64,000 nt of DNA from Streptomyces sp. NBC_00536 (lineage in GTDB: Bacteria; Actinomycetota; Actinomycetes; Streptomycetales; Streptomycetaceae). Position 1 is the stretch's first letter, and every line of letters begins with the position of its first letter. A model generated the notes under the pieces. That model was given only the letters and a program-made list of their open reading frames with translations. It searched no databases and was not told the origin of the DNA. Made by a program: the position numbers and the translations under genes. The stretch lies in the NCBI RefSeq assembly GCF_036346295.1, contig NZ_CP107819.1:1984001-2048000 (forward strand), in the 5' to 3' direction. Below, piece after piece: positions 1 through 64,000 of the stretch.

Positions 1-915
1 CGCGAGCCCGGCCCGGAACCGGTCGGCCAGCGCCGTGTCGTGGGCGTGCACCGCCGCGATGCCGACCCGCTCCAGCAGGGCCAGCGACGGCTCGGCCGCG
101 TGGTAGGCGAGGAAGGCCGGGGATTCGTCGAACCGGCGCGCGTCACGGGCCGGTTCGGCCATCGGCCCGTAGAAGGGGTCCCGCCCCGGTCCGGCCGCCA
201 TCCACCCGGCGTGCAGCGGTACCAGGCCCTCCTGCGCCTCCTCGGAGACGGTCAGGTACGAGACCCCGCGCGAGGCCAGCAGCCACTTGAAACCGGCGGT
301 CACGGTGTAGTCGTAGGGCGCCGCGTCGAACGGCAGCCAGCCGACCGCCTGCGTCGCGTCCACCAGCATCCGCGCCCCGTACCCGGCGCTCGCCTCGCGG
401 ATCGCCGCGAGGTCGGCCACCCGCCCGTCCGCGGACTGTACGGCGCTCAGCGCGACCAGGGCCGTCCGCTCACGGACGGCTCCGGCGACCGACTCCAGGG
501 GGACGAACCGCGTCTTGAGGTCGCCCCACGCCACGAAGGGATTCATGACGGAGGCGAAGTCGCCCTCGACGCACAGGACTTCGGACCCGGCGGGCAGCGC
601 GGCGGCGATCAGCCCGACATGGGTGGCCACCGCCGAACCGATGGCCACCCGCGACGGCGCGACCCCGGCCAGGCGCGCGAAGCCCTCGCGCACCCGGCCG
701 ACGACCGCGAGGTCCCCGAACCCCTCGGGAAGCCCCGCCCCGGCCGCGTCGGCCATGGCGTGCACGGCCGCCACCGCCGCCCGCGGGAGGACGCCGCAGG
801 TGGCGGTGTTCAGGTAGGCGGTGGTGTGCCCGAATTCGGCCCGGACCGCCTCGGCCAGGTTCACGTCGTCGGAGTGCACATCGGCAGCGGTCGCTTCGGC
901 ATCGCGATGATCCAT
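1..915 (-). CDS. Class V aminotransferase-like PLP enzyme (3' end cut by window edge)
   Basis: I translated this frame directly: it starts at the ATG at 915 (MDHRDAEATAADVHSDD) and stays open to base 1, giving 305 codons without a stop. The protein reads like a fold-type I, class V aminotransferase or cysteine desulfurase relative: an early N-T-A-T-C segment, a D-A-T-Q sheet-and-loop segment for the PLP pyridine nitrogen, and a G-F-K-W-L-L stretch whose lysine is the expected Schiff-base residue. The C-terminal domain lies outside the window, so the substrate cannot be inferred. The next gene upstream is a DsbA-family oxidoreductase on the same strand, with about 75 bases between them. Family placement is fairly sure; the exact activity is unknown. 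Confidence 0.75.
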   Translation of the reverse strand, partial: MDHRDAEATAADVHSDDVNLAEAVRAEFGHTTAYLNTATCGVLPRAAVAAVHAMADAAGAGLPEGFGDLAVVGRVREGFARLAGVAPSRVAIGSAVATHVGLIAAALPAGSEVLCVEGDFASVMNPFVAWGDLKTRFVPLESVAGAVRERTALVALSAVQSADGRVADLAAIREASAGYGARMLVDATQAVGWLPFDAAPYDYTVTAGFKWLLASRGVSYLTVSEEAQEGLVPLHAGWMAAGPGRDPFYGPMAEPARDARRFDESPAFLAYHAAEPSLALLERVGIAAVHAHDTALADRFRAGLA

Positions 916-991
916 GGATCCCACTCTGCTGCAGCAACAGCCCACCGTCCATGGCCGGTTCGCCCGGACGGGCGGCCCGGCGGAGGGGTAA

Positions 992-1702
992 TCAGGCCTG
1001 GCCGGGCACGGCGCACGCGCCGTCCGGTTCGCAGACTTCCGCGTCGGGCGAGGTCGGGACGCTCTCGCGGCCGGCCCACGCCTGCTCCAGCGCCTGGGTG
1101 AACACCTCGGCCGGCTGCCCGCCGGAGACCCCGAAGCGGCGGTCCAGGACGAAGAACGGCACCGCGTTCGCGCCCAGTTCGGCCGCCTCGCGCTCATCCG
1201 CGCGCACCGCGTCGGCGTAGGCGGTGGCATCGGCGAGCACCGCGGCCGCCTCCGCTTCGTCCAGACCGGCCTCGACGGCGAGGACGAGGAGGGTCGCGGA
1301 GTCGAAGACGGACCGCTCCTCGGCGAAGTTCGCCCGGTAGGCGAGGTCCAGCAGCTCCTCCTGGCGGCCACGGGCGGCGGCCAGGTGCAGGAGGCGGTGG
1401 ATGTCGAAGGTGTTGCCGTGGTCACGGCCCTCGGTGCGGTACGTCAGCCCCTCGGCGCGGGCGCTCGCCGCGACGTGCTCCTCCATGCCGCGCGCCTCCT
1501 CGACGGTGCGGCCGTACTTCTTGGCCAGCATCTCCACGACCGGCGCGACACTGCCCTTGGGGCTGTTCGGGTCGAGTTCGAAGGAGCGGAAGACCACCTC
1601 GACCTCGTCGCGGTGCGCGAAGGCGGCCAGCCCCTTCTCGAAACGGGCCTTGCCTATGTAGCACCAGGGGCAGGCGATGTCGCTCCAGATCTCGACGCGC
1701 AT
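992..1702 (-). CDS. DsbA-family thiol oxidoreductase (FrnE-like)
   Basis: This is a 236-residue protein with a thioredoxin-fold C-P-W-C active site at residues 11-14, right after the first beta strand. The following helical region and the late V-P-F-F segment, where the cis-proline loop sits, fit the DsbA/FrnE/2-hydroxychromene-2-carboxylate isomerase superfamily. There is no signal peptide, so it is probably cytoplasmic, as FrnE-type proteins are. The likely role is thiol-disulfide exchange with an unknown partner. The ATG at 1702 is preceded by an AGAAGGA-type ribosome binding site. The gene lies between an aminotransferase and a GNAT gene on the same strand, with gaps that do not force a single operon. 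Confidence 0.85.
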   Translation of the reverse strand: MRVEIWSDIACPWCYIGKARFEKGLAAFAHRDEVEVVFRSFELDPNSPKGSVAPVVEMLAKKYGRTVEEARGMEEHVAASARAEGLTYRTEGRDHGNTFDIHRLLHLAAARGRQEELLDLAYRANFAEERSVFDSATLLVLAVEAGLDEAEAAAVLADATAYADAVRADEREAAELGANAVPFFVLDRRFGVSGGQPAEVFTQALEQAWAGRESVPTSPDAEVCEPDGACAVPGQA

Positions 1703-1812
1703 GATCCTTCTTCTCTCCGGGTCCGGGGTGGGCTCTCGGGGCGCGGAGGGGTCCCCTCCGCCGTCCCAGCGAGCACAACACCCACCCCCCGGCCCTCATT
1801 CCCCCGCGGCCC

Positions 1813-2295
1813 TCATTCCCCGACCGTCAGCCAGAGCGTGTGGTGGGAGCCCGCGTGCGGGGCGTCCGGGTCGGAGCGCCAGCCGTGGGCGGCGTAGAAG
1901 GCCTGGGCGCGCAGGTTGTGCTCGTAGACCTCCAGCCGGACCCGGGGCACGCCCGCCCGGCGCCAGCGGTCGAGGCAGGCGGCGTGCAGGGCGGCGCCGG
2001 TGCCGCGCCGCCAGTGGGCGGGGTCCACGTGCAGCTGGGTGAGCGTGGTCTCACCGGCCTCGGTCCGGAAGGCGGCGACGCCGGTCAGCTCACCGTCCTG
2101 TTCCGCGCAGAGCACCCCGCCGGCCGTCCCGTCGCCGCGGGCGACGGCGCGCGACCAGCCCTCGCGGGTACGGGCCAGCTCGCCCTCGCCCGCGTAGGCG
2201 TCCTCGGGGATCCGGCCCCGGTAGTAGGTGGCGCGGGCGCGGGTGTGCAGGGCGGCGATCGCGTCGAGATCGGCGGGGAGTGCGGTCCTGATCAT
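1813..2295 (-). CDS. GNAT-family N-acetyltransferase
   Basis: The 160-residue protein is the usual size for a single GNAT domain. The acetyl-CoA pyrophosphate-binding motif A is visible around residues 90-105 (L-H-V-D-P-A-H-W-R-R-G-T-G). It is followed by an R-L-E-V-Y-E-H-N strand and the A-x-x-F-Y-A-A-H-G-W motif B typical of the family. It should transfer an acetyl group from acetyl-CoA to an amine, but nothing in the sequence or neighbours identifies the acceptor. The ATG at 2295 begins the canonical first strand (MIRTALPAD). Confidence 0.85.
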   Translation of the reverse strand: MIRTALPADLDAIAALHTRARATYYRGRIPEDAYAGEGELARTREGWSRAVARGDGTAGGVLCAEQDGELTGVAAFRTEAGETTLTQLHVDPAHWRRGTGAALHAACLDRWRRAGVPRVRLEVYEHNLRAQAFYAAHGWRSDPDAPHAGSHHTLWLTVGE

Positions 2296-2303
2296 GGGAA
2301 AGA

Positions 2304-2340
2304 GAACGCGCCGGGGACCTCGCGGGTTCCCGGCGCGTTC
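2304..2340 (-). terminator. Hairpin terminator after the PBP2-like gene
   Basis: A 12-bp perfect stem (2304-2315 pairing with 2329-2340, arms GAACGCGCCGGG and complement) encloses a 13-base loop. It lies directly after the stop codon of the penicillin-binding protein and before the GNAT start, so it probably ends the upstream transcript. There is no clear U-tract, as is common in Streptomyces. Confidence 0.6.
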
Positions 2341-2370
2341 GTACTTGCGTACGTCGGCTACTTCTTGAGG

Positions 2371-3828
2371 CTACTTCTTGAGCCACGCGTCCATCATCTT
2401 CTGGGCCACGGGCGCGGCCAGCTTCCCGCCGCCGATCTCGGACCGGTCCGTGTCCGAGTTCTCGATGACCACGGCCACCACGATCTGCTTGCCGTTCGTC
2501 TTGCCGTACGAGGTGAACCAGGCGAGCGGATTGAGGCTGTTGTTGACACCGCGCTGGGCGGTGCCGGTCTTGCCGCCGACCTCGGCTCCGGAGACCTGCG
2601 CGGGCCTGCCGCCGCCCTCGGAGACCACCGTCCGCATCGCGTCGCGGATCATCGAGGCCGTCTTCTCGCTCATGACCTGCTGGGACTTCGGGTCCTTGAA
2701 GCTCTCCAGGACATTGCCGCTGGAGTCGGTGACCTCGGAGACCACGTGCGGGGCGACGAGCTTGCCGCCGTTCTCGATCGCCGCCGTCACCATCGCCATC
2801 TGGAGCGGGGTGGCCTGGACGTCGAACTGGCCGATGCCCGTCTGGGCCACCTGGTCCTTGGACATCTTCTTCGACGGGTACTTGCTCGTCGGAGTGGTCC
2901 CGATCGGGATCTTGGCGTCCGCGTTGAAGCCGAGCTTCTCCGCCATGGCGCGCATCTTGTCCTGGCCGAGCCGGTGGGCCAGCTCCGCGAAGACGTTGTT
3001 GCAGGACTTCTTGAGACCGTCGCGCAGGGTCACGTTGTTGCAGCCGGGCGTCGAGACCTCGCTCTTCAGCACGGTCGTGGTGCCGGGGATCGTGTACGGG
3101 TCCGGGATCCCGGTGGGCGTGTCGATCGAGCTGAACAGCCCGTTCTCCAGCGCCGCCGCCAGGGTGACCAGCTTGAAGGTGGACCCGGGGGCCTGCGGCT
3201 TGCGCAGCGCGGTGTTCAGCATGGGCGCGCCCTGGTTCTCGGAGAGCTTCACCCAGGCCGCCTCGTCCGCCTTGGTGTTGCCCGTGATGCTGCCCGGGTC
3301 GTAGGACGGGTTGTTCACGATGCCGAGGATCTCGCCGGAGACCGGGTCGATCGCGACGGCGGCGCCCTGCTTGCCCTGGAGCGCGTCGTACCCGGCCTTC
3401 TGGACGTCCTTGTCGATCGTCGTCAGGACGTTGCCCGGGTCGGCCCGCTTGTTCGTGAGGACGTCCATGAACGACTTCAGCCGGTTGTCCGAACCGTTCA
3501 GGATGTTCTTGTAGATCCCCTCCAGCATCGTGGAGGTGTACGCCTGTGAGGTGTGTCCGGTGATCGGCGCGTACAGCGGGCCGTCGGTGTAGGTCCGCTT
3601 GTAGGCGTAGGTCTTGCTCCCCTCGGTCTTCGTCGAGCCGGTGATCGCCTCTCCGCCCACGATGATGTTGCCCAGCGGGTTCGCGTACTGCCCGATGATG
3701 TTCCGCTGGTTGTGCGTGTCGTCTGCGAGGGCCTGGCCTTGGTACGCCTGCACCCAGGTCACCCGCACCAGCAGGGCAAGCACCAGAAGCAGACAGAAGA
3801 CCGACGCGCGCCTGATCGTCTTGTTCAT
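2371..3828 (-). CDS. Class B penicillin-binding protein (PBP2/PbpA-like transpeptidase)
   Basis: This 485-residue peptidoglycan D,D-transpeptidase has one N-terminal membrane anchor (residues about 9-27) and no glycosyltransferase domain. All three penicillin-binding motifs are present: S-T-F-K at 216-219 with the acylated serine, S-C-N at 275-277, and K-T-G at 420-422. It should cross-link peptidoglycan on the outside of the membrane. Unlike the usual actinobacterial pbpA, it is not next to rodA/ftsW or the pknB-pstP cell-division cluster, so it is probably a paralogue with a specialised or sporulation role (inference). The last codons show a short direct repeat: CTCAAGAAGTAG occurs twice across the stop. 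Confidence 0.93.
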   Translation of the reverse strand: MNKTIRRASVFCLLLVLALLVRVTWVQAYQGQALADDTHNQRNIIGQYANPLGNIIVGGEAITGSTKTEGSKTYAYKRTYTDGPLYAPITGHTSQAYTSTMLEGIYKNILNGSDNRLKSFMDVLTNKRADPGNVLTTIDKDVQKAGYDALQGKQGAAVAIDPVSGEILGIVNNPSYDPGSITGNTKADEAAWVKLSENQGAPMLNTALRKPQAPGSTFKLVTLAAALENGLFSSIDTPTGIPDPYTIPGTTTVLKSEVSTPGCNNVTLRDGLKKSCNNVFAELAHRLGQDKMRAMAEKLGFNADAKIPIGTTPTSKYPSKKMSKDQVAQTGIGQFDVQATPLQMAMVTAAIENGGKLVAPHVVSEVTDSSGNVLESFKDPKSQQVMSEKTASMIRDAMRTVVSEGGGRPAQVSGAEVGGKTGTAQRGVNNSLNPLAWFTSYGKTNGKQIVVAVVIENSDTDRSEIGGGKLAAPVAQKMMDAWLKK

Positions 3829-3890
3829 CTCCGGGAAAGACGCGCCAGCGGTCCCGGGCGTTCCACTCTGCCCCGATTGTGGCGGGGTTC

Positions 3891-4553
3891 TCAGCTTTTC
3901 TTCATACGGAAGCCCCCTTCGTAGGCGGCGATGACCGCCTGGGTCCGGTCGCGGGAGCCGGTCTTGGCCAGGACCGCCGCCACGTGGGTCTTCACCGTCT
4001 GCGGGCCGACCCCGAGCCGCTCGCTGATCTCGTGGTTCGACAGCCCGGTCGCCATCAGCCCCAGTACGTCGGCCTCCCGCTCGGTCAGCCGGGCCGCCCA
4101 GGCCGGGGCGGAGGACCGCCCCGTGCCGTGGGCGGCGGCCAGCGAACGCACCGCCGCCGGGAAGAGCAGCGAATCGCCGCGGGCGACCAGCCGGACCGCG
4201 CCGGTCAGCTCCTCCGGGTGGGCGCGCTTGAGGAGGAACCCGGCGGCGCCCGCGCGCAGGGCGTCGTACACATACGAGTCGTTCTCGAAGGTGGTGACCA
4301 CCACGATCCGGGGCGGCTCCGCCATGGTGGCGAGGATCTGCCCGGTGGCCCGGATCCCGTCGGTCTCCGGCATCCGGACGTCCATGAGGACCACGTCGGG
4401 AGCCACGGACCGGACCAGGGAGACCGCCTCGGCGCCGGAGGCCGCCTCGCCGACCACCTCCATGTCCGGCTCGGCGTCGAGGATGACCCGCAGGGCGGTA
4501 CGGACCATCCGCTCGTCGTCGGCGATCACGATGCGCAGCGGCGGCCCGCTCAC
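3891..4553 (-). CDS. Two-component response regulator, NarL/LuxR family
   Basis: This 220-residue regulator has an N-terminal receiver domain with the acidic pair D12-D13 and the phospho-acceptor D58 (V-V-L-M-D-V-R-M-P). A C-terminal LuxR-type helix-turn-helix follows, at about residues 150-210 (L-T-E-R-E-A-D-V-L). It starts at GTG 4553 and overlaps the stop of the histidine kinase gene by four bases (GTGA), so the two are translationally coupled and form a cognate pair. No target is evident from the sequence. Confidence 0.93.
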   Translation of the reverse strand: MSGPPLRIVIADDERMVRTALRVILDAEPDMEVVGEAASGAEAVSLVRSVAPDVVLMDVRMPETDGIRATGQILATMAEPPRIVVVTTFENDSYVYDALRAGAAGFLLKRAHPEELTGAVRLVARGDSLLFPAAVRSLAAAHGTGRSSAPAWAARLTEREADVLGLMATGLSNHEISERLGVGPQTVKTHVAAVLAKTGSRDRTQAVIAAYEGGFRMKKS

Positions 4554-5974
4554 CGGGCGCCCCCGCCCAGCGGGAGGACGGCGCGCAGCCGCCAGTGCCC
4601 GCCCTGCTCCCCCGCCTCCACCCGGCCGCCGAGCAGGGCGGCCCGCTCGGCGGCCCCGCGCAGCCCGCGGCCCCCGCCGCCGCGGGACTCCCGCCCTTCG
4701 GCCGTGCCCGTGCCCGTGCCCGGGGGATTACTCATGATCAACTCCAGTTCCCGATGTCCGCCGTGGTCGCCGTGGTCGTTGCTCTTGCCGCCGTCCCGTA
4801 CGAGGATCCGCAGGTCGACGGGGCCCGCGCCGTGCCGCATCGCGTTGCTCAGGCCCTCCTGGACGATCCGGTACGCCTCCCGGGACACGATCGCGGGCAG
4901 TTGCCCCCAGTCGCCGACGGGTCCCGGATCCTGCCGGGCCGTGATCCGGACGCCCCCGGCCCGGCTGCGGGCCAGCAGCCCGTCCAGGTCGGCGGCCAGG
5001 GTCGGCGCGGGCGCAGCGCCCGGCCGACCCGCCCCGTCCACCCCGTCCCCTTCCCGCAGCAGGCCCAGGACCGCGTCCAGCTCGCCGACCGTGCGCCGCG
5101 TGGTGTCCTCGATCGCGGCCAGCGCCTCCCGGACGAACTCCGGATCCGTGTCCAGCACCCGCCGGGCCGCCCCCGCCTGGAGGGTGACGGCGCTCAGCGC
5201 GTGCCCCACCGCGTCGTGCAGCTCCCGGGCCAGCCGGTTGCGCACCGCCAGGTCGGCGGCCCGCTCCTCGGCGGCGGCCAGCCGGTCCGCCGGGGTCGGC
5301 CCGAGCAGTACGGGCGCCAGCCGGGCCAGCAGCGCCCCCGCCCCCGCCGCGCAGAGCGCCAGCCCGCCGAGCAGCCCGGCCCCGAGCAGGGGAGCGAGGT
5401 AGGGCCCGGCCGAGGTGCTGAACCAGTCGAGCCCCGACCGGCTGTTCCGCAGCGCCCCCACGAACGGCAGGAGGAGCAGCACCACCCCCATCGGCGGCAC
5501 CGCCAGGGTCATCCCGCTCACGACCGCGCCGGTCCCCAGGTGCAGGGTCCACCACGCCGCGGTCCGGCCCCGCGCCGCCCAGGACCGGCCGGGCCCCTGC
5601 GCCAGCCGCTCCCCCGGCACCCCGCACAAGGCCCGGACCACGACCACCGACATCGGCCTGACCAGGGGAAACACCGCGGTGACGGCCACCAGCGGCAGCG
5701 CCGCCGCATAGGCGATGAGCGTCAGCGGGAACGAGGCGAGGGCATTGACCCCGCCCGCGACCACCCCCACCACCACCTGGGCCAGGAGGAAGTACGGCAT
5801 CAGCAGCGCCCCGCCGAGCACCAGGTGCACCCAGCGCAACCCGGCCGTCGCCAGCCCGGCCCTGCTGAGACCGAGCCTGCTGAGACCGGCCCTGCTCAGC
5901 CCCGCCCTGCCCAACCGCGTCCCGCGCAGCCCCGTCCCGCTCCGCCCCACCCCGGTCCGCCCCATCCCGTTCAC
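4550..5974 (-). CDS. Two-component sensor histidine kinase (HisKA_3 family)
   Basis: The protein is 474 residues from the GTG at 5974. An Arg/Gly/Leu-rich N-terminus is followed by several hydrophobic segments (about residues 50-75, 75-110, 145-180 and 190-225). Next come a HisKA_3 dimerisation box with phospho-acceptor H253 (E-L-H-D-A-V-G-H) and an HATPase_c domain with an N-box (N-A-M-R-H-G) and a G-R-G-L-R-G glycine box. The frame stays open upstream to an ATG at 6319, but that extension looks non-coding. I chose GTG 5974 because it overlaps the stop of an upstream frame as GTGA. It pairs with the NarL-type regulator at 3891-4553; the stimulus is unknown. Confidence 0.85.
   Translation of the reverse strand: MNGMGRTGVGRSGTGLRGTRLGRAGLSRAGLSRLGLSRAGLATAGLRWVHLVLGGALLMPYFLLAQVVVGVVAGGVNALASFPLTLIAYAAALPLVAVTAVFPLVRPMSVVVVRALCGVPGERLAQGPGRSWAARGRTAAWWTLHLGTGAVVSGMTLAVPPMGVVLLLLPFVGALRNSRSGLDWFSTSAGPYLAPLLGAGLLGGLALCAAGAGALLARLAPVLLGPTPADRLAAAEERAADLAVRNRLARELHDAVGHALSAVTLQAGAARRVLDTDPEFVREALAAIEDTTRRTVGELDAVLGLLREGDGVDGAGRPGAAPAPTLAADLDGLLARSRAGGVRITARQDPGPVGDWGQLPAIVSREAYRIVQEGLSNAMRHGAGPVDLRILVRDGGKSNDHGDHGGHRELELIMSNPPGTGTGTAEGRESRGGGGRGLRGAAERAALLGGRVEAGEQGGHWRLRAVLPLGGGAR
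5837..5947 (-). repeat. Degenerate 15-bp tandem repeat encoding x-G-L-S-R units
   Basis: The first 50 residues of the histidine kinase are made of imperfect five-residue units (A-G-L-S-R, L-G-L-S-R, A-G-L-A-T). At DNA level this is a degenerate 15-bp tandem repeat. The periodicity resembles pentapeptide-repeat spacing but is too short to call that fold. Confidence 0.6.
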
Positions 5975-6319
5975 CCGCTCCGTGGCCGGTCCGCGCGGCG
6001 CGCGGCGAGGAACCTCGTGAGCACGGCGGCCGCCAGCAATCCGGTGATCATCTGGCCAGCGTAGGTCAGGTACATGCCGACCGTGGTCCCGGTACGTCGC
6101 GCCCACCGCCGGTCCCGCCACCGCCGCGGCTCCCGCCACCACCCCCGTGGATGACGGGAACCGCCGGCCCGGCACGCCCTGCCACCGGTGCCCCCGGCGC
6201 TGACGCGCGGAGGGGACGAACAGTCCGGCGAGGGCGAGTACTTGGACGAACACCCACGCATCGAGGAAGGGCTCGCGCGCTGCCGACGACCGCGCCGTCT
6301 CCACCGCTCGCGTGTTCAT
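5971..6319 (-). pseudogene. Possible frameshifted small membrane protein upstream of the histidine kinase
   Basis: Two minus-strand frames here look protein-like in different parts. The frame from ATG 6319 gives an N-terminus with a hydrophobic helix (A-W-V-F-V-Q-V-L-A-L-A-G-L-F). A second frame gives a C-terminal helix (M-I-T-G-L-L-A-A-A-V-L) and stops at 5971, overlapping the kinase GTG by four bases. Joining them needs a single one-base shift near 6080 and would give a protein of about 118 residues with two or more membrane helices. This is either a recent pseudogene, a sequencing error, or only a short 34-residue ORF from ATG 6075. No family is recognised. Confidence 0.4.
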
Positions 6320-6425
6320 GGGTCAACGGTCCCGCCTCCGCCGCCCCAGCACCTCCCCCGCGAAGGTGATCCGCCTCCCCCGCCCGGGGGAGACCCCCCC
6401 CGGCAGAGCCGTCACATCCGGCCCG

Positions 6426-7235
6426 TCACATCCGGCGCGTCACGACCGTCAGCCGGTCCCGCGCCTCGAACAGCGCCTCCTTGATCAGCCGCTCGTGCCC
6501 CGCCGTCAGCCGCGCCACCGGCACCGAGCAGCTCACCGCGTCCCGCGCCGGAGTGCGGTACGGCACCGCCACCCCGAAGCAGCGCAGCCCCAGCGTGTTC
6601 TCCTCGCGGTCCACCGCGTACCCCTGTTCGCGCACCAGCGCCAGCTCCTCGATCAGCACCTCCCGGTCCGTGATCGTGTGCTGCGTGACCGCCTCCAGCC
6701 GCTCCGGCAGCAGCCGGCGCACCTCCTCGTCCGTGTGCGTGGCCAGCAGCGCCTTGCCGAGCGCGGTCGAGTGCACGGGCAGCCGCCGCCCGACCCGGGT
6801 GAAGGGCCGGAGGTAGTGCTGCGACTGGCGGGTGGCCAGGTAGACCACGCTCGTGCCGTCGAGCCGGGCCAGGTGGATGGTCTCGGTGGTCCCGTCCGAG
6901 AGCCGGTCCAGGGTGGGCCGGGCCGCCGCGACCACCTCGTCCCCGTCGATGTACGAACTGCCGACGAGCAGCGCCCGTACGCCGATCCCGTACCGGGTCC
7001 CCTGCGCGTCCGTCTCCACCCAGCCCAGTCCCACGAGCGTGCGCAGCAGCATGTAGAGGCTGGATTTGGGCAGTCCGAGGTCGTGCTGGATGTCCGCCAG
7101 GCTGTGCAGTCCGGGCCGCGCCGCGAAGTGCTCCAGCAACTGCACGGTCCGCACCGCGGACTTCACCGGCGCGCCCACCGCCGTAACCCCTGAGACCCCT
7201 GAGACCTCTGAAGCCTCCGACTCGGCTGTCGTCAT
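6426..7235 (-). CDS. IclR-family transcriptional regulator
   Basis: The 269-residue protein has the IclR layout. An N-terminal winged helix-turn-helix (about residues 20-85, with L-L-E-H-F-A-A-R-P-G-L-H-S-L-A-D-I) is followed by the C-terminal IclR effector domain (about 95-260, with H-S-T-A-L-G-K-A-L-L-A and the later C-F-G-V-A-V-P). It is divergent from the aldehyde dehydrogenase gene at 7371, and the shared intergenic region contains a perfect palindrome. The simplest reading is that it controls that gene and itself in response to a sugar-acid-type metabolite, which is inference from the family. Confidence 0.92.
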   Translation of the reverse strand: MTTAESEASEVSGVSGVTAVGAPVKSAVRTVQLLEHFAARPGLHSLADIQHDLGLPKSSLYMLLRTLVGLGWVETDAQGTRYGIGVRALLVGSSYIDGDEVVAAARPTLDRLSDGTTETIHLARLDGTSVVYLATRQSQHYLRPFTRVGRRLPVHSTALGKALLATHTDEEVRRLLPERLEAVTQHTITDREVLIEELALVREQGYAVDREENTLGLRCFGVAVPYRTPARDAVSCSVPVARLTAGHERLIKEALFEARDRLTVVTRRM

Positions 7236-7321
7236 GCGCGTTCTCGCCCCTTTGCCTTGTCAACCCCGAAGACACGGAAATAGAGTCCACGACGGATGTG
7301 ATCATTCATCCATCGGAACGG

Positions 7322-7339
7322 CGTTCAGAATACTGAACG
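7322..7339. promoter_or_regulatory. Candidate IclR operator between iclR-type gene and aldehyde dehydrogenase gene
   Basis: CGTTCAG-AATA-CTGAACG is a perfect inverted repeat with 7-base arms and a 4-base spacer, located 32 bases before the ATG of the aldehyde dehydrogenase gene. IclR proteins bind short palindromes of this size at divergent promoters. The assignment to this regulator is positional. Confidence 0.6.
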
Positions 7340-7370
7340 ATTCATCTCCAGACCCAGGAGGAAGTGCGCC

Positions 7371-8909
7371 ATGACAGGAACCCCAGTCTGGAGTGTGGAC
7401 CCCCGTACCGGGAAGCAGCGCGAGCAGGTCGCGGCCGAGGCCACGGCCCGTGAGGTGGACCGGGCCGTACGGGCGGCCCACGCGGCCCGCGGCGCGCTCG
7501 CCGACCGCACCACCCGCATCGCCTTCCTGCGCGCCGCCGCCGACCTACTGGACGGCTCGGCCGCGCGGGTCGTCGAGACCGCCGACGCCGAGACGGCGCT
7601 GGGCCCGGGCCGCCTCACCGGCGAGCTGGCCCGTACGACCTACCAGCTGCGCGCGGTCGCCGACGCCGTCGCGGACGGCGCGTACCTCGACGTCCGGATC
7701 GACCGCGCCGACCCCGCGCTCACCCCGCCCCGGCCCGAACTGCGCCGCTACAAGGTGCCGCTCGGCGTGGTCGCGGTCTACGCCGCCTCCAACTTCCCGC
7801 TCGCCTTCTCCGTGCCGGGCGGCGACACCGCCAGCGCGCTCGGCGCGGGCTGCCCCGTCGTGGTCAAGGCCCACCCCGACCACCCGGCCACCTCCGAGCT
7901 GTGCGCCTCGCTGCTGCGCCGGGCCGCGGCGGAATCCGGGCTGCCGGCGGACGTCGTGAGCGTCGTCCACGGCTTCGACGCCGGCCTGGAGCTGATCCGT
8001 CACCCGCTCGTCACGGCGGCCGGGTTCACCGGTTCCATCCGGGGCGGCCGGGCGCTGTTCGACGCGGCCGCCGCCCGGCCCGTCCCCATTCCCTTCCACG
8101 GCGAACTCGGCTCCCTCAACCCCGTCGTGGTCACGCCCGCCGCCGCGGCCGAGCGCGCCGAGGAGATCGGCGCGGGGCTGGCCGGCTCGGTCACGCTCGG
8201 CGTCGGCCAGTTCTGCGTCAAGCCCGGGCTGGTGCTCGTACCCGAAGGAGCGGACGGCGACCGGCTCACCGGCGCGCTCACCAAGGCCCTCGGGGAGAGC
8301 GGGCCGGGGGTGCTGCTCGACCACCGGATGCGGGAGAACTTCATCACGGGGGTCGGCGAGCGGGCCGTGCTGCCCGGAGTCGGCGCCCCGGTCAGGCCCG
8401 GCTCCGGCGGCGCGCACACGGTCGGCGCGGGCTACCTGACCATCGCCGCGCGCGGCCTGCTGGACGGGCCGCGGACGTACGGGGCGCTGCTGGAGGAGTG
8501 CTTCGGCCCGGTCACCGTCGTCGTGCGGTACGCCGACCAGGGCGAGGCCGCCGACGTACTGGACCTGCTCCCCGGCAACCTCACCGCCACCCTCCAGCTG
8601 TCGGCGGCGGAGTGCGCGGGCCCGGACCCCACCGGCGCGGCGGAGCTGATCGGGCAGGTCACGCGGCTGGCCGGGCGGGTCGTGGTGAACGGCTGGCCGA
8701 CCGGTGTCGCCGTGGCCCCGGCCCAGCACCACGGCGGCCCCTACCCGGCCGCGACCTCGCACTCCACCTCCGTCGGCGGGACGGCGATCGAGCGGTGGCT
8801 GCGCCCGGTGGCCTACCAGTCGGTGCCGGACCCGCTGCTGCCGCCGGAGCTGCGCGAGGCCAACCCGCTGGGACTGCCCCGCCTGGTGACCGGCGGACCC
8901 GCCGCCTGA
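7371..8909 (+). CDS. NADP-dependent aldehyde dehydrogenase (2,5-dioxovalerate dehydrogenase-like)
   Basis: The 512-residue ALDH has the catalytic residues in place: N141 in S-N-F-P-L-A-F, K166 in V-V-K-A-H-P, the G-F-T-G-S motif at 218-222, general base E245 in F-H-G-E-L-G-S-L-N-P and nucleophile C282 in G-Q-F-C-V-K-P-G. The F-H-G-E-L-G-S-L-N-P and Q-F-C-V-K-P-G signatures match the alpha-ketoglutarate semialdehyde (2,5-dioxovalerate) dehydrogenase group, which ends oxidative uronate, aldarate or hydroxyproline pathways. No upstream dehydratase gene is adjacent, so the substrate is a family-level inference. AGGAGG lies 8 bases before the ATG. It is probably controlled by the divergent IclR regulator. 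Confidence 0.9.
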   Translation: MTGTPVWSVDPRTGKQREQVAAEATAREVDRAVRAAHAARGALADRTTRIAFLRAAADLLDGSAARVVETADAETALGPGRLTGELARTTYQLRAVADAVADGAYLDVRIDRADPALTPPRPELRRYKVPLGVVAVYAASNFPLAFSVPGGDTASALGAGCPVVVKAHPDHPATSELCASLLRRAAAESGLPADVVSVVHGFDAGLELIRHPLVTAAGFTGSIRGGRALFDAAAARPVPIPFHGELGSLNPVVVTPAAAAERAEEIGAGLAGSVTLGVGQFCVKPGLVLVPEGADGDRLTGALTKALGESGPGVLLDHRMRENFITGVGERAVLPGVGAPVRPGSGGAHTVGAGYLTIAARGLLDGPRTYGALLEECFGPVTVVVRYADQGEAADVLDLLPGNLTATLQLSAAECAGPDPTGAAELIGQVTRLAGRVVVNGWPTGVAVAPAQHHGGPYPAATSHSTSVGGTAIERWLRPVAYQSVPDPLLPPELREANPLGLPRLVTGGPAA

Positions 8910-8980
8910 CGGGCGCCTCCACCGGCTCCGACGGAGAAATGCGGTTGCCCGCCCCGCGCGGCGCGGGGCAGGCTGCCGCC

Positions 8981-9202
8981 ATGCCGAGACCCCACGGATT
9001 CACGTACGAGCAGCGCCGCGACGGCAGTGTCGTCATCACCCACCAGGGCCGCGAGGCGAGCACCCTGCGCGGCGCCCGGGCGGAGAAGTTCCTGGCCGAG
9101 GTGGGGTCGGGGGACGCCCAGCTGGTCATGGCCCGCTGGACCGGCGCCTACAAGTTCGGCAACGAGCGGATGGCGAAGAACCACCCCCGCAACCGGCGGT
9201 AG
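8981..9202 (+). CDS. Small conserved hypothetical protein (73 aa)
   Basis: A 73-residue basic protein (MPRPHGFTYEQRRDG start) with an alternating strand-like N-terminus and the C-terminal stretch W-T-G-A-Y-K-F-G-N-E-R-M-A-K-N-H-P-R-N. I remember near-identical short proteins from other Streptomyces but know no function. The ATG at 8981 is the first in frame after the aldehyde dehydrogenase stop, with no strong ribosome binding site. The codon usage is strongly GC3-biased, which supports it being real. Confidence 0.7.
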   Translation: MPRPHGFTYEQRRDGSVVITHQGREASTLRGARAEKFLAEVGSGDAQLVMARWTGAYKFGNERMAKNHPRNRR

Positions 9203-9301
9203 ACGGCAGCCCACCGCCCCTCGGCCCGGCACTCGCCCGGCACTCGGGCGACGGACCCGCGGGTAAGGGAACGGCAAAGGGCCTTCGGTCGTTCTCCGGG
9301 C

Positions 9302-10516
9302 ATGACCGCTATGACCCCTGGTTCGAACCTGCCGCTCAATGCCGTCCGCGTGACGGTGGATGTGGCTGCTCCGGTACGGCTGGATGTATCCGGGCTCCTG
9401 CTCGCCGCGGACGGCAAGGTGCGCTCCGACGCCGACTTCATCTTCTACAACCAGCCCGCCGGCCCCGGTGTCAGCTACCGGTCCGGTGGCGGTGCGGCGC
9501 CGGACTCGATCACCGTGGACACCTCCGCGGTCCCGCCCGGCATCGAGCGCATCGTGGTGACGGCCAGCCCCGACGCCGCCGGGCAGAGCTTCCAGGGCGT
9601 CGAGCCCACCGCCACCGTGCGCGACGCCGACGGCGGCAGGGTGATCGCCAGCTTCACCCCGCCGCGGCTGGGCACCGAGACCGCGCTGGTCGTCGTCGAG
9701 GTCTACCTGCGCGGCGGTGTGTGGAAGGTCCGCGCCGTCGGCCAGGGGTACGCGAACGGACTCGCCGGGATCGCCACCGACTTCGGCGTCTCGGTGGACG
9801 ACGAGCCCGCGGCCGCGGCGCCCGCGCCCGTCCCCGCCGCCGTCCACACCCCGCCCCCCGCCCCCGTCGCGGCCGCGTTCCCCCCGCCGCCGCAGGCACC
9901 GCCCGTCGCCCCGGCGGCCCCGCCCGCCCCCGGCGCCGGGAAGATCAACCTCGACAAGGGCCGGGTCAGCCTCCAGAAGAACCAGACCGTCTCCCTGGTC
10001 AAGGGCGGCCGCCCGCTGCTCTCCCAGGTCAAGATGGGCCTCGGCTGGGAGCCCGCGTACGGCGGCCGGGACATCGACCTCGACGCCTCGGTCATCGCCT
10101 ACGGCCCGCAGCGCAACCACATCGACAGCTGCTACTTCGGCAAGCTGTCGATCCTGGGCGGCGCCATCAAGCACTCCGGTGACAATCTGACCGGCGAGGG
10201 CGCCGGGGACGACGAGGTCATCGTCGTGGACCTCGGCCGCATCCCCGCCGAGGCCACCGGCCTCGTCTTCACGGTCAATTCCTTCTCGGGCCAGAAGTTC
10301 ACCGAGGTCGCCAAGGCCTACTGCCGGCTCATCGACGCGGCCAGCGGCGAGGAGCTGGTCCGCTTCGACCTCACCGGCGCCGAACCGCAGACCGGCGTGA
10401 TGATGGCCAAGCTGATCAAGCAGTTCTCCGGCGAATGGGAGATGACGGCCATCGGAGATTTTGTGAAGTCCCGCACAGTGCGCGGCATGGTCAAACCCGC
10501 CGCTCAGGCGCTCTGA
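9302..10516 (+). CDS. TerD-family protein with two TerD-like domains
   Basis: The 404-residue protein has a divergent TerD-like domain (about residues 5-165), an Ala/Pro-rich linker (about 170-220) and a canonical TerD domain (about 222-400). The second domain shows L-G-W-E, D-I-D-L-D-A-S, G-D-N-L-T-G-E-G-x-G-D-D-E and F-T-V-N-S-F-S-G-Q motifs, whose acidic residues bind calcium in TerD structures. The first domain keeps F-I-F-Y-N-Q-P but lacks the acidic calcium loop. TerD proteins are linked to tellurite and stress phenotypes in Ter operons; this one stands alone, so its process is not predicted. An internal ATG at 9314 is an alternative start. Confidence 0.85.
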   Translation: MTAMTPGSNLPLNAVRVTVDVAAPVRLDVSGLLLAADGKVRSDADFIFYNQPAGPGVSYRSGGGAAPDSITVDTSAVPPGIERIVVTASPDAAGQSFQGVEPTATVRDADGGRVIASFTPPRLGTETALVVVEVYLRGGVWKVRAVGQGYANGLAGIATDFGVSVDDEPAAAAPAPVPAAVHTPPPAPVAAAFPPPPQAPPVAPAAPPAPGAGKINLDKGRVSLQKNQTVSLVKGGRPLLSQVKMGLGWEPAYGGRDIDLDASVIAYGPQRNHIDSCYFGKLSILGGAIKHSGDNLTGEGAGDDEVIVVDLGRIPAEATGLVFTVNSFSGQKFTEVAKAYCRLIDAASGEELVRFDLTGAEPQTGVMMAKLIKQFSGEWEMTAIGDFVKSRTVRGMVKPAAQAL

Positions 10517-10552
10517 CGCAGGTGGGCGGGGACTGACCGCCCCCCGCGGAGA

Positions 10553-10580
10553 GCCCGGGGTGACCCAGGCCACCCCGGGC
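10553..10580 (+). terminator. Hairpin after the TerD-like gene
   Basis: GCCCGGGGTG at 10553-10562 pairs perfectly with 10571-10580 around an 8-base loop, 36 bases after the TerD stop codon. It probably separates that gene from the short ORF that follows. Confidence 0.55.
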
Positions 10581-10606
10581 CGCAGTTAAACAGGAGGTCG
10601 CTGTCA

Positions 10607-10810
10607 GTGCCCGCCCGTAGCCTTGACCCCATGTACAAGACACTCCCGACCGCGGGTCCCGCCCGCCCGTCCGCCTCCGAGGCGAACGAGGCGATACGGC
10701 ACCTCGTCGAGACCGGGGTGGACAGCGAGTGGCCTTCCGAGGCGTATGAGTTCCTCCTCGGCGAATGGGCCGCGGGCAGCCGCGAGGAAGTCGGCTCCGC
10801 GGCCCTGTAG
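10607..10810 (+). CDS. Small conserved hypothetical protein (67 aa)
   Basis: A small acidic, probably helical protein; residues after the first eight read MYKTLPTAGPARPSAS and then E-A-N-E-A-I-R-H-L-V-E. The GTG at 10607 has a strong AGGAGG nine bases upstream (10592-10597), which favours it over the in-frame ATG at 10631 (59 residues). No domain is recognised. It ends 35 bases from the convergent PhoX-type gene. Confidence 0.65.
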   Translation: MPARSLDPMYKTLPTAGPARPSASEANEAIRHLVETGVDSEWPSEAYEFLLGEWAAGSREEVGSAAL

Positions 10811-10845
10811 GCCCCCGCCGCTCCCCCGGTCCCGGCGGGCGTGCG

Positions 10846-12285
10846 TCAGCGCCCCCGCCGCCACGGGCCGGTGATGGCCAGCATGATGCCCGGTTCCTGG
10901 ATGTTGGCGAAGAGGGTCCGCCCGTCCGGGGAGAAGCAGACACCGGTGAATTCCGAGTAGTCGGGCTCCGCCGCGGTCCCGTTGTTCAACTCGTTGCGCG
11001 CCAGCGGGTAGGTGCGCCCGTCCTCCGTGGCTCCGAAGAGGTGCTGGAGCCCGCTGCCGTCCTCCGCGATGATCAGACCGCCGTACGGGGAGACCGTGAT
11101 GTTGTCGGGGCCGTCGAAGCCGCCCTCCGCCGACGGGGTGGCGTTCACGCCGAAGATCACCATCAGCCGGATCGTGCGCCGCTTCGGGTCGTAGAACCAC
11201 ACCTGCCCGTCGTGCGCCGCGCCCGGGCTCTCCTCACGGGCGTAGGAGGAGACGAAGTACGTCCCCCCGTCGGCCCACCACATGCCCTCCAGCTTGCGGG
11301 CCCGGGTCACCGCGCCCGCCGCGAACTGCTTGCGCACCGACAGCGTGCGCGCGTCCCGGTCGGTGACCTCCGCCCAGTCGACCCCGTAGACGGTCCCGAC
11401 CTTGGTGGCACGGGAGAGGTCGTCCACGAACTGCCCGGCCTTGTCGAAGCACTTGGCCGCCGCCAGCACACCCGCGTCGGGGGCGAGCGTACGCAGCTTG
11501 CCGCGCCCGTGCCGGAAGCCCTGCGGCGGGGTCCAGCGGTACAGCAGCCCGTTGGGGTTCGAGGCGTCCTCGGTCAGGTAGGCGTGGCCGCTGTGCGGGT
11601 CGATCACCACGGCCTCGTGGGCGTACCGGCCGAAGGCTTTCACCGGCCGCGGGTCGCGGTTGGCCCGGCGGTCGTTCGGGTCGACCTCGAAGACGTAGCC
11701 GTGGTCCTTGGTCATCCCGTTCTTGCCGGCCAGGTCCTCGGTCTCCTCACAGGTCAGCCAGGTGTCCCAGGGGGTGGCCCCGCCCGCGCAGTTGGTCGAC
11801 GTACCGGCGATGCCGACCCATTCGGCGACCTCGCCGCCGCGCCGGACCTCGACGACCGTGCAGCCGCCGGCCGCGGCGGGGTCGTAGACGAGGCCCTCGG
11901 CCAGCGGGACGGGGTGCGCCCAGGCGGCCCGCGCGCCCTTCAGCTCGTGGTTGTTGACCAGGAGGGTGACCCCGCGGTGGCCCTCGAAGGCGGCCGTCCC
12001 GTCGTGGTTGGACGGGGTGCTCTCGCCGGAGTCCAGCGTGGTGACCCCGCTGTGGGTGATCACGCGGTACGAGAACCCGGCCGGGAGGGCGAGCAGTCCG
12101 GCCGGGTCCGGGACGAGCGGGCCGTACCCGGGCTGCGCCGGGCGGCCGTGCTCGTCGTGGCGGGTCGTGTCGTCGGCGGCGAGGGCGCCGGGGGCGGTGG
12201 CGAGGGCGCCGACCGTCCCGGTGAGCGCGACACCCGCTCCGGCGAGGACGGTGCGGGCGGTGAAGTCTCTGCGGCTGAGCGGCAT
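10846..12285 (-). CDS. PhoX-family phosphatase (DUF839), Tat-exported
   Basis: The 479-residue protein begins with a twin-arginine signal (S-R-R-D-F-T, Arg5-Arg6) followed by a hydrophobic stretch and an A-x-A site near residue 35, so it is exported folded. The mature part is the DUF839/PhoX beta-propeller. Visible features are G-F-S-Y-R-V-I-T-H-S-G, T-P-W-D-T-W-L-T-C-E-E-T-E-D (acidic metal-ligand motif), G-R-Y-A-H-E-A-V and F-S-P-D-G-R-T-L-F-A-N-I-Q-E-P-G at the C-terminus. PhoX enzymes are calcium/iron alkaline phosphatases; several DUF839 members are uncharacterised, so the activity is inferred. An array of 18-bp repeats lies about 90-160 bases upstream of the start. Confidence 0.88.
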   Translation of the reverse strand: MPLSRRDFTARTVLAGAGVALTGTVGALATAPGALAADDTTRHDEHGRPAQPGYGPLVPDPAGLLALPAGFSYRVITHSGVTTLDSGESTPSNHDGTAAFEGHRGVTLLVNNHELKGARAAWAHPVPLAEGLVYDPAAAGGCTVVEVRRGGEVAEWVGIAGTSTNCAGGATPWDTWLTCEETEDLAGKNGMTKDHGYVFEVDPNDRRANRDPRPVKAFGRYAHEAVVIDPHSGHAYLTEDASNPNGLLYRWTPPQGFRHGRGKLRTLAPDAGVLAAAKCFDKAGQFVDDLSRATKVGTVYGVDWAEVTDRDARTLSVRKQFAAGAVTRARKLEGMWWADGGTYFVSSYAREESPGAAHDGQVWFYDPKRRTIRLMVIFGVNATPSAEGGFDGPDNITVSPYGGLIIAEDGSGLQHLFGATEDGRTYPLARNELNNGTAAEPDYSEFTGVCFSPDGRTLFANIQEPGIMLAITGPWRRGR

Positions 12286-12376
12286 CGGGTCTCCTGGGTG
12301 GGGAGCGGGCGCGGATCTGCGGTCGGCGGGGTCAGAGTCCCGCCTCCACGTGAACGGAGGCTGACATCCCCGTGAG

Positions 12377-12447
12377 GAGGAGTGGTCCCCTCAAGAGGAG
12401 TGGTCCCCTCAAGAGGAGTGGTCCCCCTCAGGGGGAGTGGTCCCCTT
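12377..12447. repeat. 18-bp tandem repeat array (about 3.5-4 units)
   Basis: The unit GAGGAGTGGTCCCCTCAA occurs perfectly at 12377-12394 and 12395-12412, then in degenerate form to about 12447. Each unit carries GAGG and CCTC arms and could fold as a small hairpin. It lies between the stop of the gene at 12531 and the PhoX-type start at 12285. Confidence 0.85.
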
Positions 12448-12530
12448 GCCCGCCCGCCGCGTGTCCGCCGCCGGGCCCGCGGCTGACGGTCCGCCACCGA
12501 TTGTCGGGCTCCCGGCCCGTGAGCGGCGCG

Positions 12531-14063
12531 TTACGCGCCGGACGGCTGCCGCGAACGGGCCTTGAAGGCGGCCTTGCGGGCCTCCTTCGCGGACTTGCGG
12601 TCCGGGTGCAGCCGTCCCATGGCCTCCAGCACCTGCGCCGTGTACGGGTGCTCGACCCGCCACACCGCGTCAAAGAATCCGGTGTGATGAGCTGTCAGGC
12701 TCGCCATCAGTCCGGGCAGTTCATCGGATTCCGCCTCCTCGCCGAGCTGGGCGGCGATCGTGTCGACGGTCAGCCAGAACACCATGGCCTCGGAGGGCGC
12801 GGGGATGTCGGCCGCGCCGTGCTCGGCGAGCCAGACCCGGGCGAGTCCGCCGAGTTCGGCGTCGTCCAGGACCGCCCTGATCAGGGGTTCCGCGGCCGGT
12901 CCGGCCGGGGCGAGGGCCTGCTGGCAGCGCAGCCGCCGCAGCGGCCCGCCCGCGTCCCCGCCGCGTGCGGCGGCGAGCAGTTCGGTGACGGCCTCCGGCA
13001 GTTCGCGGCCCTCGATCCACTGCTCGATCTCGGCCTGCGCGGCGCCCTCGGGGTAGCCGGAGACCGCGTCGAGCAGCGCGTCCGCGCCCTTGTCGGCGAG
13101 GTCACCGATGGCGGGCGCCTCGACCCCGGCCTCGCGCATCCGGGCACGGATCCCGTACAGGCCGAGCGGGGTCAGCCGGACCATGCCGTACCGGGAGACG
13201 TCCTCGTCGTCGAGGCCGTCGGCCGCCGGGAGCAGCCCGTCATCGTCGTCGGCTTCGGCTTCGGCCATCAGCTCCTCGTCGACCGGCCGGAACTCGACCA
13301 GCCCGATCGGCTCCAGCTGCCGGAACTGGTCGTCCAGGCGCATCATCGCGTCCGAGACCTGTTCCAGCACCTCGTTCGTGGGCTCGGCCATCCCGTCGGG
13401 CACGACCATCGAAGCGGCCAGGACGGGCAGCGGCACCGGGGTGTCGGCGGCGCCGCCCTCCGCGACGGTCAGCAGGTACAGGTTGGCGAGCACCCCGTCG
13501 AGGAAGTCGGCCTCGCGCTGCGGGTTCCAGTCGAGCCGGGTGAAGTCGATCTCGCCGCCCGCGTCCAGGGCCTCGACGAGGTCGTCGAGGTCGGGCACGG
13601 CCGCGTCCGCGAGGACCGCGTCGAGCGCGGCGAGCCACAGGTCCAGTACGTCGCCGGGCGCGCCGCCGGTCACCAGGGCCAGGTCCTCGCCCGGTCCGGC
13701 GACCCCGAAGGCACCGGATTCCTCGGCGAGTTCCGCGGCGGGGGGCTGCGCCGCGTCGGCTGCGTCCTCCGCGAGGTCCTCGACGTCGGTCACTTCCACC
13801 AGACCGGTGTCGACGGCCACCCGCCAGGCCTCGCTCGCGTACGCCGCCCCGTCCGCGTCGTCCTCGAAGCCGAGCAGCCGCACCGCCTCGGGCAGCCGGT
13901 CGGCGAGGAGTTCGCCGCCGGAGCCGACCGGGGTGCCGGGGGTGGCCCAGCGGGCCAGTCGCACGGCGCGGGCGAACAGCGGGGCGGCCAGGGCGTCGCG
14001 CGCCAGTTCCGCCTCGGAGTGCAGCCGGACCGGCGGCAACGTGGGGTGCGCCTCAGCGGACAT
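12531..14063 (-). CDS. Conserved hypothetical protein (510 aa), acidic and mostly helical
   Basis: The protein starts at ATG 14063 (MSAEAHPTLPPVRLHSE), with AGGAGA nine bases upstream; the frame extends further but without coding character. It is Leu/Ala/Asp/Glu-rich, with no signal peptide or membrane segment. The middle part is a very acidic linker (E-A-E-A-D-D-D-D-G-L-L) followed by a winged-helix-like segment (G-M-V-R-L-T-P-L-G-L-Y-G-I-R). The C-terminus turns basic (H-P-D-R-K-S-A-K-E-A-R-K). Similar large acidic proteins exist in Streptomyces, but I do not recognise a function. Confidence 0.8.
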   Translation of the reverse strand: MSAEAHPTLPPVRLHSEAELARDALAAPLFARAVRLARWATPGTPVGSGGELLADRLPEAVRLLGFEDDADGAAYASEAWRVAVDTGLVEVTDVEDLAEDAADAAQPPAAELAEESGAFGVAGPGEDLALVTGGAPGDVLDLWLAALDAVLADAAVPDLDDLVEALDAGGEIDFTRLDWNPQREADFLDGVLANLYLLTVAEGGAADTPVPLPVLAASMVVPDGMAEPTNEVLEQVSDAMMRLDDQFRQLEPIGLVEFRPVDEELMAEAEADDDDGLLPAADGLDDEDVSRYGMVRLTPLGLYGIRARMREAGVEAPAIGDLADKGADALLDAVSGYPEGAAQAEIEQWIEGRELPEAVTELLAAARGGDAGGPLRRLRCQQALAPAGPAAEPLIRAVLDDAELGGLARVWLAEHGAADIPAPSEAMVFWLTVDTIAAQLGEEAESDELPGLMASLTAHHTGFFDAVWRVEHPYTAQVLEAMGRLHPDRKSAKEARKAAFKARSRQPSGA

Positions 14064-14320
14064 GGGGTGGTTCTCCTCGCGTGAACTGTGTGACAGCGCC
14101 CACCAGCGTAGACGCATCGGGGCCGCTCCCCGCGGGTCATCGCCTTTGGTTCATCCCACAGTCAGCTGCCGTATTCCCTGGAGGCCTTGACAATGTCGCT
14201 GGCCACAAAGGAAATTGACGCGCGTAGATATGTGCGCAGACCTGTAGGGCGTCCCCCTGGAGCCCGAACGGATCGCGTGCCCGCTCCGCTCCACCCACCC
14301 ACACACCGGAGTTCCTGCCC

Positions 14321-16165
14321 ATGCGCTCCTCGCATCCCCGTTCCGCCGCCGTCGCGGCCCTCGTGGCCACCGCTCTGGCCACCGGTCTGCTCGCCGGCTC
14401 CGCCGATGCCGCCGAAGGCGCCGCGACCGCCGACGCGATACACATCCACGACATCCAGGGCACCACCCGCATATCGCCGCTGAACGGCAAGCCGGTCGCC
14501 GATGTCGCCGGAATCGTCACGGGCGTCCGCACCTACGGCTCGCGCGGCTTCTGGTTCCAGGACCCCGACGCGGACGACAACGACGCGACGAGCGAAGGCA
14601 TCTTCGTCTTCACCGGCTCCGCGCCGACCGTCGCCGTCGGCGACGCGGTGACGGTCTCGGGCACGGTCGGCGAGTACATCCCCGGTGGCGCGAACTCCGG
14701 CAACCAGTCGGTCACCCAGATCACCAAGCCGGTCGTGACCGTGGTCTCCTCCGGCAACGCGCTCCCCGAGGCCGTCTCGGTCAACGAGTACTCGGTCCCG
14801 GCCGAGTACGCCCCGGCGGGCGACCCGGCCGCGGCCGGCAGCATCAACGGGCTGACCCTGGACCCCGCGCGCTACGCCCTGGACTACTACGAGTCGCTGG
14901 AGGGCATGAACGTAAAGATCGGCACCTCCCGCGTGGTCGGCGCCACCGACCCGTACGCGGAGCTGTGGGTCACGGTGAAGGGCTGGGAGAACCCCGTCAA
15001 GCGCGGCGGCACGCTCTACGGTTCGTACGAGTCCCAGAACACCGGCCGGATCCAGGTCCAGCAGCTCGCCCCGCTCGCCACCCAGCCCTTCCCCGTGGCG
15101 AACGTCGGCGACAAGCTGACCGGCACCACCGAAGGCCCCCTGGACTTCAACCAGTTCGGCGGCTACACCCTGGCGGCCCGCACCCTCGGCACGGTCAAGG
15201 CGGGCACCCTCGCCCCCGAGAAGACCAAGGCCCAGGAGGCCGACGAGCTGGCGGTGGCGACGTACAACGTCGAGAACCTCGACCCGACCGACCCGCAGAC
15301 GAAGTTCGACAACCTGGCGAAGGCCGTCGTGGAGAACCTCGCCTCGCCCGACATCGTGGCCCTGGAGGAGATCCAGGACGACAACGGCGCCAAGAACGAC
15401 GGCACCGTCTCCGCCGACCAGACGCTGACGAAGTTCACCGCGGCCGTCACCGCCGCGGGCGGTCCGGCGTACCAGTGGCGCTACATCAACCCGGAGAACA
15501 ACAAGGACGGCGGCGAGCCCGGCGGCAACATCCGCCAGGTCTTCCTCTTCAACCCGCTGCGCGTCTCCTTCACCGACCGCGCCCCCGGTGACTCCTTCAC
15601 CGCGACCGGCGTGACCACGGGCGACAAGGGCCAGGCGGCCCTGACCCACTCCCCCGGCCGGATCGACCCGGCGAACCCGGCGTGGACCGACAGCCGCAAG
15701 CCGCTCGCCGGCGAGTTCGTCTTCAAGGGCAAGACGGTCTTCGTGATCGCCAACCACTTCGCCTCGAAGGGCGGCGACGAGGGCCTGACCTCGGTCCACC
15801 AGCCCCCGGCGCGCTCCTCGGAGACCAAGCGGCTGCTCCAGGCGCAGGCCGTGAACGGCTTCGTCAAGAGCCTGCTGGCCACGCAGAAGGACGCGAAGGT
15901 CCTCGCGGTCGGCGACATCAACGACTTCGACTTCTCGGGCACCACGACCGCGCTGCGCGACGGCGGGGTGCTGTACCCGGCGATCCAGTCGCTGCCGAAG
16001 GCGGAGCGCTACTCGTACGTCTACCAGGGCAACGCCCAGGTGCTGGACCAGATCCTGACCAGCCCGGCGGTCAAGAAGTACACGTACGACAGCGTGCACA
16101 TCAACGCCGAGTTCGCGGCGCAGAACAGCGACCACGACCCGCAGGTGCTGCGCTTCCGCCCGTGA
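14321..16165 (+). CDS. Secreted endonuclease/exonuclease/phosphatase-family nuclease (ExeM-like)
   Basis: The 614-residue protein starts with a Sec signal peptide (hydrophobic core about residues 10-27, cleavage after A-D-A near 31). Residues about 40-290 form the OB-like region seen in ExeM/NucH-type extracellular nucleases (I-S-P-L-N-G-K-P-V-A-D-V-A-G-I-V). The C-terminal 310 residues are an EEP catalytic domain with A-T-Y-N-V-E-N-L, catalytic E in A-L-E-E-I-Q-D, N-H-F-A-S-K-G-G, V-G-D-I-N-D-F and the terminal S-D-H-D-P. It should degrade extracellular DNA/RNA for nutrient recovery. The 14064-14320 gap before it is comparatively AT-rich around 14187-14230, where the promoter probably lies. 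A repeat-and-hairpin block follows the stop. Confidence 0.92.
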   Translation: MRSSHPRSAAVAALVATALATGLLAGSADAAEGAATADAIHIHDIQGTTRISPLNGKPVADVAGIVTGVRTYGSRGFWFQDPDADDNDATSEGIFVFTGSAPTVAVGDAVTVSGTVGEYIPGGANSGNQSVTQITKPVVTVVSSGNALPEAVSVNEYSVPAEYAPAGDPAAAGSINGLTLDPARYALDYYESLEGMNVKIGTSRVVGATDPYAELWVTVKGWENPVKRGGTLYGSYESQNTGRIQVQQLAPLATQPFPVANVGDKLTGTTEGPLDFNQFGGYTLAARTLGTVKAGTLAPEKTKAQEADELAVATYNVENLDPTDPQTKFDNLAKAVVENLASPDIVALEEIQDDNGAKNDGTVSADQTLTKFTAAVTAAGGPAYQWRYINPENNKDGGEPGGNIRQVFLFNPLRVSFTDRAPGDSFTATGVTTGDKGQAALTHSPGRIDPANPAWTDSRKPLAGEFVFKGKTVFVIANHFASKGGDEGLTSVHQPPARSSETKRLLQAQAVNGFVKSLLATQKDAKVLAVGDINDFDFSGTTTALRDGGVLYPAIQSLPKAERYSYVYQGNAQVLDQILTSPAVKKYTYDSVHINAEFAAQNSDHDPQVLRFRP

Positions 16166-16209
16166 TCCTCATCCCGTGATCGCCATCCCGTGATCGCACC
16201 CCGTGATCC
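16159..16209 (+). repeat. Four 13-14-bp repeats (CCCGTGATC core) across the nuclease stop codon
   Basis: CCCGTGATC occurs four times with 13-14-bp spacing, and the first unit contains the nuclease stop codon. It looks like slippage expansion of the 3' end, directly followed by the terminator hairpin. Confidence 0.75.
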
Positions 16210-16247
16210 GCAGGGGGCCCGGCCGCCGTCCCGGCCGGGCCCCCTGC
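16210..16247 (+). terminator. Strong hairpin terminator of the nuclease gene
   Basis: A perfect 16-bp GC-rich stem (16210-16225 with 16232-16247) and a 6-base loop lie 44 bases after the stop of the secreted nuclease. Confidence 0.75.
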
Positions 16248-16395
16248 CACGTCCCCGGACGGGCCCGTTCCGCCCCGAGATCGGGACTTTCGGCCCTGGC
16301 GTGATCCTCGCCACACCCCTACTCATTCCGCGTTTTGTGGTGTTGAGTATCCACACGCCCGATCTTGTACCGCCCGCACTCCCCGGGAGGACCGC

Positions 16396-16650
16396 GTGTT
16401 CCCCTCCATTTCCCTGGCCCAGGAAATCGGCCTCGCCGTGCTGCTGGTGGCCGCCTTCATCTGGATCCTCGGCCTCGGCCACATGATGTGGGACAGCCGC
16501 TTCCACCACCCCGAGCCAGGCTCCTTCGAGGGCCTCTCGGTGATCCCGGCCCAGCGCGACTCCAGTGCCCACCCCCTGGAACGCGTGGAACTGACCGAGG
16601 CGGAACAGCAGGCCTTCGCGGGCCTGGTGCGCACGATCCCGCTGCACTGA
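16396..16650 (+). CDS. Small single-span membrane protein (84 aa)
   Basis: The protein starts at GTG 16396 with GGGAGGA about six bases upstream. It has one N-terminal membrane helix (I-G-L-A-V-L-L-V-A-A-F-I-W-I-L-G-L, about residues 11-27) and a short polar tail of about 50 residues. No domain is recognised. It sits between the nuclease terminator and a bidirectional terminator shared with convergent dapD, so it is probably monocistronic. Confidence 0.75.
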   Translation: MFPSISLAQEIGLAVLLVAAFIWILGLGHMMWDSRFHHPEPGSFEGLSVIPAQRDSSAHPLERVELTEAEQQAFAGLVRTIPLH

Positions 16651-16657
16651 CGCACGA

Positions 16658-16707
16658 ACGACGAAAAGCCCGTCGGCCGGAGATCCGGCCGACGGGCTTT
16701 TCGTCGT
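16658..16707. terminator. Bidirectional terminator between the small membrane gene and dapD
   Basis: A perfect 23-bp stem (16658-16680 with 16685-16707) and a 4-base AGAT loop lie between two convergent genes. The A4/T4 runs inside the stem give a U-run on both strands. Confidence 0.9.
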
Positions 16708-16723
16708 GTACAGCGTGTGCAGA

Positions 16724-17704
16724 TCAGTTGTGGCTGTGCAGGATCTCGTTCAGGCCGCCCCAGACCGCGTTGTTCGGGCGGGCCTCGACGGCGCCGGTGA
16801 CCGAGTTGCGGCGGAAGAGAATGTTGTCCGCGCCGGACAGCTCCAGGGCCTTGACGATCTGGCCGTCCGGGAGGGTGACGCGGGTGCCCGCGGTCACGTA
16901 CAGGCCGGCCTCGACGACGCACTCGTCGCCCAGGGCGATGCCGACGCCCGCCTCGGCGCCGACCAGGGAGCGCTCACCGATCGAGATGCGCTGCTTGCCG
17001 CCGCCCGAGAGGGTGCCCATGGTGGACGCGCCGCCGCCGATGTCGGAGCCGTCGCCGACGACGACGCCCGCGGAGATCCGGCCCTCGACCATGGAGGTGC
17101 CGAGGGTGCCCGCGTTGAAGTTGACGAAGCCCTCGTGCATGACGGTGGTGCCCTCGGCGAGGTGCGCGCCGAGGCGGACGCGGTCGGCGTCGGCGATGCG
17201 CACGCCCTTGGGGGCGACGTAGTCGGTCATGCGCGGGAACTTGTCGATCGAGGTGACCTGGAGGTGCAGGCCCTCGGCGCGCGCGTTGAGCCGGACGGTC
17301 TCGACCTGGTCGACGGCGACCGGGCCCAGCGAGGTCCAGGCGACGTTGGCGAGCAGGCCGAAGAGGCCGTCGAGGTTCTGGCCGTGCGGCTGGACCAGGC
17401 GGTGGCTGAGCAGGTGCAGGCGCAGGTACGCGTCGTGCGCGTCCAGCGGCTTGTCGTCCAGGGAGGAGATCACCGTGCGGACCGCTACGACCTCGACGCC
17501 GCGGACCGCGTCCTGGCGGACCGCCTTCGGCGCCGCGGCGCCGAGCAGCTCGACGGCCTGCTCGGCCGTGAGGCGCTCGGTGCCGGCCGGGCCGGGCTCG
17601 GCGACCAGCTGGGGGGCGGGGAACCAGGTGTCGAGGACGGTGCCGTCGGCGGCGAGGGTGGCAAGTCCGGCGGCGACGGCGCCGGTGGTACGCGTAGCAG
17701 TCAT
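16724..17704 (-). CDS. dapD: 2,3,4,5-tetrahydropyridine-2,6-dicarboxylate N-succinyltransferase
   Basis: The 326-residue enzyme is the actinobacterial (longer) DapD type. An N-terminal alpha/beta domain is followed by a left-handed beta-helix with hexapeptide repeats (about residues 190-290, e.g. [17 protein letters not shown]). It ends in the typical [13 protein letters not shown]. It succinylates tetrahydrodipicolinate in the diaminopimelate/lysine pathway and so supplies cell-wall precursor. It has its own terminator downstream and an MFS gene upstream on the same strand, 43 bases away. No other dap gene is near. Confidence 0.95.
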
Positions 17705-17747
17705 GCCCGAAACCTAACCGGCGACGGCCCGCCGGAGCGAACCGGTC

Positions 17748-18956
17748 TCATGTGCCGGTCGCCGCGCGCGCCGCGCGACCCACCCTGATCTGCGCGGACG
17801 CGCACAGGACGGCCACCCCGGCGCCGCCCGCGAGCAGGGCGCACAGCGGCCAGAGCAGGCCGGGCGCGGCGGCGTACAGGGCCCCGCCGAGCGGCGGGGC
17901 GAGCACCACCCCGCTGACCGAGACTCCGGCGTACAGACTCTGGAAGCGGCCGATGGCGTGCTCGGGGGCCTGGTCCGCCATGTAGGCGGTGGCGGTGGTC
18001 TTGTAGAGGATCTCGCCGAGGCTCACCAGCAGCATCATCGCGGCCGTGCTCGCCACTGAGGCCCCGAGGAGCAGGGCCGCGTACCCCGCCCCCACCAGGA
18101 CCAGTCCGGCGCCGATGACGCGCAGCGGCGGGCGGGCGCGCAGGGCGACGGCGGCGGGGAGTTCCAGCAGCATGACGACGGCGCCGTTCAGGGCGATGGC
18201 GAAGCCGAAGACGCGGGCGTCGAGGCCGTGGTCGGCGAGGAAGACGGGGAAGGCGGAGTACTGCTGGCGGTAGACGAAGTCGACGGCCAGGATCGCGCCG
18301 AGCAGCAGGAGTACGGCGGGCCGCGCGCGCAGTTCGGACCAGAGGCCGCCGCGGCCCGGACCCCCGTCCCGGGCCGCGGCGGAGCGTGCGGCGCCGCGGG
18401 CCGGGACGGCCCGGGCGGTCCACAGGGCGAAGCCGAGGGTGCCGATGCCGTCGCAGACGAAGAGCCAGTCGTACGAGACGGCGGTGGCGACCAGGGCGCC
18501 GAGCGGCGGGCCGATGATGAAGCCGCCGTTGGAGGCGCTGCGCACGACGGCGTAGGCCTGGCGGCGGGAGCCTTCGGGGACGGTCACGGCGACCAGCGCC
18601 CCGTTGGCGGCGCGGATCACCCCGGCGGCGTACTGGGCCAGCGGCAGGGCGGCGAACAGCAGCGGCGTGGGCAGCAGCGGGAAGGCCATCAGGACGAGCC
18701 CGCCGAGGCCGGAGGCGGTCAGCAGCACCCGGCGGTGGCCGAAGCGGTCGCCGTACCAGCCGCCGGTGAAGTTCCCGGCGACCATGCCGATGCCGCCGAG
18801 GCCGGTGACCAGCCCGGCCTCGGTGACCGCGAGGCCGCGCGGTCCGGTCAGGTACAGGAAGACGAAGACGAAGGTGAAGCTGACGACGGCGTTGACGAAC
18901 ACCCCCGCCGCCAGCAGCCACACCACACGTGGCACGTCCTTGAATCCCCGCAGCAT
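17748..18956 (-). CDS. Major facilitator superfamily transporter
   Basis: The 402-residue protein has about 12 hydrophobic helices and the MFS loop 2-3 signature (G-N-F-T-G-G-W-Y-G-D-R-F-G-H-R-R). It starts at ATG 18956 (MLRGFKDVPRVVW); the frame extends upstream but with no coding character. It most resembles drug-efflux MFS proteins; the substrate is unknown. It is divergent from the HxlR-peroxiredoxin fusion gene, with 101 bases between the starts that contain two inverted repeats. Control of the exporter by that regulator is therefore likely by position. Confidence 0.88.
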   Translation of the reverse strand: MLRGFKDVPRVVWLLAAGVFVNAVVSFTFVFVFLYLTGPRGLAVTEAGLVTGLGGIGMVAGNFTGGWYGDRFGHRRVLLTASGLGGLVLMAFPLLPTPLLFAALPLAQYAAGVIRAANGALVAVTVPEGSRRQAYAVVRSASNGGFIIGPPLGALVATAVSYDWLFVCDGIGTLGFALWTARAVPARGAARSAAARDGGPGRGGLWSELRARPAVLLLLGAILAVDFVYRQQYSAFPVFLADHGLDARVFGFAIALNGAVVMLLELPAAVALRARPPLRVIGAGLVLVGAGYAALLLGASVASTAAMMLLVSLGEILYKTTATAYMADQAPEHAIGRFQSLYAGVSVSGVVLAPPLGGALYAAAPGLLWPLCALLAGGAGVAVLCASAQIRVGRAARAATGT

Positions 18957-18994
18957 GTCCGCCCCCGGCTTTCGTTCTGAGTCACTCCGAGTCA

Positions 18995-19028
18995 GTTCCT
19001 TTTGGGAACGGACTATGTCAGCATGACA
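18995..19028. promoter_or_regulatory. Two inverted repeats between the MFS gene and the HxlR-peroxiredoxin gene
   Basis: GTTCC-N5-GGAAC occupies 18995-19009 and TGTCA-GCA-TGACA occupies 19016-19028; both are perfect. They lie 30-63 bases before the regulator start and 38-72 bases before the MFS start. HxlR/DUF24 proteins bind such dyads at divergent promoters, so these are the likely operators. Confidence 0.6.
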
Positions 19029-19057
19029 GCCTCGGGTCAACGGACAAAGGAGTGCCC

Positions 19058-19957
19058 ATGGCCCAGCGCACCCAGCTCGGCGACGCCGACTGCGCCATCG
19101 CCCAGGCCCTCGACGTCGTGGGCGACTGGTGGACGCTGCTGATCGTGCGCGACAGCGCGCGCGGTCTGCACCGGTTCGAGGAGTTGCAGCGCGAGCTGGG
19201 CATGTCACGCAAGGTGCTGAGCGAGCGGCTGCGGCTGCTCGTCGAAGCGGGCGTGCTCACGCGCGAGCCGTACCAGGAACGTCCGGTGCGGCACGAATAC
19301 CGGCTGACCCCGCGGGGGCGGGCGCTGCTGCCGGTGCTGGTGGCCCTCCAGGACTGGGGGGACGCCTGGATCCTGGGAGAGGGAGAGATGACGGCGACCG
19401 CCGACGAGGCCTCGCGGGAGGCGGCGCGCGTGCACGCACTCAAGGGCACGCGGGTACCGGAGCTGCTGCTGCCGGACGGTTCCGGGGCGCTGCGCGACCC
19501 GGTCGCGGACAGCCCGTACACCGTTCTGTACTGCTTCCCCGGCGCCTACGCCCGCGCCGAGTCCTACCCGCCCGGCTGGGCCGGGATCCCGGGGGCCAAG
19601 GGCTGCACGCTGGAATCCTGCACCTACCGCGACCAGCTGGCCGAGTTCACGGCGGCGGGGGCGACGGTGCACGGCGTCTCGACCCAGCGCCCGGACGAGC
19701 AGCGGGAGTTCGCCCGGGCCGAGGGGCTGCGCTTCCCGCTGCTCTCGGACGCGGGGCTCTCGCTGGTGGCGGCGCTGCGGCTGCCGACCTTCCGGGCGGC
19801 GGGGGTGAGCCGGCTCAAGAGGCTCACCCTGGTGGTGGCGCGGGACCGGACCGTCGTCGAGACGATCTATCCGGTTACGGACATCGAGGCGAGCGTCACG
19901 GCCGCGCTCGCGGCCGTCCGGGCGGCCTCCGCGCAACCCAGCCCCGCCGGCGTTTGA
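19058..19957 (+). CDS. HxlR/DUF24-type regulator fused to a PrxQ-type peroxiredoxin
   Basis: The 299-residue protein combines two domains. Residues 1-105 are an HxlR/DUF24 winged helix (L-D-V-V-G-D-W-W-T-L-L-I-V-R-D and S-R-K-V-L-S-E-R-L) with C12 at the position used as redox sensor in YodB, HypR and QorR. Residues about 125-290 are a thioredoxin-fold redoxin with the BCP/PrxQ motif K-G-C-T-L-E-S-C-T-Y-R-D, giving C183 as probable peroxidatic and C188 as probable resolving cysteine. ATG 19058 has AAGGAG five bases upstream. It is probably a cytosolic one-chain peroxide/thiol-stress sensor controlling the divergent MFS gene (inference). The last residues (S-P-A-G-V) and the stop come from a dispersed repeat. 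Confidence 0.85.
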   Translation: MAQRTQLGDADCAIAQALDVVGDWWTLLIVRDSARGLHRFEELQRELGMSRKVLSERLRLLVEAGVLTREPYQERPVRHEYRLTPRGRALLPVLVALQDWGDAWILGEGEMTATADEASREAARVHALKGTRVPELLLPDGSGALRDPVADSPYTVLYCFPGAYARAESYPPGWAGIPGAKGCTLESCTYRDQLAEFTAAGATVHGVSTQRPDEQREFARAEGLRFPLLSDAGLSLVAALRLPTFRAAGVSRLKRLTLVVARDRTVVETIYPVTDIEASVTAALAAVRAASAQPSPAGV

Positions 19958-20066
19958 GGCGCCCCCGGAGAGCCAAACCGGCCGCACCGCACCAGGATCG
20001 ATCGCGCTCAAACGCCGCGCGGGCTGATGTCGCCTCCGGCGGGCCCTCAAACGCCGGGCAGGCTGG
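19941..20066. repeat. Dispersed intergenic repeat copies (GCCGGCGTTTGAGGC core)
   Basis: One copy on the plus strand (about 19941-19962) supplies the stop codon of the HxlR-peroxiredoxin gene. Two diverged copies lie on the other strand (about 20005-20026 and 20043-20066). The same core occurs at 37137-37160 and twice in 60798-60912. It is a familiar Streptomyces intergenic sequence of unknown function. Confidence 0.75.
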
Positions 20067-20194
20067 AATTGCCCTCCGGGCGACTGGAACACCGGGGTGC
20101 GCTCAGCCGGCGACGGGCCGGAGCACCGCTGGAATTGCCCTCCGGGCGGCTGGAACACCGAGGCGCCCTCAGCCGGCGGCCGGCCGGAGCACCC
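20063..20194. repeat. 66-bp direct tandem duplication overlapping the tetR-type 3' end
   Basis: Two adjacent 66-bp units (20063-20128 and 20129-20194), both beginning CTGGAATTGCCCTCCGGGCG, are alike at most positions. The second covers the stop and the last codons of the TetR gene, so the gene's 3' end has been copied downstream. Confidence 0.8.
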
Positions 20195-20735
20195 GGGACA
20201 GGACCTCGCGGGCGTAGGCCTCGTCGTAGTCGGCCCCCGTCAGCAGCACCTGGAGGCCGATCCCGTCCAGCACCGCCACCAGCGCCCGCGCCGTCACCGG
20301 ATCGGTGCGTTCCGCGAGGATGGCGGCCACCGCCTCGCCCCACTCCGCGGCCACCGGCCGCAGCGCGGGGCGGCGCAGGGCGGCCAGGTACAGCTCGTAC
20401 TCCAGCTCCACCCGCCCCCGGTCCGCCGCCAGCGTCCCGCCCAGCACCCGGGCCAGCGCGGCCGCCAGGTCGCCCGCCGGGTCCGCCAGATCGGGGCTCT
20501 GCGCCAGCGCCCGGGCGAAGCCCTCGTTGGCCTGGCGCAGGGCCGCGACCAGGAGTTCGTCCAGGGTCTTGAAGTGGTAGGTCGTCGAGCCGAGCGGTAC
20601 GTCCGCGGCGGCGGCCACGCTGCGGTGCGTCAGCCCCGCGATCCCCTTGTCGCCGACGATCCGGATCGCCGCGTCGATGATCCGCTGCCGCCGCTCGGGG
20701 TCGTACCGGCGCACGCCCCCGGCGCCCGGGCCCAT
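20169..20735 (-). CDS. TetR-family regulator of the adjacent SMR pump
   Basis: The 188-residue protein has a TetR N-terminal helix-turn-helix (about residues 15-60; I-I-D-A-A-I-R-I-V-G-D-K-G and Y-H-F-K-T-L-D-E-L). The C-terminal ligand domain resembles the R-L-E-L-E-Y-E-L-Y type seen in efflux regulators. It starts at ATG 20735, which shares one base with the SMR stop (TGATG), so the two are translationally coupled. The palindrome upstream of the SMR gene is the likely operator, giving a self-regulated pump-repressor operon. Confidence 0.9.
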   Translation of the reverse strand: MGPGAGGVRRYDPERRQRIIDAAIRIVGDKGIAGLTHRSVAAAADVPLGSTTYHFKTLDELLVAALRQANEGFARALAQSPDLADPAGDLAAALARVLGGTLAADRGRVELEYELYLAALRRPALRPVAAEWGEAVAAILAERTDPVTARALVAVLDGIGLQVLLTGADYDEAYAREVLSRVLRPAAG

Positions 20736-21055
20736 CAGTGCGCCCCGCCCACGTTCAGCAGGACCACACCACCGATGACCAGCGCTATCCCGGCGATCTT
20801 CGCGGCGGTGGCCGGTTCGCCCATGAAGACCATGCCGATCGCGGCGATGGCGGCGGTGCCGACCCCGGCCCAGATCGCGTACGCCGTGCCGACCGACAGG
20901 GTCTTCAGCGTCTGCGCGAGCAGGGTGAAGGCGATGACGTAGCCGAGCAGGGTCCCGAGCGAGGGCCACAGCCGGGTGAACCCGTCGCTGAACTTCATGG
21001 CGGTGGTCCCGGCCACCTCGGCGGCGATGGCTGCGGCGAGCAGTACGTACGGCAT
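20735..21055 (-). CDS. Small multidrug resistance (SMR) family efflux protein
   Basis: The 106-residue protein has four membrane helices and the SMR hallmark glutamate E13 in the first helix (A-A-E-V-A-G-T-T-A-M-K). It also has the helix-3 motif A-Y-A-I-W-A-G-V-G-T. These proteins are proton-coupled dimeric exporters of cationic drugs or guanidinium-type compounds. I chose ATG 21055 (MPYVLLAAAIAAE) over an upstream extension because it begins the first helix. The operator-like palindrome ends only eight bases before it, so the message is probably leaderless or nearly so. It is the first gene of a two-gene operon with tetR. Confidence 0.92.
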   Translation of the reverse strand: MPYVLLAAAIAAEVAGTTAMKFSDGFTRLWPSLGTLLGYVIAFTLLAQTLKTLSVGTAYAIWAGVGTAAIAAIGMVFMGEPATAAKIAGIALVIGGVVLLNVGGAH

Positions 21056-21063
21056 GCGTACAA

Positions 21064-21085
21064 GGGTACACATCGTTGTGTACCC
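21064..21085 (-). promoter_or_regulatory. Palindromic operator for the SMR-TetR operon
   Basis: GGGTACACA-TCGT-TGTGTACCC is a perfect 22-bp inverted repeat with 9-base arms, followed by a third half-site GTACACA at 21088-21094. Its position just before the SMR start would let bound TetR block transcription. Confidence 0.75.
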
Positions 21086-21114
21086 CCGTACACATCCATG
21101 CCCAGCCGGGTCGG

Positions 21115-22494
21115 CTAGCCGACCGTGAACCAGCCCGAGCGTGACTTCTTCCACTCCGGGTGCGTCAGGTCCTTGGCCGCGATCCCGTCCCCGTACAGGT
21201 CCGCCGAACCGCAGTCGGTGATCAGCTGCACCCGCGCCCCGGGCACGTTCAGGTCCGGCACGTCGACGATGGCCTCCCAGCCGCCCGCGTCACTGGTCGG
21301 CAGGTCGGTCCGCTTCACCGGGGCGTGCCCGGGAACCCCGTCCCAGGAGTAGAGGGCGTAGGGGTCGGTGTTGTCATCGGCGGCCCAGGAGCCCGCCAGG
21401 ATCAGGTACTGGTCCGCCGCGTTCTTGCGGATGTCACGGATCGCGAGCCCGCCCAGGTCCAGCTCGATGCCCGGCCCGAAGACGGCCTTGGCGCCGCTCG
21501 CGAGCACCCTGTCGAAGTTGGTCACCGGCACGATCAGGGCCTTGCCGCCGGGGACGGCGGGCGCCAGCGGCGCGCGGAAGCCCAGGTAGGCGGTGGTGGT
21601 GGAGCCGGGCGCGAACTCCAGGCCCTCCACGTTGAACCCGTCGATCTGCTTGGGCGCCTGACCCGCGGCGGTGCCCGCGGCGAAGCCGTAGCGGTTGCCG
21701 TTCGCCGTGTCCCAGGCGACCAGGTCGTCGCGGAGCTTCGCGTACGAACGCCCGTAGGCGAGCTGCGTGGTGGAGCCGGACCCGCTCACGGTCGTGGTGA
21801 ACACCGTGTTCCGGGGGGCCTTGTACTCGCCGTCCTTGTTGTTGCCGAGCGAACCGGTCCAGTAGATGGTGTCGCCGATGCGCGTGGCGCCCTCGATGTC
21901 CACCTCCTTGGTGACCCCGAGCTGCGCGCTGAAGTCCCAGGTCCTGACGGGCGCCCCGGACGCGGAACGGTCGTACATCCGCAGCACGTTGGACTCGTCG
22001 TCGGCGACGACGGTGTAGCCGCCGCCGACGTCCACGGCGGCCGAGGCGTCCGAGGATCCGGTCAGATAGCGGGCGTCGGCCGGGTTCTGCACGGCCGCCG
22101 AGGCCGCGTAGGACAGGGTCTTGGTGGCGCTCTTGCCGCCCAGACCGGTCACCTTGACGGTGAGGTTGGTGTAGCCGCGGCCGCGCGCGGTGACGGCGAG
22201 CTGCCGGACCGCTCCGGCCCCGGTGACGGTCACGTCGCCGGTCCCGGCCACCGAGGACGTGCTCGATGCGGACGCGCTGACGGTGAGCGCCGAGACGTCG
22301 GCGCCGCTCTGCGCGACGGTGACGTTGACCAGCGGGTCGCCGACCCCGCCGACGGCGCCGGAGAGGTATCCGGCGGACAGCGCGATGGTCGGCGTGCCGT
22401 ACGTCGCCGCCTGCGCGGGCATGTTCATCAGGCCGGCCAGCATCAGCGCGGCGATCCCCGCGGTACCCAGCCGCTTCTGCGTCTGCTTCTTCAT
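21115..22494 (-). CDS. Secreted DUF3616-like protein, downstream paralogue of a tandem pair
   Basis: The 459-residue protein has a Sec signal peptide (MKKQTQKRLG, then a hydrophobic core; A-Q-A near residue 30). A short Ig-like/adhesin-type region follows (about 35-140, A-L-S-A-G-Y-L-S-G-A-V). The DUF3616-like repeat region comes next (about 155-455, S-S-D-A-S-A-A-V-D and V-V-A-D-D-E-S-N-V-L-R). The start ATG overlaps the stop of the upstream paralogue by four bases (ATGA), and the stop lies inside a 14-bp palindrome. The extracellular role is unknown; a beta-propeller structural or binding role is only a guess. Confidence 0.8.
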   Translation of the reverse strand: MKKQTQKRLGTAGIAALMLAGLMNMPAQAATYGTPTIALSAGYLSGAVGGVGDPLVNVTVAQSGADVSALTVSASASSTSSVAGTGDVTVTGAGAVRQLAVTARGRGYTNLTVKVTGLGGKSATKTLSYAASAAVQNPADARYLTGSSDASAAVDVGGGYTVVADDESNVLRMYDRSASGAPVRTWDFSAQLGVTKEVDIEGATRIGDTIYWTGSLGNNKDGEYKAPRNTVFTTTVSGSGSTTQLAYGRSYAKLRDDLVAWDTANGNRYGFAAGTAAGQAPKQIDGFNVEGLEFAPGSTTTAYLGFRAPLAPAVPGGKALIVPVTNFDRVLASGAKAVFGPGIELDLGGLAIRDIRKNAADQYLILAGSWAADDNTDPYALYSWDGVPGHAPVKRTDLPTSDAGGWEAIVDVPDLNVPGARVQLITDCGSADLYGDGIAAKDLTHPEWKKSRSGWFTVG

Positions 22495-23906
22495 CGAGTT
22501 CCCCCACGGACGGAATTGAGCGTGAACCATGCGGACCGGGACTTCTTCCACTCCGGGTGGCCGAGGTCCTTGGCCTCGGTGCCGTCGCCGTACAGGTCGG
22601 CGGAGCCGCTGTCGGTGATCAGCTGGACGCGGGCGCCGGGCGCCCGCAGGTCGGGCACGGCGACCACCGCTTCCCAGCCACCGGGGTCGGTGGTGGGCAG
22701 GTCGAGCCGCTTCTTCGGCGCGTGGCCGGGGACCCCGTCCCAGGAGTAGAGGGCGTAGGGGTCGGTGTTGTCGTCGGCGGCCCAGGAGCCCGCCAGGATC
22801 AGGTACTGGTCCGCCGCGTTCTTGCGGATGTCACGGATGGCGAGCCCGCCCAGGTCCAGCTCGATGGCCGGCCCGAAGACGGCCTTCGCCCCCTTCGCCA
22901 CCACCTGGTCGATGTTCGTGACGGGCACGATCAGGGCCTTGCCGCCGGGGACGGCGGGCGCCAGCGGCGCGCGGAAGCCCAGGTAGGCGGTGGTGGTGGA
23001 GCCGGGCGCGAACTCCAGGCCCTCCACGTTGAACCCGTCGATCCGCTTGGGGACCTGCCCGGCGGCGGTGCCCGCGGCGAAGCCGTAGCGGTTCCCGTTC
23101 GCCGTGTCCCAGGCGATCAGGTCCTCGCGCAGACCCTTGTACGCGGCGGTGAAGGTGACCTCGGTGGCGGCGCCGCTGCCGGTGATCTTCGTGGTGAAGA
23201 GCGTGTTGCGGTCCGCCTTGTACTTGCCGTCCTTGTTGTTGCCGAGCGAACCCGTCCAGTAGACGGTGTCGCCGACCCGGGCGGCGGCCTCGATGTCGAC
23301 TTCCTTCTTCACGCCGAGCGCGGCGCCGAGGTCCCAGGTCTTGACCGGCGCGCCGGACCGGGAACGGTCGTACAGCCGCAGCACGTTGGTCTCGTCGTCG
23401 GCCACCAGCGCGTACCCGCCGCCCGCGTCCACGGCCGCCGAGGCGTCCGAGGAGCCGGTGAGGTAGCGCGTGCCCGCCGCGCCGCCGCTCACCCGCGCCG
23501 AGGCGGCGTAGCCGAGGGTGGCGGTGGCCGTCTTCCCGCCGCGCCCGGTGACCTGGACCGTCAGCTCGGTGTAGCCCCGCCCGCGCGGGCGCACGGTCAG
23601 CTCGCGCCCGCCCCGGGTGCGGTCGATGCGTACGTCGCCGGGCGCGGCGACCGCCGGATTGCTGGAGGCGATGACGCTGACCTTGAGCTGTGCTCCGGGC
23701 GCCCCGGCCTGCGTGACGTCCACGCCGACCCCCGGGTCTCCGACCGCGCCGACGGCGCCCGACAGGTACCCGGCGGAGAGCGCGATGGTCGGCGCGGGCG
23801 CCTCCGCCGCGAAGGCGGGCGCGGTGAGCCCGGCGACGAGCAGGGCCGCGGCCCCGGCGGCTCCCACGGCGCCCAGGCGGCGTGCCGGTGCGGGACGAAG
23901 GTTCAC
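22491..23906 (-). CDS. Secreted DUF3616-like protein, upstream paralogue of a tandem pair
   Basis: The 471-residue protein starts at GTG 23906 with a GAGAGG site before it. It has a Sec signal peptide with A-F-A-A near residue 33. Its layout matches the downstream copy: an Ig-like N-terminal part, then the S-S-D-A-S-A-A-V-D and V-A-D-D-E-T-N-V-L-R-L-Y region and a shared C-terminal half that ends in H-P-E-W-K-K-S-R-S. The C-terminal coding region is almost identical in DNA to its neighbour while the N-terminal region differs. Function unknown; it is the first gene of the two-gene unit. Confidence 0.8.
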   Translation of the reverse strand: MNLRPAPARRLGAVGAAGAAALLVAGLTAPAFAAEAPAPTIALSAGYLSGAVGAVGDPGVGVDVTQAGAPGAQLKVSVIASSNPAVAAPGDVRIDRTRGGRELTVRPRGRGYTELTVQVTGRGGKTATATLGYAASARVSGGAAGTRYLTGSSDASAAVDAGGGYALVADDETNVLRLYDRSRSGAPVKTWDLGAALGVKKEVDIEAAARVGDTVYWTGSLGNNKDGKYKADRNTLFTTKITGSGAATEVTFTAAYKGLREDLIAWDTANGNRYGFAAGTAAGQVPKRIDGFNVEGLEFAPGSTTTAYLGFRAPLAPAVPGGKALIVPVTNIDQVVAKGAKAVFGPAIELDLGGLAIRDIRKNAADQYLILAGSWAADDNTDPYALYSWDGVPGHAPKKRLDLPTTDPGGWEAVVAVPDLRAPGARVQLITDSGSADLYGDGTEAKDLGHPEWKKSRSAWFTLNSVRGGTR

Positions 23907-24026
23907 GGGGGGTCCTCTCGACTGCTGCGCCGCCAGGACATGACGGCCGTCGAGAAGATTCGGCCACCGTGGCCAACTCCCGGTGCACGCGGCCCGTCCG
24001 CCGGGAGAACAGCGGCCCCCGGAAAG

Positions 24027-24064
24027 CACGGGACCCCCCGCACTCGCGTGCGGGGGGTCCCGTG
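24027..24064 (-). terminator. Terminator of the suf operon
   Basis: A perfect 17-bp stem (24027-24043 with 24048-24064) and a 4-base loop lie 24 bases past the stop of the last suf-operon gene on the minus strand. Confidence 0.85.
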
Positions 24065-24087
24065 TCAAAAATCTGCGATCAGACCGG

Positions 24088-24432
24088 TCAGACGTTGAAG
24101 CCGAGCGCGCGCAGCTGCTCGCGGCCGTCGTCGGTGATCTTGTCCGGGCCCCACGGCGGCATCCACACCCAGTTGATGCGCAGCTCGTTGACGATGCCCT
24201 CCGTCGCCGACTTCGCCTGGTCCTCGATCACGTCGGTCAGCGGGCAGGCCGCGGACGTCAGCGTCATGTCGAGGGTGGCGATGTTCGCGTCGTCGACGTG
24301 GATGCCGTAGATCAGCCCCAGGTTGACGACGTCGATGCCCAGCTCGGGGTCGACCACGTCGTAGAGGGCCTCGCGGACCTCTTCCTCACTGGCCGGCGTG
24401 ATCGACGCCTCGGGCGTCGCGTTCTCGGTCAT
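24088..24432 (-). CDS. sufT: Metal-sulfur cluster assembly factor (DUF59/MIP18 family, SufT-like)
   Basis: The 114-residue protein is a DUF59 domain with V-V-D-P-E-L-G-I-D-V-V-N-L-G-L-I-Y at residues about 26-42 and the T-S-A-A-C-P-L motif holding the conserved cysteine. SufT-like proteins help mature Fe-S proteins. It starts at ATG 24432, overlapping the sufU stop as ATGA, and is the last gene of the suf operon before the terminator. The SufT name is by family and context. Confidence 0.9.
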   Translation of the reverse strand: MTENATPEASITPASEEEVREALYDVVDPELGIDVVNLGLIYGIHVDDANIATLDMTLTSAACPLTDVIEDQAKSATEGIVNELRINWVWMPPWGPDKITDDGREQLRALGFNV

Positions 24433-24890
24433 GCCGTCTTCCTCTCCGCGTCGCCCAGCACCTGGGCGGTCGCGTCCTTCCACGCCATCCAGCTCAGCAG
24501 AGCACACTTGACCCGCGCGGGAAACTTGGCGACACCGGCGAACGCGACCGCGTCCTCCAGTACCTCTTCCATGGCCTCGTCGGGCTCGATCTTGCCCTTC
24601 GACTGCATCAGCTCCAGGAAGGTCTCCTGGATCCGGCGCGCGTCGGCGAGGTCCTTGCCGACCAGCAGCTCGTTCAGTACGGACGCGCTGGCCTGGCTGA
24701 TGGAGCAGCCCTGGCCCTCGTAGGAGACGTCGGTCAGCGTCTCGCCGTCGTACTTCACGCGCAGCGTGATCTCGTCACCGCACGTCGGGTTGACGTGGTG
24801 CACCTCGGCGTCGCCGTCGCGCAGGCCACGCCCGTGCGGGTGCTTGTAGTGGTCCAGGATCAGTTCCTGGTACATCGAATCCAGCTTCAC
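24429..24890 (-). CDS. sufU: Iron-sulfur cluster assembly protein SufU
   Basis: The 153-residue IscU/SufU-family protein carries the conserved cysteines C37 (P-T-C-G-D), C62 (Q-G-C-S-I-S) and C129 (V-K-C-A-L-L), plus D39. The insertion between the second and third cysteines marks the Gram-positive SufU type, which is a zinc-dependent sulfur acceptor for SufS rather than a scaffold. It follows sufS by 25 bases, a short CCT/CGT-rich stretch, and overlaps the next gene. Confidence 0.95.
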   Translation of the reverse strand: MKLDSMYQELILDHYKHPHGRGLRDGDAEVHHVNPTCGDEITLRVKYDGETLTDVSYEGQGCSISQASASVLNELLVGKDLADARRIQETFLELMQSKGKIEPDEAMEEVLEDAVAFAGVAKFPARVKCALLSWMAWKDATAQVLGDAERKTA

Positions 24891-24915
24891 AGCGTCCTCG
24901 TCGTCCTCGTCCTCG

Positions 24916-26172
24916 TCAGCCGAAGAAGTTCCGTACGTGCTCCAGCCCGTCGATCAGTGCGTCGACCTCGGCAGGAGAGGAGTACAGGTAGAACGACGCT
25001 CGCGTGGTCGCGGGAATTCCGTAGCGCAGGCAGACGGGGCGCGCGCAGTGGTGTCCCACGCGGACCGCGATGCCCTGCTCGTCCAGGACCTGGCCGACGT
25101 CGTGCGGGTGGATGTCGCCGAGCACGAAGGAGATGGCCGCGCCGCGGTCCTCGGCCGTGGTGGGGCCGATGATCCGCAGGTCGGGGACTTCGAGCAGGCG
25201 CTTGACCGCGTACTCGGTGATCGCGTGCTCGTGCGCGGCGATCTTGTCCATGCCGATCGCGGTCAGGTAGTCCACGGCCGCGCCGAGGCCGACGGCCTGG
25301 GCGATCGGGGGCGTACCCGCCTCGAACTTGTGCGGTGCGGGGGCGTAGGTCGAGGCGTGCATCGACACGGTCTCGATCATCTCGCCGCCACCGAGGAACG
25401 GCGGCAGGTCCTCCAGCAGCTCCTGGCGTCCCCACAGGACGCCGATGCCGGTCGGGCCGCACATCTTGTGGCCGGTGAAGGCCACGAAGTCGGCGCCGAG
25501 CGCCTGTACGTCGAGCGGCATGTGCGGAGCGGCCTGCGAGGCGTCGATCAGCACCAGGGCGCCGACCTCCTGCGCGCGCCGGACGATCTGCTCGACCGGG
25601 TTGACCGTGCCCATGATGTTGGAGACCAGCGTGAAGGAGACGATCTTCGTCTTCTCCGTGATGACCTCTTCGATGTTGGACAGGTCGAGGCGGCCGTCGT
25701 CGGTGAGGCCGAACCACTTCAGCTTCGCGCCGGTGCGCTGCGAGAGCAGCTGCCACGGCACGATGTTGGAGTGGTGCTCCATCTCCGTGATGGCGATCTC
25801 GGTCTCGCGGTCGACCCGGTAGGGCTCGTCCGCCCAGCCGAGCATGTTCGCGACCAGGTTGAGCGACTCCGAGGCGTTCTTGGTGAAGATCACCTCGTCG
25901 CGGCTCGGCGCGTTGATGAAGGCGGCGACCTTGTCGCGGGCGCCCTCGTACAGCGCCGTGGCCTCCTCGGCGAGCACGTGCACGCCGCGGTGGACGTTGG
26001 CGTTGTGCTGCTCGTAGTACTCGTTCAGCGCGTCGAGCACCTGGCGCGGCTTCTGCGAAGTCGCCGCGTTGTCCAGATAAACGATCTTCTTCCCGTCGTG
26101 GACCACACGATCCAGCAGGGGGAAGTCCTTGCGGATCGCCTCGATGTCGAGGAGGCCAGGCAGCTGTGTCAC
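24916..26172 (-). CDS. sufS: Cysteine desulfurase SufS
   Basis: The 418-residue class V PLP enzyme of the group II (SufS) type has Schiff-base lysine K236 (F-T-G-H-K-M-C-G-P-T-G) and active-site cysteine C376 (R-V-G-H-H-C-A-R-P). It also has the early D-N-A-A-T-S-Q motif. It takes sulfur from cysteine and passes it to SufU for cluster assembly on SufBCD. Its ATG at 26172 overlaps the sufC stop by four bases (ATGA), so SufC and SufS are made together. Confidence 0.96.
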   Translation of the reverse strand: MTQLPGLLDIEAIRKDFPLLDRVVHDGKKIVYLDNAATSQKPRQVLDALNEYYEQHNANVHRGVHVLAEEATALYEGARDKVAAFINAPSRDEVIFTKNASESLNLVANMLGWADEPYRVDRETEIAITEMEHHSNIVPWQLLSQRTGAKLKWFGLTDDGRLDLSNIEEVITEKTKIVSFTLVSNIMGTVNPVEQIVRRAQEVGALVLIDASQAAPHMPLDVQALGADFVAFTGHKMCGPTGIGVLWGRQELLEDLPPFLGGGEMIETVSMHASTYAPAPHKFEAGTPPIAQAVGLGAAVDYLTAIGMDKIAAHEHAITEYAVKRLLEVPDLRIIGPTTAEDRGAAISFVLGDIHPHDVGQVLDEQGIAVRVGHHCARPVCLRYGIPATTRASFYLYSSPAEVDALIDGLEHVRNFFG

Positions 26173-26936
26173 GCGGTAGCGCCACCCTTCGTGCTGTACG
26201 CCTCGTAGCCTTCGGCCTCCAGCTTGTCGGCGAGTTCGGCGCCGCCGGACTCGACGATGCGGCCCTCGGAGAAGACGTGGACGAAGTCGGGCTTGATGTA
26301 ACGGAGGATCCGCGTGTAGTGCGTGATCAGCAGGGTGCCGACCTCGCCGGTCTCGCGGACGCGGTTGACGCCCTCGGAGACCTGGCGCAGCGCGTCGACG
26401 TCGAGGCCGGAGTCGGTCTCGTCGAGGATCGCGATCTTCGGCTTGAGGAGCTCCAGCTGGAGGATCTCGTGGCGCTTCTTCTCACCGCCGGAGAAGCCCT
26501 CGTTGACGTTGCGCTCGGCGAAGGCCGGGTCCATCTGGAGCTGCTCCATCGCGGACTTGACCTCCTTCACCCAGGTGCGCAGCTTGGGGGCCTCGCCGCG
26601 GATCGCCGTGGCCGACGTACGCAGGAAGTTGGAGACCGAGACGCCGGGGACCTCGACCGGGTACTGCATGGCGAGGAAGACGCCCGCGCGGGCACGCTCG
26701 TCGACGGACATCTCCAGGACGTCTTCGCCGTCGAGGGTCACGGTGCCACCGGTGATGGTGTACTTCGGGTGACCGGCGAGCGAGTACGCGAGGGTGGACT
26801 TGCCGGAGCCGTTCGGACCCATGATGGCGTGCGTCTCACCCTGCTTGACGGTGAGGTCGACGCCCTTGAGGATCTCGCGGGCGCCGTTTTCGGCCTCGAC
26901 GGAGACGTGCAGGTCGTGGATTTCAAGCGTTGCCAT
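26169..26936 (-). CDS. sufC: Fe-S cluster assembly ATPase SufC
   Basis: The 255-residue ABC-type ATPase has Walker A G-P-N-G-S-G-K-S-T (40-48), the signature F-S-G-G-E (148-152) and Walker B I-A-I-L-D-E-T-D (169-176). The E-T-D-S-G-L-D segment after Walker B is typical of SufC rather than transporter ATPases. It powers rearrangement of the SufB-SufD scaffold. It lies seven bases after the Rieske gene. Confidence 0.96.
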   Translation of the reverse strand: MATLEIHDLHVSVEAENGAREILKGVDLTVKQGETHAIMGPNGSGKSTLAYSLAGHPKYTITGGTVTLDGEDVLEMSVDERARAGVFLAMQYPVEVPGVSVSNFLRTSATAIRGEAPKLRTWVKEVKSAMEQLQMDPAFAERNVNEGFSGGEKKRHEILQLELLKPKIAILDETDSGLDVDALRQVSEGVNRVRETGEVGTLLITHYTRILRYIKPDFVHVFSEGRIVESGGAELADKLEAEGYEAYSTKGGATA

Positions 26937-26943
26937 GGATACC

Positions 26944-27261
26944 TCAGGACTCCTGGGTGAGGGAGACGAGCACGTCGTCCCCTTCGATCTTTACGGGGTA
27001 TACGGGGACGGGACGCGTCGCCGGAAGGCCGGACGGCTTGCCGGTCCGCAGATCGAACGCCGAGCCGTGCAGCCAGCATTCGATCATGCAGTCGTCGACC
27101 TCGCCCTCCGAGAGGGAGACGTTCGCGTGCGAGCAGATGTCGTTGATCGCGAACACCTCCCCCTCGGTGAGGACGACGGACACCGGCGTGCCGTCGAGTT
27201 CCACCCGCTTGGGGGTGTCCTTCTCCAGCTCGCTCAGCGCACAGGCCTTGACGTACGTCAT
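26944..27261 (-). CDS. Rieske-type [2Fe-2S] ferredoxin in the suf operon
   Basis: This 105-residue single-domain Rieske protein has cluster ligands C43-S-H45 and C62-W-L-H65. It is related to the ferredoxin subunit of non-heme iron oxygenases. Its place between sufD and sufC is usual in actinobacteria. It might carry electrons for cluster assembly or be an early client, which is inference. Its ATG shares one base with the sufD stop (TGATG). Confidence 0.93.
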   Translation of the reverse strand: MTYVKACALSELEKDTPKRVELDGTPVSVVLTEGEVFAINDICSHANVSLSEGEVDDCMIECWLHGSAFDLRTGKPSGLPATRPVPVYPVKIEGDDVLVSLTQES

Positions 27262-28472
27262 CAGACGGACGCCTGCAGCTCGGCGTCGATCTTCGCCAGC
27301 AGGCGCTCCTCGATGTCGTCGACACCGATCTGCTGGACCAGCTCGGCGAAGAAGCCGCGCACGACCAGGCGGCGGGCTTCGTCGGCCGGGATGCCGCGGG
27401 ACTGCAGGTAGAAGAGCTGCTCGTCGTCGAAGCGGCCGGTCGCGGAGGCGTGGCCGGCGCCGACGATCTCGCCGGTCTCGATCTCCAGGTTCGGCACCGA
27501 GTCGACCCGCGCGCCGTCCGTGAGGACGAGGTTGCGGTTCATCTCGTAGGTGTCGGTGCCCTCGGCGGTCTTCTCGATCAGGACGTCGCCGATCCAGACC
27601 GCGTGCGCGTCCTGGCCCTGCAGCGCGCCCTTGTAGACCACGTGGGACTTGCAGTGCGGGGCACCGTGGTCGACCAGGAGGCGGTGCTCCTGGTGCTGGC
27701 CCTGGTCGGTGAAGTACAGGCCGAGCAGCTCGGCCTCGCCGCCGGGACCGGCGTAGTTCACGCGCGGGTGCAGCCGGACGAGGTCGCCGCCGAAGGTGAT
27801 CACGATCGACTTGAAGGTGGCGTCACGGCCGACCAGCGCGTTGTGCTGGGAGCAGTGGACGGCGGTGTCGTCCCAGTCCTGGACCGAGACCACGGTGAGC
27901 TTGGCGCCGTCGCCGACCAGGAAGTCGACGTTGGCGGCGCGCACGCCGTCACCGGTGTGGTCGATGACGATGATCGCCTCGGCGAAGGCCTGCACGTCGA
28001 AGACGGTGTGACCGAAGGTGGTGCCGCCCTCGCCGTGGAGGGAGACGCGCACCGGCTCGGTGAGCACCGCCTCCTTGGGCACGGTGACGACCGTGGCCTT
28101 GGCGAACGACGAGAACGCCTGGGCCGCGACGCGGTCGACCGGCGTACCGGCCTTGCCGACGCGGGCGTCGTCGCGGTCCACCGACTCGATGGTGACGCCT
28201 TCGGGCGCATCGATCTGCGCCTTCATGGTGCCGTTGGCGACCGCGGTGCCGTCGTGGAGACCGCGCAGGCGGGCCAGCGGGGTGAAGCGCCACTCCTCCT
28301 CACGGCCGTGGGGCACGGGGAAGTCCGCCACGTCGAAGGACGGGGGCGCGCTCATCCGGGTGGCGACGGTGGATTCGGCGGCCACCGCGATCGCGCCGGC
28401 GGTGGTCGAACCCGCCGCGGGGGTACCTCCCTGGACCGTCTGGTCCTGGGGAGCGTTCTGAGCCTCTGCCAT
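27261..28472 (-). CDS. sufD: Fe-S cluster assembly protein SufD
   Basis: The 403-residue protein has an N-terminal helical part with the conserved R-E-E-E-W-R-F-T-P-L motif, a right-handed beta-helix core and the C-terminal SufB/SufD signature (S-R-G-I-P-A-D-E-A-R-R-L-V-V-R-G-F-F). It contains the A-G-H-A-S-A-T-G-R-F segment with the functionally conserved histidine. With SufB and SufC it forms the assembly scaffold. The start at 28472 leaves 71 bases after sufB. Confidence 0.95.
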   Translation of the reverse strand: MAEAQNAPQDQTVQGGTPAAGSTTAGAIAVAAESTVATRMSAPPSFDVADFPVPHGREEEWRFTPLARLRGLHDGTAVANGTMKAQIDAPEGVTIESVDRDDARVGKAGTPVDRVAAQAFSSFAKATVVTVPKEAVLTEPVRVSLHGEGGTTFGHTVFDVQAFAEAIIVIDHTGDGVRAANVDFLVGDGAKLTVVSVQDWDDTAVHCSQHNALVGRDATFKSIVITFGGDLVRLHPRVNYAGPGGEAELLGLYFTDQGQHQEHRLLVDHGAPHCKSHVVYKGALQGQDAHAVWIGDVLIEKTAEGTDTYEMNRNLVLTDGARVDSVPNLEIETGEIVGAGHASATGRFDDEQLFYLQSRGIPADEARRLVVRGFFAELVQQIGVDDIEERLLAKIDAELQASV

Positions 28473-28543
28473 GGCTGTCGTCTTGCTCTCTTCCTGCGTC
28501 GTGCGTCAAAGGGATCTGCGCTGCGGGGTGGGCGGCGGCCGGA

Positions 28544-29959
28544 TTAGCCGACCGAACCCTCCATCTGCAGCTCGATCAGCCGGTTCAGCTCCAGCGCGTA
28601 CTCCATGGGCAGCTCGCGCGCGATCGGCTCGACGAAGCCGCGCACGATCATGGCCATCGCCTCGAACTCCGTCAGACCGCGGCTCATCAGGTAGAAGAGC
28701 TGGTCGTCGGAGACCTTGGAGACGGTGGCCTCGTGGCCCATGGACACGTCGTCCTCGCGGACGTCCACGTACGGGTACGTGTCCGAGCGGGAGATCGTGT
28801 CGACGAGGAGCGCGTCACACAGCACGTTGGACTTGGAGCCGTGCGCGCCCTCGCCGATCTCGACCAGACCGCGGTACGAGGTGCGGCCACCGCCCCGCGC
28901 CACCGACTTGGAGACGATGTTCGAGGAGGTGTTCGGCGCCATGTGGACCATCTTGGAGCCGGCGTCCTGGTGCTGGCCCTCGCCCGCGAAGGCGATGGAG
29001 AGGGTCTCGCCCTTGGCGTGCTCGCCCATCAGGTAGACGGCCGGGTACTTCATGGTGACCTTGGAACCGATGTTGCCGTCGATCCACTCCATGGTCGCGC
29101 CCTCGTACGCCACGGCGCGCTTGGTGACCAGGTTGTAGACGTTGTTCGACCAGTTCTGGATCGTCGTGTAGCGGCAGCGGCCGCCCTTCTTCACGATGAT
29201 CTCGACGACGGCGCTGTGCAGCGAGTCCGAGGAGTAGATCGGCGCGGTGCAGCCCTCGACGTAGTGGACGTAGGCGTCCTCGTCGACGATGATCAGCGTC
29301 CGCTCGAACTGGCCCATGTTCTCCGTGTTGATGCGGAAGTAGGCCTGGAGCGGGATGTCGACCTTGACGCCCTTGGGGACGTAGATGAACGAGCCGCCCG
29401 ACCACACGGCGGTGTTCAGCGAGGCGAACTTGTTGTCGCCGACCGGGATGACCGTGCCGAAGTACTCCTGGAAGAGCTCCGGGTGCTCCTTGAGCGCGGT
29501 GTCCGTGTCGAGGAAGATCACGCCCTGCTCCTCCAGGTCCTCACGGATCTGGTGGTAGACGACCTCGGACTCGTACTGGGCCGCGACACCGGCGACGAGG
29601 CGCTGCTTCTCCGCCTCCGGGATGCCGAGCTTGTCGTACGTGTTCTTGATGTCCTCGGGCAGGTCCTCCCAGGAAGCGGCCTGCTTCTCGGTCGAACGCA
29701 CGAAGTACTTGATGTTCTGGAAGTCGATGCCGGAGAGGTCGGAGCCCCAGTTCGGCATGGGCTTCTTGTCGAAGAGCTTCAGGCCCTTGAGGCGGAGCTT
29801 CAGCATCCACTCGGGCTCGGACTTCTTCCCCGAGATGTCGCGGACGACCTCTTCGGACAGGCCTCGCTTGGCAGCCTCGCCGGCCGCGTCGGAGTCGGCC
29901 CAGCCGTATTCGTAGGTGCCCAGGCCATCCAGCTCAGGGTGAGCAATCTCCGTGGTCAT
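28544..29959 (-). CDS. sufB: Fe-S cluster assembly protein SufB
   Basis: The 471-residue scaffold protein starts at ATG 29959 ([16 protein letters not shown]); the longer frame upstream has no coding character and crosses sufR. The core shows [25 protein letters not shown] (a conserved cysteine region) and the C-terminal [12 protein letters not shown]. It builds Fe-S clusters with SufD and SufC. Its start overlaps the sufR stop as ATGA, so regulator and scaffold are co-translated. Confidence 0.96.
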
Positions 29960-30735
29960 GCGGGGTTCCTCCCGGCGGTGCGTACAGAAGCTGATGCTGA
30001 TGTGTCGGTCTGTGGGGCGTGCGCGGCGGGCCCGGCGCTTCCTGGAATGAAGGTCGTGCACACCCCGTCGCCGTGCGCGATGGTGGCGAGCCGTTGCACG
30101 TGCGTCCCGAGCAGGCGGGAGAAGACCTCGGTCTCCGCCTCGCACAGCTGTGGGAACTGCTCGGCCACGTGGGCGACCGGGCAGTGGTGCTGGCAGAGCT
30201 GCTCTCCACTGTGCGGCCCCGGGGCGCTCTTCGCCGTAGCAGCGTACCCGTCCACGGTCAACGCCCTGGCAAGGGCCTCGGTGCGGTCCGCGGGATCCGC
30301 CGCTTCGACCGCTGCCCGGTAGGCCACCGCTTGCGCGTCCAGCCTCGCCCTGGCGAAGGCGGCCACCGCCGCCTCGCCCTGCTCCCCGCCGCCCGCGGAC
30401 TGCGCGATCCAGCGCAGGGCCTCGGTGGCGAGGGCGTCGTAGGACTGGTCGAAGGCGTCCCGGCCGCAGTCGGTGAGCGCGAAGACCTTGGCGGGCCTGC
30501 CCCGGGTCCGGGCGCCGTACACCCGCTGTTCCCGGGAGGCGACCACGTCGTCGGCGACGAGGGCGTCCAGGTGGCGCCGGACGGCGGCCTGGGTGAGGCC
30601 GAGCCGCTGGGCCAGGTCGGCGACGGTCGACGGACCGTGGTCCAGGATCGACCGCGCGACCCGGTTGCGGGTGGACCGCTCTCCGGTCGCGAGTTCCCCG
30701 TGGGGAGCCTCGGTCAGCCGTTCGCCGTATTTCAC
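29956..30735 (-). CDS. sufR: Fe-S-sensing repressor of the suf operon
   Basis: The 259-residue protein has an N-terminal winged helix (about residues 22-90; [20 protein letters not shown]). The C-terminal cysteine cluster C181-x3-C185-x12-C198 (C-Q-H-H-C-P and Q-L-C-E-A-E), with a further C226, matches the [4Fe-4S] ligand set of SufR. SufR represses suf genes when its cluster is intact and lets go when Fe-S supply fails. It is the first gene of the operon; its GTG start at 30735 touches a CAAC-N6-GTTG site, so it most likely represses itself and the whole operon. Confidence 0.93.
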
Positions 30736-30757
30736 AACGCCATTGTTGCGTAATTAC
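30735..30757 (-). promoter_or_regulatory. SufR operator (CAAC-N6-GTTG) and probable -10 region of the suf operon
   Basis: CAAC-GCCATT-GTTG occupies 30735-30748, its end sharing the first base of the sufR start codon. It matches the CAAC-N6-GTTG consensus known for cyanobacterial SufR. Just upstream on the minus strand, GTAATTAC (30750-30757) is the only AT-rich hexamer here and fits a -10 box (TAATTA, 30751-30756). The transcript would have at most a few leader bases. Confidence 0.75.
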
Positions 30758-30774
30758 CCGGGGCCCGACAAGCC

Positions 30775-30807
30775 GTGATGGAGGCCACCCCTGGTGGCCT
30801 CCATCAC
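30775..30807 (-). terminator. Terminator of the FNT gene
   Basis: A perfect 15-bp stem (30775-30789 with 30793-30807) and a 3-base loop lie 39 bases past the FNT stop on the minus strand, just before the suf promoter. Confidence 0.8.
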
Positions 30808-30845
30808 TAAGGGTTACCTTATTTGTCGACGCAGCGTGACGCCGG

Positions 30846-31637
30846 TCAACCGGAAGCGATTACTCCGCGCTCGCGCCGTGCGCCGCCCGTGAACCAGTAC
30901 ACGGCCCCCACCAGCAGACCTCCGCCCACGATGTTTCCGGGCACGGTGAACATCAGGTTCCGAAAAAGGTCACCGAATCCGGCCTGACCGTCCAGGATCG
31001 CCAGACTGAAAACGGCCATGTTTGCTACACAGTGTTCGAATCCGACCGCCACGAACACCGCCACGGGCAGCCACAGGACGAAAATCTTGGCCGCGTCCCC
31101 GCGCGCCCGGGTGAACATCCAGATCGCCAGGCACACCAGCATGTTGCAGAGCACCGCGCGCCAGAACAGCTGACCGCCGCCGAGCGCCGTCTTCCCGTGC
31201 ACCATCTCCGCCAGCATGGTCCGCGCGGACGGCGAGGAGGTCACGCCCGAGGCGTGCACCATGGCGCCGAAACCGAAGGCTCCCACCAGATTCCCGCTCA
31301 GCGAGAGCCCCCAGGACGAGAGCAGGTCCCTCATCCCGGTCCGGCCCGACAGCGCGCCGACCAGCATGACCATCACATTGCTGGTGAAGAGCTGGGCACC
31401 GGCGAACATCACGATGGTCAGGGCGATCGGGAAAACCCCGCCCTCCAGCAGTTTCACCGCCGCCGAGCCCTTGGCCACGAACGGGGAAACGGCGACCAGC
31501 AGCAGGATCTCCCCGATCCCGATGTAAGCGCCGGCAAGCATCGCCGAGACGAAATAGCGCGTCGGATGCCCGAGATCGTGCGCCTTGTGCTCGGCCTGCC
31601 CCGAGGTGGCTTCAACGTTCTGCGCGATGCTGTTCAC
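30846..31637 (-). CDS. Formate/nitrite transporter (FNT) family channel
   Basis: The 263-residue protein has six membrane helices and FNT landmarks: the L-F-T-S-N motif in helix 2b-3 (A-G-A-Q-L-F-T-S-N) and G-F-E-H-C-V-A-N-M around the conserved central-pore histidine. The family conducts formate, nitrite or hydrosulfide with a proton. The HCxxN rather than HSxxN variant does not settle the substrate. It is transcribed alone on the minus strand, divergent from an ABC exporter and ending next to the suf promoter. Confidence 0.9.
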
Positions 31638-31745
31638 CTTTCGAAGTTAGGCCCTCCCCCATGCTCCATTCGGTATGAAAAAGTCACGAAAGGGCGGACC
31701 CGTGACCTTCGGGACCCGGGACCTAGGACCCCCTGCGCCCCTCCG

Positions 31746-31758
31746 TAGACTCACCGGC
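31746..31758 (+). promoter_or_regulatory. Probable -10 box of a leaderless ABC transporter transcript
   Basis: TAGACT at 31746-31751 is seven bases before the ATG at 31759, the spacing expected when transcription starts at the start codon. There is no Shine-Dalgarno sequence, which supports leaderless translation. Confidence 0.5.
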
Positions 31759-32685
31759 ATGAGCAACGACCCCGCCGTGGAGATCCGCGGACTGGTGAAG
31801 CGGTACGGCCCCAAAACGGCGGTGGACGGCCTCGACCTCACCGTCCCGAGGGCCTCGGTGACCGCAGTCCTTGGTCCCAACGGCGCGGGCAAGACGACCA
31901 CTGTGGAAATCTGCGAGGGCTACCACCGACCCGACGCCGGATCCGTCCGCGTCCTCGGGCTCGACCCGGTCGCCGACGCCCCGGCACTGCGCCCGCGGAT
32001 CGGCGTGATGCTCCAGTCCGGCGGGGTCTACTCCGGCGCCCGCGCCGTCGAGATGCTGCGCCACATGGCCGCCCTGTACGCCGACCCGCTCGACGTCGGC
32101 ATGCTCGTGGAGCGGCTCGGGCTGGGCGGCTGCGGCCGCACCCCCTACCGCCGCCTCTCCGGCGGCCAGCAGCAGCGCCTGGCCCTCGCCATGGCCGTCG
32201 TCGGCCGCCCCGAGCTGGTCTTCCTCGACGAGCCGACCGCTGGCCTGGACCCGCAGGCCCGCCGCGCGACCTGGGACCTCGTACGGGAACTGCGCTCCGA
32301 CGGGGTCACCGTCGTGCTCACCACCCACCACATGGACGAGGCCGAGCAGCTCGCCGACGAGGTCGCCATCGTCGACGCGGGCCGGGTCATCGTCCACGGC
32401 AGCCCCGAGCGGCTGTGCCGCGGCGGCGCCGAGAACACCCTGCGCTTCACCGGGCGCCCCGCGCTCGACCTCGCCTCGCTGCTCAAGGCACTGCCCGACG
32501 GCACCCAGGCCGCCGAGACCAGCTCCGGCGTCTACCGCCTCACCGGCGACATCGACCCGCGGCTGCTGGCCACGGTCGCCTCCTGGTGCGCCCAGCACGG
32601 GGTCATGCCGGACAGCCTCACGGTGGAGCGGCACACCCTCGAAGACGTCTTCCTGGAACTCACGGGCAAGGAGCTGCGCGCATGA
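31759..32685 (+). CDS. ABC transporter ATP-binding protein (exporter type)
   Basis: The 308-residue ATPase has Walker A G-P-N-G-A-G-K-T-T (39-47), the signature L-S-G-G-Q (133-137), Walker B L-V-F-L-D-E-P (153-159) and an H-loop in T-T-H-H-M-D-E-A. The DrrA/CcmA-like layout with a C-terminal tail fits a drug or lipid exporter of the ABC-2 type. ATG 31759 follows a -10 box directly. The 3' end is duplicated: the last codons and stop recur 92 bases downstream just before the permease. Confidence 0.92.
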   Translation: MSNDPAVEIRGLVKRYGPKTAVDGLDLTVPRASVTAVLGPNGAGKTTTVEICEGYHRPDAGSVRVLGLDPVADAPALRPRIGVMLQSGGVYSGARAVEMLRHMAALYADPLDVGMLVERLGLGGCGRTPYRRLSGGQQQRLALAMAVVGRPELVFLDEPTAGLDPQARRATWDLVRELRSDGVTVVLTTHHMDEAEQLADEVAIVDAGRVIVHGSPERLCRGGAENTLRFTGRPALDLASLLKALPDGTQAAETSSGVYRLTGDIDPRLLATVASWCAQHGVMPDSLTVERHTLEDVFLELTGKELRA

Positions 32686-32785
32686 CGCCGGTCAGCACAG
32701 ACCCTCGCCGGGGGTCCGGGGGTTGTCCCCCGGGAAGACACAGTCTGGAACTCACGGGCAAGGAGCTGCGCGCATGAGCGCCGGT
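32653..32785 (+). repeat. Duplicated ATPase 3' end / permease start junction (92-bp period)
   Basis: A 33-base segment (32653-32685) encoding L-E-L-T-G-K-E-L-R-A and the ATGA junction recurs exactly at 32745-32777. Similarity continues as CGCCGGT against GCGCCGGT, so the first copy lacks one G. The spacer contains a CCGGGGG-TTGT-CCCCCGG hairpin like those in Streptomyces intergenic repeats. Confidence 0.9.
32682..32777 (+). CDS. 31-codon relay ORF between ATPase and permease genes
   Basis: The ORF begins at the ATG that overlaps the ATPase stop (ATGA) and ends at a TGA that overlaps the permease ATG (ATGA). It encodes MTPVSTDPRRGS, a short Gly/Pro stretch and then the copied ATPase tail L-T-G-K-E-L-R-A. 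It most likely exists only as a by-product of the duplication but would keep ribosomes coupled from ATPase to permease. The peptide itself is unlikely to have a function. Confidence 0.4.
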   Translation: MTPVSTDPRRGSGGCPPGRHSLELTGKELRA

Positions 32786-33556
32786 ACGTTCACCCCCGGG
32801 CCGGGGGCCGCGCCCGTGTCCCGCATGATCTTCGCGCAGACCGCGCTGGAGACCCGGATGCTGCTGCGCAACGGCGAACAGCTGCTGCTGACCGTGATCA
32901 TCCCGGCGCTGCTGCTGGTCCTGTTCTCGACGGTGGACATCATCACCGTGCCCGCGAAAGAGGGCGGTGCCGCGAAGTCGGTGGACTTCCTCGCCCCCGG
33001 CGTCCTCGCCCTCGCGGTGATGTCCACCGCCTTCACCGGCCAGGCCATCGCCACCGGTTTCGACCGCCGCTACGGGGTCCTCAAGCGGCTCGGCGCCTCG
33101 CCGCTGCCGCGCCGGGCCCTGCTGACCGCCAAGACCCTGTCGGTCCTGGTCACCGAGGTGCTCCAGATCGCCCTGCTGTCGGTGATCGCGCTCGGCCTCG
33201 GCTGGTCCCCGCAGGGGAACCCCCTGTCCGTGGCCGCGCTGCTGCTGCTCGGCACCGCCGCCTTCTCCGGACTCGGGCTCCTGATGGCGGGCACCCTCAA
33301 GGCCGAGATGACGCTGGCGGCCGCCAACCTGGTGTTCCTGCTGCTGCTGGTCGGCGGCGGGGTGATCGTGCCGATGGAAAAGTTCCCGGAGGCGGTGCGC
33401 TCGGTCCTGGAGCTGCTGCCGATCACGGCCCTCTCCGACGGGCTGCGCGCGGTGCTCCAGCAGGGGTCCGCGCTGCCGTGGGGGGACGCGGCCGTGCTGG
33501 CGGTCTGGTCGGCGCTGGGCCTGGGCGCGGCGGCCCGCTTCTTCCGCTGGGAGTAG
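32774..33556 (+). CDS. ABC-2 type transporter permease
   Basis: The 260-residue protein has about six hydrophobic segments (for example V-I-I-P-A-L-L-L-V-L-F near residue 40 and L-V-F-L-L-L-L-V-G-G-G-V-I-V-P near 185). The L-G-A-S-P-L-P-R motif in the cytoplasmic loop is typical of ABC-2 permeases such as DrrB. It pairs with the ATPase just upstream; together they form an exporter of unknown substrate. The start at ATG 32774 is translationally coupled through the relay ORF. Confidence 0.9.
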   Translation: MSAGTFTPGPGAAPVSRMIFAQTALETRMLLRNGEQLLLTVIIPALLLVLFSTVDIITVPAKEGGAAKSVDFLAPGVLALAVMSTAFTGQAIATGFDRRYGVLKRLGASPLPRRALLTAKTLSVLVTEVLQIALLSVIALGLGWSPQGNPLSVAALLLLGTAAFSGLGLLMAGTLKAEMTLAAANLVFLLLLVGGGVIVPMEKFPEAVRSVLELLPITALSDGLRAVLQQGSALPWGDAAVLAVWSALGLGAAARFFRWE

Positions 33557-33716
33557 CGGAGCAGCCGAGCAGTGGAGCGGCCGCGCGGAGGCACCGTAAG
33601 CGGGCCGGCGCGGGAGTGACCGGTTCCGTATTGCGCCGGGAGAGAAGGCCTTCCCCCTGCCGCGGCCTTCCCGCGAGGATGGACGCCTCCACACGACACG
33701 AAGCCGGGGGGCGGGC

Positions 33717-34874
33717 ATGGCGCAGCGAGAGGCCGCACTGCGGCTGGACGAACAGTGGGCGCGGATCCGGTCGGGCGCCGCACACGCGGAACCCGGGGAG
33801 CGCGAGCGGCTGCTGGCCGAGCTGATCTCCGTACTGCGGGAGCCCGCCCGCAGCGACCCCGAGTGCGCGGCCCGGCTCGGCCTGCGCCTGGGTGACCTGG
33901 CGGCCCGCCGGTTCGCGGACGGGGACCGGGCCGGGGCGCTGTCCGCCCTTGAAGAGGGGCTGCGGCACGCGCAGCAGGCCGCCGGGCACGCCCCCGAATA
34001 CGCCCGCTGGTACGCCCGCGGCCTGATCAACCAAGGGGTCTGGCTGGCCTGGCCGCTGAGCGACGGGGACCGGCTGCCCCGGCACCCGCTGGGCGCGGCG
34101 GCCGAGGAGGGTCCGAGCCCGATGGAGCGGGCGGCCGGGGAGCGCGCGCTGGACGTGACCCGCTCGGCGGTGGACGTCCTGGCCGGGCTGGACCCGCACG
34201 ATCCGGTCAACCAGCGGGGCCTGGCGCAGGCCAAGGTGTTCCTCGGGGACCGGCTCGCCGAGCTGGGGCTGGCCGAGGACTCGGTGGCGTGGGCGGTCGA
34301 CGCCGAGCGGGACTTCCGGCGGCTGCTCCAGGTGGGCCCGGGCCCGGAGGAGGCCCAGGAGGCCGAGGACGCCCTGGCGCACATCGAGCGGCAGCTGGAA
34401 CTGCGGCTGCGCTTCCTCGACTTCGAGTCCCTGGTGGGTCTGCGCGCGGACGGGCTGCTGCCCGAACGGCTGCTCCCCCAGGCCGTGGTGGCCGCCCGGA
34501 TCCAGGGGGTGCCGCCGGAGCGGATCGCGGCGGGGCTGCGGCTGGACGGGGACCGGGTGGCCGAGACGCTGGCCGCCCTGCCCTGGCTCGCGGTGTGGCG
34601 GTTCGACGTGCGGGGTGCTGACGGCCTGTGGAACGTACAGGGACATCCCTGGCACAGCTCCGCAGAAGTGACGAACCGGACGGCGGAGGAGGTGGCGCAG
34701 GAACTGTTCCGCGGCTTCACCGAGTCCCCGGACTACCCCGGCCCCGGCGCTCATTGGCGGATCCGGGTGTGGTGGCAGCAGGAAGGCGACCCGGCGGGGG
34801 CCCGGTTCCGACTGGTGATCGCGCCCGAGTCGCCAAGTGACGCGCCTGACACACCTGACGGCACCCCCTCGTGA
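33717..34874 (+). CDS. Conserved hypothetical protein (385 aa), TPR-like N-terminal half
   Basis: The first 235 residues are amphipathic helices of TPR-like character (G-D-R-A-G-A-L-S-A-L-E-E-G-L-R-H-A). Residues about 250-300 contain a repeated leucine-rich segment (V-A-A-R-I-Q-G-V-P-P-E-R-I-A-A-G-L). The C-terminal 90 residues are mixed, with W-N-V-Q-G-H-P-W-H and W-R-I-R-V-W-W-Q-Q. No signal peptide or catalytic motif is seen. It is an orphan between the ABC exporter and ctaA. Confidence 0.75.
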   Translation: MAQREAALRLDEQWARIRSGAAHAEPGERERLLAELISVLREPARSDPECAARLGLRLGDLAARRFADGDRAGALSALEEGLRHAQQAAGHAPEYARWYARGLINQGVWLAWPLSDGDRLPRHPLGAAAEEGPSPMERAAGERALDVTRSAVDVLAGLDPHDPVNQRGLAQAKVFLGDRLAELGLAEDSVAWAVDAERDFRRLLQVGPGPEEAQEAEDALAHIERQLELRLRFLDFESLVGLRADGLLPERLLPQAVVAARIQGVPPERIAAGLRLDGDRVAETLAALPWLAVWRFDVRGADGLWNVQGHPWHSSAEVTNRTAEEVAQELFRGFTESPDYPGPGAHWRIRVWWQQEGDPAGARFRLVIAPESPSDAPDTPDGTPS

Positions 34875-34908
34875 AAGTTTGCACAAGGCGCCGCCTACGA
34901 TAGGGGGC

Positions 34909-35871
34909 GTGTTCTCCCCCCTCGCTTATATCGCCAGCCGCTGGACGCCGTCACCGCGCACCGTCCAGCGGGCCGCGCTGACCGCGGTCCTGATGAGTGT
35001 GGTCATCGTCGTCACCGGCGGCGCGGTCCGCCTGACCGGCTCCGGGCTGGGCTGCGACACCTGGCCCAAGTGCACCGACGACAGCCTGTTCGCGACGCCG
35101 GCCCAGGGCTTCCACGGTGCGATCGAGTTCAGCAACCGCATGCTGACGTACGTCCTGTGCGCGGCCGTCGGCTGGGGCATCATCGCGGCCCGCTCGGCCG
35201 CGCCGTGGCGCCGGTCGCTGACGAAGCTCGGATGGCTGCAGTTCGCCATCGTGATGGGGAACGCGGTACTCGGCGGCATCACCGTGATGACGGGCCTCAA
35301 CCCCTACAGCGTGGCGGGCCACTTCCTGCTCGCCACCTCGCTGATCACCGTCACCACCGTCACCTGGCAGCGCACCCGCGAGGGCGACACGGCGCCGCGG
35401 CCGCGCGTTCCCGCGCCGGTGCGCAAGCTGTCATGGGCGATGCTCGCGGCGACGCTGGTGCTGATCGCGGCGGGCACGGTGGTCACCGGTACCGGTCCGC
35501 ACGCGGGGGACAGCAGCGACATCAAGCGGATGCCGTTCGACTGGTCCACCACCGCGCACGTGCACGCCGTCGCGGCCTGGCTCGTGTGCGCGCTGGCCGT
35601 CGCGATGTGGCTGGTGCTGCGGGTGGTGGACGCCCCGGACGACACCCGGGCGCGCGCCCGCGACCTGCTGATCGTGCTGCTCGCCCAGGGCGCCATCGGG
35701 TACGTCCAGTTCTTCACCAAGGTGCCGGAGGCCCTGGTCGCCGCCCACATGCTCGGCTCCTGCCTGGTGTGGATCGCCGTCCTGCGGGTCGCCCTGAGCC
35801 TGCGCGAACGCCCCGCCGAGCGGGCGGAGATCCCGTCCCAGCCGGACCCGGCGCTCTCGGCTGCGGTCTGA
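34909..35871 (+). CDS. ctaA: Heme A synthase (COX15/CtaA)
   Basis: The 320-residue protein has eight membrane helices and the conserved histidines expected for heme binding (F-H-G-A-I-E-F-S-N-R, V-A-G-H-F-L-L-A, T-A-H-V-H-A-V-A-A-W, V-A-A-H-M-L-G-S). The early G-L-G-C-D-T-W-P-K-C pair of cysteines is typical of the actinobacterial/Bacillus type. It oxidises heme O to heme A for cytochrome aa3 oxidase. GTG 34909 (V-F-S-P-L-A-Y) has an AGGGGG site just before it, which favours it over the upstream ATG. ctaB, the preceding step, lies about 2.6 kb downstream on the other strand. Confidence 0.92.
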   Translation: MFSPLAYIASRWTPSPRTVQRAALTAVLMSVVIVVTGGAVRLTGSGLGCDTWPKCTDDSLFATPAQGFHGAIEFSNRMLTYVLCAAVGWGIIAARSAAPWRRSLTKLGWLQFAIVMGNAVLGGITVMTGLNPYSVAGHFLLATSLITVTTVTWQRTREGDTAPRPRVPAPVRKLSWAMLAATLVLIAAGTVVTGTGPHAGDSSDIKRMPFDWSTTAHVHAVAAWLVCALAVAMWLVLRVVDAPDDTRARARDLLIVLLAQGAIGYVQFFTKVPEALVAAHMLGSCLVWIAVLRVALSLRERPAERAEIPSQPDPALSAAV

Positions 35872-35875
35872 CGGG

Positions 35876-37012
35876 CTAAGGCTCGTCCAGCCGGTAGACG
35901 CGGCGGGCGTTGCCCGCCGCGAGCAGGGCCGCCACCCGCTCCGCGTCCCGCCAGGACCAGGCCCCGTCGGCGACCCAGCCGCCCAGCACCCGGCCCAGCG
36001 CCTCCCGGAACACCCTGGCCGCGACCACGTGCAGCTCCGGCAGCTCGTGGCCGCCGCTGGAGAACAGCAGCTTGCCGAACGGTGCCAGTTCCAGCAGTTC
36101 CGCCAGCACCGCGTCGGCGCGCGCCCCGGTCCGGGCGAGGGCCGGGCCGAGGTCGGCGTACACGTGCGGGAAGGCGGCCGCCAGCTGCGCGGCCTGCCGG
36201 TGGTACGGGTACCCGTGCAGCAGGACCAGGTCGCCGCCCACGCCCGCCGTCGCCCGGACGAAGTCCGTCAGCAGGGCCGGATCGCCCCGGTCCGGCCGCT
36301 CCCGCGGGTCCCCCGCGCCGGTGTGCAGCTGGAGCGGCAGCCCCGACTCGACGGCGCTCCACAGCAGGTGCCGTACGAGTACGGGGTCCCGCACCGGCCC
36401 GCCCTTGGCCCGCCGGGCCAGCCACCGCGCCGCCGCGTCGCGCACCTCGTCGGGGCCGGGGGGCGCGGGCGCGAACGCCAGCACCGCGCCGTAACCGGCC
36501 CCCGCGCCGGTGCCCTCGCCCGCGCCCGCGGTGAAGGCCACGGCTCCGGCGGCCGCGTGCTGGACCGCCTCGGCGAGGTTGGCGAGGAACCCCTCGGCGG
36601 TGCCGGAAGTGTCGGCGACGTTCTCGGCCAGTAACTCCAGCCGGACGCTCTCGTACGCCTCGGCGTCCCCGGCCAGCGCGAGTTCCTTGGGGCCGGTCAG
36701 GTCCCCCGGCGCGCCGGTGTCGACGAGGTAGGTACCGGTCCCCGCACCGCGGAGCAGCCGCCGCCCCGACTCCACGACGCCCAGCTCGCGGCGCCGGGCC
36801 AGGTAGTGGGCGGGCGGACAGTGCGGCTCCAGCCCGAGCAGCGGCGGGCACCAGCGGCGCACGGCGAATCCGGCCTGCGTGTCGAAGAAGGTGGTCCCGG
36901 CGGCGGCCGGCCCCACCGACCGGCCCAGCCGGGCCTCGAAGGTGCCGAGGCCGAGCTCCGTACGGAGCACTCCGTGGCAGTACTGGTCCACCAGGGGCGG
37001 CGTTTCGATCAT
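35876..37012 (-). CDS. Amidohydrolase-family protein (FluG N-terminal/amidohydrolase_2-like)
   Basis: The 378-residue protein starts at ATG 37012 (MIETPPLVDQYCHGV). Its D-Q-Y-C-H-G segment takes the place of the usual amidohydrolase H-x-H motif, and L-Q-L-H-T-G-A-G-D-P and L-L-H-G-Y-P-Y fit later metal-ligand strands of a TIM-barrel hydrolase. The first metal motif is degenerate, so activity is uncertain. The C-terminus (A-G-N-A-R-R-V-Y-R-L) is that of the amidohydrolase_2 family. It converges with ctaA, the stops being only four bases apart. Confidence 0.75.
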   Translation of the reverse strand: MIETPPLVDQYCHGVLRTELGLGTFEARLGRSVGPAAAGTTFFDTQAGFAVRRWCPPLLGLEPHCPPAHYLARRRELGVVESGRRLLRGAGTGTYLVDTGAPGDLTGPKELALAGDAEAYESVRLELLAENVADTSGTAEGFLANLAEAVQHAAAGAVAFTAGAGEGTGAGAGYGAVLAFAPAPPGPDEVRDAAARWLARRAKGGPVRDPVLVRHLLWSAVESGLPLQLHTGAGDPRERPDRGDPALLTDFVRATAGVGGDLVLLHGYPYHRQAAQLAAAFPHVYADLGPALARTGARADAVLAELLELAPFGKLLFSSGGHELPELHVVAARVFREALGRVLGGWVADGAWSWRDAERVAALLAAGNARRVYRLDEP

Positions 37013-37136
37013 CCGGGCATCCCGTTGCGGACGTGGGCGAACGTGTGGGTGCGCTTCCACATGTCCTAACGGGTGAGCGGGGTGTGAGGTGTTGCTCGCG
37101 CTGTTGACCGAGCAGTCCGCCCCGCCCTCCGGGGGC

Positions 37137-37160
37137 GCCTCAAACGCCGGCGAGGCTTGA
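37137..37160 (-). repeat. Copy of the GCCGGCGTTTGAGGC dispersed repeat
   Basis: Minus-strand copy of the intergenic core also found at 19941-19962 and 60798-60912. It ends just before the large palindrome. Confidence 0.75.
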
Positions 37161-37219
37161 GGGGTGCCCCCGCACCCGGGGTCGGTGGGGTGTCAGGGCG
37201 GTGGCGCCGGCCCCCTACG

Positions 37220-37439
37220 GAGTGTCTCCTCGGCTCGCGGAACTCGGCGGGTCGGAGAAGCGCAGCTGTGCTGTCCGCTCGTCCTGCGGGGACCCTCCTT
37301 CGCGGCCCGACCCCACCGCCCTGACGCCGCGGCGGGTCGTGGCCGGGACGGGGACACGCAGGAGTGTCCCCGCAGGACGAGCGGTCACCACCGGACGCAC
37401 TGTCCGACCGGCCCGCGCCCGCGAGCCGAGGAGACACTC
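37220..37439. repeat. 220-bp imperfect palindrome centred at 37329/37330
   Basis: The outer arms 37220-37239 and 37420-37439 are perfect 20-bp inverted copies (GAGTGTCTCCTCGGC...). The inner arms 37275-37293 and 37366-37384 are perfect 19-bp inverted copies (CCGCTCGTCCTGCGG...). Both pairs share the same centre, and the sequence between arms shows weaker inverted similarity. Near the centre a further GGCCCGACCC-like dyad is visible. Confidence 0.85.
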
Positions 37440-37509
37440 GTGCGGGGCACCGGCACGGACACGGCCCGCCCACCCGACCCCGAGTACGCCCCCCCCGGGA
37501 GTGGCGCGG

Positions 37510-38475
37510 CTACCCAGCCGCCGGGCCAGTCCCCTCATCGGACTCCACGACAGCCTCCGGCTTGGGCTCAGCAGCCGGGGTGGCGGGCTCAGCCTCAGCA
37601 GCGGCCACGGCCTCCACCTCCGCCACGGCAGCGGCGGGCTTCGCCGCAACGGGGGCGGGGGCGTCAGCCTCCGGCTTCGGGGCCGCGGCCGCGGGCTTCG
37701 CCTCAACGGCGGAAGGGGCGGCAGCCTCCGGCTTCGCCTCAGCAGCGGCGGGCTTCGCCTCAGCAGAGGCAGCGGCAGCGGCCTCCGGCGCCGCAGGCGC
37801 AGCCGCGGCGGCGGGCTTAGCCGCAACGGAGGCCGGGGCGGCAGCCTCCGGCTTCGCCGCGGGCTCGGCAGCAGCCACCGGCTTCGCCTCAGCGGCGGCG
37901 GGAGCGGCAGCCTCCGCCTTCGCCACGGCAGCGGCGGGCTTCGCCTCAGCAGAGGCAGCGGCCTCCGCAGGCGCAGCCGCGGCGGGCTTCGCCGCAACGG
38001 GGGCCGGGGCGGCAGCCTCCGGCTTCGCCGCGGGCTTGGCGGCAGCCACCGGCTTCGGTGCGGGCTCGGCGGCAGCCACCGGCTCCGGTGCCGCCACCGG
38101 CTCAGGCTCCGGCTCGGCGACAGCCACAGCGGCAAGCGGAGGGTTCGCCGGGCCGCCCACTTGGATGCCCGCCATCCGGGTCCACTCGTACGGGCCGGTC
38201 CGTACCTTCGCCGCCATCTCGCCGTCGAAGGCCTCGTGGAGCGTCAGGCCCGCCTTCGCCGCCGCGAGCTGCGCGACCTCGTACGCCGGGGCCACCAGGT
38301 CGCCCCAGCCGCCGTCGGCGCCGACGAGCACGATCCGGGTGCCCGCCTGCCCGATGTACGCGAGCTGGCCCTCGGCGCCGCCGTGCAACTTGGCGAAGGC
38401 GTCGATCTGCTTGGCCAGCTTCGCCGCGGTGCGGTCCTGCTTCTTGTCGGGAGTGACTGCTGCGGTTTCTGCCAT
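37510..38475 (-). CDS. Conserved N-terminal domain protein with long Ala/Pro/Lys/Glu-rich tail
   Basis: The 321-residue protein has a folded-looking first 105 residues (Q-L-A-Y-I-G-Q-A-G-T-R-I-V-L-V-G-A-D-G-G-W-G then P-Y-E-W-T-R-M-A-G-I). About 210 residues of low-complexity A-A-P-A-P-V-A-A-K-P-A-A-type repeats follow. ATG 38475 is chosen because a TAGCAT -10 box (38483-38488) places transcription start at it, so it is probably leaderless; ATG 38484 would add three residues. There is no signal peptide, so the tail is probably cytoplasmic. Function unknown. Confidence 0.75.
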   Translation of the reverse strand: MAETAAVTPDKKQDRTAAKLAKQIDAFAKLHGGAEGQLAYIGQAGTRIVLVGADGGWGDLVAPAYEVAQLAAAKAGLTLHEAFDGEMAAKVRTGPYEWTRMAGIQVGGPANPPLAAVAVAEPEPEPVAAPEPVAAAEPAPKPVAAAKPAAKPEAAAPAPVAAKPAAAAPAEAAASAEAKPAAAVAKAEAAAPAAAEAKPVAAAEPAAKPEAAAPASVAAKPAAAAAPAAPEAAAAASAEAKPAAAEAKPEAAAPSAVEAKPAAAAPKPEADAPAPVAAKPAAAVAEVEAVAAAEAEPATPAAEPKPEAVVESDEGTGPAAG

Positions 38476-38499
38476 GGACGGCATGCTACCGGCGAGTAA

Positions 38500-39441
38500 T
38501 CAGCGGAGGAAGGGATCCACGGCGACCGCCACGAACAACAAGGACACATAGGTGATCGACCAGTGGAACAGCCGCATCTCCTTGAGCTTCGCGCCCGTCA
38601 CCCCGGACTTGGCCCGGGCGTGCAGCGCGTGCGCCTCCCACAGCCACCAGCCACCGGCCAGCAGCGCCACCGAGGTGTAGAACCACCCCGTGTAGCCCAG
38701 CGGGGTCAGCAGCAGCGAGACCGCCACCATCACCCAGCTGTAGAGGACGATCTGCCGCGCCACGACCCGGTTGCCCGCGACCACCGGCAGCATCGGCACG
38801 CCGACCCGCGCGTAGTCGTCCTTCACCTTCATCGACAGCGGCCAGTAGTGCGGCGGCGTCCAGAAGAAGATGACGAGGAAGAGGATGACCGCGGCCCAGG
38901 AGACCTCGTTCTTGACCGCCGACCAGCCGATGAGCACCGGCATGCAGCCCGCGATCCCGCCCCACACGATGTTCTGCGAGGTGCGCCGCTTCAGCAGCAT
39001 CGTGTAGACCACGACGTAGAAGAGGAGCGCGCCGAGCGAGAGCGCGGCGGACAGCCAGTTGACGAGCAGCCCGAAGAAGAGGGTGGAGACCACCCCGAGC
39101 GAGATGCCGAAGACCAGGCATTCGCGCGGGCTGACCATGCCGGTCACCAGCGGGCGCTGCGAGGTCCGGTCCATCAGCGCGTCGATGTCGCGGTCGATGT
39201 ACATGTTCAGCGCGTTCGCGCCGCCCGCGGACAGGTAACCGCCGAAGCAGGTCACGAGGACCAGCCACAAAGACGGCACGCCCTGCTCGGCGAGGAACAT
39301 CACCGGCACGGTCGTGATGAGCAGCAGCTCGATGATCCGCGGCTTCGTCAACGCCACGAAGGCCATGGCCCGGGCCCCGAACGGCCGGTGACCGGAAGGG
39401 GTACCGAGCACCCCCGCTGGACGGGATTCGACGGCCGTCAC
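38500..39441 (-). CDS. ctaB: Protoheme IX farnesyltransferase (heme O synthase)
   Basis: The 313-residue UbiA-family prenyltransferase has the first aspartate motif [15 protein letters not shown] and the second region [14 protein letters not shown]. It has about eight to nine membrane helices. It attaches farnesyl to protoheme, making heme O for CtaA. I chose GTG 39441 ([10 protein letters not shown]) because AGGGG lies six bases upstream and this N-terminus resembles other Streptomyces CtaB; the much longer open frame upstream is antisense to tkt. It is divergent from the pentose-phosphate operon across a 285-base gap. Confidence 0.95.
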
Positions 39442-39726
39442 GCACACCCCTGACAGAGACTCCCAGCAAGCTCCGGGCATGAAGGCCCGGTAAAGACTTG
39501 CGCGTACCACGCCACTGTAGACGTTGCCCTTGTGTCGCCCCGCGCGGGGGTCGCCCCGTGTTGGGCCGATCGCGCCGAGCGCCGGGCGGTGAACCGGACG
39601 TGGCAAGGTGGTGACGGGCTGGAGGCACTCGAATAGCTGCACGCCCTGTCGAGGGTAGGCTCGGAATCGCGCCGGTGCACGGTACGTCACCGGGATTCGA
39701 CATGTGGAGAGGAGCCCTGACCCACG

Positions 39727-41817
39727 GTGAGCACCAAGCCGACGACCACAGAGCTCGAGTGGACCGAACTGGACCAGCGCGCCGTTGACACGGCCCGCAT
39801 TCTCGCCGCCGACGCGGTGCAGAAGGTCGGAAACGGCCACCCCGGTACGGCCATGAGCCTGGCCCCCGCCGCGTACACCCTTTTCCAGAAGGTGATGCGG
39901 CACGACCCGTCGGACCCCGAATGGGTCGGCCGGGACCGTTTCGTGCTCTCCGCGGGGCACTCGTCCCTCACCCTGTACACCCAGCTCTACCTGGGCGGTT
40001 TCGGCCTGGAGCTGGACGACCTCAAGGCGTTCCGCACCTGGGGTTCCAAGACCCCCGGTCACCCCGAGTACGGGCACACCGCGGGCGTCGAGACCACGAC
40101 CGGCCCGCTGGGCCAGGGCGTGGCGAACGCCGTGGGCATGGCCATGTCGGCCCGCTACGAGCGCGGCCTGTTCGACCCGGAGGCCGCCACGGGCACCTCC
40201 CCGTTCGACCACATGATCTACGCGATCGCGGGCGACGGCTGCCTCCAGGAGGGCATCTCCCACGAGGCGTCCGCGCTGGCCGGCCACCAGAAGCTCGGCA
40301 ACCTCGTCCTGCTGTGGGACGACAACCACATCTCCATCGAGGGCGACACGGAGACGGCCGTCTCCGAGGACACCATCGCGCGCTACGAGGCGTACGGCTG
40401 GCACGTCCAGCGCGTCGCCCAGCAGGCGAACGGCGACCTCGACCCGAAGGCCCTGTACGCCGCCCTGGAGGCCGCCAAGGCCGAGACGGAGCGCCCGTCC
40501 TTCATCGCCGCCCGCTCGATCATCGCCTGGCCCGCGCCGCACGCGCAGGGCACCGAGGCCTCGCACGGCTCGGCCCTCGGCGACGACGAGATCGCGGCCA
40601 CCAAGGCGGTCCTCGGCTTCGACCCGGCGCAGACCTTCGAGGTGTCGGACGCGGTCATCACGCACACCCGCAAGGCGCTGGACCGCGGCCGCGAGGCCAA
40701 GGCCGCGTGGGAGAAGGACTTCTCCGCCTGGCGCACCGCCAACCCGGAGCGCGCCGCCGAGTTCGACCGGATCCAGGCCAACGAGCTGCCCGCCGGCTGG
40801 GAAGAGCAGATCCCGGTCTTCGAGCCCGGCAAGGGCGTCGCCACCCGCGCCGCCTCCGGCAAGGTGCTCGCGGCGCTCGGCGCGGTCATCCCCGAGCTGT
40901 GGGGCGGCTCCGCCGACCTCGCGGGCTCGAACAACACCACCATCGACAAGGACTCCTCGTTCCTGCCGGTGGGCAACCCGCTGCCGGAGGCCGACCCGTA
41001 CGGCCGCACCATCCACTTCGGCATCCGTGAGCACGCCATGGCCGCGGCCATGAACGGCATCACCCTGCACGGCCACACGCGCGTCTACGGCGGCACCTTC
41101 CTGGTGTTCTCCGACTACATGCGCAACGCCGTGCGCCTGTCCGCGCTGATGCACCTGCCGGTGACGTACGTGTGGACGCACGACTCCATCGGTCTCGGCG
41201 AGGACGGTCCGACGCACCAGCCGGTCGAGCACGTCGCCTCGCTGCGCGCCATCCCGGGCCTGAACGTGGTCCGTCCGGCCGACGCGAACGAGACGGCCAT
41301 CGCCTGGCGCGAGATCCTGCGCCGCCACACCAAGGTGTTCGGCAAGGGCGCGCCGCACGGTCTGGCGCTGACCCGCCAGGGCGTGCCGACCTACGAGCGC
41401 AACGAGGACGCCGCCAAGGGCGGGTACGTGCTCTTCGAGGCCGAAGGGGGCGACGCGCAGGTGGTCCTCATCGGCACCGGTTCCGAGGTCCAGCTCGCCG
41501 TCGCCGCGCGCGAGGCGCTGCAGGCCGAGGGCGTCCCGGCCCGCGTGGTCTCGATGCCGTCCGTCGAGTGGTTCGAGGAGCAGGACCAGGAGTACAAGGA
41601 CAGCGTCCTGCCGCCGTCGGTGAAGGCGCGCGTCGCCGTCGAGGCGGGCATCGGCCTGACCTGGCACCGTTACGTGGGCGACGCGGGCCGGATCGTCTCG
41701 CTGGAGCACTTCGGTGCCTCGGCCGACGCGAAGGTGCTGTTCCGCGAGTTCGGCTTCACCCCGGAGGCCGTGACCGCGGCCGCGAAGGACTCGCTCGCCG
41801 CTGCCGCCGCGCGCTGA
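39727..41817 (+). CDS. tkt: Transketolase
   Basis: The 696-residue thiamine-diphosphate enzyme has [11 protein letters not shown] at the N-terminus (substrate histidine), the TPP motif G-D-G-C-L-Q-E-G with D-D-N-H-I-S-I, and [12 protein letters not shown] carrying the catalytic glutamate. The C-terminal transketolase domain is complete. It moves two-carbon units between sugars in the pentose-phosphate cycle. GTG 39727 starts the operon. A TAGGCT hexamer at 39656-39661 is a possible -10 box in the gap shared with ctaB. Confidence 0.97.
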
Positions 41818-41851
41818 CGCCCGTACAACACAAGTAGGAGATGCAATTCCC

Positions 41852-42970
41852 ATGACAGACGCACTCAAGCGCCTCTCCGACGAGGGCGTGGCGATCTGGC
41901 TGGACGACCTGTCCCGCAAGCGCATCACGTCCGGCAACCTGGCGGAACTGATCGACCAGCAGCACGTGGTCGGTGTCACCACCAACCCGTCGATCTTCCA
42001 GAAGGCGATCAGCAGCGGTGACGGTTACGAGCAGCAGCTCGCCGACCTCGCCGCCCGCAAGGTCACCGTCGACGAGGCCATCCGCATGATCACGACGGCG
42101 GACGTCCGTGACGCCGCCGACATCCTGCGTCCGGTCTACGACTCCACCGAGGGCCAGGACGGCCGCGTGTCGATCGAGGTCGACCCGCGTCTGGCGCACG
42201 AGACCACGGCGACCATCGCCGAGGCCAAGCAGCTCGCCTGGCTGGTGGACCGTCCGAACACGCTCATCAAGATCCCGGCGACCAAGGCCGGCCTGCCGGC
42301 GATCACCGAGGTCATCGGCAAGGGCATCAGCGTCAACGTCACGCTGATCTTCTCGCTGGAGCGCTACCGCGAGGTCATGGACGCCTACCTGGCGGGCCTG
42401 GAGAAGGCGAAGGCCGCCGGCCTGGACCTGTCCAAGATCCACTCGGTCGCCTCCTTCTTCGTGTCCCGCGTGGACTCGGAGATCGACAAGCGCCTCGACG
42501 GCATCGGCACCGACGAGGCCAAGGCCCTCAAGGGCAAGGCGGCGCTCGCGAACGCCCGTCTGGCCTACGAGGCCTACGAAGAGGTGTTCGGCACCGAGCG
42601 CTGGGCGGCCCTGGACAAGGCGCAGGCCAACAAGCAGCGTCCGCTGTGGGCCTCGACCGGCGTCAAGGACCCGGCGTACAAGGACACCCTGTACGTGGTG
42701 GACCTGGTCGCCCCCGGCACGGTGAACACCATGCCGGAGGCCACCATGGAGGCCACCGCCGACCACGGCGAGGTCACCGGCGACACCATTCGCGGCACCT
42801 ACGGCCAGGCTCGTGCCGAGCTGGACGCGGTCGCGAAGCTGGGCATCTCGTACGACGATGTGGTGCAGCTGCTGGAGGACGAAGGCGTCGAGAAGTTCGA
42901 GGCGTCCTGGAACGACCTGCTGAAGTCCACCGAGGCGGAGCTTGAGCGCCTCGCCCCCACGGAGGCCTGA
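41852..42970 (+). CDS. tal: Transaldolase
   Basis: The 372-residue transaldolase of the long actinobacterial type has G-V-T-T-N-P-S-I-F at residues 41-49 and the Schiff-base lysine K140 in L-I-K-I-P-A-T. It transfers dihydroxyacetone units between sedoheptulose 7-phosphate and glyceraldehyde 3-phosphate. AGTAGGAG lies before the ATG, 34 bases after tkt. Confidence 0.97.
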
Positions 42971-42975
42971 GAATT

Positions 42976-44505
42976 TTGTCTGTGAACGGAGCGAACCCGC
43001 TTCGTGACGCACAGGACCGGCGGCTCCCGCGCATCGCGGGGCCGTCCGGCCTGGTCATTTTCGGCGTTACGGGTGACCTGTCGCGCAAGAAGCTGATGCC
43101 CGCCGTCTACGACCTGGCGAACCGCGGCCTGCTGCCTCCGGGCTTCTCGCTGATCGGTTTCGCCCGGCGCGAGTGGCAGGACGAGGATTTCGCACAGGAG
43201 GTGCACGACGCGGTCAAGCAGCACGCCCGCACGCCCTTCCGTGAGGAGGTCTGGCAGCAGCTGGTGCAGGGCTGCCGGTTCGTCCAGGGCGACTTCGACG
43301 ACGACGAGGCGTTCGAGACGCTGAAGTCGACGATCGAGGAACTGGACAAGGCGCAGGGCACGGGCGGCAACTTCGCCTTCTACCTGTCCGTCCCGCCGAA
43401 GTTCTTCCCCAAGGTCGTCGCCCAGCTCAAGAAGCACGGGCTGGCGGACCAGAAGGAGGGTTCCTGGCGGCGCGCCGTCATCGAGAAGCCGTTCGGTCAC
43501 GACCTGACCAGTGCCCAGGAGCTCAACCAGCTGGTCCACGACGTCTTCCCGCCCAACGAGGTCTTCCGGATCGACCACTACCTCGGCAAGGAGACCGTCC
43601 AGAACATCCTGGCGCTCCGCTTCGCGAACACGATGTTCGAGCCGATCTGGAACCGGTCGTACGTCGACCACGTGCAGATCACCATGGCCGAGGACATCGG
43701 CATCGGCGGCCGGGCCGGGTACTACGACGGCATCGGCGCCGCGCGCGACGTCATCCAGAACCACCTGCTCCAGCTGCTCGCGCTGACCGCGATGGAGGAG
43801 CCCGGCTCCTTCCACCCGAAGGCGCTCGTGGCAGAGAAGCTCAAGGTCCTCACGGCCGTGGAGCTTCCCGAGGACCTGGGCAAGCACACGGTGCGCGGCC
43901 AGTACTCGGCGGCGTGGCAGGGCGGCGAGAAGGTCGTCGGCTACCTCGAAGAGGACGGCATCGACCCCAAGTCGAAGACCGACACCTACGCCGCGATCCG
44001 CCTGGAGATCAACAACCGCCGCTGGGCGGGCGTGCCGTTCTACCTGCGGACGGGCAAGCGCCTGGGCCGCCGGGTGACGGAGATCGCGGTGGTCTTCAAG
44101 CGGGCTCCGTACCTGCCGTTCGAGTCGGGCGCGACCGAGGAGCTGGGGCAGAACGCCCTGGTCATCCGGGTCCAGCCGGACGAAGGCGTGACGGTCCGCT
44201 TCGGCTCCAAGGTTCCGGGCACCTCCATGGAGGTCCGGGACGTCACGATGGACTTCGCCTACGGCGAGTCCTTCACGGAGTCGAGCCCCGAGGCGTACGA
44301 GCGGCTGATCCTGGACGTCCTCCTGGGCGACGCGAACCTCTTCCCGCGCCACCAGGAGGTCGAGCTGTCCTGGAACATCCTCGACCCGATCGAGAAGTAC
44401 TGGGACACGCACGGCAAGCCCGCGCAGTACCCCTCGGGCACCTGGGGACCGGTCGAGGCGGACGAGATGCTCGCACGAGACGGACGGAGCTGGCGCCGGC
44501 CATGA
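42976..44505 (+). CDS. zwf: Glucose-6-phosphate 1-dehydrogenase
   Basis: The 509-residue enzyme has the NADP-binding I-F-G-V-T-G-D-L-S-R-K-K at 28-39 and the active-site motif R-I-D-H-Y-L-G-K-E with H201 and K205. It makes 6-phosphogluconolactone and NADPH. TTG 42976 is the likely start because GGAGG lies ten bases upstream; the GTG six bases later is the alternative. It starts five bases after tal and its stop overlaps opcA (ATGA). Confidence 0.96.
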   Translation: MSVNGANPLRDAQDRRLPRIAGPSGLVIFGVTGDLSRKKLMPAVYDLANRGLLPPGFSLIGFARREWQDEDFAQEVHDAVKQHARTPFREEVWQQLVQGCRFVQGDFDDDEAFETLKSTIEELDKAQGTGGNFAFYLSVPPKFFPKVVAQLKKHGLADQKEGSWRRAVIEKPFGHDLTSAQELNQLVHDVFPPNEVFRIDHYLGKETVQNILALRFANTMFEPIWNRSYVDHVQITMAEDIGIGGRAGYYDGIGAARDVIQNHLLQLLALTAMEEPGSFHPKALVAEKLKVLTAVELPEDLGKHTVRGQYSAAWQGGEKVVGYLEEDGIDPKSKTDTYAAIRLEINNRRWAGVPFYLRTGKRLGRRVTEIAVVFKRAPYLPFESGATEELGQNALVIRVQPDEGVTVRFGSKVPGTSMEVRDVTMDFAYGESFTESSPEAYERLILDVLLGDANLFPRHQEVELSWNILDPIEKYWDTHGKPAQYPSGTWGPVEADEMLARDGRSWRRP

Positions 44506-45551
44506 AGATCGACCTCACGGAGACCACCTCCAGCAAGATCAACGCCGCGTTGGTGCAGGCGCGCCGGGACATCGGCACGCCGGCCATCGGCATGGTCCTC
44601 ACGCTGGTGATCGTGACCGACGAGGAGAACGCGTACGACGCGCTCAAGTCGGCCACCGACGCGGCCCACGAGCACCCCTCGCGGATCCTCGTCGTGATCA
44701 AGCGGGTCAGCCGCTCGCCCCGCAGTCGCCGTGATGCCCGGCTCGACGCGGAAATCCGCGTCGGGGCGGACTCCGGCTCTGGCGAAACGGTTGTGCTGCG
44801 GCTGCACGGGGAGCTGGTGGACCACGCGCAGTCGGTGGTCCTCCCGCTGCTGCTGCCGGACGCCCCGGTGGTCGTGTGGTGGCCGCAGGGCGCGCCGGCA
44901 AACCTGGCGGGCGACCCGCTGGGGGCCCTGGGCCAGCGCCGGATCACGGACACCTACGCGTCCGAAGAGCCCGTCGGGGCCCTCGCCGGCCGGGCGGCCG
45001 CCTACGCGCCCGGCGACACGGACCTGTCCTGGACCCGGATCACACCGTGGCGTTCGATGCTGGCGGCCGCGCTCGACCAGCAGAAGGCGCTGCGGATCGT
45101 CTCCGCCACGGTCGAGGGCGAGGACGAGAACCCGAGCTGCGAGCTGCTGGCCATGTGGCTGGCGGACCGCCTGGAGGTCCCCGTCAAGCGCACCCACTCC
45201 AACGGCCCGGGTCTGACGGCCGTACGCCTGGAGACCAAGGACGGCGCGATCGTCCTGGACCGGGCGGACGGGGCGCTGGCCACCCTGTGCATGCCGGGTC
45301 AGCCCGACCGCGCGGTGGCGCTCAAGCGCCGCGACACGGCCGAGCTGCTGGCGGAGGAACTCCGCCGGCTGGACCCGGACAACACGTACGAGGCCTCGCT
45401 GAAGTTCGGCGTGGAAGGCCTGGCCGGTCCGGCGGACGCCCCGGTCGCCGCCCCGGCGGCGCCCGCGGCCGAAGCCCCCGCGGCGAAGAAGGCCCCGGCG
45501 GCGAAGCCCGCCGCCAAACCGGCCGCGGCGAAGAAGACCGCGGCCAAGTGA
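44502..45551 (+). CDS. opcA: Glucose-6-phosphate dehydrogenase assembly protein OpcA
   Basis: The 349-residue OpcA-family protein (MKIDLTETTSSKINAAL start) is needed for full assembly or redox control of G6PDH in cyanobacteria and actinobacteria. P-V-V-V-W-W-P-Q-G-A-P is a well-conserved core element. The last 40 residues are an Ala/Lys/Pro tail (A-A-K-K-A-P-A-A-K-P) that may act as a flexible basic extension. ATG 44502 overlaps the zwf stop. Confidence 0.94.
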   Translation: MKIDLTETTSSKINAALVQARRDIGTPAIGMVLTLVIVTDEENAYDALKSATDAAHEHPSRILVVIKRVSRSPRSRRDARLDAEIRVGADSGSGETVVLRLHGELVDHAQSVVLPLLLPDAPVVVWWPQGAPANLAGDPLGALGQRRITDTYASEEPVGALAGRAAAYAPGDTDLSWTRITPWRSMLAAALDQQKALRIVSATVEGEDENPSCELLAMWLADRLEVPVKRTHSNGPGLTAVRLETKDGAIVLDRADGALATLCMPGQPDRAVALKRRDTAELLAEELRRLDPDNTYEASLKFGVEGLAGPADAPVAAPAAPAAEAPAAKKAPAAKPAAKPAAAKKTAAK

Positions 45552-45658
45552 GCACGGCGTGCCGCCGTACGCGCCCCCACACGGGGGCGGGTGCGGCGGC
45601 ACGCCCGTTCTCCCCGCACCCCTGACCCCTGACCTCTGATCAAGAAGGCGGCACCATC

Positions 45659-46447
45659 ATGGGCATGACGACTCCTCAGGTCGTCGTCCACCGGGACAAG
45701 GAACTGATGGCGCAGGCCGCCGCGGCCCGGCTGATCACGAAGATCGTCGACGCCCAGGCCGCCCGTGGCAGCGCCTCCGTCGTCCTCACGGGCGGCCGCA
45801 ACGGCAACGGCCTGCTGGCCGCCCTCGCCGCCGCCCCCGCCCGGGACGCGATCGACTGGTCCCGCATCGACCTGTGGTGGGGCGACGAGCGCTACGTCCC
45901 CGCCGACGACCCCGAGCGCAACCACACCCAGGCCCGCGCCGCCCTGCTGGACTCCGTCCCCGTCGACCCGGCGCGCGTGCACGTCATGCCCGCCTCCGAC
46001 GGCCCGTACGGCTCGGACGTGGACGCGGCCGCCGCGGGCTACGCCGAGGAGCTGCGCAGGGCCTCCGCGCCCGAGGACCACGGCCCGGTGCCCCGCTTCG
46101 ACGTGCTGATGCTGGGCGTGGGCCCGGACACCCACGTGGCGTCCCTGTTCCCCGAGCACCCCGCCGCCCGGGAGACCGAGCGCACGGTGGTCGGCGTGCA
46201 CGGCGCGCCCAAGCCGCCGCCCACCCGGATCTCCCTCACCCTCCCGGCCATCCGGGCCGCGCGCGAGGTGTGGCTGCTGGCCGCCGGTGAGGACAAGGCG
46301 GGCGCGGTGGCCGTGGCGCTCGGCGGGGCGGGCGCGGTCCAGGCCCCGGCCGCCGCCGCGTACGGGCGCTCGCGCACCCTGTGGCTGCTGGACCGCGCGG
46401 CCGCCGCGAAGCTGCCGCCCGCGCTGTACCCGCCGGCCTCCGCCTGA
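45659..46447 (+). CDS. pgl: 6-phosphogluconolactonase
   Basis: The 262-residue NagB/SOL-type protein has V-V-L-T-G-G-R-N-G-N-G near residue 40, W-W-G-D-E-R-Y-V-P-A-D-D-P-E-R-N in the middle, and G-V-G-P-D-T-H-V-A-S-L-F-P. It hydrolyses the lactone made by Zwf. In this family the glycine-rich G-G-S-T-G loop is here G-G-R-N-G. It is the last gene of the operon, 107 bases after opcA, and ends at a bidirectional terminator. Confidence 0.94.
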   Translation: MGMTTPQVVVHRDKELMAQAAAARLITKIVDAQAARGSASVVLTGGRNGNGLLAALAAAPARDAIDWSRIDLWWGDERYVPADDPERNHTQARAALLDSVPVDPARVHVMPASDGPYGSDVDAAAAGYAEELRRASAPEDHGPVPRFDVLMLGVGPDTHVASLFPEHPAARETERTVVGVHGAPKPPPTRISLTLPAIRAAREVWLLAAGEDKAGAVAVALGGAGAVQAPAAAAYGRSRTLWLLDRAAAAKLPPALYPPASA

Positions 46448-46467
46448 GACGCCCGGCTCCGCACGCG

Positions 46468-46501
46468 AGAGCGCCCCGCACCGTCCGGTGCGGGGCGCTC
46501 T
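46468..46501. terminator. Bidirectional terminator between pgl and pgi
   Basis: A perfect 15-bp stem (46468-46482 with 46487-46501) and a 4-base loop lie between the convergent pgl and pgi genes. Confidence 0.85.
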
Positions 46502-46534
46502 GGCGTCCGTACGGTCTCGGGTCTCCCCGAGGGA

Positions 46535-48196
46535 TCAGCGGCCGCGCAGCTCGCGGTACGTGGCCACCAGGGCCCGCGTGGAGGCGTCCAGGCCCGGCAC
46601 CTCGGCGCCCTCCGTGAGCGCGGGCTCGACCCGCCTGGCCAGGACCTTGCCCAGCTCGACGCCCCACTGGTCGAAGGAGTCGATGTTCCACACCGCGCCC
46701 TGGACGAACACCTTGTGCTCGTAGAGCGCGATGAGCTGGCCCAGGACCGCCGGGGTCAGGTCCTTCGCCAGGATCGTGGTCGTCGGGTGGTTGCCCTGGA
46801 AGGTCTTGTGCGGGACGAGTTCCTCGGGCACGCCCTCCGCGCGGACCTCGTCGGGCGTCTTGCCGAAGGCCAGCGCCTGGGTCTGCGCGAAGAAGTTCGC
46901 CATCAGCAGGTCGTGCTGGGCGGCGAGGGCCGGGGAGAGCGCCTCGACCGGGCGGGCGAAGCCGATGAAATCCGCGGGGATCAGCTTCGTGCCCTGGTGG
47001 AGCAACTGGTAGTAGGCGTGCTGCCCGTTGGTGCCGGGCGTGCCCCACACGACGGGTCCGGTCTGCCAGTCCACCGGATTGCCCTCGCGGTCCACGGACT
47101 TGCCGTTGGACTCCATGTCCAGCTGCTGCAAGTAGGCGGTGAACCGGGACAGGTAGTGGCTGTACGGGAGGACCGCGTGCGCCTGCGCGTCGTGGAAGCC
47201 GCCGTACCAGATCCCCAACAGGCCCAGCAGGAGAGGGGCGTTCTCCTCGGGGGGCGCGGTGCGGAAGTGCCGGTCCATCTCCAGGAAGCCCTGGAGCATC
47301 TGCTCGAAGGCCTCGGGGCCGATCGCCACCATGAGGGAGAGCCCGATGGCCGAGTCGAGGGAGTAGCGCCCGCCGACCCAGTCCCAGAACTCGAACATGT
47401 TGGCCGGATCGATGCCGAAGTCGGTGACCTTCTCGGCATTGGTCGACAGGGCGACGAAGTGCCGTGCCACGGCCGCCTTGTCCCCGCCGAGGCCCGCCAG
47501 CAGCCACTCCCGCGCCGAGGTGGCGTTGGTGATCGTCTCGATGGTGGTGAAGGTCTTCGAGGCGATGATGAAGAGGGTCTCGGCCGGGTCCAGGCCCAGC
47601 AGGGCCTCGTGCAGGTCCGCGCCGTCCACGTTGGAGACGAAGCGCAGGCTCAGCTCCCGGTCGGTGAAGGCGCGCAGCGCCTCGTACGCCATCGCCGGAC
47701 CGAGGTCGGAGCCGCCGATGCCGATGTTGACGACGTTCTTGATCCGCTCGCCGGTGAAGCCGAGCCACTCCCCCGACCGGATCCGGTCGGCGAAGGTCCC
47801 CATCTTGTCCAGGACCGCGTACACGCCGGGGACGACGTTCTCGCCGTCCACCTCGACCACGGTGTCCTGCGAGGCCCGCAGCGCGGTGTGCAGGACCGCC
47901 CGGTCCTCGGTCTTGTTGATCTTCTCGCCGCTGAACATCCGCTCGCGCAGCCGCTCCACGCCCGTCGCGGCGGCGAGTTCGCGCAGCAGCCGGAGCGTCT
48001 CGTCGGTCACGAGGTGCTTCGAGTAGTCGATGTGCAGGTCGCCGGCCCGCAGGGTGTACCCGGTGCCCCGGCCCGGGTCGGCTTCGAACAGCTCCCGCAG
48101 ATGCGTCTGTCCCAGCTCTTCCCGGTGCTTGCCGAGTGCCAGCCACTCCGGCGTCCGGTTGAGCCTCGTGCGTCCGTCTGCGTTCATCTCGGACAT
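46535..48196 (-). CDS. pgi: Glucose-6-phosphate isomerase
   Basis: The 553-residue enzyme is full length for the bacterial Pgi family. Visible signatures are [36 protein letters not shown] and the C-terminal [10 protein letters not shown]. It interconverts glucose 6-phosphate and fructose 6-phosphate, linking the pentose-phosphate operon with glycolysis. ATG 48196 ([12 protein letters not shown]) is chosen; ATG 48187 would give 550 residues and is also possible. Confidence 0.95.
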
Positions 48197-48276
48197 CAAC
48201 CCACTTCTTCCGTCCTGTTGTGCCCCGCCGGACTCCAACCTAAGGGATCGGAAGCCGGACAACACACACAAAGAGA

Positions 48277-48311
48277 CCCGGCCCGCGGAAGAAGCTCTTC
48301 CGCGGGCCGGG
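48277..48311 (-). terminator. Terminator of the RbpA-family gene
   Basis: A perfect 16-bp stem (48277-48292 with 48296-48311) and a 3-base loop begin about 14 bases after the RbpA-family stop and precede pgi. Confidence 0.85.
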
Positions 48312-48325
48312 CCCGAAGTCTTGGG

Positions 48326-48661
48326 TCAGATCTCGCCGCGGAGCTTGGCGAGGGCTTCGGCGAGGATCGCCTCGCCGTCCGCGTCCGTGCGCCGCTCCCG
48401 TACGTACGCCAGGTGCGTCTTGTACGGCTCGGTGCGCGGCGGCGCCGGGGGGCTGTCCCGGTCCTGGCCTGCGGGGAACCCGCAGCGCGGGCAGTCCCAG
48501 GTGTCCGGCACCTGTGCGTCGCTGGCGAAGCTGGGCTGCGTCTCGTGCCCGTTCGAGCACCAGAAGGAGATGCGCAGGCGGGGCGCGGACTCGCCGCGCT
48601 CGGCCTCGCCCATCGGCCCCGCTCCGACCCGGCTTCCACGGATCGCGTTGCCACTTGCCAC
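48326..48661 (-). CDS. rbpA: RbpA-family RNA polymerase-binding protein
   Basis: The 111-residue protein has the RbpA layout. A short N-terminal R-G-S-R tail is followed by a core with zinc-type ligands C35, H39, C57 and C60 (F-W-C-S-N-G-H-E and W-D-C-P-R-C-G). The C-terminal sigma-interaction helices come last (Y-K-T-H-L-A-Y-V-R-E-R-R-T). RbpA stabilises open complexes with the principal sigma factor. From memory the main Streptomyces RbpA is a longer protein at another locus, so this may be a second, diverged member; the symbol marks the family. It sits between secG and pgi. Confidence 0.8.
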   Translation of the reverse strand: MASGNAIRGSRVGAGPMGEAERGESAPRLRISFWCSNGHETQPSFASDAQVPDTWDCPRCGFPAGQDRDSPPAPPRTEPYKTHLAYVRERRTDADGEAILAEALAKLRGEI

Positions 48662-48841
48662 GGTCGTAACTCCCTGCGTGATGGTGCCGCGAAGCGTGAA
48701 ATGGAATTCCGCCGCGGGCGCCCCAGTCTACGTAAGGCCCAACGCGCGTCCAGTGACCGGAGTTACTACTTCCGGACCACTGACGCGGACCTCATGATAG
48801 ATCGGGCGGAGCCTGCCGGACCGCCGAAATGGCCGGATCGT

Positions 48842-49081
48842 TCAGTTGCCGTTCGACTTCATCAGCAGACCGAGCGCGACGATGCACCCGAACCAGAGCA
48901 GTCCGATCACCATCGTGATGCGGTCGAGGTTGCGCTCGGCGACCGAGGAGCCGCCGACGGACGACTGCATGCCGCCTCCGAACATGTCGGAGAGGCCGCC
49001 GCCCTTGCCCTTGTGCATCAGCACCAGGAGCATCAGCAGCAGGCTGAAGACGATCAGGGCGATCGAGAACCCCATAATCAC
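48842..49081 (-). CDS. secG: Preprotein translocase subunit SecG
   Basis: The 79-residue protein has two membrane helices (about residues 4-21 and 57-74) joined by the Gly-rich G-G-G-L-S-D-M-F-G-G-G segment typical of SecG. GTG 49081 has AGGA eight bases before it. It is part of the SecYEG channel. A hairpin separates it from tpiA upstream. Confidence 0.93.
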   Translation of the reverse strand: MIMGFSIALIVFSLLLMLLVLMHKGKGGGLSDMFGGGMQSSVGGSSVAERNLDRITMVIGLLWFGCIVALGLLMKSNGN

Positions 49082-49128
49082 GGCTGATTCCTACTTTCTG
49101 ACTTTCCCTGGCGTGCTGTGGAACCCCG

Positions 49129-49169
49129 GCGGGGGCCAGTGGCTGTTGATTCAGCCTCCTGGCCCCCGC
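49129..49169 (-). terminator. Hairpin between tpiA and secG
   Basis: GCGGGGGCCAG (49129-49139) pairs perfectly with 49159-49169 around a 19-base loop, 32-72 bases past the tpiA stop. It may end or attenuate the gap-pgk-tpiA transcript before secG. Confidence 0.55.
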
Positions 49170-49200
49170 AAGGGTACGACGGATCCGTCCTACCGCATAC

Positions 49201-49977
49201 TCACTGGTCGCGGAAGCGGACGATCTTGACGAACTCGTCGGCGTCCAGGGCCGCGCCGCCGATCAGGGCGCCGTCGACATCGGGCTGCGCCATGATCGCG
49301 GCGATGTTGCCGGACTTGACCGAGCCGCCGTACTGGATGCGGACCTTGTCGGCCAGCTCCTGCGAGTACAGCTCCGCGAGGCGGGTGCGGATCGCCCCGC
49401 AGACCTCCTGCGCGTCCTCGGGGGTGGCGACCTCACCGGTGCCGATGGCCCAGACGGGCTCGTAGGCGATCACGATGGACTCGACCTGCTCGGCCGGGAT
49501 GTCCTTGAGGCCGCCGTCGAGCTGCGCGAGCGTGTACGGGACCTGCTCGCCGGCCTTGCGGATGTCCAGACCCTCGCCGACGCAGAGGATCGGGGTGATC
49601 CCGTTCGCGTAGGCGGCCTTGACCTTGGCGTTGCAGAGCTCGTCGCTCTCGCCGTGGTACTGGCGGCGCTCGCTGTGACCGACGGCCACGAAGGTGCACT
49701 TCAGCTTCGCGAGCATCGCGCCGGAGATCTCACCGGTGTACGCGCCGGACTCGTGCGCCGAGATGTCCTGGGCGCCGTACTTGATCTTCAGCTTGTCGCC
49801 GTCGACCAGGGTCTGGACCGACCGCAGGTCCACGAAGGGCGGCAGGACCGCGACCTCGACCGCGTCGTAGTCCTTGTCGGCGAGCGCGAAGGCGAGCTTC
49901 TGGGTGTGTGCGATGGCCTCGAGGTGGTTGAGGTTCATCTTCCAGTTGCCGGCCATGAGAGGGGTGCGCGTGGTCAT
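49201..49977 (-). CDS. tpiA: Triose-phosphate isomerase
   Basis: The 258-residue TIM barrel has catalytic residues K13 (G-N-W-K-M-N), H101 (V-G-H-S-E-R-R) and E173 ([11 protein letters not shown]). It interconverts dihydroxyacetone phosphate and glyceraldehyde 3-phosphate. It begins six bases after pgk and is cotranscribed with it. Confidence 0.97.
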
Positions 49978-49983
49978 ACGGGG

Positions 49984-51195
49984 TCAGACCTCCAGAGCGG
50001 CGATGCCGGGGAGCGTCTTGCCCTCGAGGTATTCGAGGGAGGCGCCGCCACCGGTCGAGATGTGGCCGAAAGCGTTCTCGTCGAAGCCGAGCGTGCGCAC
50101 GGCGGCGGCGGAGTCGCCGCCTCCGACGACGGTGAACGCGTCGCTGTCGACGAGGGCCTGCGCGATCGCGCGGGTGCCGCCGGCGTAGTCGGGGTGTTCG
50201 AAGACGCCCACGGGACCGTTCCAGAACACGGTCTCGGCGTCGGCGATCTTCGAGGCGTACAGCTCACGGGTCTTGGGACCGATGTCCAGACCCTCCTGGT
50301 CGGCGGGGATCTTGTCCGCGTCGACGGTGACGAAGGTCGCCGGGGTCTTGCCCTTGAGGTCGGGGAAGTCCGTGGAGGTGAGGATGTCGACCGGCAGGAC
50401 CAGCTCGACACCGTTCTTCGCGGCGCGCTCCATGTACTCCTTGACGACGTCGACCTGGTCCTTCTGGAGCAGGGAGATGCCGACCTCGTAGCCCTTGGCG
50501 TAGAGGAAGGTGTACGCCATGCCGCCGCCGATGAGGATGCGGTCGGCCTTGCCGAGCAGCTGGTCGATGACGGCGAGCTTGTCGGAGACCTTGGCGCCGC
50601 CGAGGATCACGACGTAGGGGCGCTTGACCTCGTCGGTCAGCTTCTTCAGGACGGCGACCTCGGTGGCGATCAGGTAACCGGCCGCGTGCGGGAGGCGCGC
50701 GGGCAGGTCGAAGACCGAGGCGTGCTTGCGGTGGACGGCACCGAAGCCGTCGCCGACGTAGACGTCGGCCAGCTCCGCGAGCTGGTCCGCGAAGGCGCCG
50801 CGCTCGGCGTCGTCCTTCGCGGTCTCACCGGCGTTGAAGCGCAGGTTCTCGATGACGGCGACCTGGCCGTCGGCGAGGGCGGCGACCGTCTCCTTGGCGG
50901 AGGCGCCGACGGTGTCGGTGGCGAAGGCCACGTCCTGGCCGAGCAGCTCACCGAGCCGGGCGGCGGCGGGGGCCAGCGAGAAGGCCGGGTCCGGGGCGCC
51001 CTTGGGGCGGCCCAGGTGGGACGCGACGATGACGCGGGCGCCAGCGGCGGCGAGCTTCGCGATCGTCGGCTGGACGGCGCGGATGCGGCCGTCGTCCGTG
51101 ATGGCCGTGCCCGCGAGCGGCACGTTCAGGTCGGCGCGGACGAAGACCCGCTTGCCGGAGACGCCCTCGGCGAGAAGTTCGTCGATCGTCTTCAT
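49984..51195 (-). CDS. pgk: Phosphoglycerate kinase
   Basis: The 403-residue kinase has the N-terminal R-V-F-V-R-A-D-L-N-V-P signature, the S-H-L-G-R-P-K-G loop and the C-terminal G-G-G-D-S-A-A-A-V nucleotide-site loop. It makes ATP and 3-phosphoglycerate. A hairpin lies between it and gap. Confidence 0.97.
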   Translation of the reverse strand: MKTIDELLAEGVSGKRVFVRADLNVPLAGTAITDDGRIRAVQPTIAKLAAAGARVIVASHLGRPKGAPDPAFSLAPAAARLGELLGQDVAFATDTVGASAKETVAALADGQVAVIENLRFNAGETAKDDAERGAFADQLAELADVYVGDGFGAVHRKHASVFDLPARLPHAAGYLIATEVAVLKKLTDEVKRPYVVILGGAKVSDKLAVIDQLLGKADRILIGGGMAYTFLYAKGYEVGISLLQKDQVDVVKEYMERAAKNGVELVLPVDILTSTDFPDLKGKTPATFVTVDADKIPADQEGLDIGPKTRELYASKIADAETVFWNGPVGVFEHPDYAGGTRAIAQALVDSDAFTVVGGGDSAAAVRTLGFDENAFGHISTGGGASLEYLEGKTLPGIAALEV

Positions 51196-51264
51196 GTGTA
51201 TTTCTACTCCTTATCCCCATACATGGCTTTCGCCTGTGCGGAGCGAGAGGTACGAGGCAAACAA

Positions 51265-51304
51265 CAGGGCCCGTACAGCGCTTCATCGCGCTGTCCGAGC
51301 CCTG
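51265..51304 (-). terminator. Imperfect hairpin between gap and pgk
   Basis: The arms 51265-51281 and 51288-51304 pair at 15 of 17 positions around a 6-base loop, between the gap stop and the pgk start. The mismatches suggest partial termination or mRNA processing rather than a full stop, which would let gap be made in excess of pgk-tpiA (inference). Confidence 0.55.
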
Positions 51305-51335
51305 GTGCTTCACATCGCGGTGCCTGCCCTGAAGA

Positions 51336-52406
<1,071 letters not shown>

Positions 52407-52468
52407 TTATGACCCTACCTCTCCGTGAGCTTCGGGGTGACATCGACGGGGGCCTGACACGCCCCGGC

Positions 52469-52497
52469 GGCCCGTACCACGCGCTCCGGTACGGGCC
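52469..52497 (-). terminator. Hairpin after the carboxypeptidase gene
   Basis: GGCCCGTACC at 52469-52478 pairs perfectly with 52488-52497 around a 9-base loop, 53 bases after the carboxypeptidase stop on the minus strand and upstream of gap. Confidence 0.6.
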
Positions 52498-52549
52498 GTC
52501 GGGGACTTTCTCCCCCCTCACTCAGCGTGAGCACGGGAGGGTCCGCAGG

Positions 52550-55513
52550 TCAGTGGTTCAGCGAGCGGAGCGCCTTACCGACGAGTACCGCTCGGTCCTT
52601 CGCGGCCGGCAGGTGCTCCAGGCCGAAGCCGAGGAGCACCGTGTTACGCGTAGTCACCGCCGCGTAGGACTTGAACAGCTCTCCGGAGCGGGACCAATCT
52701 CCCGGAACTTCGGGACTTCCGGCAGGTGCGCCCTGAGCGGTCCAGACCCCGAGCGAGGTCTCGAAGCCCTCGGCCGCCTGGTCGACGCCGCCGACCGACA
52801 CCCGCGCCTCGTCCGCGAAGACCCCGCGGCCGCCGCTGCCCGGGTCCGTGATGGAGGAGAGCGAGACCTCGACGGTCTTGCCCGCGTAGGCGCTCAGGTC
52901 GAAGGAGACCTGCTTCCAGCCGCCGGAGGATCCGGTGAAGCTGTTCCAGGCACCGCTGCTGCCCTGCGCGGTGCAGCCGCCGGAGCCGAGGGTGAGGTAG
53001 TGGCGCAGGAAGGGGTGGCCGTTGATGAAGAAGCCGCCCGCGCATTCGGCCGGAACGGTGGCACTGCTCTGGCCGCCCGCCTCGGGCAGGGTGGTCCAGT
53101 CCTCGGCGCCCGTGGTGTGGGCCTCCAGGACGGCGTGGTCGTAGCCCGGCTCGGTGTCCCAGTTCAGGGCCATCTTGAGCTGCGGCTTGTCCGCGGCGCT
53201 GACCCCGGTCAGGTCGACCGTACGGACCAGGCGCTTCCAGTCGTTGTCGTTGTGGACGGCCGCGGCCATCCCGGATCCGGCGTAGGGGGCGTACGGGTTG
53301 ACGACACCGTCGTACAGGCCCGCCTGGGCGCTCTTGAACTGCGGGAACCGTGCGGCGGGCAGGCTGTCGGAGGTGACGCTGTAGGCGCCGGGGCGGTCCA
53401 GCGGGTTGCCGGGGGCGCCCGGGGCGTCACCGAGCTTCCCCTTGGCCCCGGCGAGCGGGCCCGCACCGGTGAAGCCGGTCGCTCCGGTGGCGGTGCTGCG
53501 GTCGTAGGCGCCGAGGTAGTACTGGCTGAAGTCGTTGGTGACGGCGCGGCCGACCTTGGCGTTGCCGCCCGCCAGCTCGCCGGCCTCGATCAGCTTGCCG
53601 CCCTCGTTGAGGAAGTCGCGCACGGCCAGCTGGGTGGCCCCGCCGGGGGCCTGGGCGCCGGTGTAGTGGACGGCGGCGGCGAAGTGCGAGAGCACTCCGA
53701 GGTGGTGCGGGACGCCCTGGGTGGCGACGTCCCAGACGGCCGCGGTGCGGCCGTTGGCGCGCAGCGCGTCCACGTAGGTCTGGGCCTGCTGGGCCTTGGC
53801 GCCTTCCTCCGCGATCACCAGGACGTCCGCGCGGGGCCGCTCGGCCACGCTGTAGGTGAAGTGCTCGCTGGAGACCTGCCGGGAGCCGTCGCGGCCGGTG
53901 AACCAGACCTCGACCTTGTCCCCGGGCTTCGTCCCCTCCACGGAGGCGCGGTACTCGTCGAACCAGTTGTTGTCGTCGCCGCCGTAGGTCTCGCCGCCCT
54001 TCCAGGCCTTGAGGTCCTCGTCGTGGGCGCGGCCGCCGTTGATCCGGTAGTTGAGCCGCTTGTCCTTCAGCGCCTTGCGGGCGGTGACGGAGACCTTCTG
54101 GTCCTCACCGCGGGCGGCGTAGGAGGTGGTGAAGGGGTCGGTCGTGAAGTCGGCGGCGTTCAGGCCCACCGAGGAGACCGGCTTGTCCGGGTGCTCGGCG
54201 GACTGGGCGACCGAGAGGGCGAAGGGGACGTTCTTCAGGAACTCCGCCTGGATGAGCTTCTCGTCGTCCGGGAAGTTGAAGCCGGAGGCGCAGTCCTCGG
54301 ACTTCCACTGGTCGTTCGGGTCGCTGTCGGAGGCGGTCTGGCAGGTGGTCATCTCCGGCGTGAACATCATGACGCCGTTGACGTTGGCCGCGTGGCCGTC
54401 CGCCTCGCCGTTGGTGGTGTACAGCTCCGAGGAGACCTGCGGGTAGTAGCCGGGGATCGCGGAGTGCTCCGGGGTGCCCGCGAGCGCCTTGTAGGTCACG
54501 TCGTCGGGGGTCGGGGTGGCGACCTGCCAGCCCACGCCGTAGAGCAGCAGCTCGGCGGCGGAGTGGTAGTTGACGGCGTAGTCGAAGCCGATGCGCTTCT
54601 CGAAGGTGTCGAGGGCCACGGTCTCGGGCTCGGACTCCGGCGTGGGGCCGCGGTAGGTCTCGCTGGAGAGGTCGGCGGAGGAACCCTCGTTGTCGTAGCC
54701 CCACTTGTAGGGGAAGTTCCGGTTGAGGTCGACTCCGTCGAGGGCGGTGTGCTTGCCGTCGCCGTTGTTGTCGCGCATGTTCTTGCGCCACAGCCGGTCG
54801 CCGTCGGGGGTGTGCGTGAAGTCGTAGCCGTCCGGGTTCGCGGAGAGGACGAACCACATCTCGGTGGAGTCGACCAGCTGGGTGACCCGCTGGTCCTTGC
54901 CGTAGTTGTCGAGGTAGTAGTGCATCAGCCGCCGGGTCATCTCCGGGGTGATCCACTCGCGGGCGTGCTGGTTGGACATGTACAGGACCGAGGGCTTGGA
55001 GCCGTCCCTGGCCTGCCGGGCGTTCTTGGTGACCTTGACGGCGAGGATGTCCTTGCCCTGGACGGTCTTGCCGATGGAGACGACTTTGGCGAGGCCGGGG
55101 TTGGTCTGGCCGGTCTTGACGATCTCCTCCTGGAGACCGCCCTTGCCGCTGTAGGGGCGGAAGACGCCGTCGCCCGCCGCCTTGACGCGCGCGGTGGCCT
55201 TGGCCGGGACCTTGCGCTCGGCGAGCTTCAGGCCCTGGGCGCCGAGCTTCTTCGCCTGGGCGGTGGTGAGGAACAGCTCCACCTTGGCGGTGCCGTGCTC
55301 CGGCGCCTGCTCGGTCAGCTCGTGGGCGTCCTGGCCCGCGGCGAGGACCAGCGGGACCTGTTCCTTGGTGATGTCGGCGTCGTAGACCCTGACCTCGTCG
55401 GCGGCGGGTCCGGCCGCCGGTCCGTTCTGGGCCTGTGCGGCCACCGGTACGGCGGCGAGTGAACCGAAGACGAGTGCGCTAGCGGCGAGGATCGATCTCG
55501 CGCGGTGCCTCAT
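52550..55513 (-). CDS. Secreted M14-family zinc carboxypeptidase with C-terminal MAM-like domain
   Basis: The 987-residue protein starts at ATG 55513 with a Sec signal peptide (about residues 8-28, A-A-Q-A). A pro-region (about 30-115) is followed by an M14 catalytic domain (about 120-460). The zinc ligands are H183 and E186 (Q-H-A-R-E-W) and H317 (N-Y-H-S-A-A); N264-R265 form the substrate-carboxylate motif and E387 (F-T-P-E-M-T) fits the general base. After a linker, an immune-inhibitor-A-like beta-sandwich (about 780-960) carries the C-terminal third. It removes C-terminal residues from extracellular peptides. It stands alone inside the central-metabolism block. Confidence 0.9.
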   Translation of the reverse strand: MRHRARSILAASALVFGSLAAVPVAAQAQNGPAAGPAADEVRVYDADITKEQVPLVLAAGQDAHELTEQAPEHGTAKVELFLTTAQAKKLGAQGLKLAERKVPAKATARVKAAGDGVFRPYSGKGGLQEEIVKTGQTNPGLAKVVSIGKTVQGKDILAVKVTKNARQARDGSKPSVLYMSNQHAREWITPEMTRRLMHYYLDNYGKDQRVTQLVDSTEMWFVLSANPDGYDFTHTPDGDRLWRKNMRDNNGDGKHTALDGVDLNRNFPYKWGYDNEGSSADLSSETYRGPTPESEPETVALDTFEKRIGFDYAVNYHSAAELLLYGVGWQVATPTPDDVTYKALAGTPEHSAIPGYYPQVSSELYTTNGEADGHAANVNGVMMFTPEMTTCQTASDSDPNDQWKSEDCASGFNFPDDEKLIQAEFLKNVPFALSVAQSAEHPDKPVSSVGLNAADFTTDPFTTSYAARGEDQKVSVTARKALKDKRLNYRINGGRAHDEDLKAWKGGETYGGDDNNWFDEYRASVEGTKPGDKVEVWFTGRDGSRQVSSEHFTYSVAERPRADVLVIAEEGAKAQQAQTYVDALRANGRTAAVWDVATQGVPHHLGVLSHFAAAVHYTGAQAPGGATQLAVRDFLNEGGKLIEAGELAGGNAKVGRAVTNDFSQYYLGAYDRSTATGATGFTGAGPLAGAKGKLGDAPGAPGNPLDRPGAYSVTSDSLPAARFPQFKSAQAGLYDGVVNPYAPYAGSGMAAAVHNDNDWKRLVRTVDLTGVSAADKPQLKMALNWDTEPGYDHAVLEAHTTGAEDWTTLPEAGGQSSATVPAECAGGFFINGHPFLRHYLTLGSGGCTAQGSSGAWNSFTGSSGGWKQVSFDLSAYAGKTVEVSLSSITDPGSGGRGVFADEARVSVGGVDQAAEGFETSLGVWTAQGAPAGSPEVPGDWSRSGELFKSYAAVTTRNTVLLGFGLEHLPAAKDRAVLVGKALRSLNH

Positions 55514-55595
55514 GTGCCCCCCTGGGCGTCGTCTGCCACGAAAGAGTTCGCACGACAGGCTCACGACCCCCACATGCCCATGTCAATGGAAAACG

Positions 55596-55637
55596 CCGAA
55601 AGGGGCCCGCACGGCATCCCGTGCGGGCCCCTTTCGG
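55596..55637 (-). terminator. Terminator of the uvrC-rapZ-yvcK-whiA operon
   Basis: A perfect 19-bp stem (55596-55614 with 55619-55637) and a 4-base loop lie 24 bases after the whiA stop on the minus strand. Confidence 0.9.
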
Positions 55638-55660
55638 ACGCGTCGGCTCCGCCGGCCGCG

Positions 55661-56656
55661 TCAGCCGACCAGGTTGTCGGCCATCTCCTCGGCCTCGGTG
55701 AGGTTGGACTCGGTGCCCGGGATGCCCAGGTCCTGGGCCCGCTTGTCGGCCATCGCCAGCAGCCGCCGGATCCGGCCCGCGACCGCGTCCTTGGTCAGCG
55801 GCGGGTCGGCGAGCGCGCCCAGCTCCTCCAGGGAGGCCTGCTTGTGCTCCATGCGCAGCCGGCCGGCCGCCGCCAGGTGCTCGGGGACCTCGTCGGCGAG
55901 GATCTCCAGGGCGCGCTGGACGCGGGCTCCCGCGGCCACCGCGGCCCGGGCCGAGCGGCGCAGGTTGGCGTCGTCGAAGTTGGCGAGCCGGTTGGCGGTG
56001 GCGCGGACCTCGCGCCGCATCCGGCGCTCCTCCCAGGCCAGCACCGAATCGTGGGCGCCGAGGCGGGTCAGCAGGGCGCCGATCGCGTCGCCGTCGCGGA
56101 CCACGACCCGGTCCACCCCGCGCACCTCGCGCGCCTTGGCCGCGATGGAGAGCCTGCGGGCGGCGCCCACCAGGGCCAGGGCGGCCTCCGGACCGGGGCA
56201 GGTGACCTCCAGGGAGGAGGACCTGCCCGGTTCGGTGAGCGAGCCGTGGGCCAGGAAGGCACCGCGCCAGGCCGCCTCCGCGTCACAGGTGGCCCCGGAG
56301 ACCACCTGCGGGGGCAGACCCCGGATCGGGCGGCCGCGGCCGTCCACGAGCCCGGTCTGGCGCGCCAGCTGGTCGCCTCCGGCGACGACCCGGACGACGT
56401 ACCGGTTGCCGCGGCGCAGCCCGCCGGGGGCCATGATCACCAGGTCCGAGGAGTGTCCGAAGATCTCCAGGATGTCCTTGCGCAGCCGCCGGGCGGCGAT
56501 CCCCGCGTCCAGCTCCGCCTCGATGACGATGCGGCCGCTCACCAGGTGCAACCCGCCCGCGAACCGCAGAATGGCCGAGACCTCCGCCTTCCGGCAGCAG
56601 GTACGGGTGACGGGCAGCCGGGCGATCTCATCCTTCACCGCGGGCGTCATCGCCAT
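55661..56656 (-). CDS. whiA: Sporulation transcription factor WhiA
   Basis: The 331-residue WhiA has the canonical start [16 protein letters not shown], a degenerate LAGLIDADG-type N-terminal domain (about residues 15-200) and a C-terminal helix-turn-helix ([17 protein letters not shown]). In Streptomyces it works with WhiB to start sporulation septation. It overlaps the yvcK 3' end by ten bases and is the last gene of its operon. Confidence 0.96.
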
Positions 56657-57717
56657 GGGCCGATCCTTCCATGCATCCGAAAAATACGGTCGTACGCGGC
56701 GGCCAACAGCTCCGGATCGTGCTTCGGAGCCCCGTCGGGCCTGGCCACCGGCGCCAGCTCGACCGCGGCGCCGAACCGTTTTGCGGCATCGGCGAGGGAC
56801 TCGCGGTCGGGCACGGCGGCCTCGTCGGCCAGCACCACGTCCAGGGCGAGTTTAGGGGCGTGTCGGGCCAAAACCTCCAAATGACGCTGCGGAGAGAAGC
56901 CCTCTGTTTCACCGGGTTGCGGAGCGAGGTTCAGCGAGAGGACCCGCCGGGCCTTCGTCTCGACCAGCGCGTCGAGCAGTTCCGGCACCAGCAGGTGCGG
57001 GATCACGGAGGAGAACCAGGAGCCCGGGCCGAGCACCACCCAGTCGGCGTCCAGCACCGCTGCGACGGCCTCCGGCACGGCCGGCGGGTCGTTCGGAACC
57101 AGCTGTACGGACTGCACCTCGCCCGGCGTCAGCGCCACCGTGGCCTGCCCGCGGACGGTGTCCACGTCATCCGGACGGGCCGGGTCGTGGCCCCGTACGA
57201 GCGCTTGCAGCTCCAGCGGCACCGCGGACATCGGCAGCACCCGGCCGTGCGCGCCGAGCAGCTTGCCGACCAGGTCCAGGGCCTGCACCGGGTCGCCGAG
57301 CTTCTCCCACAGGGCGACGATCAGCAGATTGCCGACCGCGTGCCCGTGCAGATCGCCGCGGGACTCGAAGCGGTGCTGGATGACCCCGGACCAGGTCTGG
57401 CCCCAGTCGTCGTCACCGCACAGCGCGGCCAGCGCCTTGCGCAGGTCACCGGGCGGCAGGACGCCCAGCTCCTCGCGCAGCCGGCCGCTGGAGCCCCCGT
57501 CGTCGGCGACGGTGACCACGGCCGTGAGGTCGCCGGTGATCCGGCGCAGCGCGGTGAGGGAGGCGGACAGGCCCATGCCGCCGCCGAGGGCGACGACCTT
57601 GGGCGTGGCCGCCTTGGGCGCGCTGCCGCGCCGCAGCTCGGCGGCCGGGGCGCCGTTGCCGCCCCGGCCCGCCGTGAGCCGGCGCAGGCGGCGCAGCCGC
57701 AGGCTCCGTCCGGTCAC
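56647..57717 (-). CDS. yvcK: UDP-sugar-binding YvcK/CofD-like protein
   Basis: The 356-residue protein has the nucleotide-sugar-binding [11 protein letters not shown] loop at 42-52, after a basic 40-residue extension. [13 protein letters not shown] follows. YvcK proteins bind UDP-GlcNAc and tune cell-wall/amino-sugar metabolism. It starts at GTG 57717, overlapping the rapZ stop as GTGA. Confidence 0.94.
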
Positions 57718-58661
57718 TCGCGCCCCATGTCCCGGTGGACGACGACGGTCTCGACTCCCTCGGAGGCGAGGCGGGCGGCGAGCTTCTCGGACATGGCCAC
57801 GCTGCGGTGCTTGCCGCCGGTGCAGCCGACCGCGATGGTCACGTACCGCTTGCCCTCGCGGCGGTAGCCGGTGGCGATGAGCTGGAGCAGCTCGGTGTAG
57901 CGGTCCAGGAACTCCTTGGCGCCGGGCTGGCTGAAGACGTAGCCCGAGACCTCTTCGTTGAGGCCGGTGAAGGGGCGCAGCTCCGGCACCCAGTGCGGGT
58001 TCGGGATGAAGCGGCAGTCCACGACGAGGTCGGCGTCGACGGGCAGGCCGTACTTGTAGCCGAAGGACATGACGGTGGCCCGCAGCTCGGGCTCCTCGTC
58101 GCCCGCGAACTGGGCGTCCATCTTGGCGCGCAGCTCGTGCACATTGAGGCTGGAGGTGTCGATGACGAGGTCGGCGTCACCGCGCAGCTCGCGCAGCAGG
58201 TCGCGCTCGGCGGCGATGCCGTCGACGATCCGGCCGTCGCCCTGGAGCGGGTGCGGGCGGCGGACCGATTCGAACCGGCGCACCAGCGCGTCGTCGGAGG
58301 ACTCCAGGAAGACGATGCGGCGGGTCACCCCGCGGGCTTCGAGGTCGGAGAGCGATTCGCGCAGCGCGTCGAAGAACTGGCGGCCGCGGACGTCGACGAC
58401 GACGGCGATCCGCGCCACATTGCCCTGGGAGCGGGCGCCCAGCTCCACCATGGTGGGGATCAGCGCCGGGGGCAGGTTGTCGACGACGAACCAGCCCAGG
58501 TCCTCCAGGCACTTGGCCGCCGTACTGCGGCCGGCTCCGGACATGCCGGAGATGATCACCAGCTCGGGGATGGCCGCCTCGGCGGTATCGCCGGGCTCCA
58601 CTGTCGTGCCCGTACTCACCTGTGCTCCGTCTCGGTCGCGCTCTGATTCGTGCTCGGTCAT
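57714..58661 (-). CDS. rapZ: RNase adapter/nucleotide-binding protein RapZ
   Basis: The 315-residue protein has a Walker A variant G-M-S-G-A-G-R-S-T (39-47), V-V-D-N-L-P-P near residue 58 and the conserved C-terminal [10 protein letters not shown]. In E. coli RapZ directs a small RNA of the glmS circuit to RNase E; the role in Streptomyces is not established by sequence. ATG 58661 overlaps the uvrC stop. Confidence 0.94.
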
Positions 58662-60685
58662 TGCTCGCTCCCCCGTTCGGACGATGCTCCCGCGGGCGCG
58701 GGGGCTTCGTCCTCAATGATCTCTCCTGTGGCCGTGTTGACGGCCGGAGCGGCGGGAGCCGCCTGGGCGAGGGCCACGGCCACGGTCTCGGCCGTCTTGC
58801 GGCCTATGCCCGGGACCTCGCAGATCTGGTCGATTGTCGCCTGTCTCAGCTTTTTCACCGAACCGAAGTGCTTGATCAGCGCCAGTCTGCGGCTCTCGCC
58901 GAGGCCGGGTACGTCGTCCAGCGGGCCGGATTTCAGCCGCTTGGCCCGCTTGCCGCGCTGGTACTGGATGGCGAAGCGGTGGGCTTCGTCACGCACCCGC
59001 TGGAGCAGGTACAGCCCCTCGCTGGTGCGCGGCAGCACCACCGGGTCGCTCTCGCCGGGCAGCCAGACCTCCTCCAGCCGTTTGGCGAGACCGCACACGG
59101 CGACGTCGTCGATGCCCAGCTCGGCCAGGGCCCGCTGGGCGGCGGCGACCTGCGGCCGGCCGCCGTCGACCACAACGAGCTGGGGCGGGTAGGCGAAACG
59201 CCTGGGACGCCCGTCGTCCGTTTCGGCCGGGACCTCGCCGCCCGCCGCGTCCTCGCTCTCCTCCGGGGACCACTCCCCCGTCTTGAGCTTCTCGCGCAGG
59301 TAGCGGCGGAAGCGGCGGGAGACCACCTCGTGCATGGAGCGGACGTCGTCCTGGCCCTCGAAGCCCTTGATCTCGAAGCGGCGGTACTCGCTCTTGCGGG
59401 GCAGGCCGTCCTCGAAGACCACCATCGAGGCCACCACGTCGTCGCCCTGGAGGTGCGAGATGTCGAAGCACTCGATGCGCAGCGGGGCGGTGTCCAGCTC
59501 CAGCGCCTCGGCGATCTCCTCCAGCGCCCGGGAGCGGGTGGTCAGGTCGCCCGCGCGCTTGGTCTTGTGCAGGGCCAGGGACTGCTGGGCGTTGCGGTGG
59601 ACGGTCTCCATCAGGGACTTCTTGTCGCCGCGCTGCGGGATGCGCAGGCTGACCTGGGACCCGCGGCGGCCGCCGAGCCACTCGGCCACGGCGGGCGCGT
59701 CCTCGGGCAGGGCCGGGACCAGCACCTCCTTGGGCACGGCCTCGCCCTGCTCCTCCCCGTAGAGCTGCTGGAGGGCGTGCTCGACCAGGCCGGCCGTGTC
59801 GACGGCCTCGACCTTGTCGGTGATCCAGCCGCGCTGGCCGCGCACCCGTCCGCCGCGGACGTGGAAGATCTGGACGGCGGCCTCCAGCTCGTCCTCGGCG
59901 ACCGCGATCAGATCGGCGTCGGTGGCGTCGGCGAGCACCACCGCGCTCTTCTCCATGGCGCGGCGCAGCGCCCCGATGTCGTCGCGGAGCCGGGCGGCCT
60001 TCTCGTACTCCATCTCCTCGGCGGCCTCGCGCATATCGGCTTCGAGGCGGGTGAGGTAGGTGCCGGTGCGCCCGGCCATGAAGTCGCAGAAGTCCTCGGC
60101 CAGTTCCCGGTGCTCCTCGGGGGTGACCCGGCCCACGCAGGGCGCGGAGCACTTGCCGATGTAGCCGAGCAGGCAGGGGCGGCCGATCTGGGCGGAGCGC
60201 TTGAACACGCCCGCGGAGCAGGTCCGTACCGGAAACACCCGGAGCATCAGGTCGACGGTCTCGCGGATGGCCCAGGCGTGTCCGTACGGACCGAAGTAGC
60301 GCACGCCCTTCTTCTTCGGGCCGCGCATGACCTGGACCCGGGGGTACTGCTCATTGAGGGTGACGGCGAGCGAGGGGTAGCTCTTGTCGTCCCGGTACTT
60401 GACGTTGAACCGGGGGTCGAACTCCTTGATCCAGGAGTACTCCAGCTGGAGCGCCTCGACCTCGGTGGAGACCACCGTCCACTCCACGGAGGCGGCCGTG
60501 GTCACCATCGTGGCGGTGCGCGGGTGCAGGCCCGCCACGTCCTGGAAGTAGTTGGCCAGGCGCTGGCGCAGGCTCTTGGCCTTCCCGACGTAGATCACCC
60601 GATGGTGCTCGTCGCGGAATTTGTAGACCCCCGGGGAGTCGGGGATCTGTCCCGGTCTGGGGCGGTAGCTGGAAGGGTCGGCCAT
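58658..60685 (-). CDS. uvrC: UvrABC nucleotide excision repair endonuclease subunit C
   Basis: The 675-residue protein contains an N-terminal GIY-YIG nuclease domain (G-V-Y-K-F and [10 protein letters not shown]), a UVR helix pair near residue 210, the UvrC RNase-H-like C-terminal nuclease ([10 protein letters not shown] and V-D-G-G-R-P-Q) and tandem helix-hairpin-helix motifs ([16 protein letters not shown]). It makes both incisions in nucleotide excision repair. It is the first gene of the operon. Confidence 0.97.
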
Positions 60686-60998
60686 GGCATCAGCCTACTT
60701 GCGGGGTGTGACAACAGGGGCCTACCCACCGGGCCCGACCCACCCCAGCCCCGCCGGGCGGACCACGGCAGCGAATTCCAGCCCACCCCGGCCCACTCCA
60801 GCCCCGCCGGCGTTTGAGGCGCGGGGTCCGGGCCCGACCCCATCCAGCCCCGCCGGGCGGACCACGGCAGCGAATTCCAGCCCCGCCGGCGTTTGAGGCG
60901 CGGGGTCCGGGGCGGAGCCCCGGCGGCGGCGCCGCACCCGGCACCCGGACGGGGCCCGGCCGTCTGCCCGACGACCGGACCCCACCCCCGCCGGGCGG
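60686..60998. repeat. Intergenic block of dispersed repeats
   Basis: This 313-base gap contains no gene. Unit A (begins CAGCCCCGCCGGGCGG, ends GCGAATTCCAGC) occurs at about 60745-60782 and 60844-60881. Unit B (begins CCAGCCCCGCCGGCG, continues through TTTGAGGCGCGGGG) occurs at about 60798-60832 and 60877-60912. These are the same elements as at 19941 and 37137. Confidence 0.8.
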
Positions 60999-61820
60999 CT
61001 ACACCCGCACCTCCCGGCGACGAGCGCGGCGCACGGTCAGCACACCGACGCCCCCGAGGACGAGCGCCCCCGCCACGGCCCCGCCGACCAGAGGCAGCAC
61101 CCCGGGCCCGGTGGACCCGGCGGCGCCCGGCCCGGCAGCATCGGCTTCCGTGGGGCCGAAGCCGCCCGCCTTCCCGCCCTTGGCATAGGCGGAGCCGGGA
61201 AGTTTGTCGCCGTACGCCTTGATCACCCGTGCCCGATACGCGGCAAGGCTCGTGCCCTGCGCGCCCACGGCCCGCGTCGCGTCCTCGTCCAGCGGCAGCA
61301 CCCTGGCCCCCTGGGCGACGTACCAGGCATCGATCTGCGGTTCGCGGAAGACGGTCCCGCCGGGGAGTTTGGCGGCCCCCAGCTGCGCATAGCGGAATTC
61401 GTCGTCGCCGGTGGCGATGTTCACCACCTGCCAGCCCGCTTCGGTCTTGGCGGTCCACAGCGCGGCCTGCTGGCCGTCGGAGGCCACCGCCTTGCTGGCC
61501 AGGAACTCCAGCCGGGCGACGGGTGCGCCCGCCTTGCCCGCGACGAAGTCCGGGGAGAGGTAGCTGACGGGGATCGCGTCGCCCTCGATGCGCGGCTGGG
61601 CGGCGGTCAGCGAGACCTTGCCCTCCCGGGAGAAGAACCGGGAGAGGGTGGCCAGGGTGTCGGGTGCGGCGGCCGCCTGGTGGGCGGCGGCCCTGGTCTC
61701 GGCGGTGGCGGACTGGGGCTGCGGGACGGGGGCGGCCGAGGCCTGCGGGGCCAGGCTCAGCAGGGTGGCGGCGAGGGCGCCGGTGACCAGGGCGGCTGCG
61801 CGTCGGTTCATGGCGCTCAC
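60999..61820 (-). CDS. Secreted, C-terminally membrane-anchored protein coupled to a papain-like peptidase
   Basis: The 273-residue protein starts at GTG 61820, which overlaps the peptidase stop as GTGA; the following ATG at 61811 is the alternative. A signal peptide (A-L-V-T-G-A-L-A-A-T-L-L-S-L, A-S-A near 29) is followed by an uncharacterised domain of about 180 residues. A Gly/Ala linker and a C-terminal helix (V-L-P-L-V-G-G-A-V-A-G-A-L-V-L-G) with R-R-A-R-R-R afterwards complete it, so it is held in the membrane facing outward. No sortase motif is clear. It could be an inhibitor, chaperone or substrate of the neighbouring peptidase (inference). Confidence 0.75.
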   Translation of the reverse strand: MSAMNRRAAALVTGALAATLLSLAPQASAAPVPQPQSATAETRAAAHQAAAAPDTLATLSRFFSREGKVSLTAAQPRIEGDAIPVSYLSPDFVAGKAGAPVARLEFLASKAVASDGQQAALWTAKTEAGWQVVNIATGDDEFRYAQLGAAKLPGGTVFREPQIDAWYVAQGARVLPLDEDATRAVGAQGTSLAAYRARVIKAYGDKLPGSAYAKGGKAGGFGPTEADAAGPGAAGSTGPGVLPLVGGAVAGALVLGGVGVLTVRRARRREVRV

Positions 61821-62410
61821 GCCCCTATCCGGTAGAGCGAGTGGGTCCAGGAGAAGGTGCTGTTGTCGACGTACCAGGCGTGGGAGGCCCAGTTGTAGCG
61901 GTCGCTGGAGGGCCAGGGGTCGCCCCAGTACACCCAGCTGTTGGCGGTGTCGTAGCCGTAGATGACGTGCATGTGGCCGCCGCCGTTGGACCACTGGATG
62001 CGGGTCTCGACCGGCCGGTTGGCATTGATCTCGGTCTGCACGGTGGTGTAGCGCAGCCAGCCGGTGACGTAGGAGCCGGAGTTGATGCCGGCCCAGTTCA
62101 GGGCGGTCTGGACGTTGTCGAGGCTGGCCTGGCTGTTGGGGCAGTCGTAGCCCTGCTGGCGGTTGAAGGCGGCGTTGCAGAACTGGTTCTGGCTGTAGTT
62201 GCGGCCGAACCAGGTGGCGATGGTGTTGCCGCTGGCGGCCCAGCACCAGTTGGTCTTCTGCTGTGCCTGCATGGTGATGTTCAGGCGGTTGGCGGCGAGT
62301 GTCGCGCCGCCCGTTCCGGCGTCGGCGGCGGTTGCCGTGCCGGTGGGCAGTGCGAACAGGAGAGCGGTGATGAAGGCGGCCAGGGAAAGCCGCCGGTTTC
62401 GGTTGCGCAT
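61817..62410 (-). CDS. Secreted papain-like cysteine peptidase
   Basis: The 197-residue protein has a signal peptide (MRNRNRRLSLAAFI, A-T-A-A near 34). Its catalytic domain shows Q-Q-K-T-N-W-C-W-A-A-S-G-N-T with the nucleophile cysteine of papain-like AvrRpt2/C39-type enzymes. The catalytic histidine is probably in G-G-G-H-M-H-V-I-Y-G-Y, and the late W-G-D-P-W-P supplies the third residue region. Extra cysteines (F-C-N-A-A-F, D-C-P-N) may form a disulfide. It starts at ATG 62410 and is coupled by GTGA to the anchored partner downstream. The target is unknown. Confidence 0.82.
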   Translation of the reverse strand: MRNRNRRLSLAAFITALLFALPTGTATAADAGTGGATLAANRLNITMQAQQKTNWCWAASGNTIATWFGRNYSQNQFCNAAFNRQQGYDCPNSQASLDNVQTALNWAGINSGSYVTGWLRYTTVQTEINANRPVETRIQWSNGGGHMHVIYGYDTANSWVYWGDPWPSSDRYNWASHAWYVDNSTFSWTHSLYRIGA

Positions 62411-62519
62411 CGCGTTCCTCCCGAGGTGGGGAGAGTGGGGGTGGAGGAGCGCGTCCGGACGCTGTGGAGGAGCATCGGGGTGTTGTCGCGACCAGGTCAA
62501 CACGCTTCAATACGCGGTG

Positions 62520-62531
62520 ACATTGCAATGT
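62520..62531. promoter_or_regulatory. 12-bp palindrome ACATTGCAATGT upstream of the peptidase gene
   Basis: A perfect 12-bp palindrome 110 bases upstream of the peptidase start, in the gap between divergent genes. It is AT-rich against its surroundings and is a candidate operator. Confidence 0.5.
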
Positions 62532-62616
62532 GAATGGGGAGGCCAGGGTGTGAACGGCTGCCGCCCTGCCACCTGGACCCCGGGCGCCACCGGCGCGGTC
62601 CCCCGCCCCATCGAGC

Positions 62617-62628
62617 GTGAACGTTCAC
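62617..62628. promoter_or_regulatory. 12-bp palindrome GTGAACGTTCAC upstream of the DNA-binding protein gene
   Basis: A perfect 12-bp palindrome 39 bases before the start of the gene at 62667, followed by two AGGACGTTCGC copies (62631-62641 and 62644-62654). It is a candidate autoregulatory site. Confidence 0.55.
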
Positions 62629-62666
62629 ACAGGACGTTCGCGAAGGACGTTCGCAGAGGAGTCGCC

Positions 62667-63653
62667 ATGCTGCCGACCGTGCGGAGCAGCGGGTGCGGCG
62701 GCACGGGCGGCCCCCCGGCCCCGGAGACCCTGAACCCCGAGGAGTTCGCGCTGCTGTTGCGCGCCGGGCCCTTCCACCTCGCACTGCGCGCCGCCCTCGC
62801 CGCCCGCGGCCTCCCCCTGCACCGGGTCCAGCACCGGCTGGCCGCCCGCGGCATCAAGGTCGGCGTCACCAGCCTCAGTTACTGGCAGCAGGGCGCCCGG
62901 CGGCCCCGGCGCGCCGAATCCCTGCGCGCCGTGCGGGCCCTGGAGCAGATCCTGGAACTGCCCGCGGGCACGCTCGTACGGCTCCTCGGCGGGCCGGGAG
63001 GCACCGGCGGCGACACCGTCCGCCCGGCCGCGCGGTCCTACCGGACACTGGCCAGCGCGGGCGCGGCCGTCGAGGTGTTACTGGCCGGCATGGGCCTTCC
63101 GGCGGACGGGGGACTGCACACCGTCGGCCACCACGAACGGGTCCGGATCGGGGCCCGCCGCGAACTGCTCGGCCGCGATTCGCAGCACGTCGTACGGGCC
63201 CACCGGGACGGCGTCGACCGCTACCTCGCCATCCACCACGGCGACCCCGGCTGCGATCCGGGCGCGGTGCGGGTCCTGGCCCACGAGAACTGCCGGACCG
63301 GGCGGATCCGGCACGACGCCGAGGCGGGGCTGGTGGTGGCCGAGCTGCTCTTCGACGCGCGGCTGCGCAGCGGGGACACCCACGTCTTCGGCTACGGCTT
63401 CGAGGACGGCACCGGCAGCCGCAGCAGCGAGTACATCCGGGGCTTCAGCTATGCGGGCGGGCAGTACGTGCTCCAGGTCCGCTTCGACGCGGCCGCCCTG
63501 CCGGTGACCTGCCGCCGCTTCCGCCAGTCGGGGCCGGGCGCCCCGCGCAGCGAGCTGTCGCAGCTCACCCCGAGCGGCGGCCACCGCGCCGTCCACCTGG
63601 TGGAACAGGGGGTCCGGCGCGGCATCCTGGGCATCGGCTGGGAGTGGGACTGA
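62667..63653 (+). CDS. Putative helix-turn-helix DNA-binding protein (328 aa)
   Basis: The protein starts at ATG 62667 with AGAGGA upstream. Residues about 45-110 look like an XRE-type helix-turn-helix (L-P-L-H-R-V-Q-H-R-L-A-A-R-G-I and S-L-S-Y-W-Q-Q-G-A-R-R-P-R-R). The remaining 200 residues form a beta-rich region of unknown family (H-V-V-R-A-H-R-D-G-V-D-R-Y and F-G-Y-G-F-E-D-G-T-G). It is divergent from the secreted peptidase pair, so it is a plausible regulator of that pair and of itself. Confidence 0.75.
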   Translation: MLPTVRSSGCGGTGGPPAPETLNPEEFALLLRAGPFHLALRAALAARGLPLHRVQHRLAARGIKVGVTSLSYWQQGARRPRRAESLRAVRALEQILELPAGTLVRLLGGPGGTGGDTVRPAARSYRTLASAGAAVEVLLAGMGLPADGGLHTVGHHERVRIGARRELLGRDSQHVVRAHRDGVDRYLAIHHGDPGCDPGAVRVLAHENCRTGRIRHDAEAGLVVAELLFDARLRSGDTHVFGYGFEDGTGSRSSEYIRGFSYAGGQYVLQVRFDAAALPVTCRRFRQSGPGAPRSELSQLTPSGGHRAVHLVEQGVRRGILGIGWEWD

Positions 63654-63689
63654 GCGGGACGGGACTCTGCGGGGCGGGACCCGGCGGGC

Positions 63690-64000
63690 TCAGCCCGCGA
63701 TGAGCTTGCCGCCCTCGGCGCGCACGGGGACGGACGGCAGCGGGTCGGTCGCCGGGCCCTGCACCACCTTGCCGGTGGCCGCGTCGAACCGGCTGCCGTG
63801 GCAGGGGCAGTTGCCGTGCCCCTCGACGATCTTGTCCAGGACGCAGCCCGCGTGGGTGCACTGGGCGCTGAACGCCGCGTACTGGCCCGCGGCCGGGCAG
63901 TGCACGAGGAGCTTGTGCTCCCGGTAGAGCTTGGAGCCGCCCACCGGCACGTCGGCCGCCGCGCCCAGGTCCACGGGGGCGGTGGGGGTCGCGGGGGCGT
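63690..64000 (-). CDS. Rieske [2Fe-2S] domain protein (5' end cut by window edge)
   Basis: The visible 102 residues are a Rieske domain with C-T-H-A-G-C (ligands C and H, plus the disulfide cysteine) and C-P-C-H-G-S-R-F. It ends at Gly in G-G-K-L-I-A-G. The frame runs past base 64000 with an Ala/Pro/Thr linker (A-P-A-T-P-T-A-P), the usual connection to a Tat-type or lipoprotein signal in secreted Streptomyces Rieske proteins. That signal is outside the window, so export is inferred. The GTG near 63974 is only an internal codon. Confidence 0.85.

Follow-up and report, generated by a model that had tools for sequence, protein, structure and literature searches.

The stretch of Streptomyces sp. 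NBC_00536 DNA analysed here (64,000 nucleotides, henceforth the window) carries on its plus strand, at 19058-19957, a single open frame (ATG at 19058, stop at 19957) for a 299-residue protein that joins an HxlR/DUF24 winged helix to a peroxiredoxin-fold domain. The winged-helix part covers approximately residues 1-110 (19058-19387) and matches PF01638 (HxlR) over residues 20-105 with an E-value of 2e-25 and a score of 88.9 bits against a cut-off of 20.8. The peroxiredoxin-fold part comprises residues 125-299 (19430-19954) and matches both PF00578 (AhpC-TSA, residues 181-266, E 5.2e-12) and PF08534 (Redoxin, residues 182-279, E 1.4e-7). A structure model likewise predicts a peroxiredoxin fold for the C-terminal domain, and its pLDDT of less than 50 for residues 1-12 suggests an unstructured arm with C12 at its edge. 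Three cysteines matter for what follows: C12 (codon at 19091-19093), C183 (19604-19606) and C188 (19619-19621), all encoded on the plus strand. On the minus strand, at 17748-18956, lies a divergent gene for a 402-residue MFS transporter (PF07690, E 6.7e-42), separated from the fused gene by the 101 bases from 18957 to 19057. A first-pass annotation of this DNA had described one 299-residue ORF composed of a DUF24-type DNA-binding domain and a redoxin, had placed the three cysteines correctly according to the ORF translation and had recognized a divergent MFS gene 101 bases away, all of which is borne out by the single frame and the Pfam matches.

The fusion/MFS pair is adjoined by a gene for a TetR-type regulator (20169-20690, minus strand) and a gene for SMR multidrug efflux (20735-21154, minus strand), such that two efflux modules with differing regulators are neighbours. 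Two further minus-strand ORFs of 478 and 525 residues (21115-22551 and 22491-24068) are adjacent and alike and nearly blank to Pfam, one having no match and the other a weak match to DUF3616.

A frameshift or an assembly error joining two genes, or absence of the fusion from relatives, had been named in the first-pass annotation as grounds for abandoning its reading, and neither was found. The one open frame and the 146 fused loci that we read (130 distinct after collapsing identical proteins) rule out a frameshift or assembly join, and, out of 245 genomes of the order, 80 carry a nearly full-length match by our hand count of those listed. Of the 396 genomes in a sample spanning the phylum, 3 hold such a match, among the matches listed; a sample spanning the class, with 394 genomes, yields 20 with a match at an E-value of 1e-45 or better, one of which is partial. 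Holders of the fusion include, by name, Streptomyces, Catenulispora, Embleya, Kitasatospora, Streptacidiphilus, Actinoallomurus, Actinophytocola and Actinokineospora, among others. The fusion is therefore genuine and recurrent across many actinomycetes. All 120 homologues of set I (the best 120 of 2311 at E <0.001, counting the window protein itself) combine PF01638, PF08534 and PF00578, and residues were counted over 360 proteins, i.e. sets I, II and III with 120 homologues each. The 130 distinct loci, whose upstream stretches were likewise collapsed to 130, were divided by identity to the window protein into tier A (74-100%, n=95), tier B (approximately 56-64%, n=23) and tier C (approximately 50-55%, n=12). 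Three fused-gene copies (L182, L183 and L184) are apparently broken, being either interrupted or partly devoid of the DNA-binding half. The architecture already has a name in the databases, where proteins of sets II and III are entered as 'DNA-binding HxlR family transcriptional regulator/peroxiredoxin'; in open PMC text, judged by titles and opening lines of abstracts, we found no functional study of the fusion.

Which residues of the two halves are kept? C12 is present in 358 of the 360 proteins (the exceptions being two short fragments without that stretch) and in 130/130 loci, and C183 is present in 360/360 proteins and 129/130 loci, the lone exception being a glycine in one tier C locus. 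R255 (360/360) and E186 (359/360) are equally constant. A peroxidatic cysteine accompanied by a conserved arginine can thus be assigned, putatively, to C183 and R255. C188 occurs in 120/120 proteins of set I, 26/120 of set II and 0/120 of set III, corresponding by locus to 94/95 in tier A, 1/23 in tier B and 0/12 in tier C. Residue 188 is instead R (43), T (18), V (12), L (9) or others in set II, and R in 117 proteins of set III. Other cysteines come and go: C159 is found in 117, 90 and 0 of the 120 proteins of sets I, II and III, respectively, while a cysteine occurs at 289 in 97/120 of set III and at 208 in 31/120 of set II. In tiers B and C, C12 and C183 are the two cysteines present in nearly every member. 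Since C188 is confined largely to the window's clade, the C-x4-C pair is a trait of one clade. The PrxQ-type label given in the first-pass annotation is weakened. The window protein has the C-x4-C spacing between C183 and C188 (the latter a putative resolving cysteine) and the predicted peroxiredoxin fold, but lacks the PxxxT/SxxC active-site motif of PrxQ/BCP peroxiredoxins: it has alanine three residues before C183, a position at which only 27 of the 360 proteins have Thr or Ser. The NCBIfam PrxQ/BCP equivalog cut-offs are also missed widely (40.1 bits versus 260 and 33.5 versus 140), and C188 is missing from 94/120 proteins in set II and 120/120 in set III. Peroxide reactivity may be low because the usual catalytic threonine is missing. 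The peroxiredoxin domain is likely to exert redox control, given how rarely the reactive cysteine and the arginine vary.

Neither half yields a tree that rejects a single origin of the fusion (p-AU of 0.17 and 0.64; both are quick trees in which 20 forks are open). Among 11 stand-alone HxlR relatives, 10 have, as read by eye, a cysteine-rich, zinc-ribbon-like tail at the place of the peroxiredoxin. The HxlR half has PDB relatives in PA1607 (2f2e), 4gcv and YybR (4a5m), of which PA1607 and 4gcv are the nearest solved ones by sequence (E 2.5e-28 and 6.4e-28); with 146 and 168 residues, neither has a matched peroxiredoxin domain, unlike the fusion. Stand-alone redoxins are 37-48% identical to the C-terminal domain, among the rows listed. 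The actinobacterial ones (L095, L104, L110 and others) differ from the fusion in having no DNA-binding half, and those that we read share with it the long loop, C183 and C188, with the motif GCTPE/QSC. BcpB (5epf) and AhpE of Mycobacterium tuberculosis are also stand-alone proteins, unlike the fusion; BcpB has a threonine ahead of the cysteine (TPGC) that the fusion lacks, and AhpE works with mycothiol, a pairing to which one PDB title points. A Streptomyces redoxin without the DNA-binding half (L181) is 67% identical to the window's peroxiredoxin domain, is divergent from an MFS gene homologous to that of the window (61% identity) and nests with clade A in the tree (support 99), a pattern as after secondary loss of the DNA-binding half.

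The intergenic region contains, at 18990-19014, a 25-bp palindrome (AGTCAGTTCC-TTTTG-GGAACGGACT) that we regard as a putative operator and whose core AGTTCC-N5-GGAACT is kept in the fused loci. At least 10 of the 12 core bases are found upstream of 123 of the 130 distinct fused loci (A 91/95, B 23/23, C 9/12), compared with 20/2600 dinucleotide shuffles (A 16/1900, B 0/460, C 4/240) and 1/125 downstream stretches, a test that is not blind since the pattern was drawn from the same loci and the related genomes are not independent. In tier A, counted over 90 loci, complementarity at the three outer AGT/ACT pairs amounts to 79-94%, and two copies of the palindrome are frequent in tier B and C loci. 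Outside the order, at least 10/12 bases are matched in three of six loci (L216, L217 and L220, for the last of which only about 310 bases upstream are available) and not in L215, L218 or L219, the last with a fused gene devoid of its N-terminal part. Among the 11 stand-alone HxlR relatives, a related palindrome (at least 10/12) lies upstream of four (L093, L094, L096 and L103) and is absent from seven. With a wider regulon in mind, we scanned the genome (9.15 Mb, 4 contigs) for AGTTCCNNNTNGGAACNNACT, which has one exact match, at this locus; apart from a reverse match that overlaps it, seven further sites carry 2 mismatches, and the reversed-pattern control gave 1 and 1. Two perfect dyads had been pointed out in the gap as sites for the regulator, and both can be read there: GTTCC-TTTTG-GGAAC at 18995-19009, which is the core of the 25-bp palindrome, and TGTCA-GCA-TGACA at 19016-19028. 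As candidate sites they part company, the first being supported by the 123/130 loci while the second shows no conservation as a dyad: its arms stay perfect and in register in 25 of 90 tier A relatives (the loci, out of 95, with the palindrome and sufficient flank to enter this count), leaving it unsupported as an operator.

The second dyad overlaps a putative extended -10 promoter directed toward the MFS gene (19012-19040, minus strand), with a -35 element TTGACC at 19040-19035, a spacer of 17 bp and a -10 element CATAGT at 19017-19012 preceded by TG. This was the sole promoter-like site detected by scanning 18900-20170, and in the window's clade the palindrome overlaps its -10/+1 region. Of the 91 tier A loci that have the palindrome and sufficient flanking sequence, 74 carry a promoter of the type TTGACC-N17/18-CATAGT across it, versus 0/910 flank shuffles, the rule having been set after viewing these loci so that the promoter counts are not blind. 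Under a slightly looser rule the promoter is present in 71 of the 81 loci that have the MFS gene versus 4 of 14 in which the MFS gene is absent or fragmentary, and the palindrome itself is retained in 11 of those 14. A palindrome that is kept when the promoter is mostly gone along with the MFS gene is as expected of an autoregulated gene, and these promoter and palindrome counts are our best evidence for repression of the MFS gene and for action on the fused gene itself. The MFS-type promoter rule fails in tier B (3/23, control 20/230) and tier C (0/9, control 0/90), and no plus-strand promoter lies over the palindrome in any of the three tiers. Nor is there support for a -10 box that would serve the fused gene from a position immediately 3' of the palindrome (2/91, 1/17 and 1/7 versus 63/2920 at random).

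The gene divergent from the fusion differs between tiers. Tier A loci carry a homologue of the window's MFS gene in 81 of 95 cases, the 14 others having it absent or fragmentary. In tier B (n=23) the neighbour is of the MFS_3 type in 16, an ABC-2 permease in six and a contig end in one, and in tier C it is an enolase gene in 8 of 12, the other four being varied or unassigned (tier B and C labels were assigned by BLAST, against eight neighbours scanned with Pfam or against kin of these). Outside the order, a divergent MFS gene is present in four of six loci (L215, L217, L218 and L219), that of L218 sharing 47% identity with the window's across 345 residues. An MFS gene is thus not always beside the fusion, as the first-pass annotation had considered it might be. 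The palindrome is kept across the tiers even as the divergent gene changes from the window's MFS type to a different MFS, to an ABC-2 permease or to an enolase; at least 10/12 of its bases lie upstream in all eight enolase loci (L171-L173, L175 and L177-L180). A fused regulator divergent from an enolase gene is a candidate for redox control of glycolysis in Streptomyces. Such an arrangement is on record: in S. coelicolor, sco7639 is divergent from the enolase gene sco7638, as in those tier C loci, the window's partner being by contrast an exporter, and in S. lividans the SCO7639 and SCO7638 products are more abundant under phosphate proficiency (PMC9739823). The authors propose positive control, invoking an effector or a post-translational modification for S. 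coelicolor, and the passages on SCO7639 make no mention of a peroxiredoxin (PMC9739823). SCO7639 is tabulated as MarR family; judging from the enolase arrangement, we infer that it belongs to the tier C fused family, so that proteomics had likely noted a relative already.

How might the fused protein act? The fusion, its conservation, the palindrome and the overlap with the putative promoter can be read directly from the sequences. From these, the fused protein probably controls the adjoining exporter gene, and local repression of both the divergent gene and itself is supported by sequence in the window's clade. The regulatory role and exporter control proposed in the first-pass annotation therefore stand at the sequence level, in the form of a conserved palindrome on a conserved MFS-directed promoter. 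We favour, with doubt and confidence about evenly balanced, a one-component local regulator. The protein would bind the 25-bp palindrome between the two divergent genes, cover the -10/+1 region of the MFS promoter and so silence the exporter, and also control its own gene. The peroxiredoxin-fold domain would be the sensing module, in place of the zinc-ribbon-like tail of most stand-alone HxlR relatives that we read. C183 would react with peroxide or another oxidant, and the oxidised state would be passed to the DNA-binding part, perhaps via C12, via C188 (in this clade) or via an AhpE-like mixed disulfide with mycothiol, upon which the operator would be released; the choice among these disulfides is a guess, as is the nature of the exported compound. 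The activation that the authors of the SCO7639 study propose is a point against reading the protein as a repressor (PMC9739823).

A stricter version, in which a single chain relays the signal, strikes us as unlikely though worth spelling out. Here C183 would be oxidised and its sulfenic acid resolved by C12, which would have taken over this role where C188 is lost, in most of tier B and all of tier C, with the switch re-aimed at other exporters and a spare enolase. Transfer from C183 to C12 is possible, and the pair is a candidate relay. The conservation of C12 is no demonstration of one, because C12 is equally kept in the stand-alone HxlR relatives (11/11). Equally doubtful, in our judgement, is the opposite case of an ordinary DUF24 electrophile sensor, in which C12 alone would sense quinones, aldehydes or disulfide stress and the peroxiredoxin would be an appendage for dimerisation or recycling, outside the signal. 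C12 aligns with position 14 of YybR (4a5m; by alignment offsets of 11 to 13), which we take to be HypR, and it is this cysteine that the stand-alone relatives retain without any fusion. HypR (YybR) and YodB of Bacillus subtilis are MarR/DUF24 thiol sensors that share with the fusion the HxlR winged helix and a matching N-terminal cysteine but have no fused peroxiredoxin, and C101 of YodB has no counterpart noted in the fusion (PMC10458429, PMC6943732). Modification under thiol stress is described for HypR Cys14 and CatR Cys7 (PMC6943732). A mere spacer, however, is hard to square with near-invariant C183, R255 and E186.

We consider it improbable that the chain simply does two jobs, as a peroxidase that autoregulates its own gene with no signal between the domains and whose neighbour varies because the enzyme is the part that is kept. 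This would suit the persistence of the fused gene in the 14 of 95 tier A loci with the MFS gene absent or fragmentary, and the L181 redoxin that stays beside an MFS gene with no HxlR half; it sits poorly with the missing active-site threonine, with the loss of C188 throughout set III and from most of set II, and with the conserved MFS-directed promoter under the palindrome in clade A. Least probable of all, given C183 in 360/360 proteins and 129/130 loci, is a peroxiredoxin fold turned into a binding pocket for an exported or metabolic ligand (e.g. a glycolytic or antibiotic molecule) with no redox sensing, even if the loop before C183 is long and of a length that differs between tiers and the divergent genes vary between exporters and enolase.

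A relay in which a peroxiredoxin oxidises a transcription factor is difficult to demonstrate when the two are separate proteins, as they are in the yeast relays. Here the two are fused and the fusion is conserved, a putative operator is defined and the constant cysteines are few, which makes the relay idea testable with three point mutants. If the relay were true, a peroxiredoxin and its target transcription factor would be united in one molecule. The redox-responsive local regulator that we favour also supplies candidates for the regulator, operator and promoter of a common Streptomyces exporter, and for a redox link to a second Streptomyces enolase.

The 3' end of the fused ORF lies in a repeat. 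A 21-bp element, CAGCCCCGCCGGCGTTTGAGG, holds its end codons and stop at 19939-19959 and recurs in the window at 60799-60819 and 60878-60898. Across the genome, CAGCCCCNCCGGCGTTTGAGG has 163 matches (88 on the plus and 75 on the minus strand) versus 0 and 0 for the reversed-pattern control; among the matches listed, they lie mostly on the plus strand before approximately 4.4 Mb and on the minus strand beyond.
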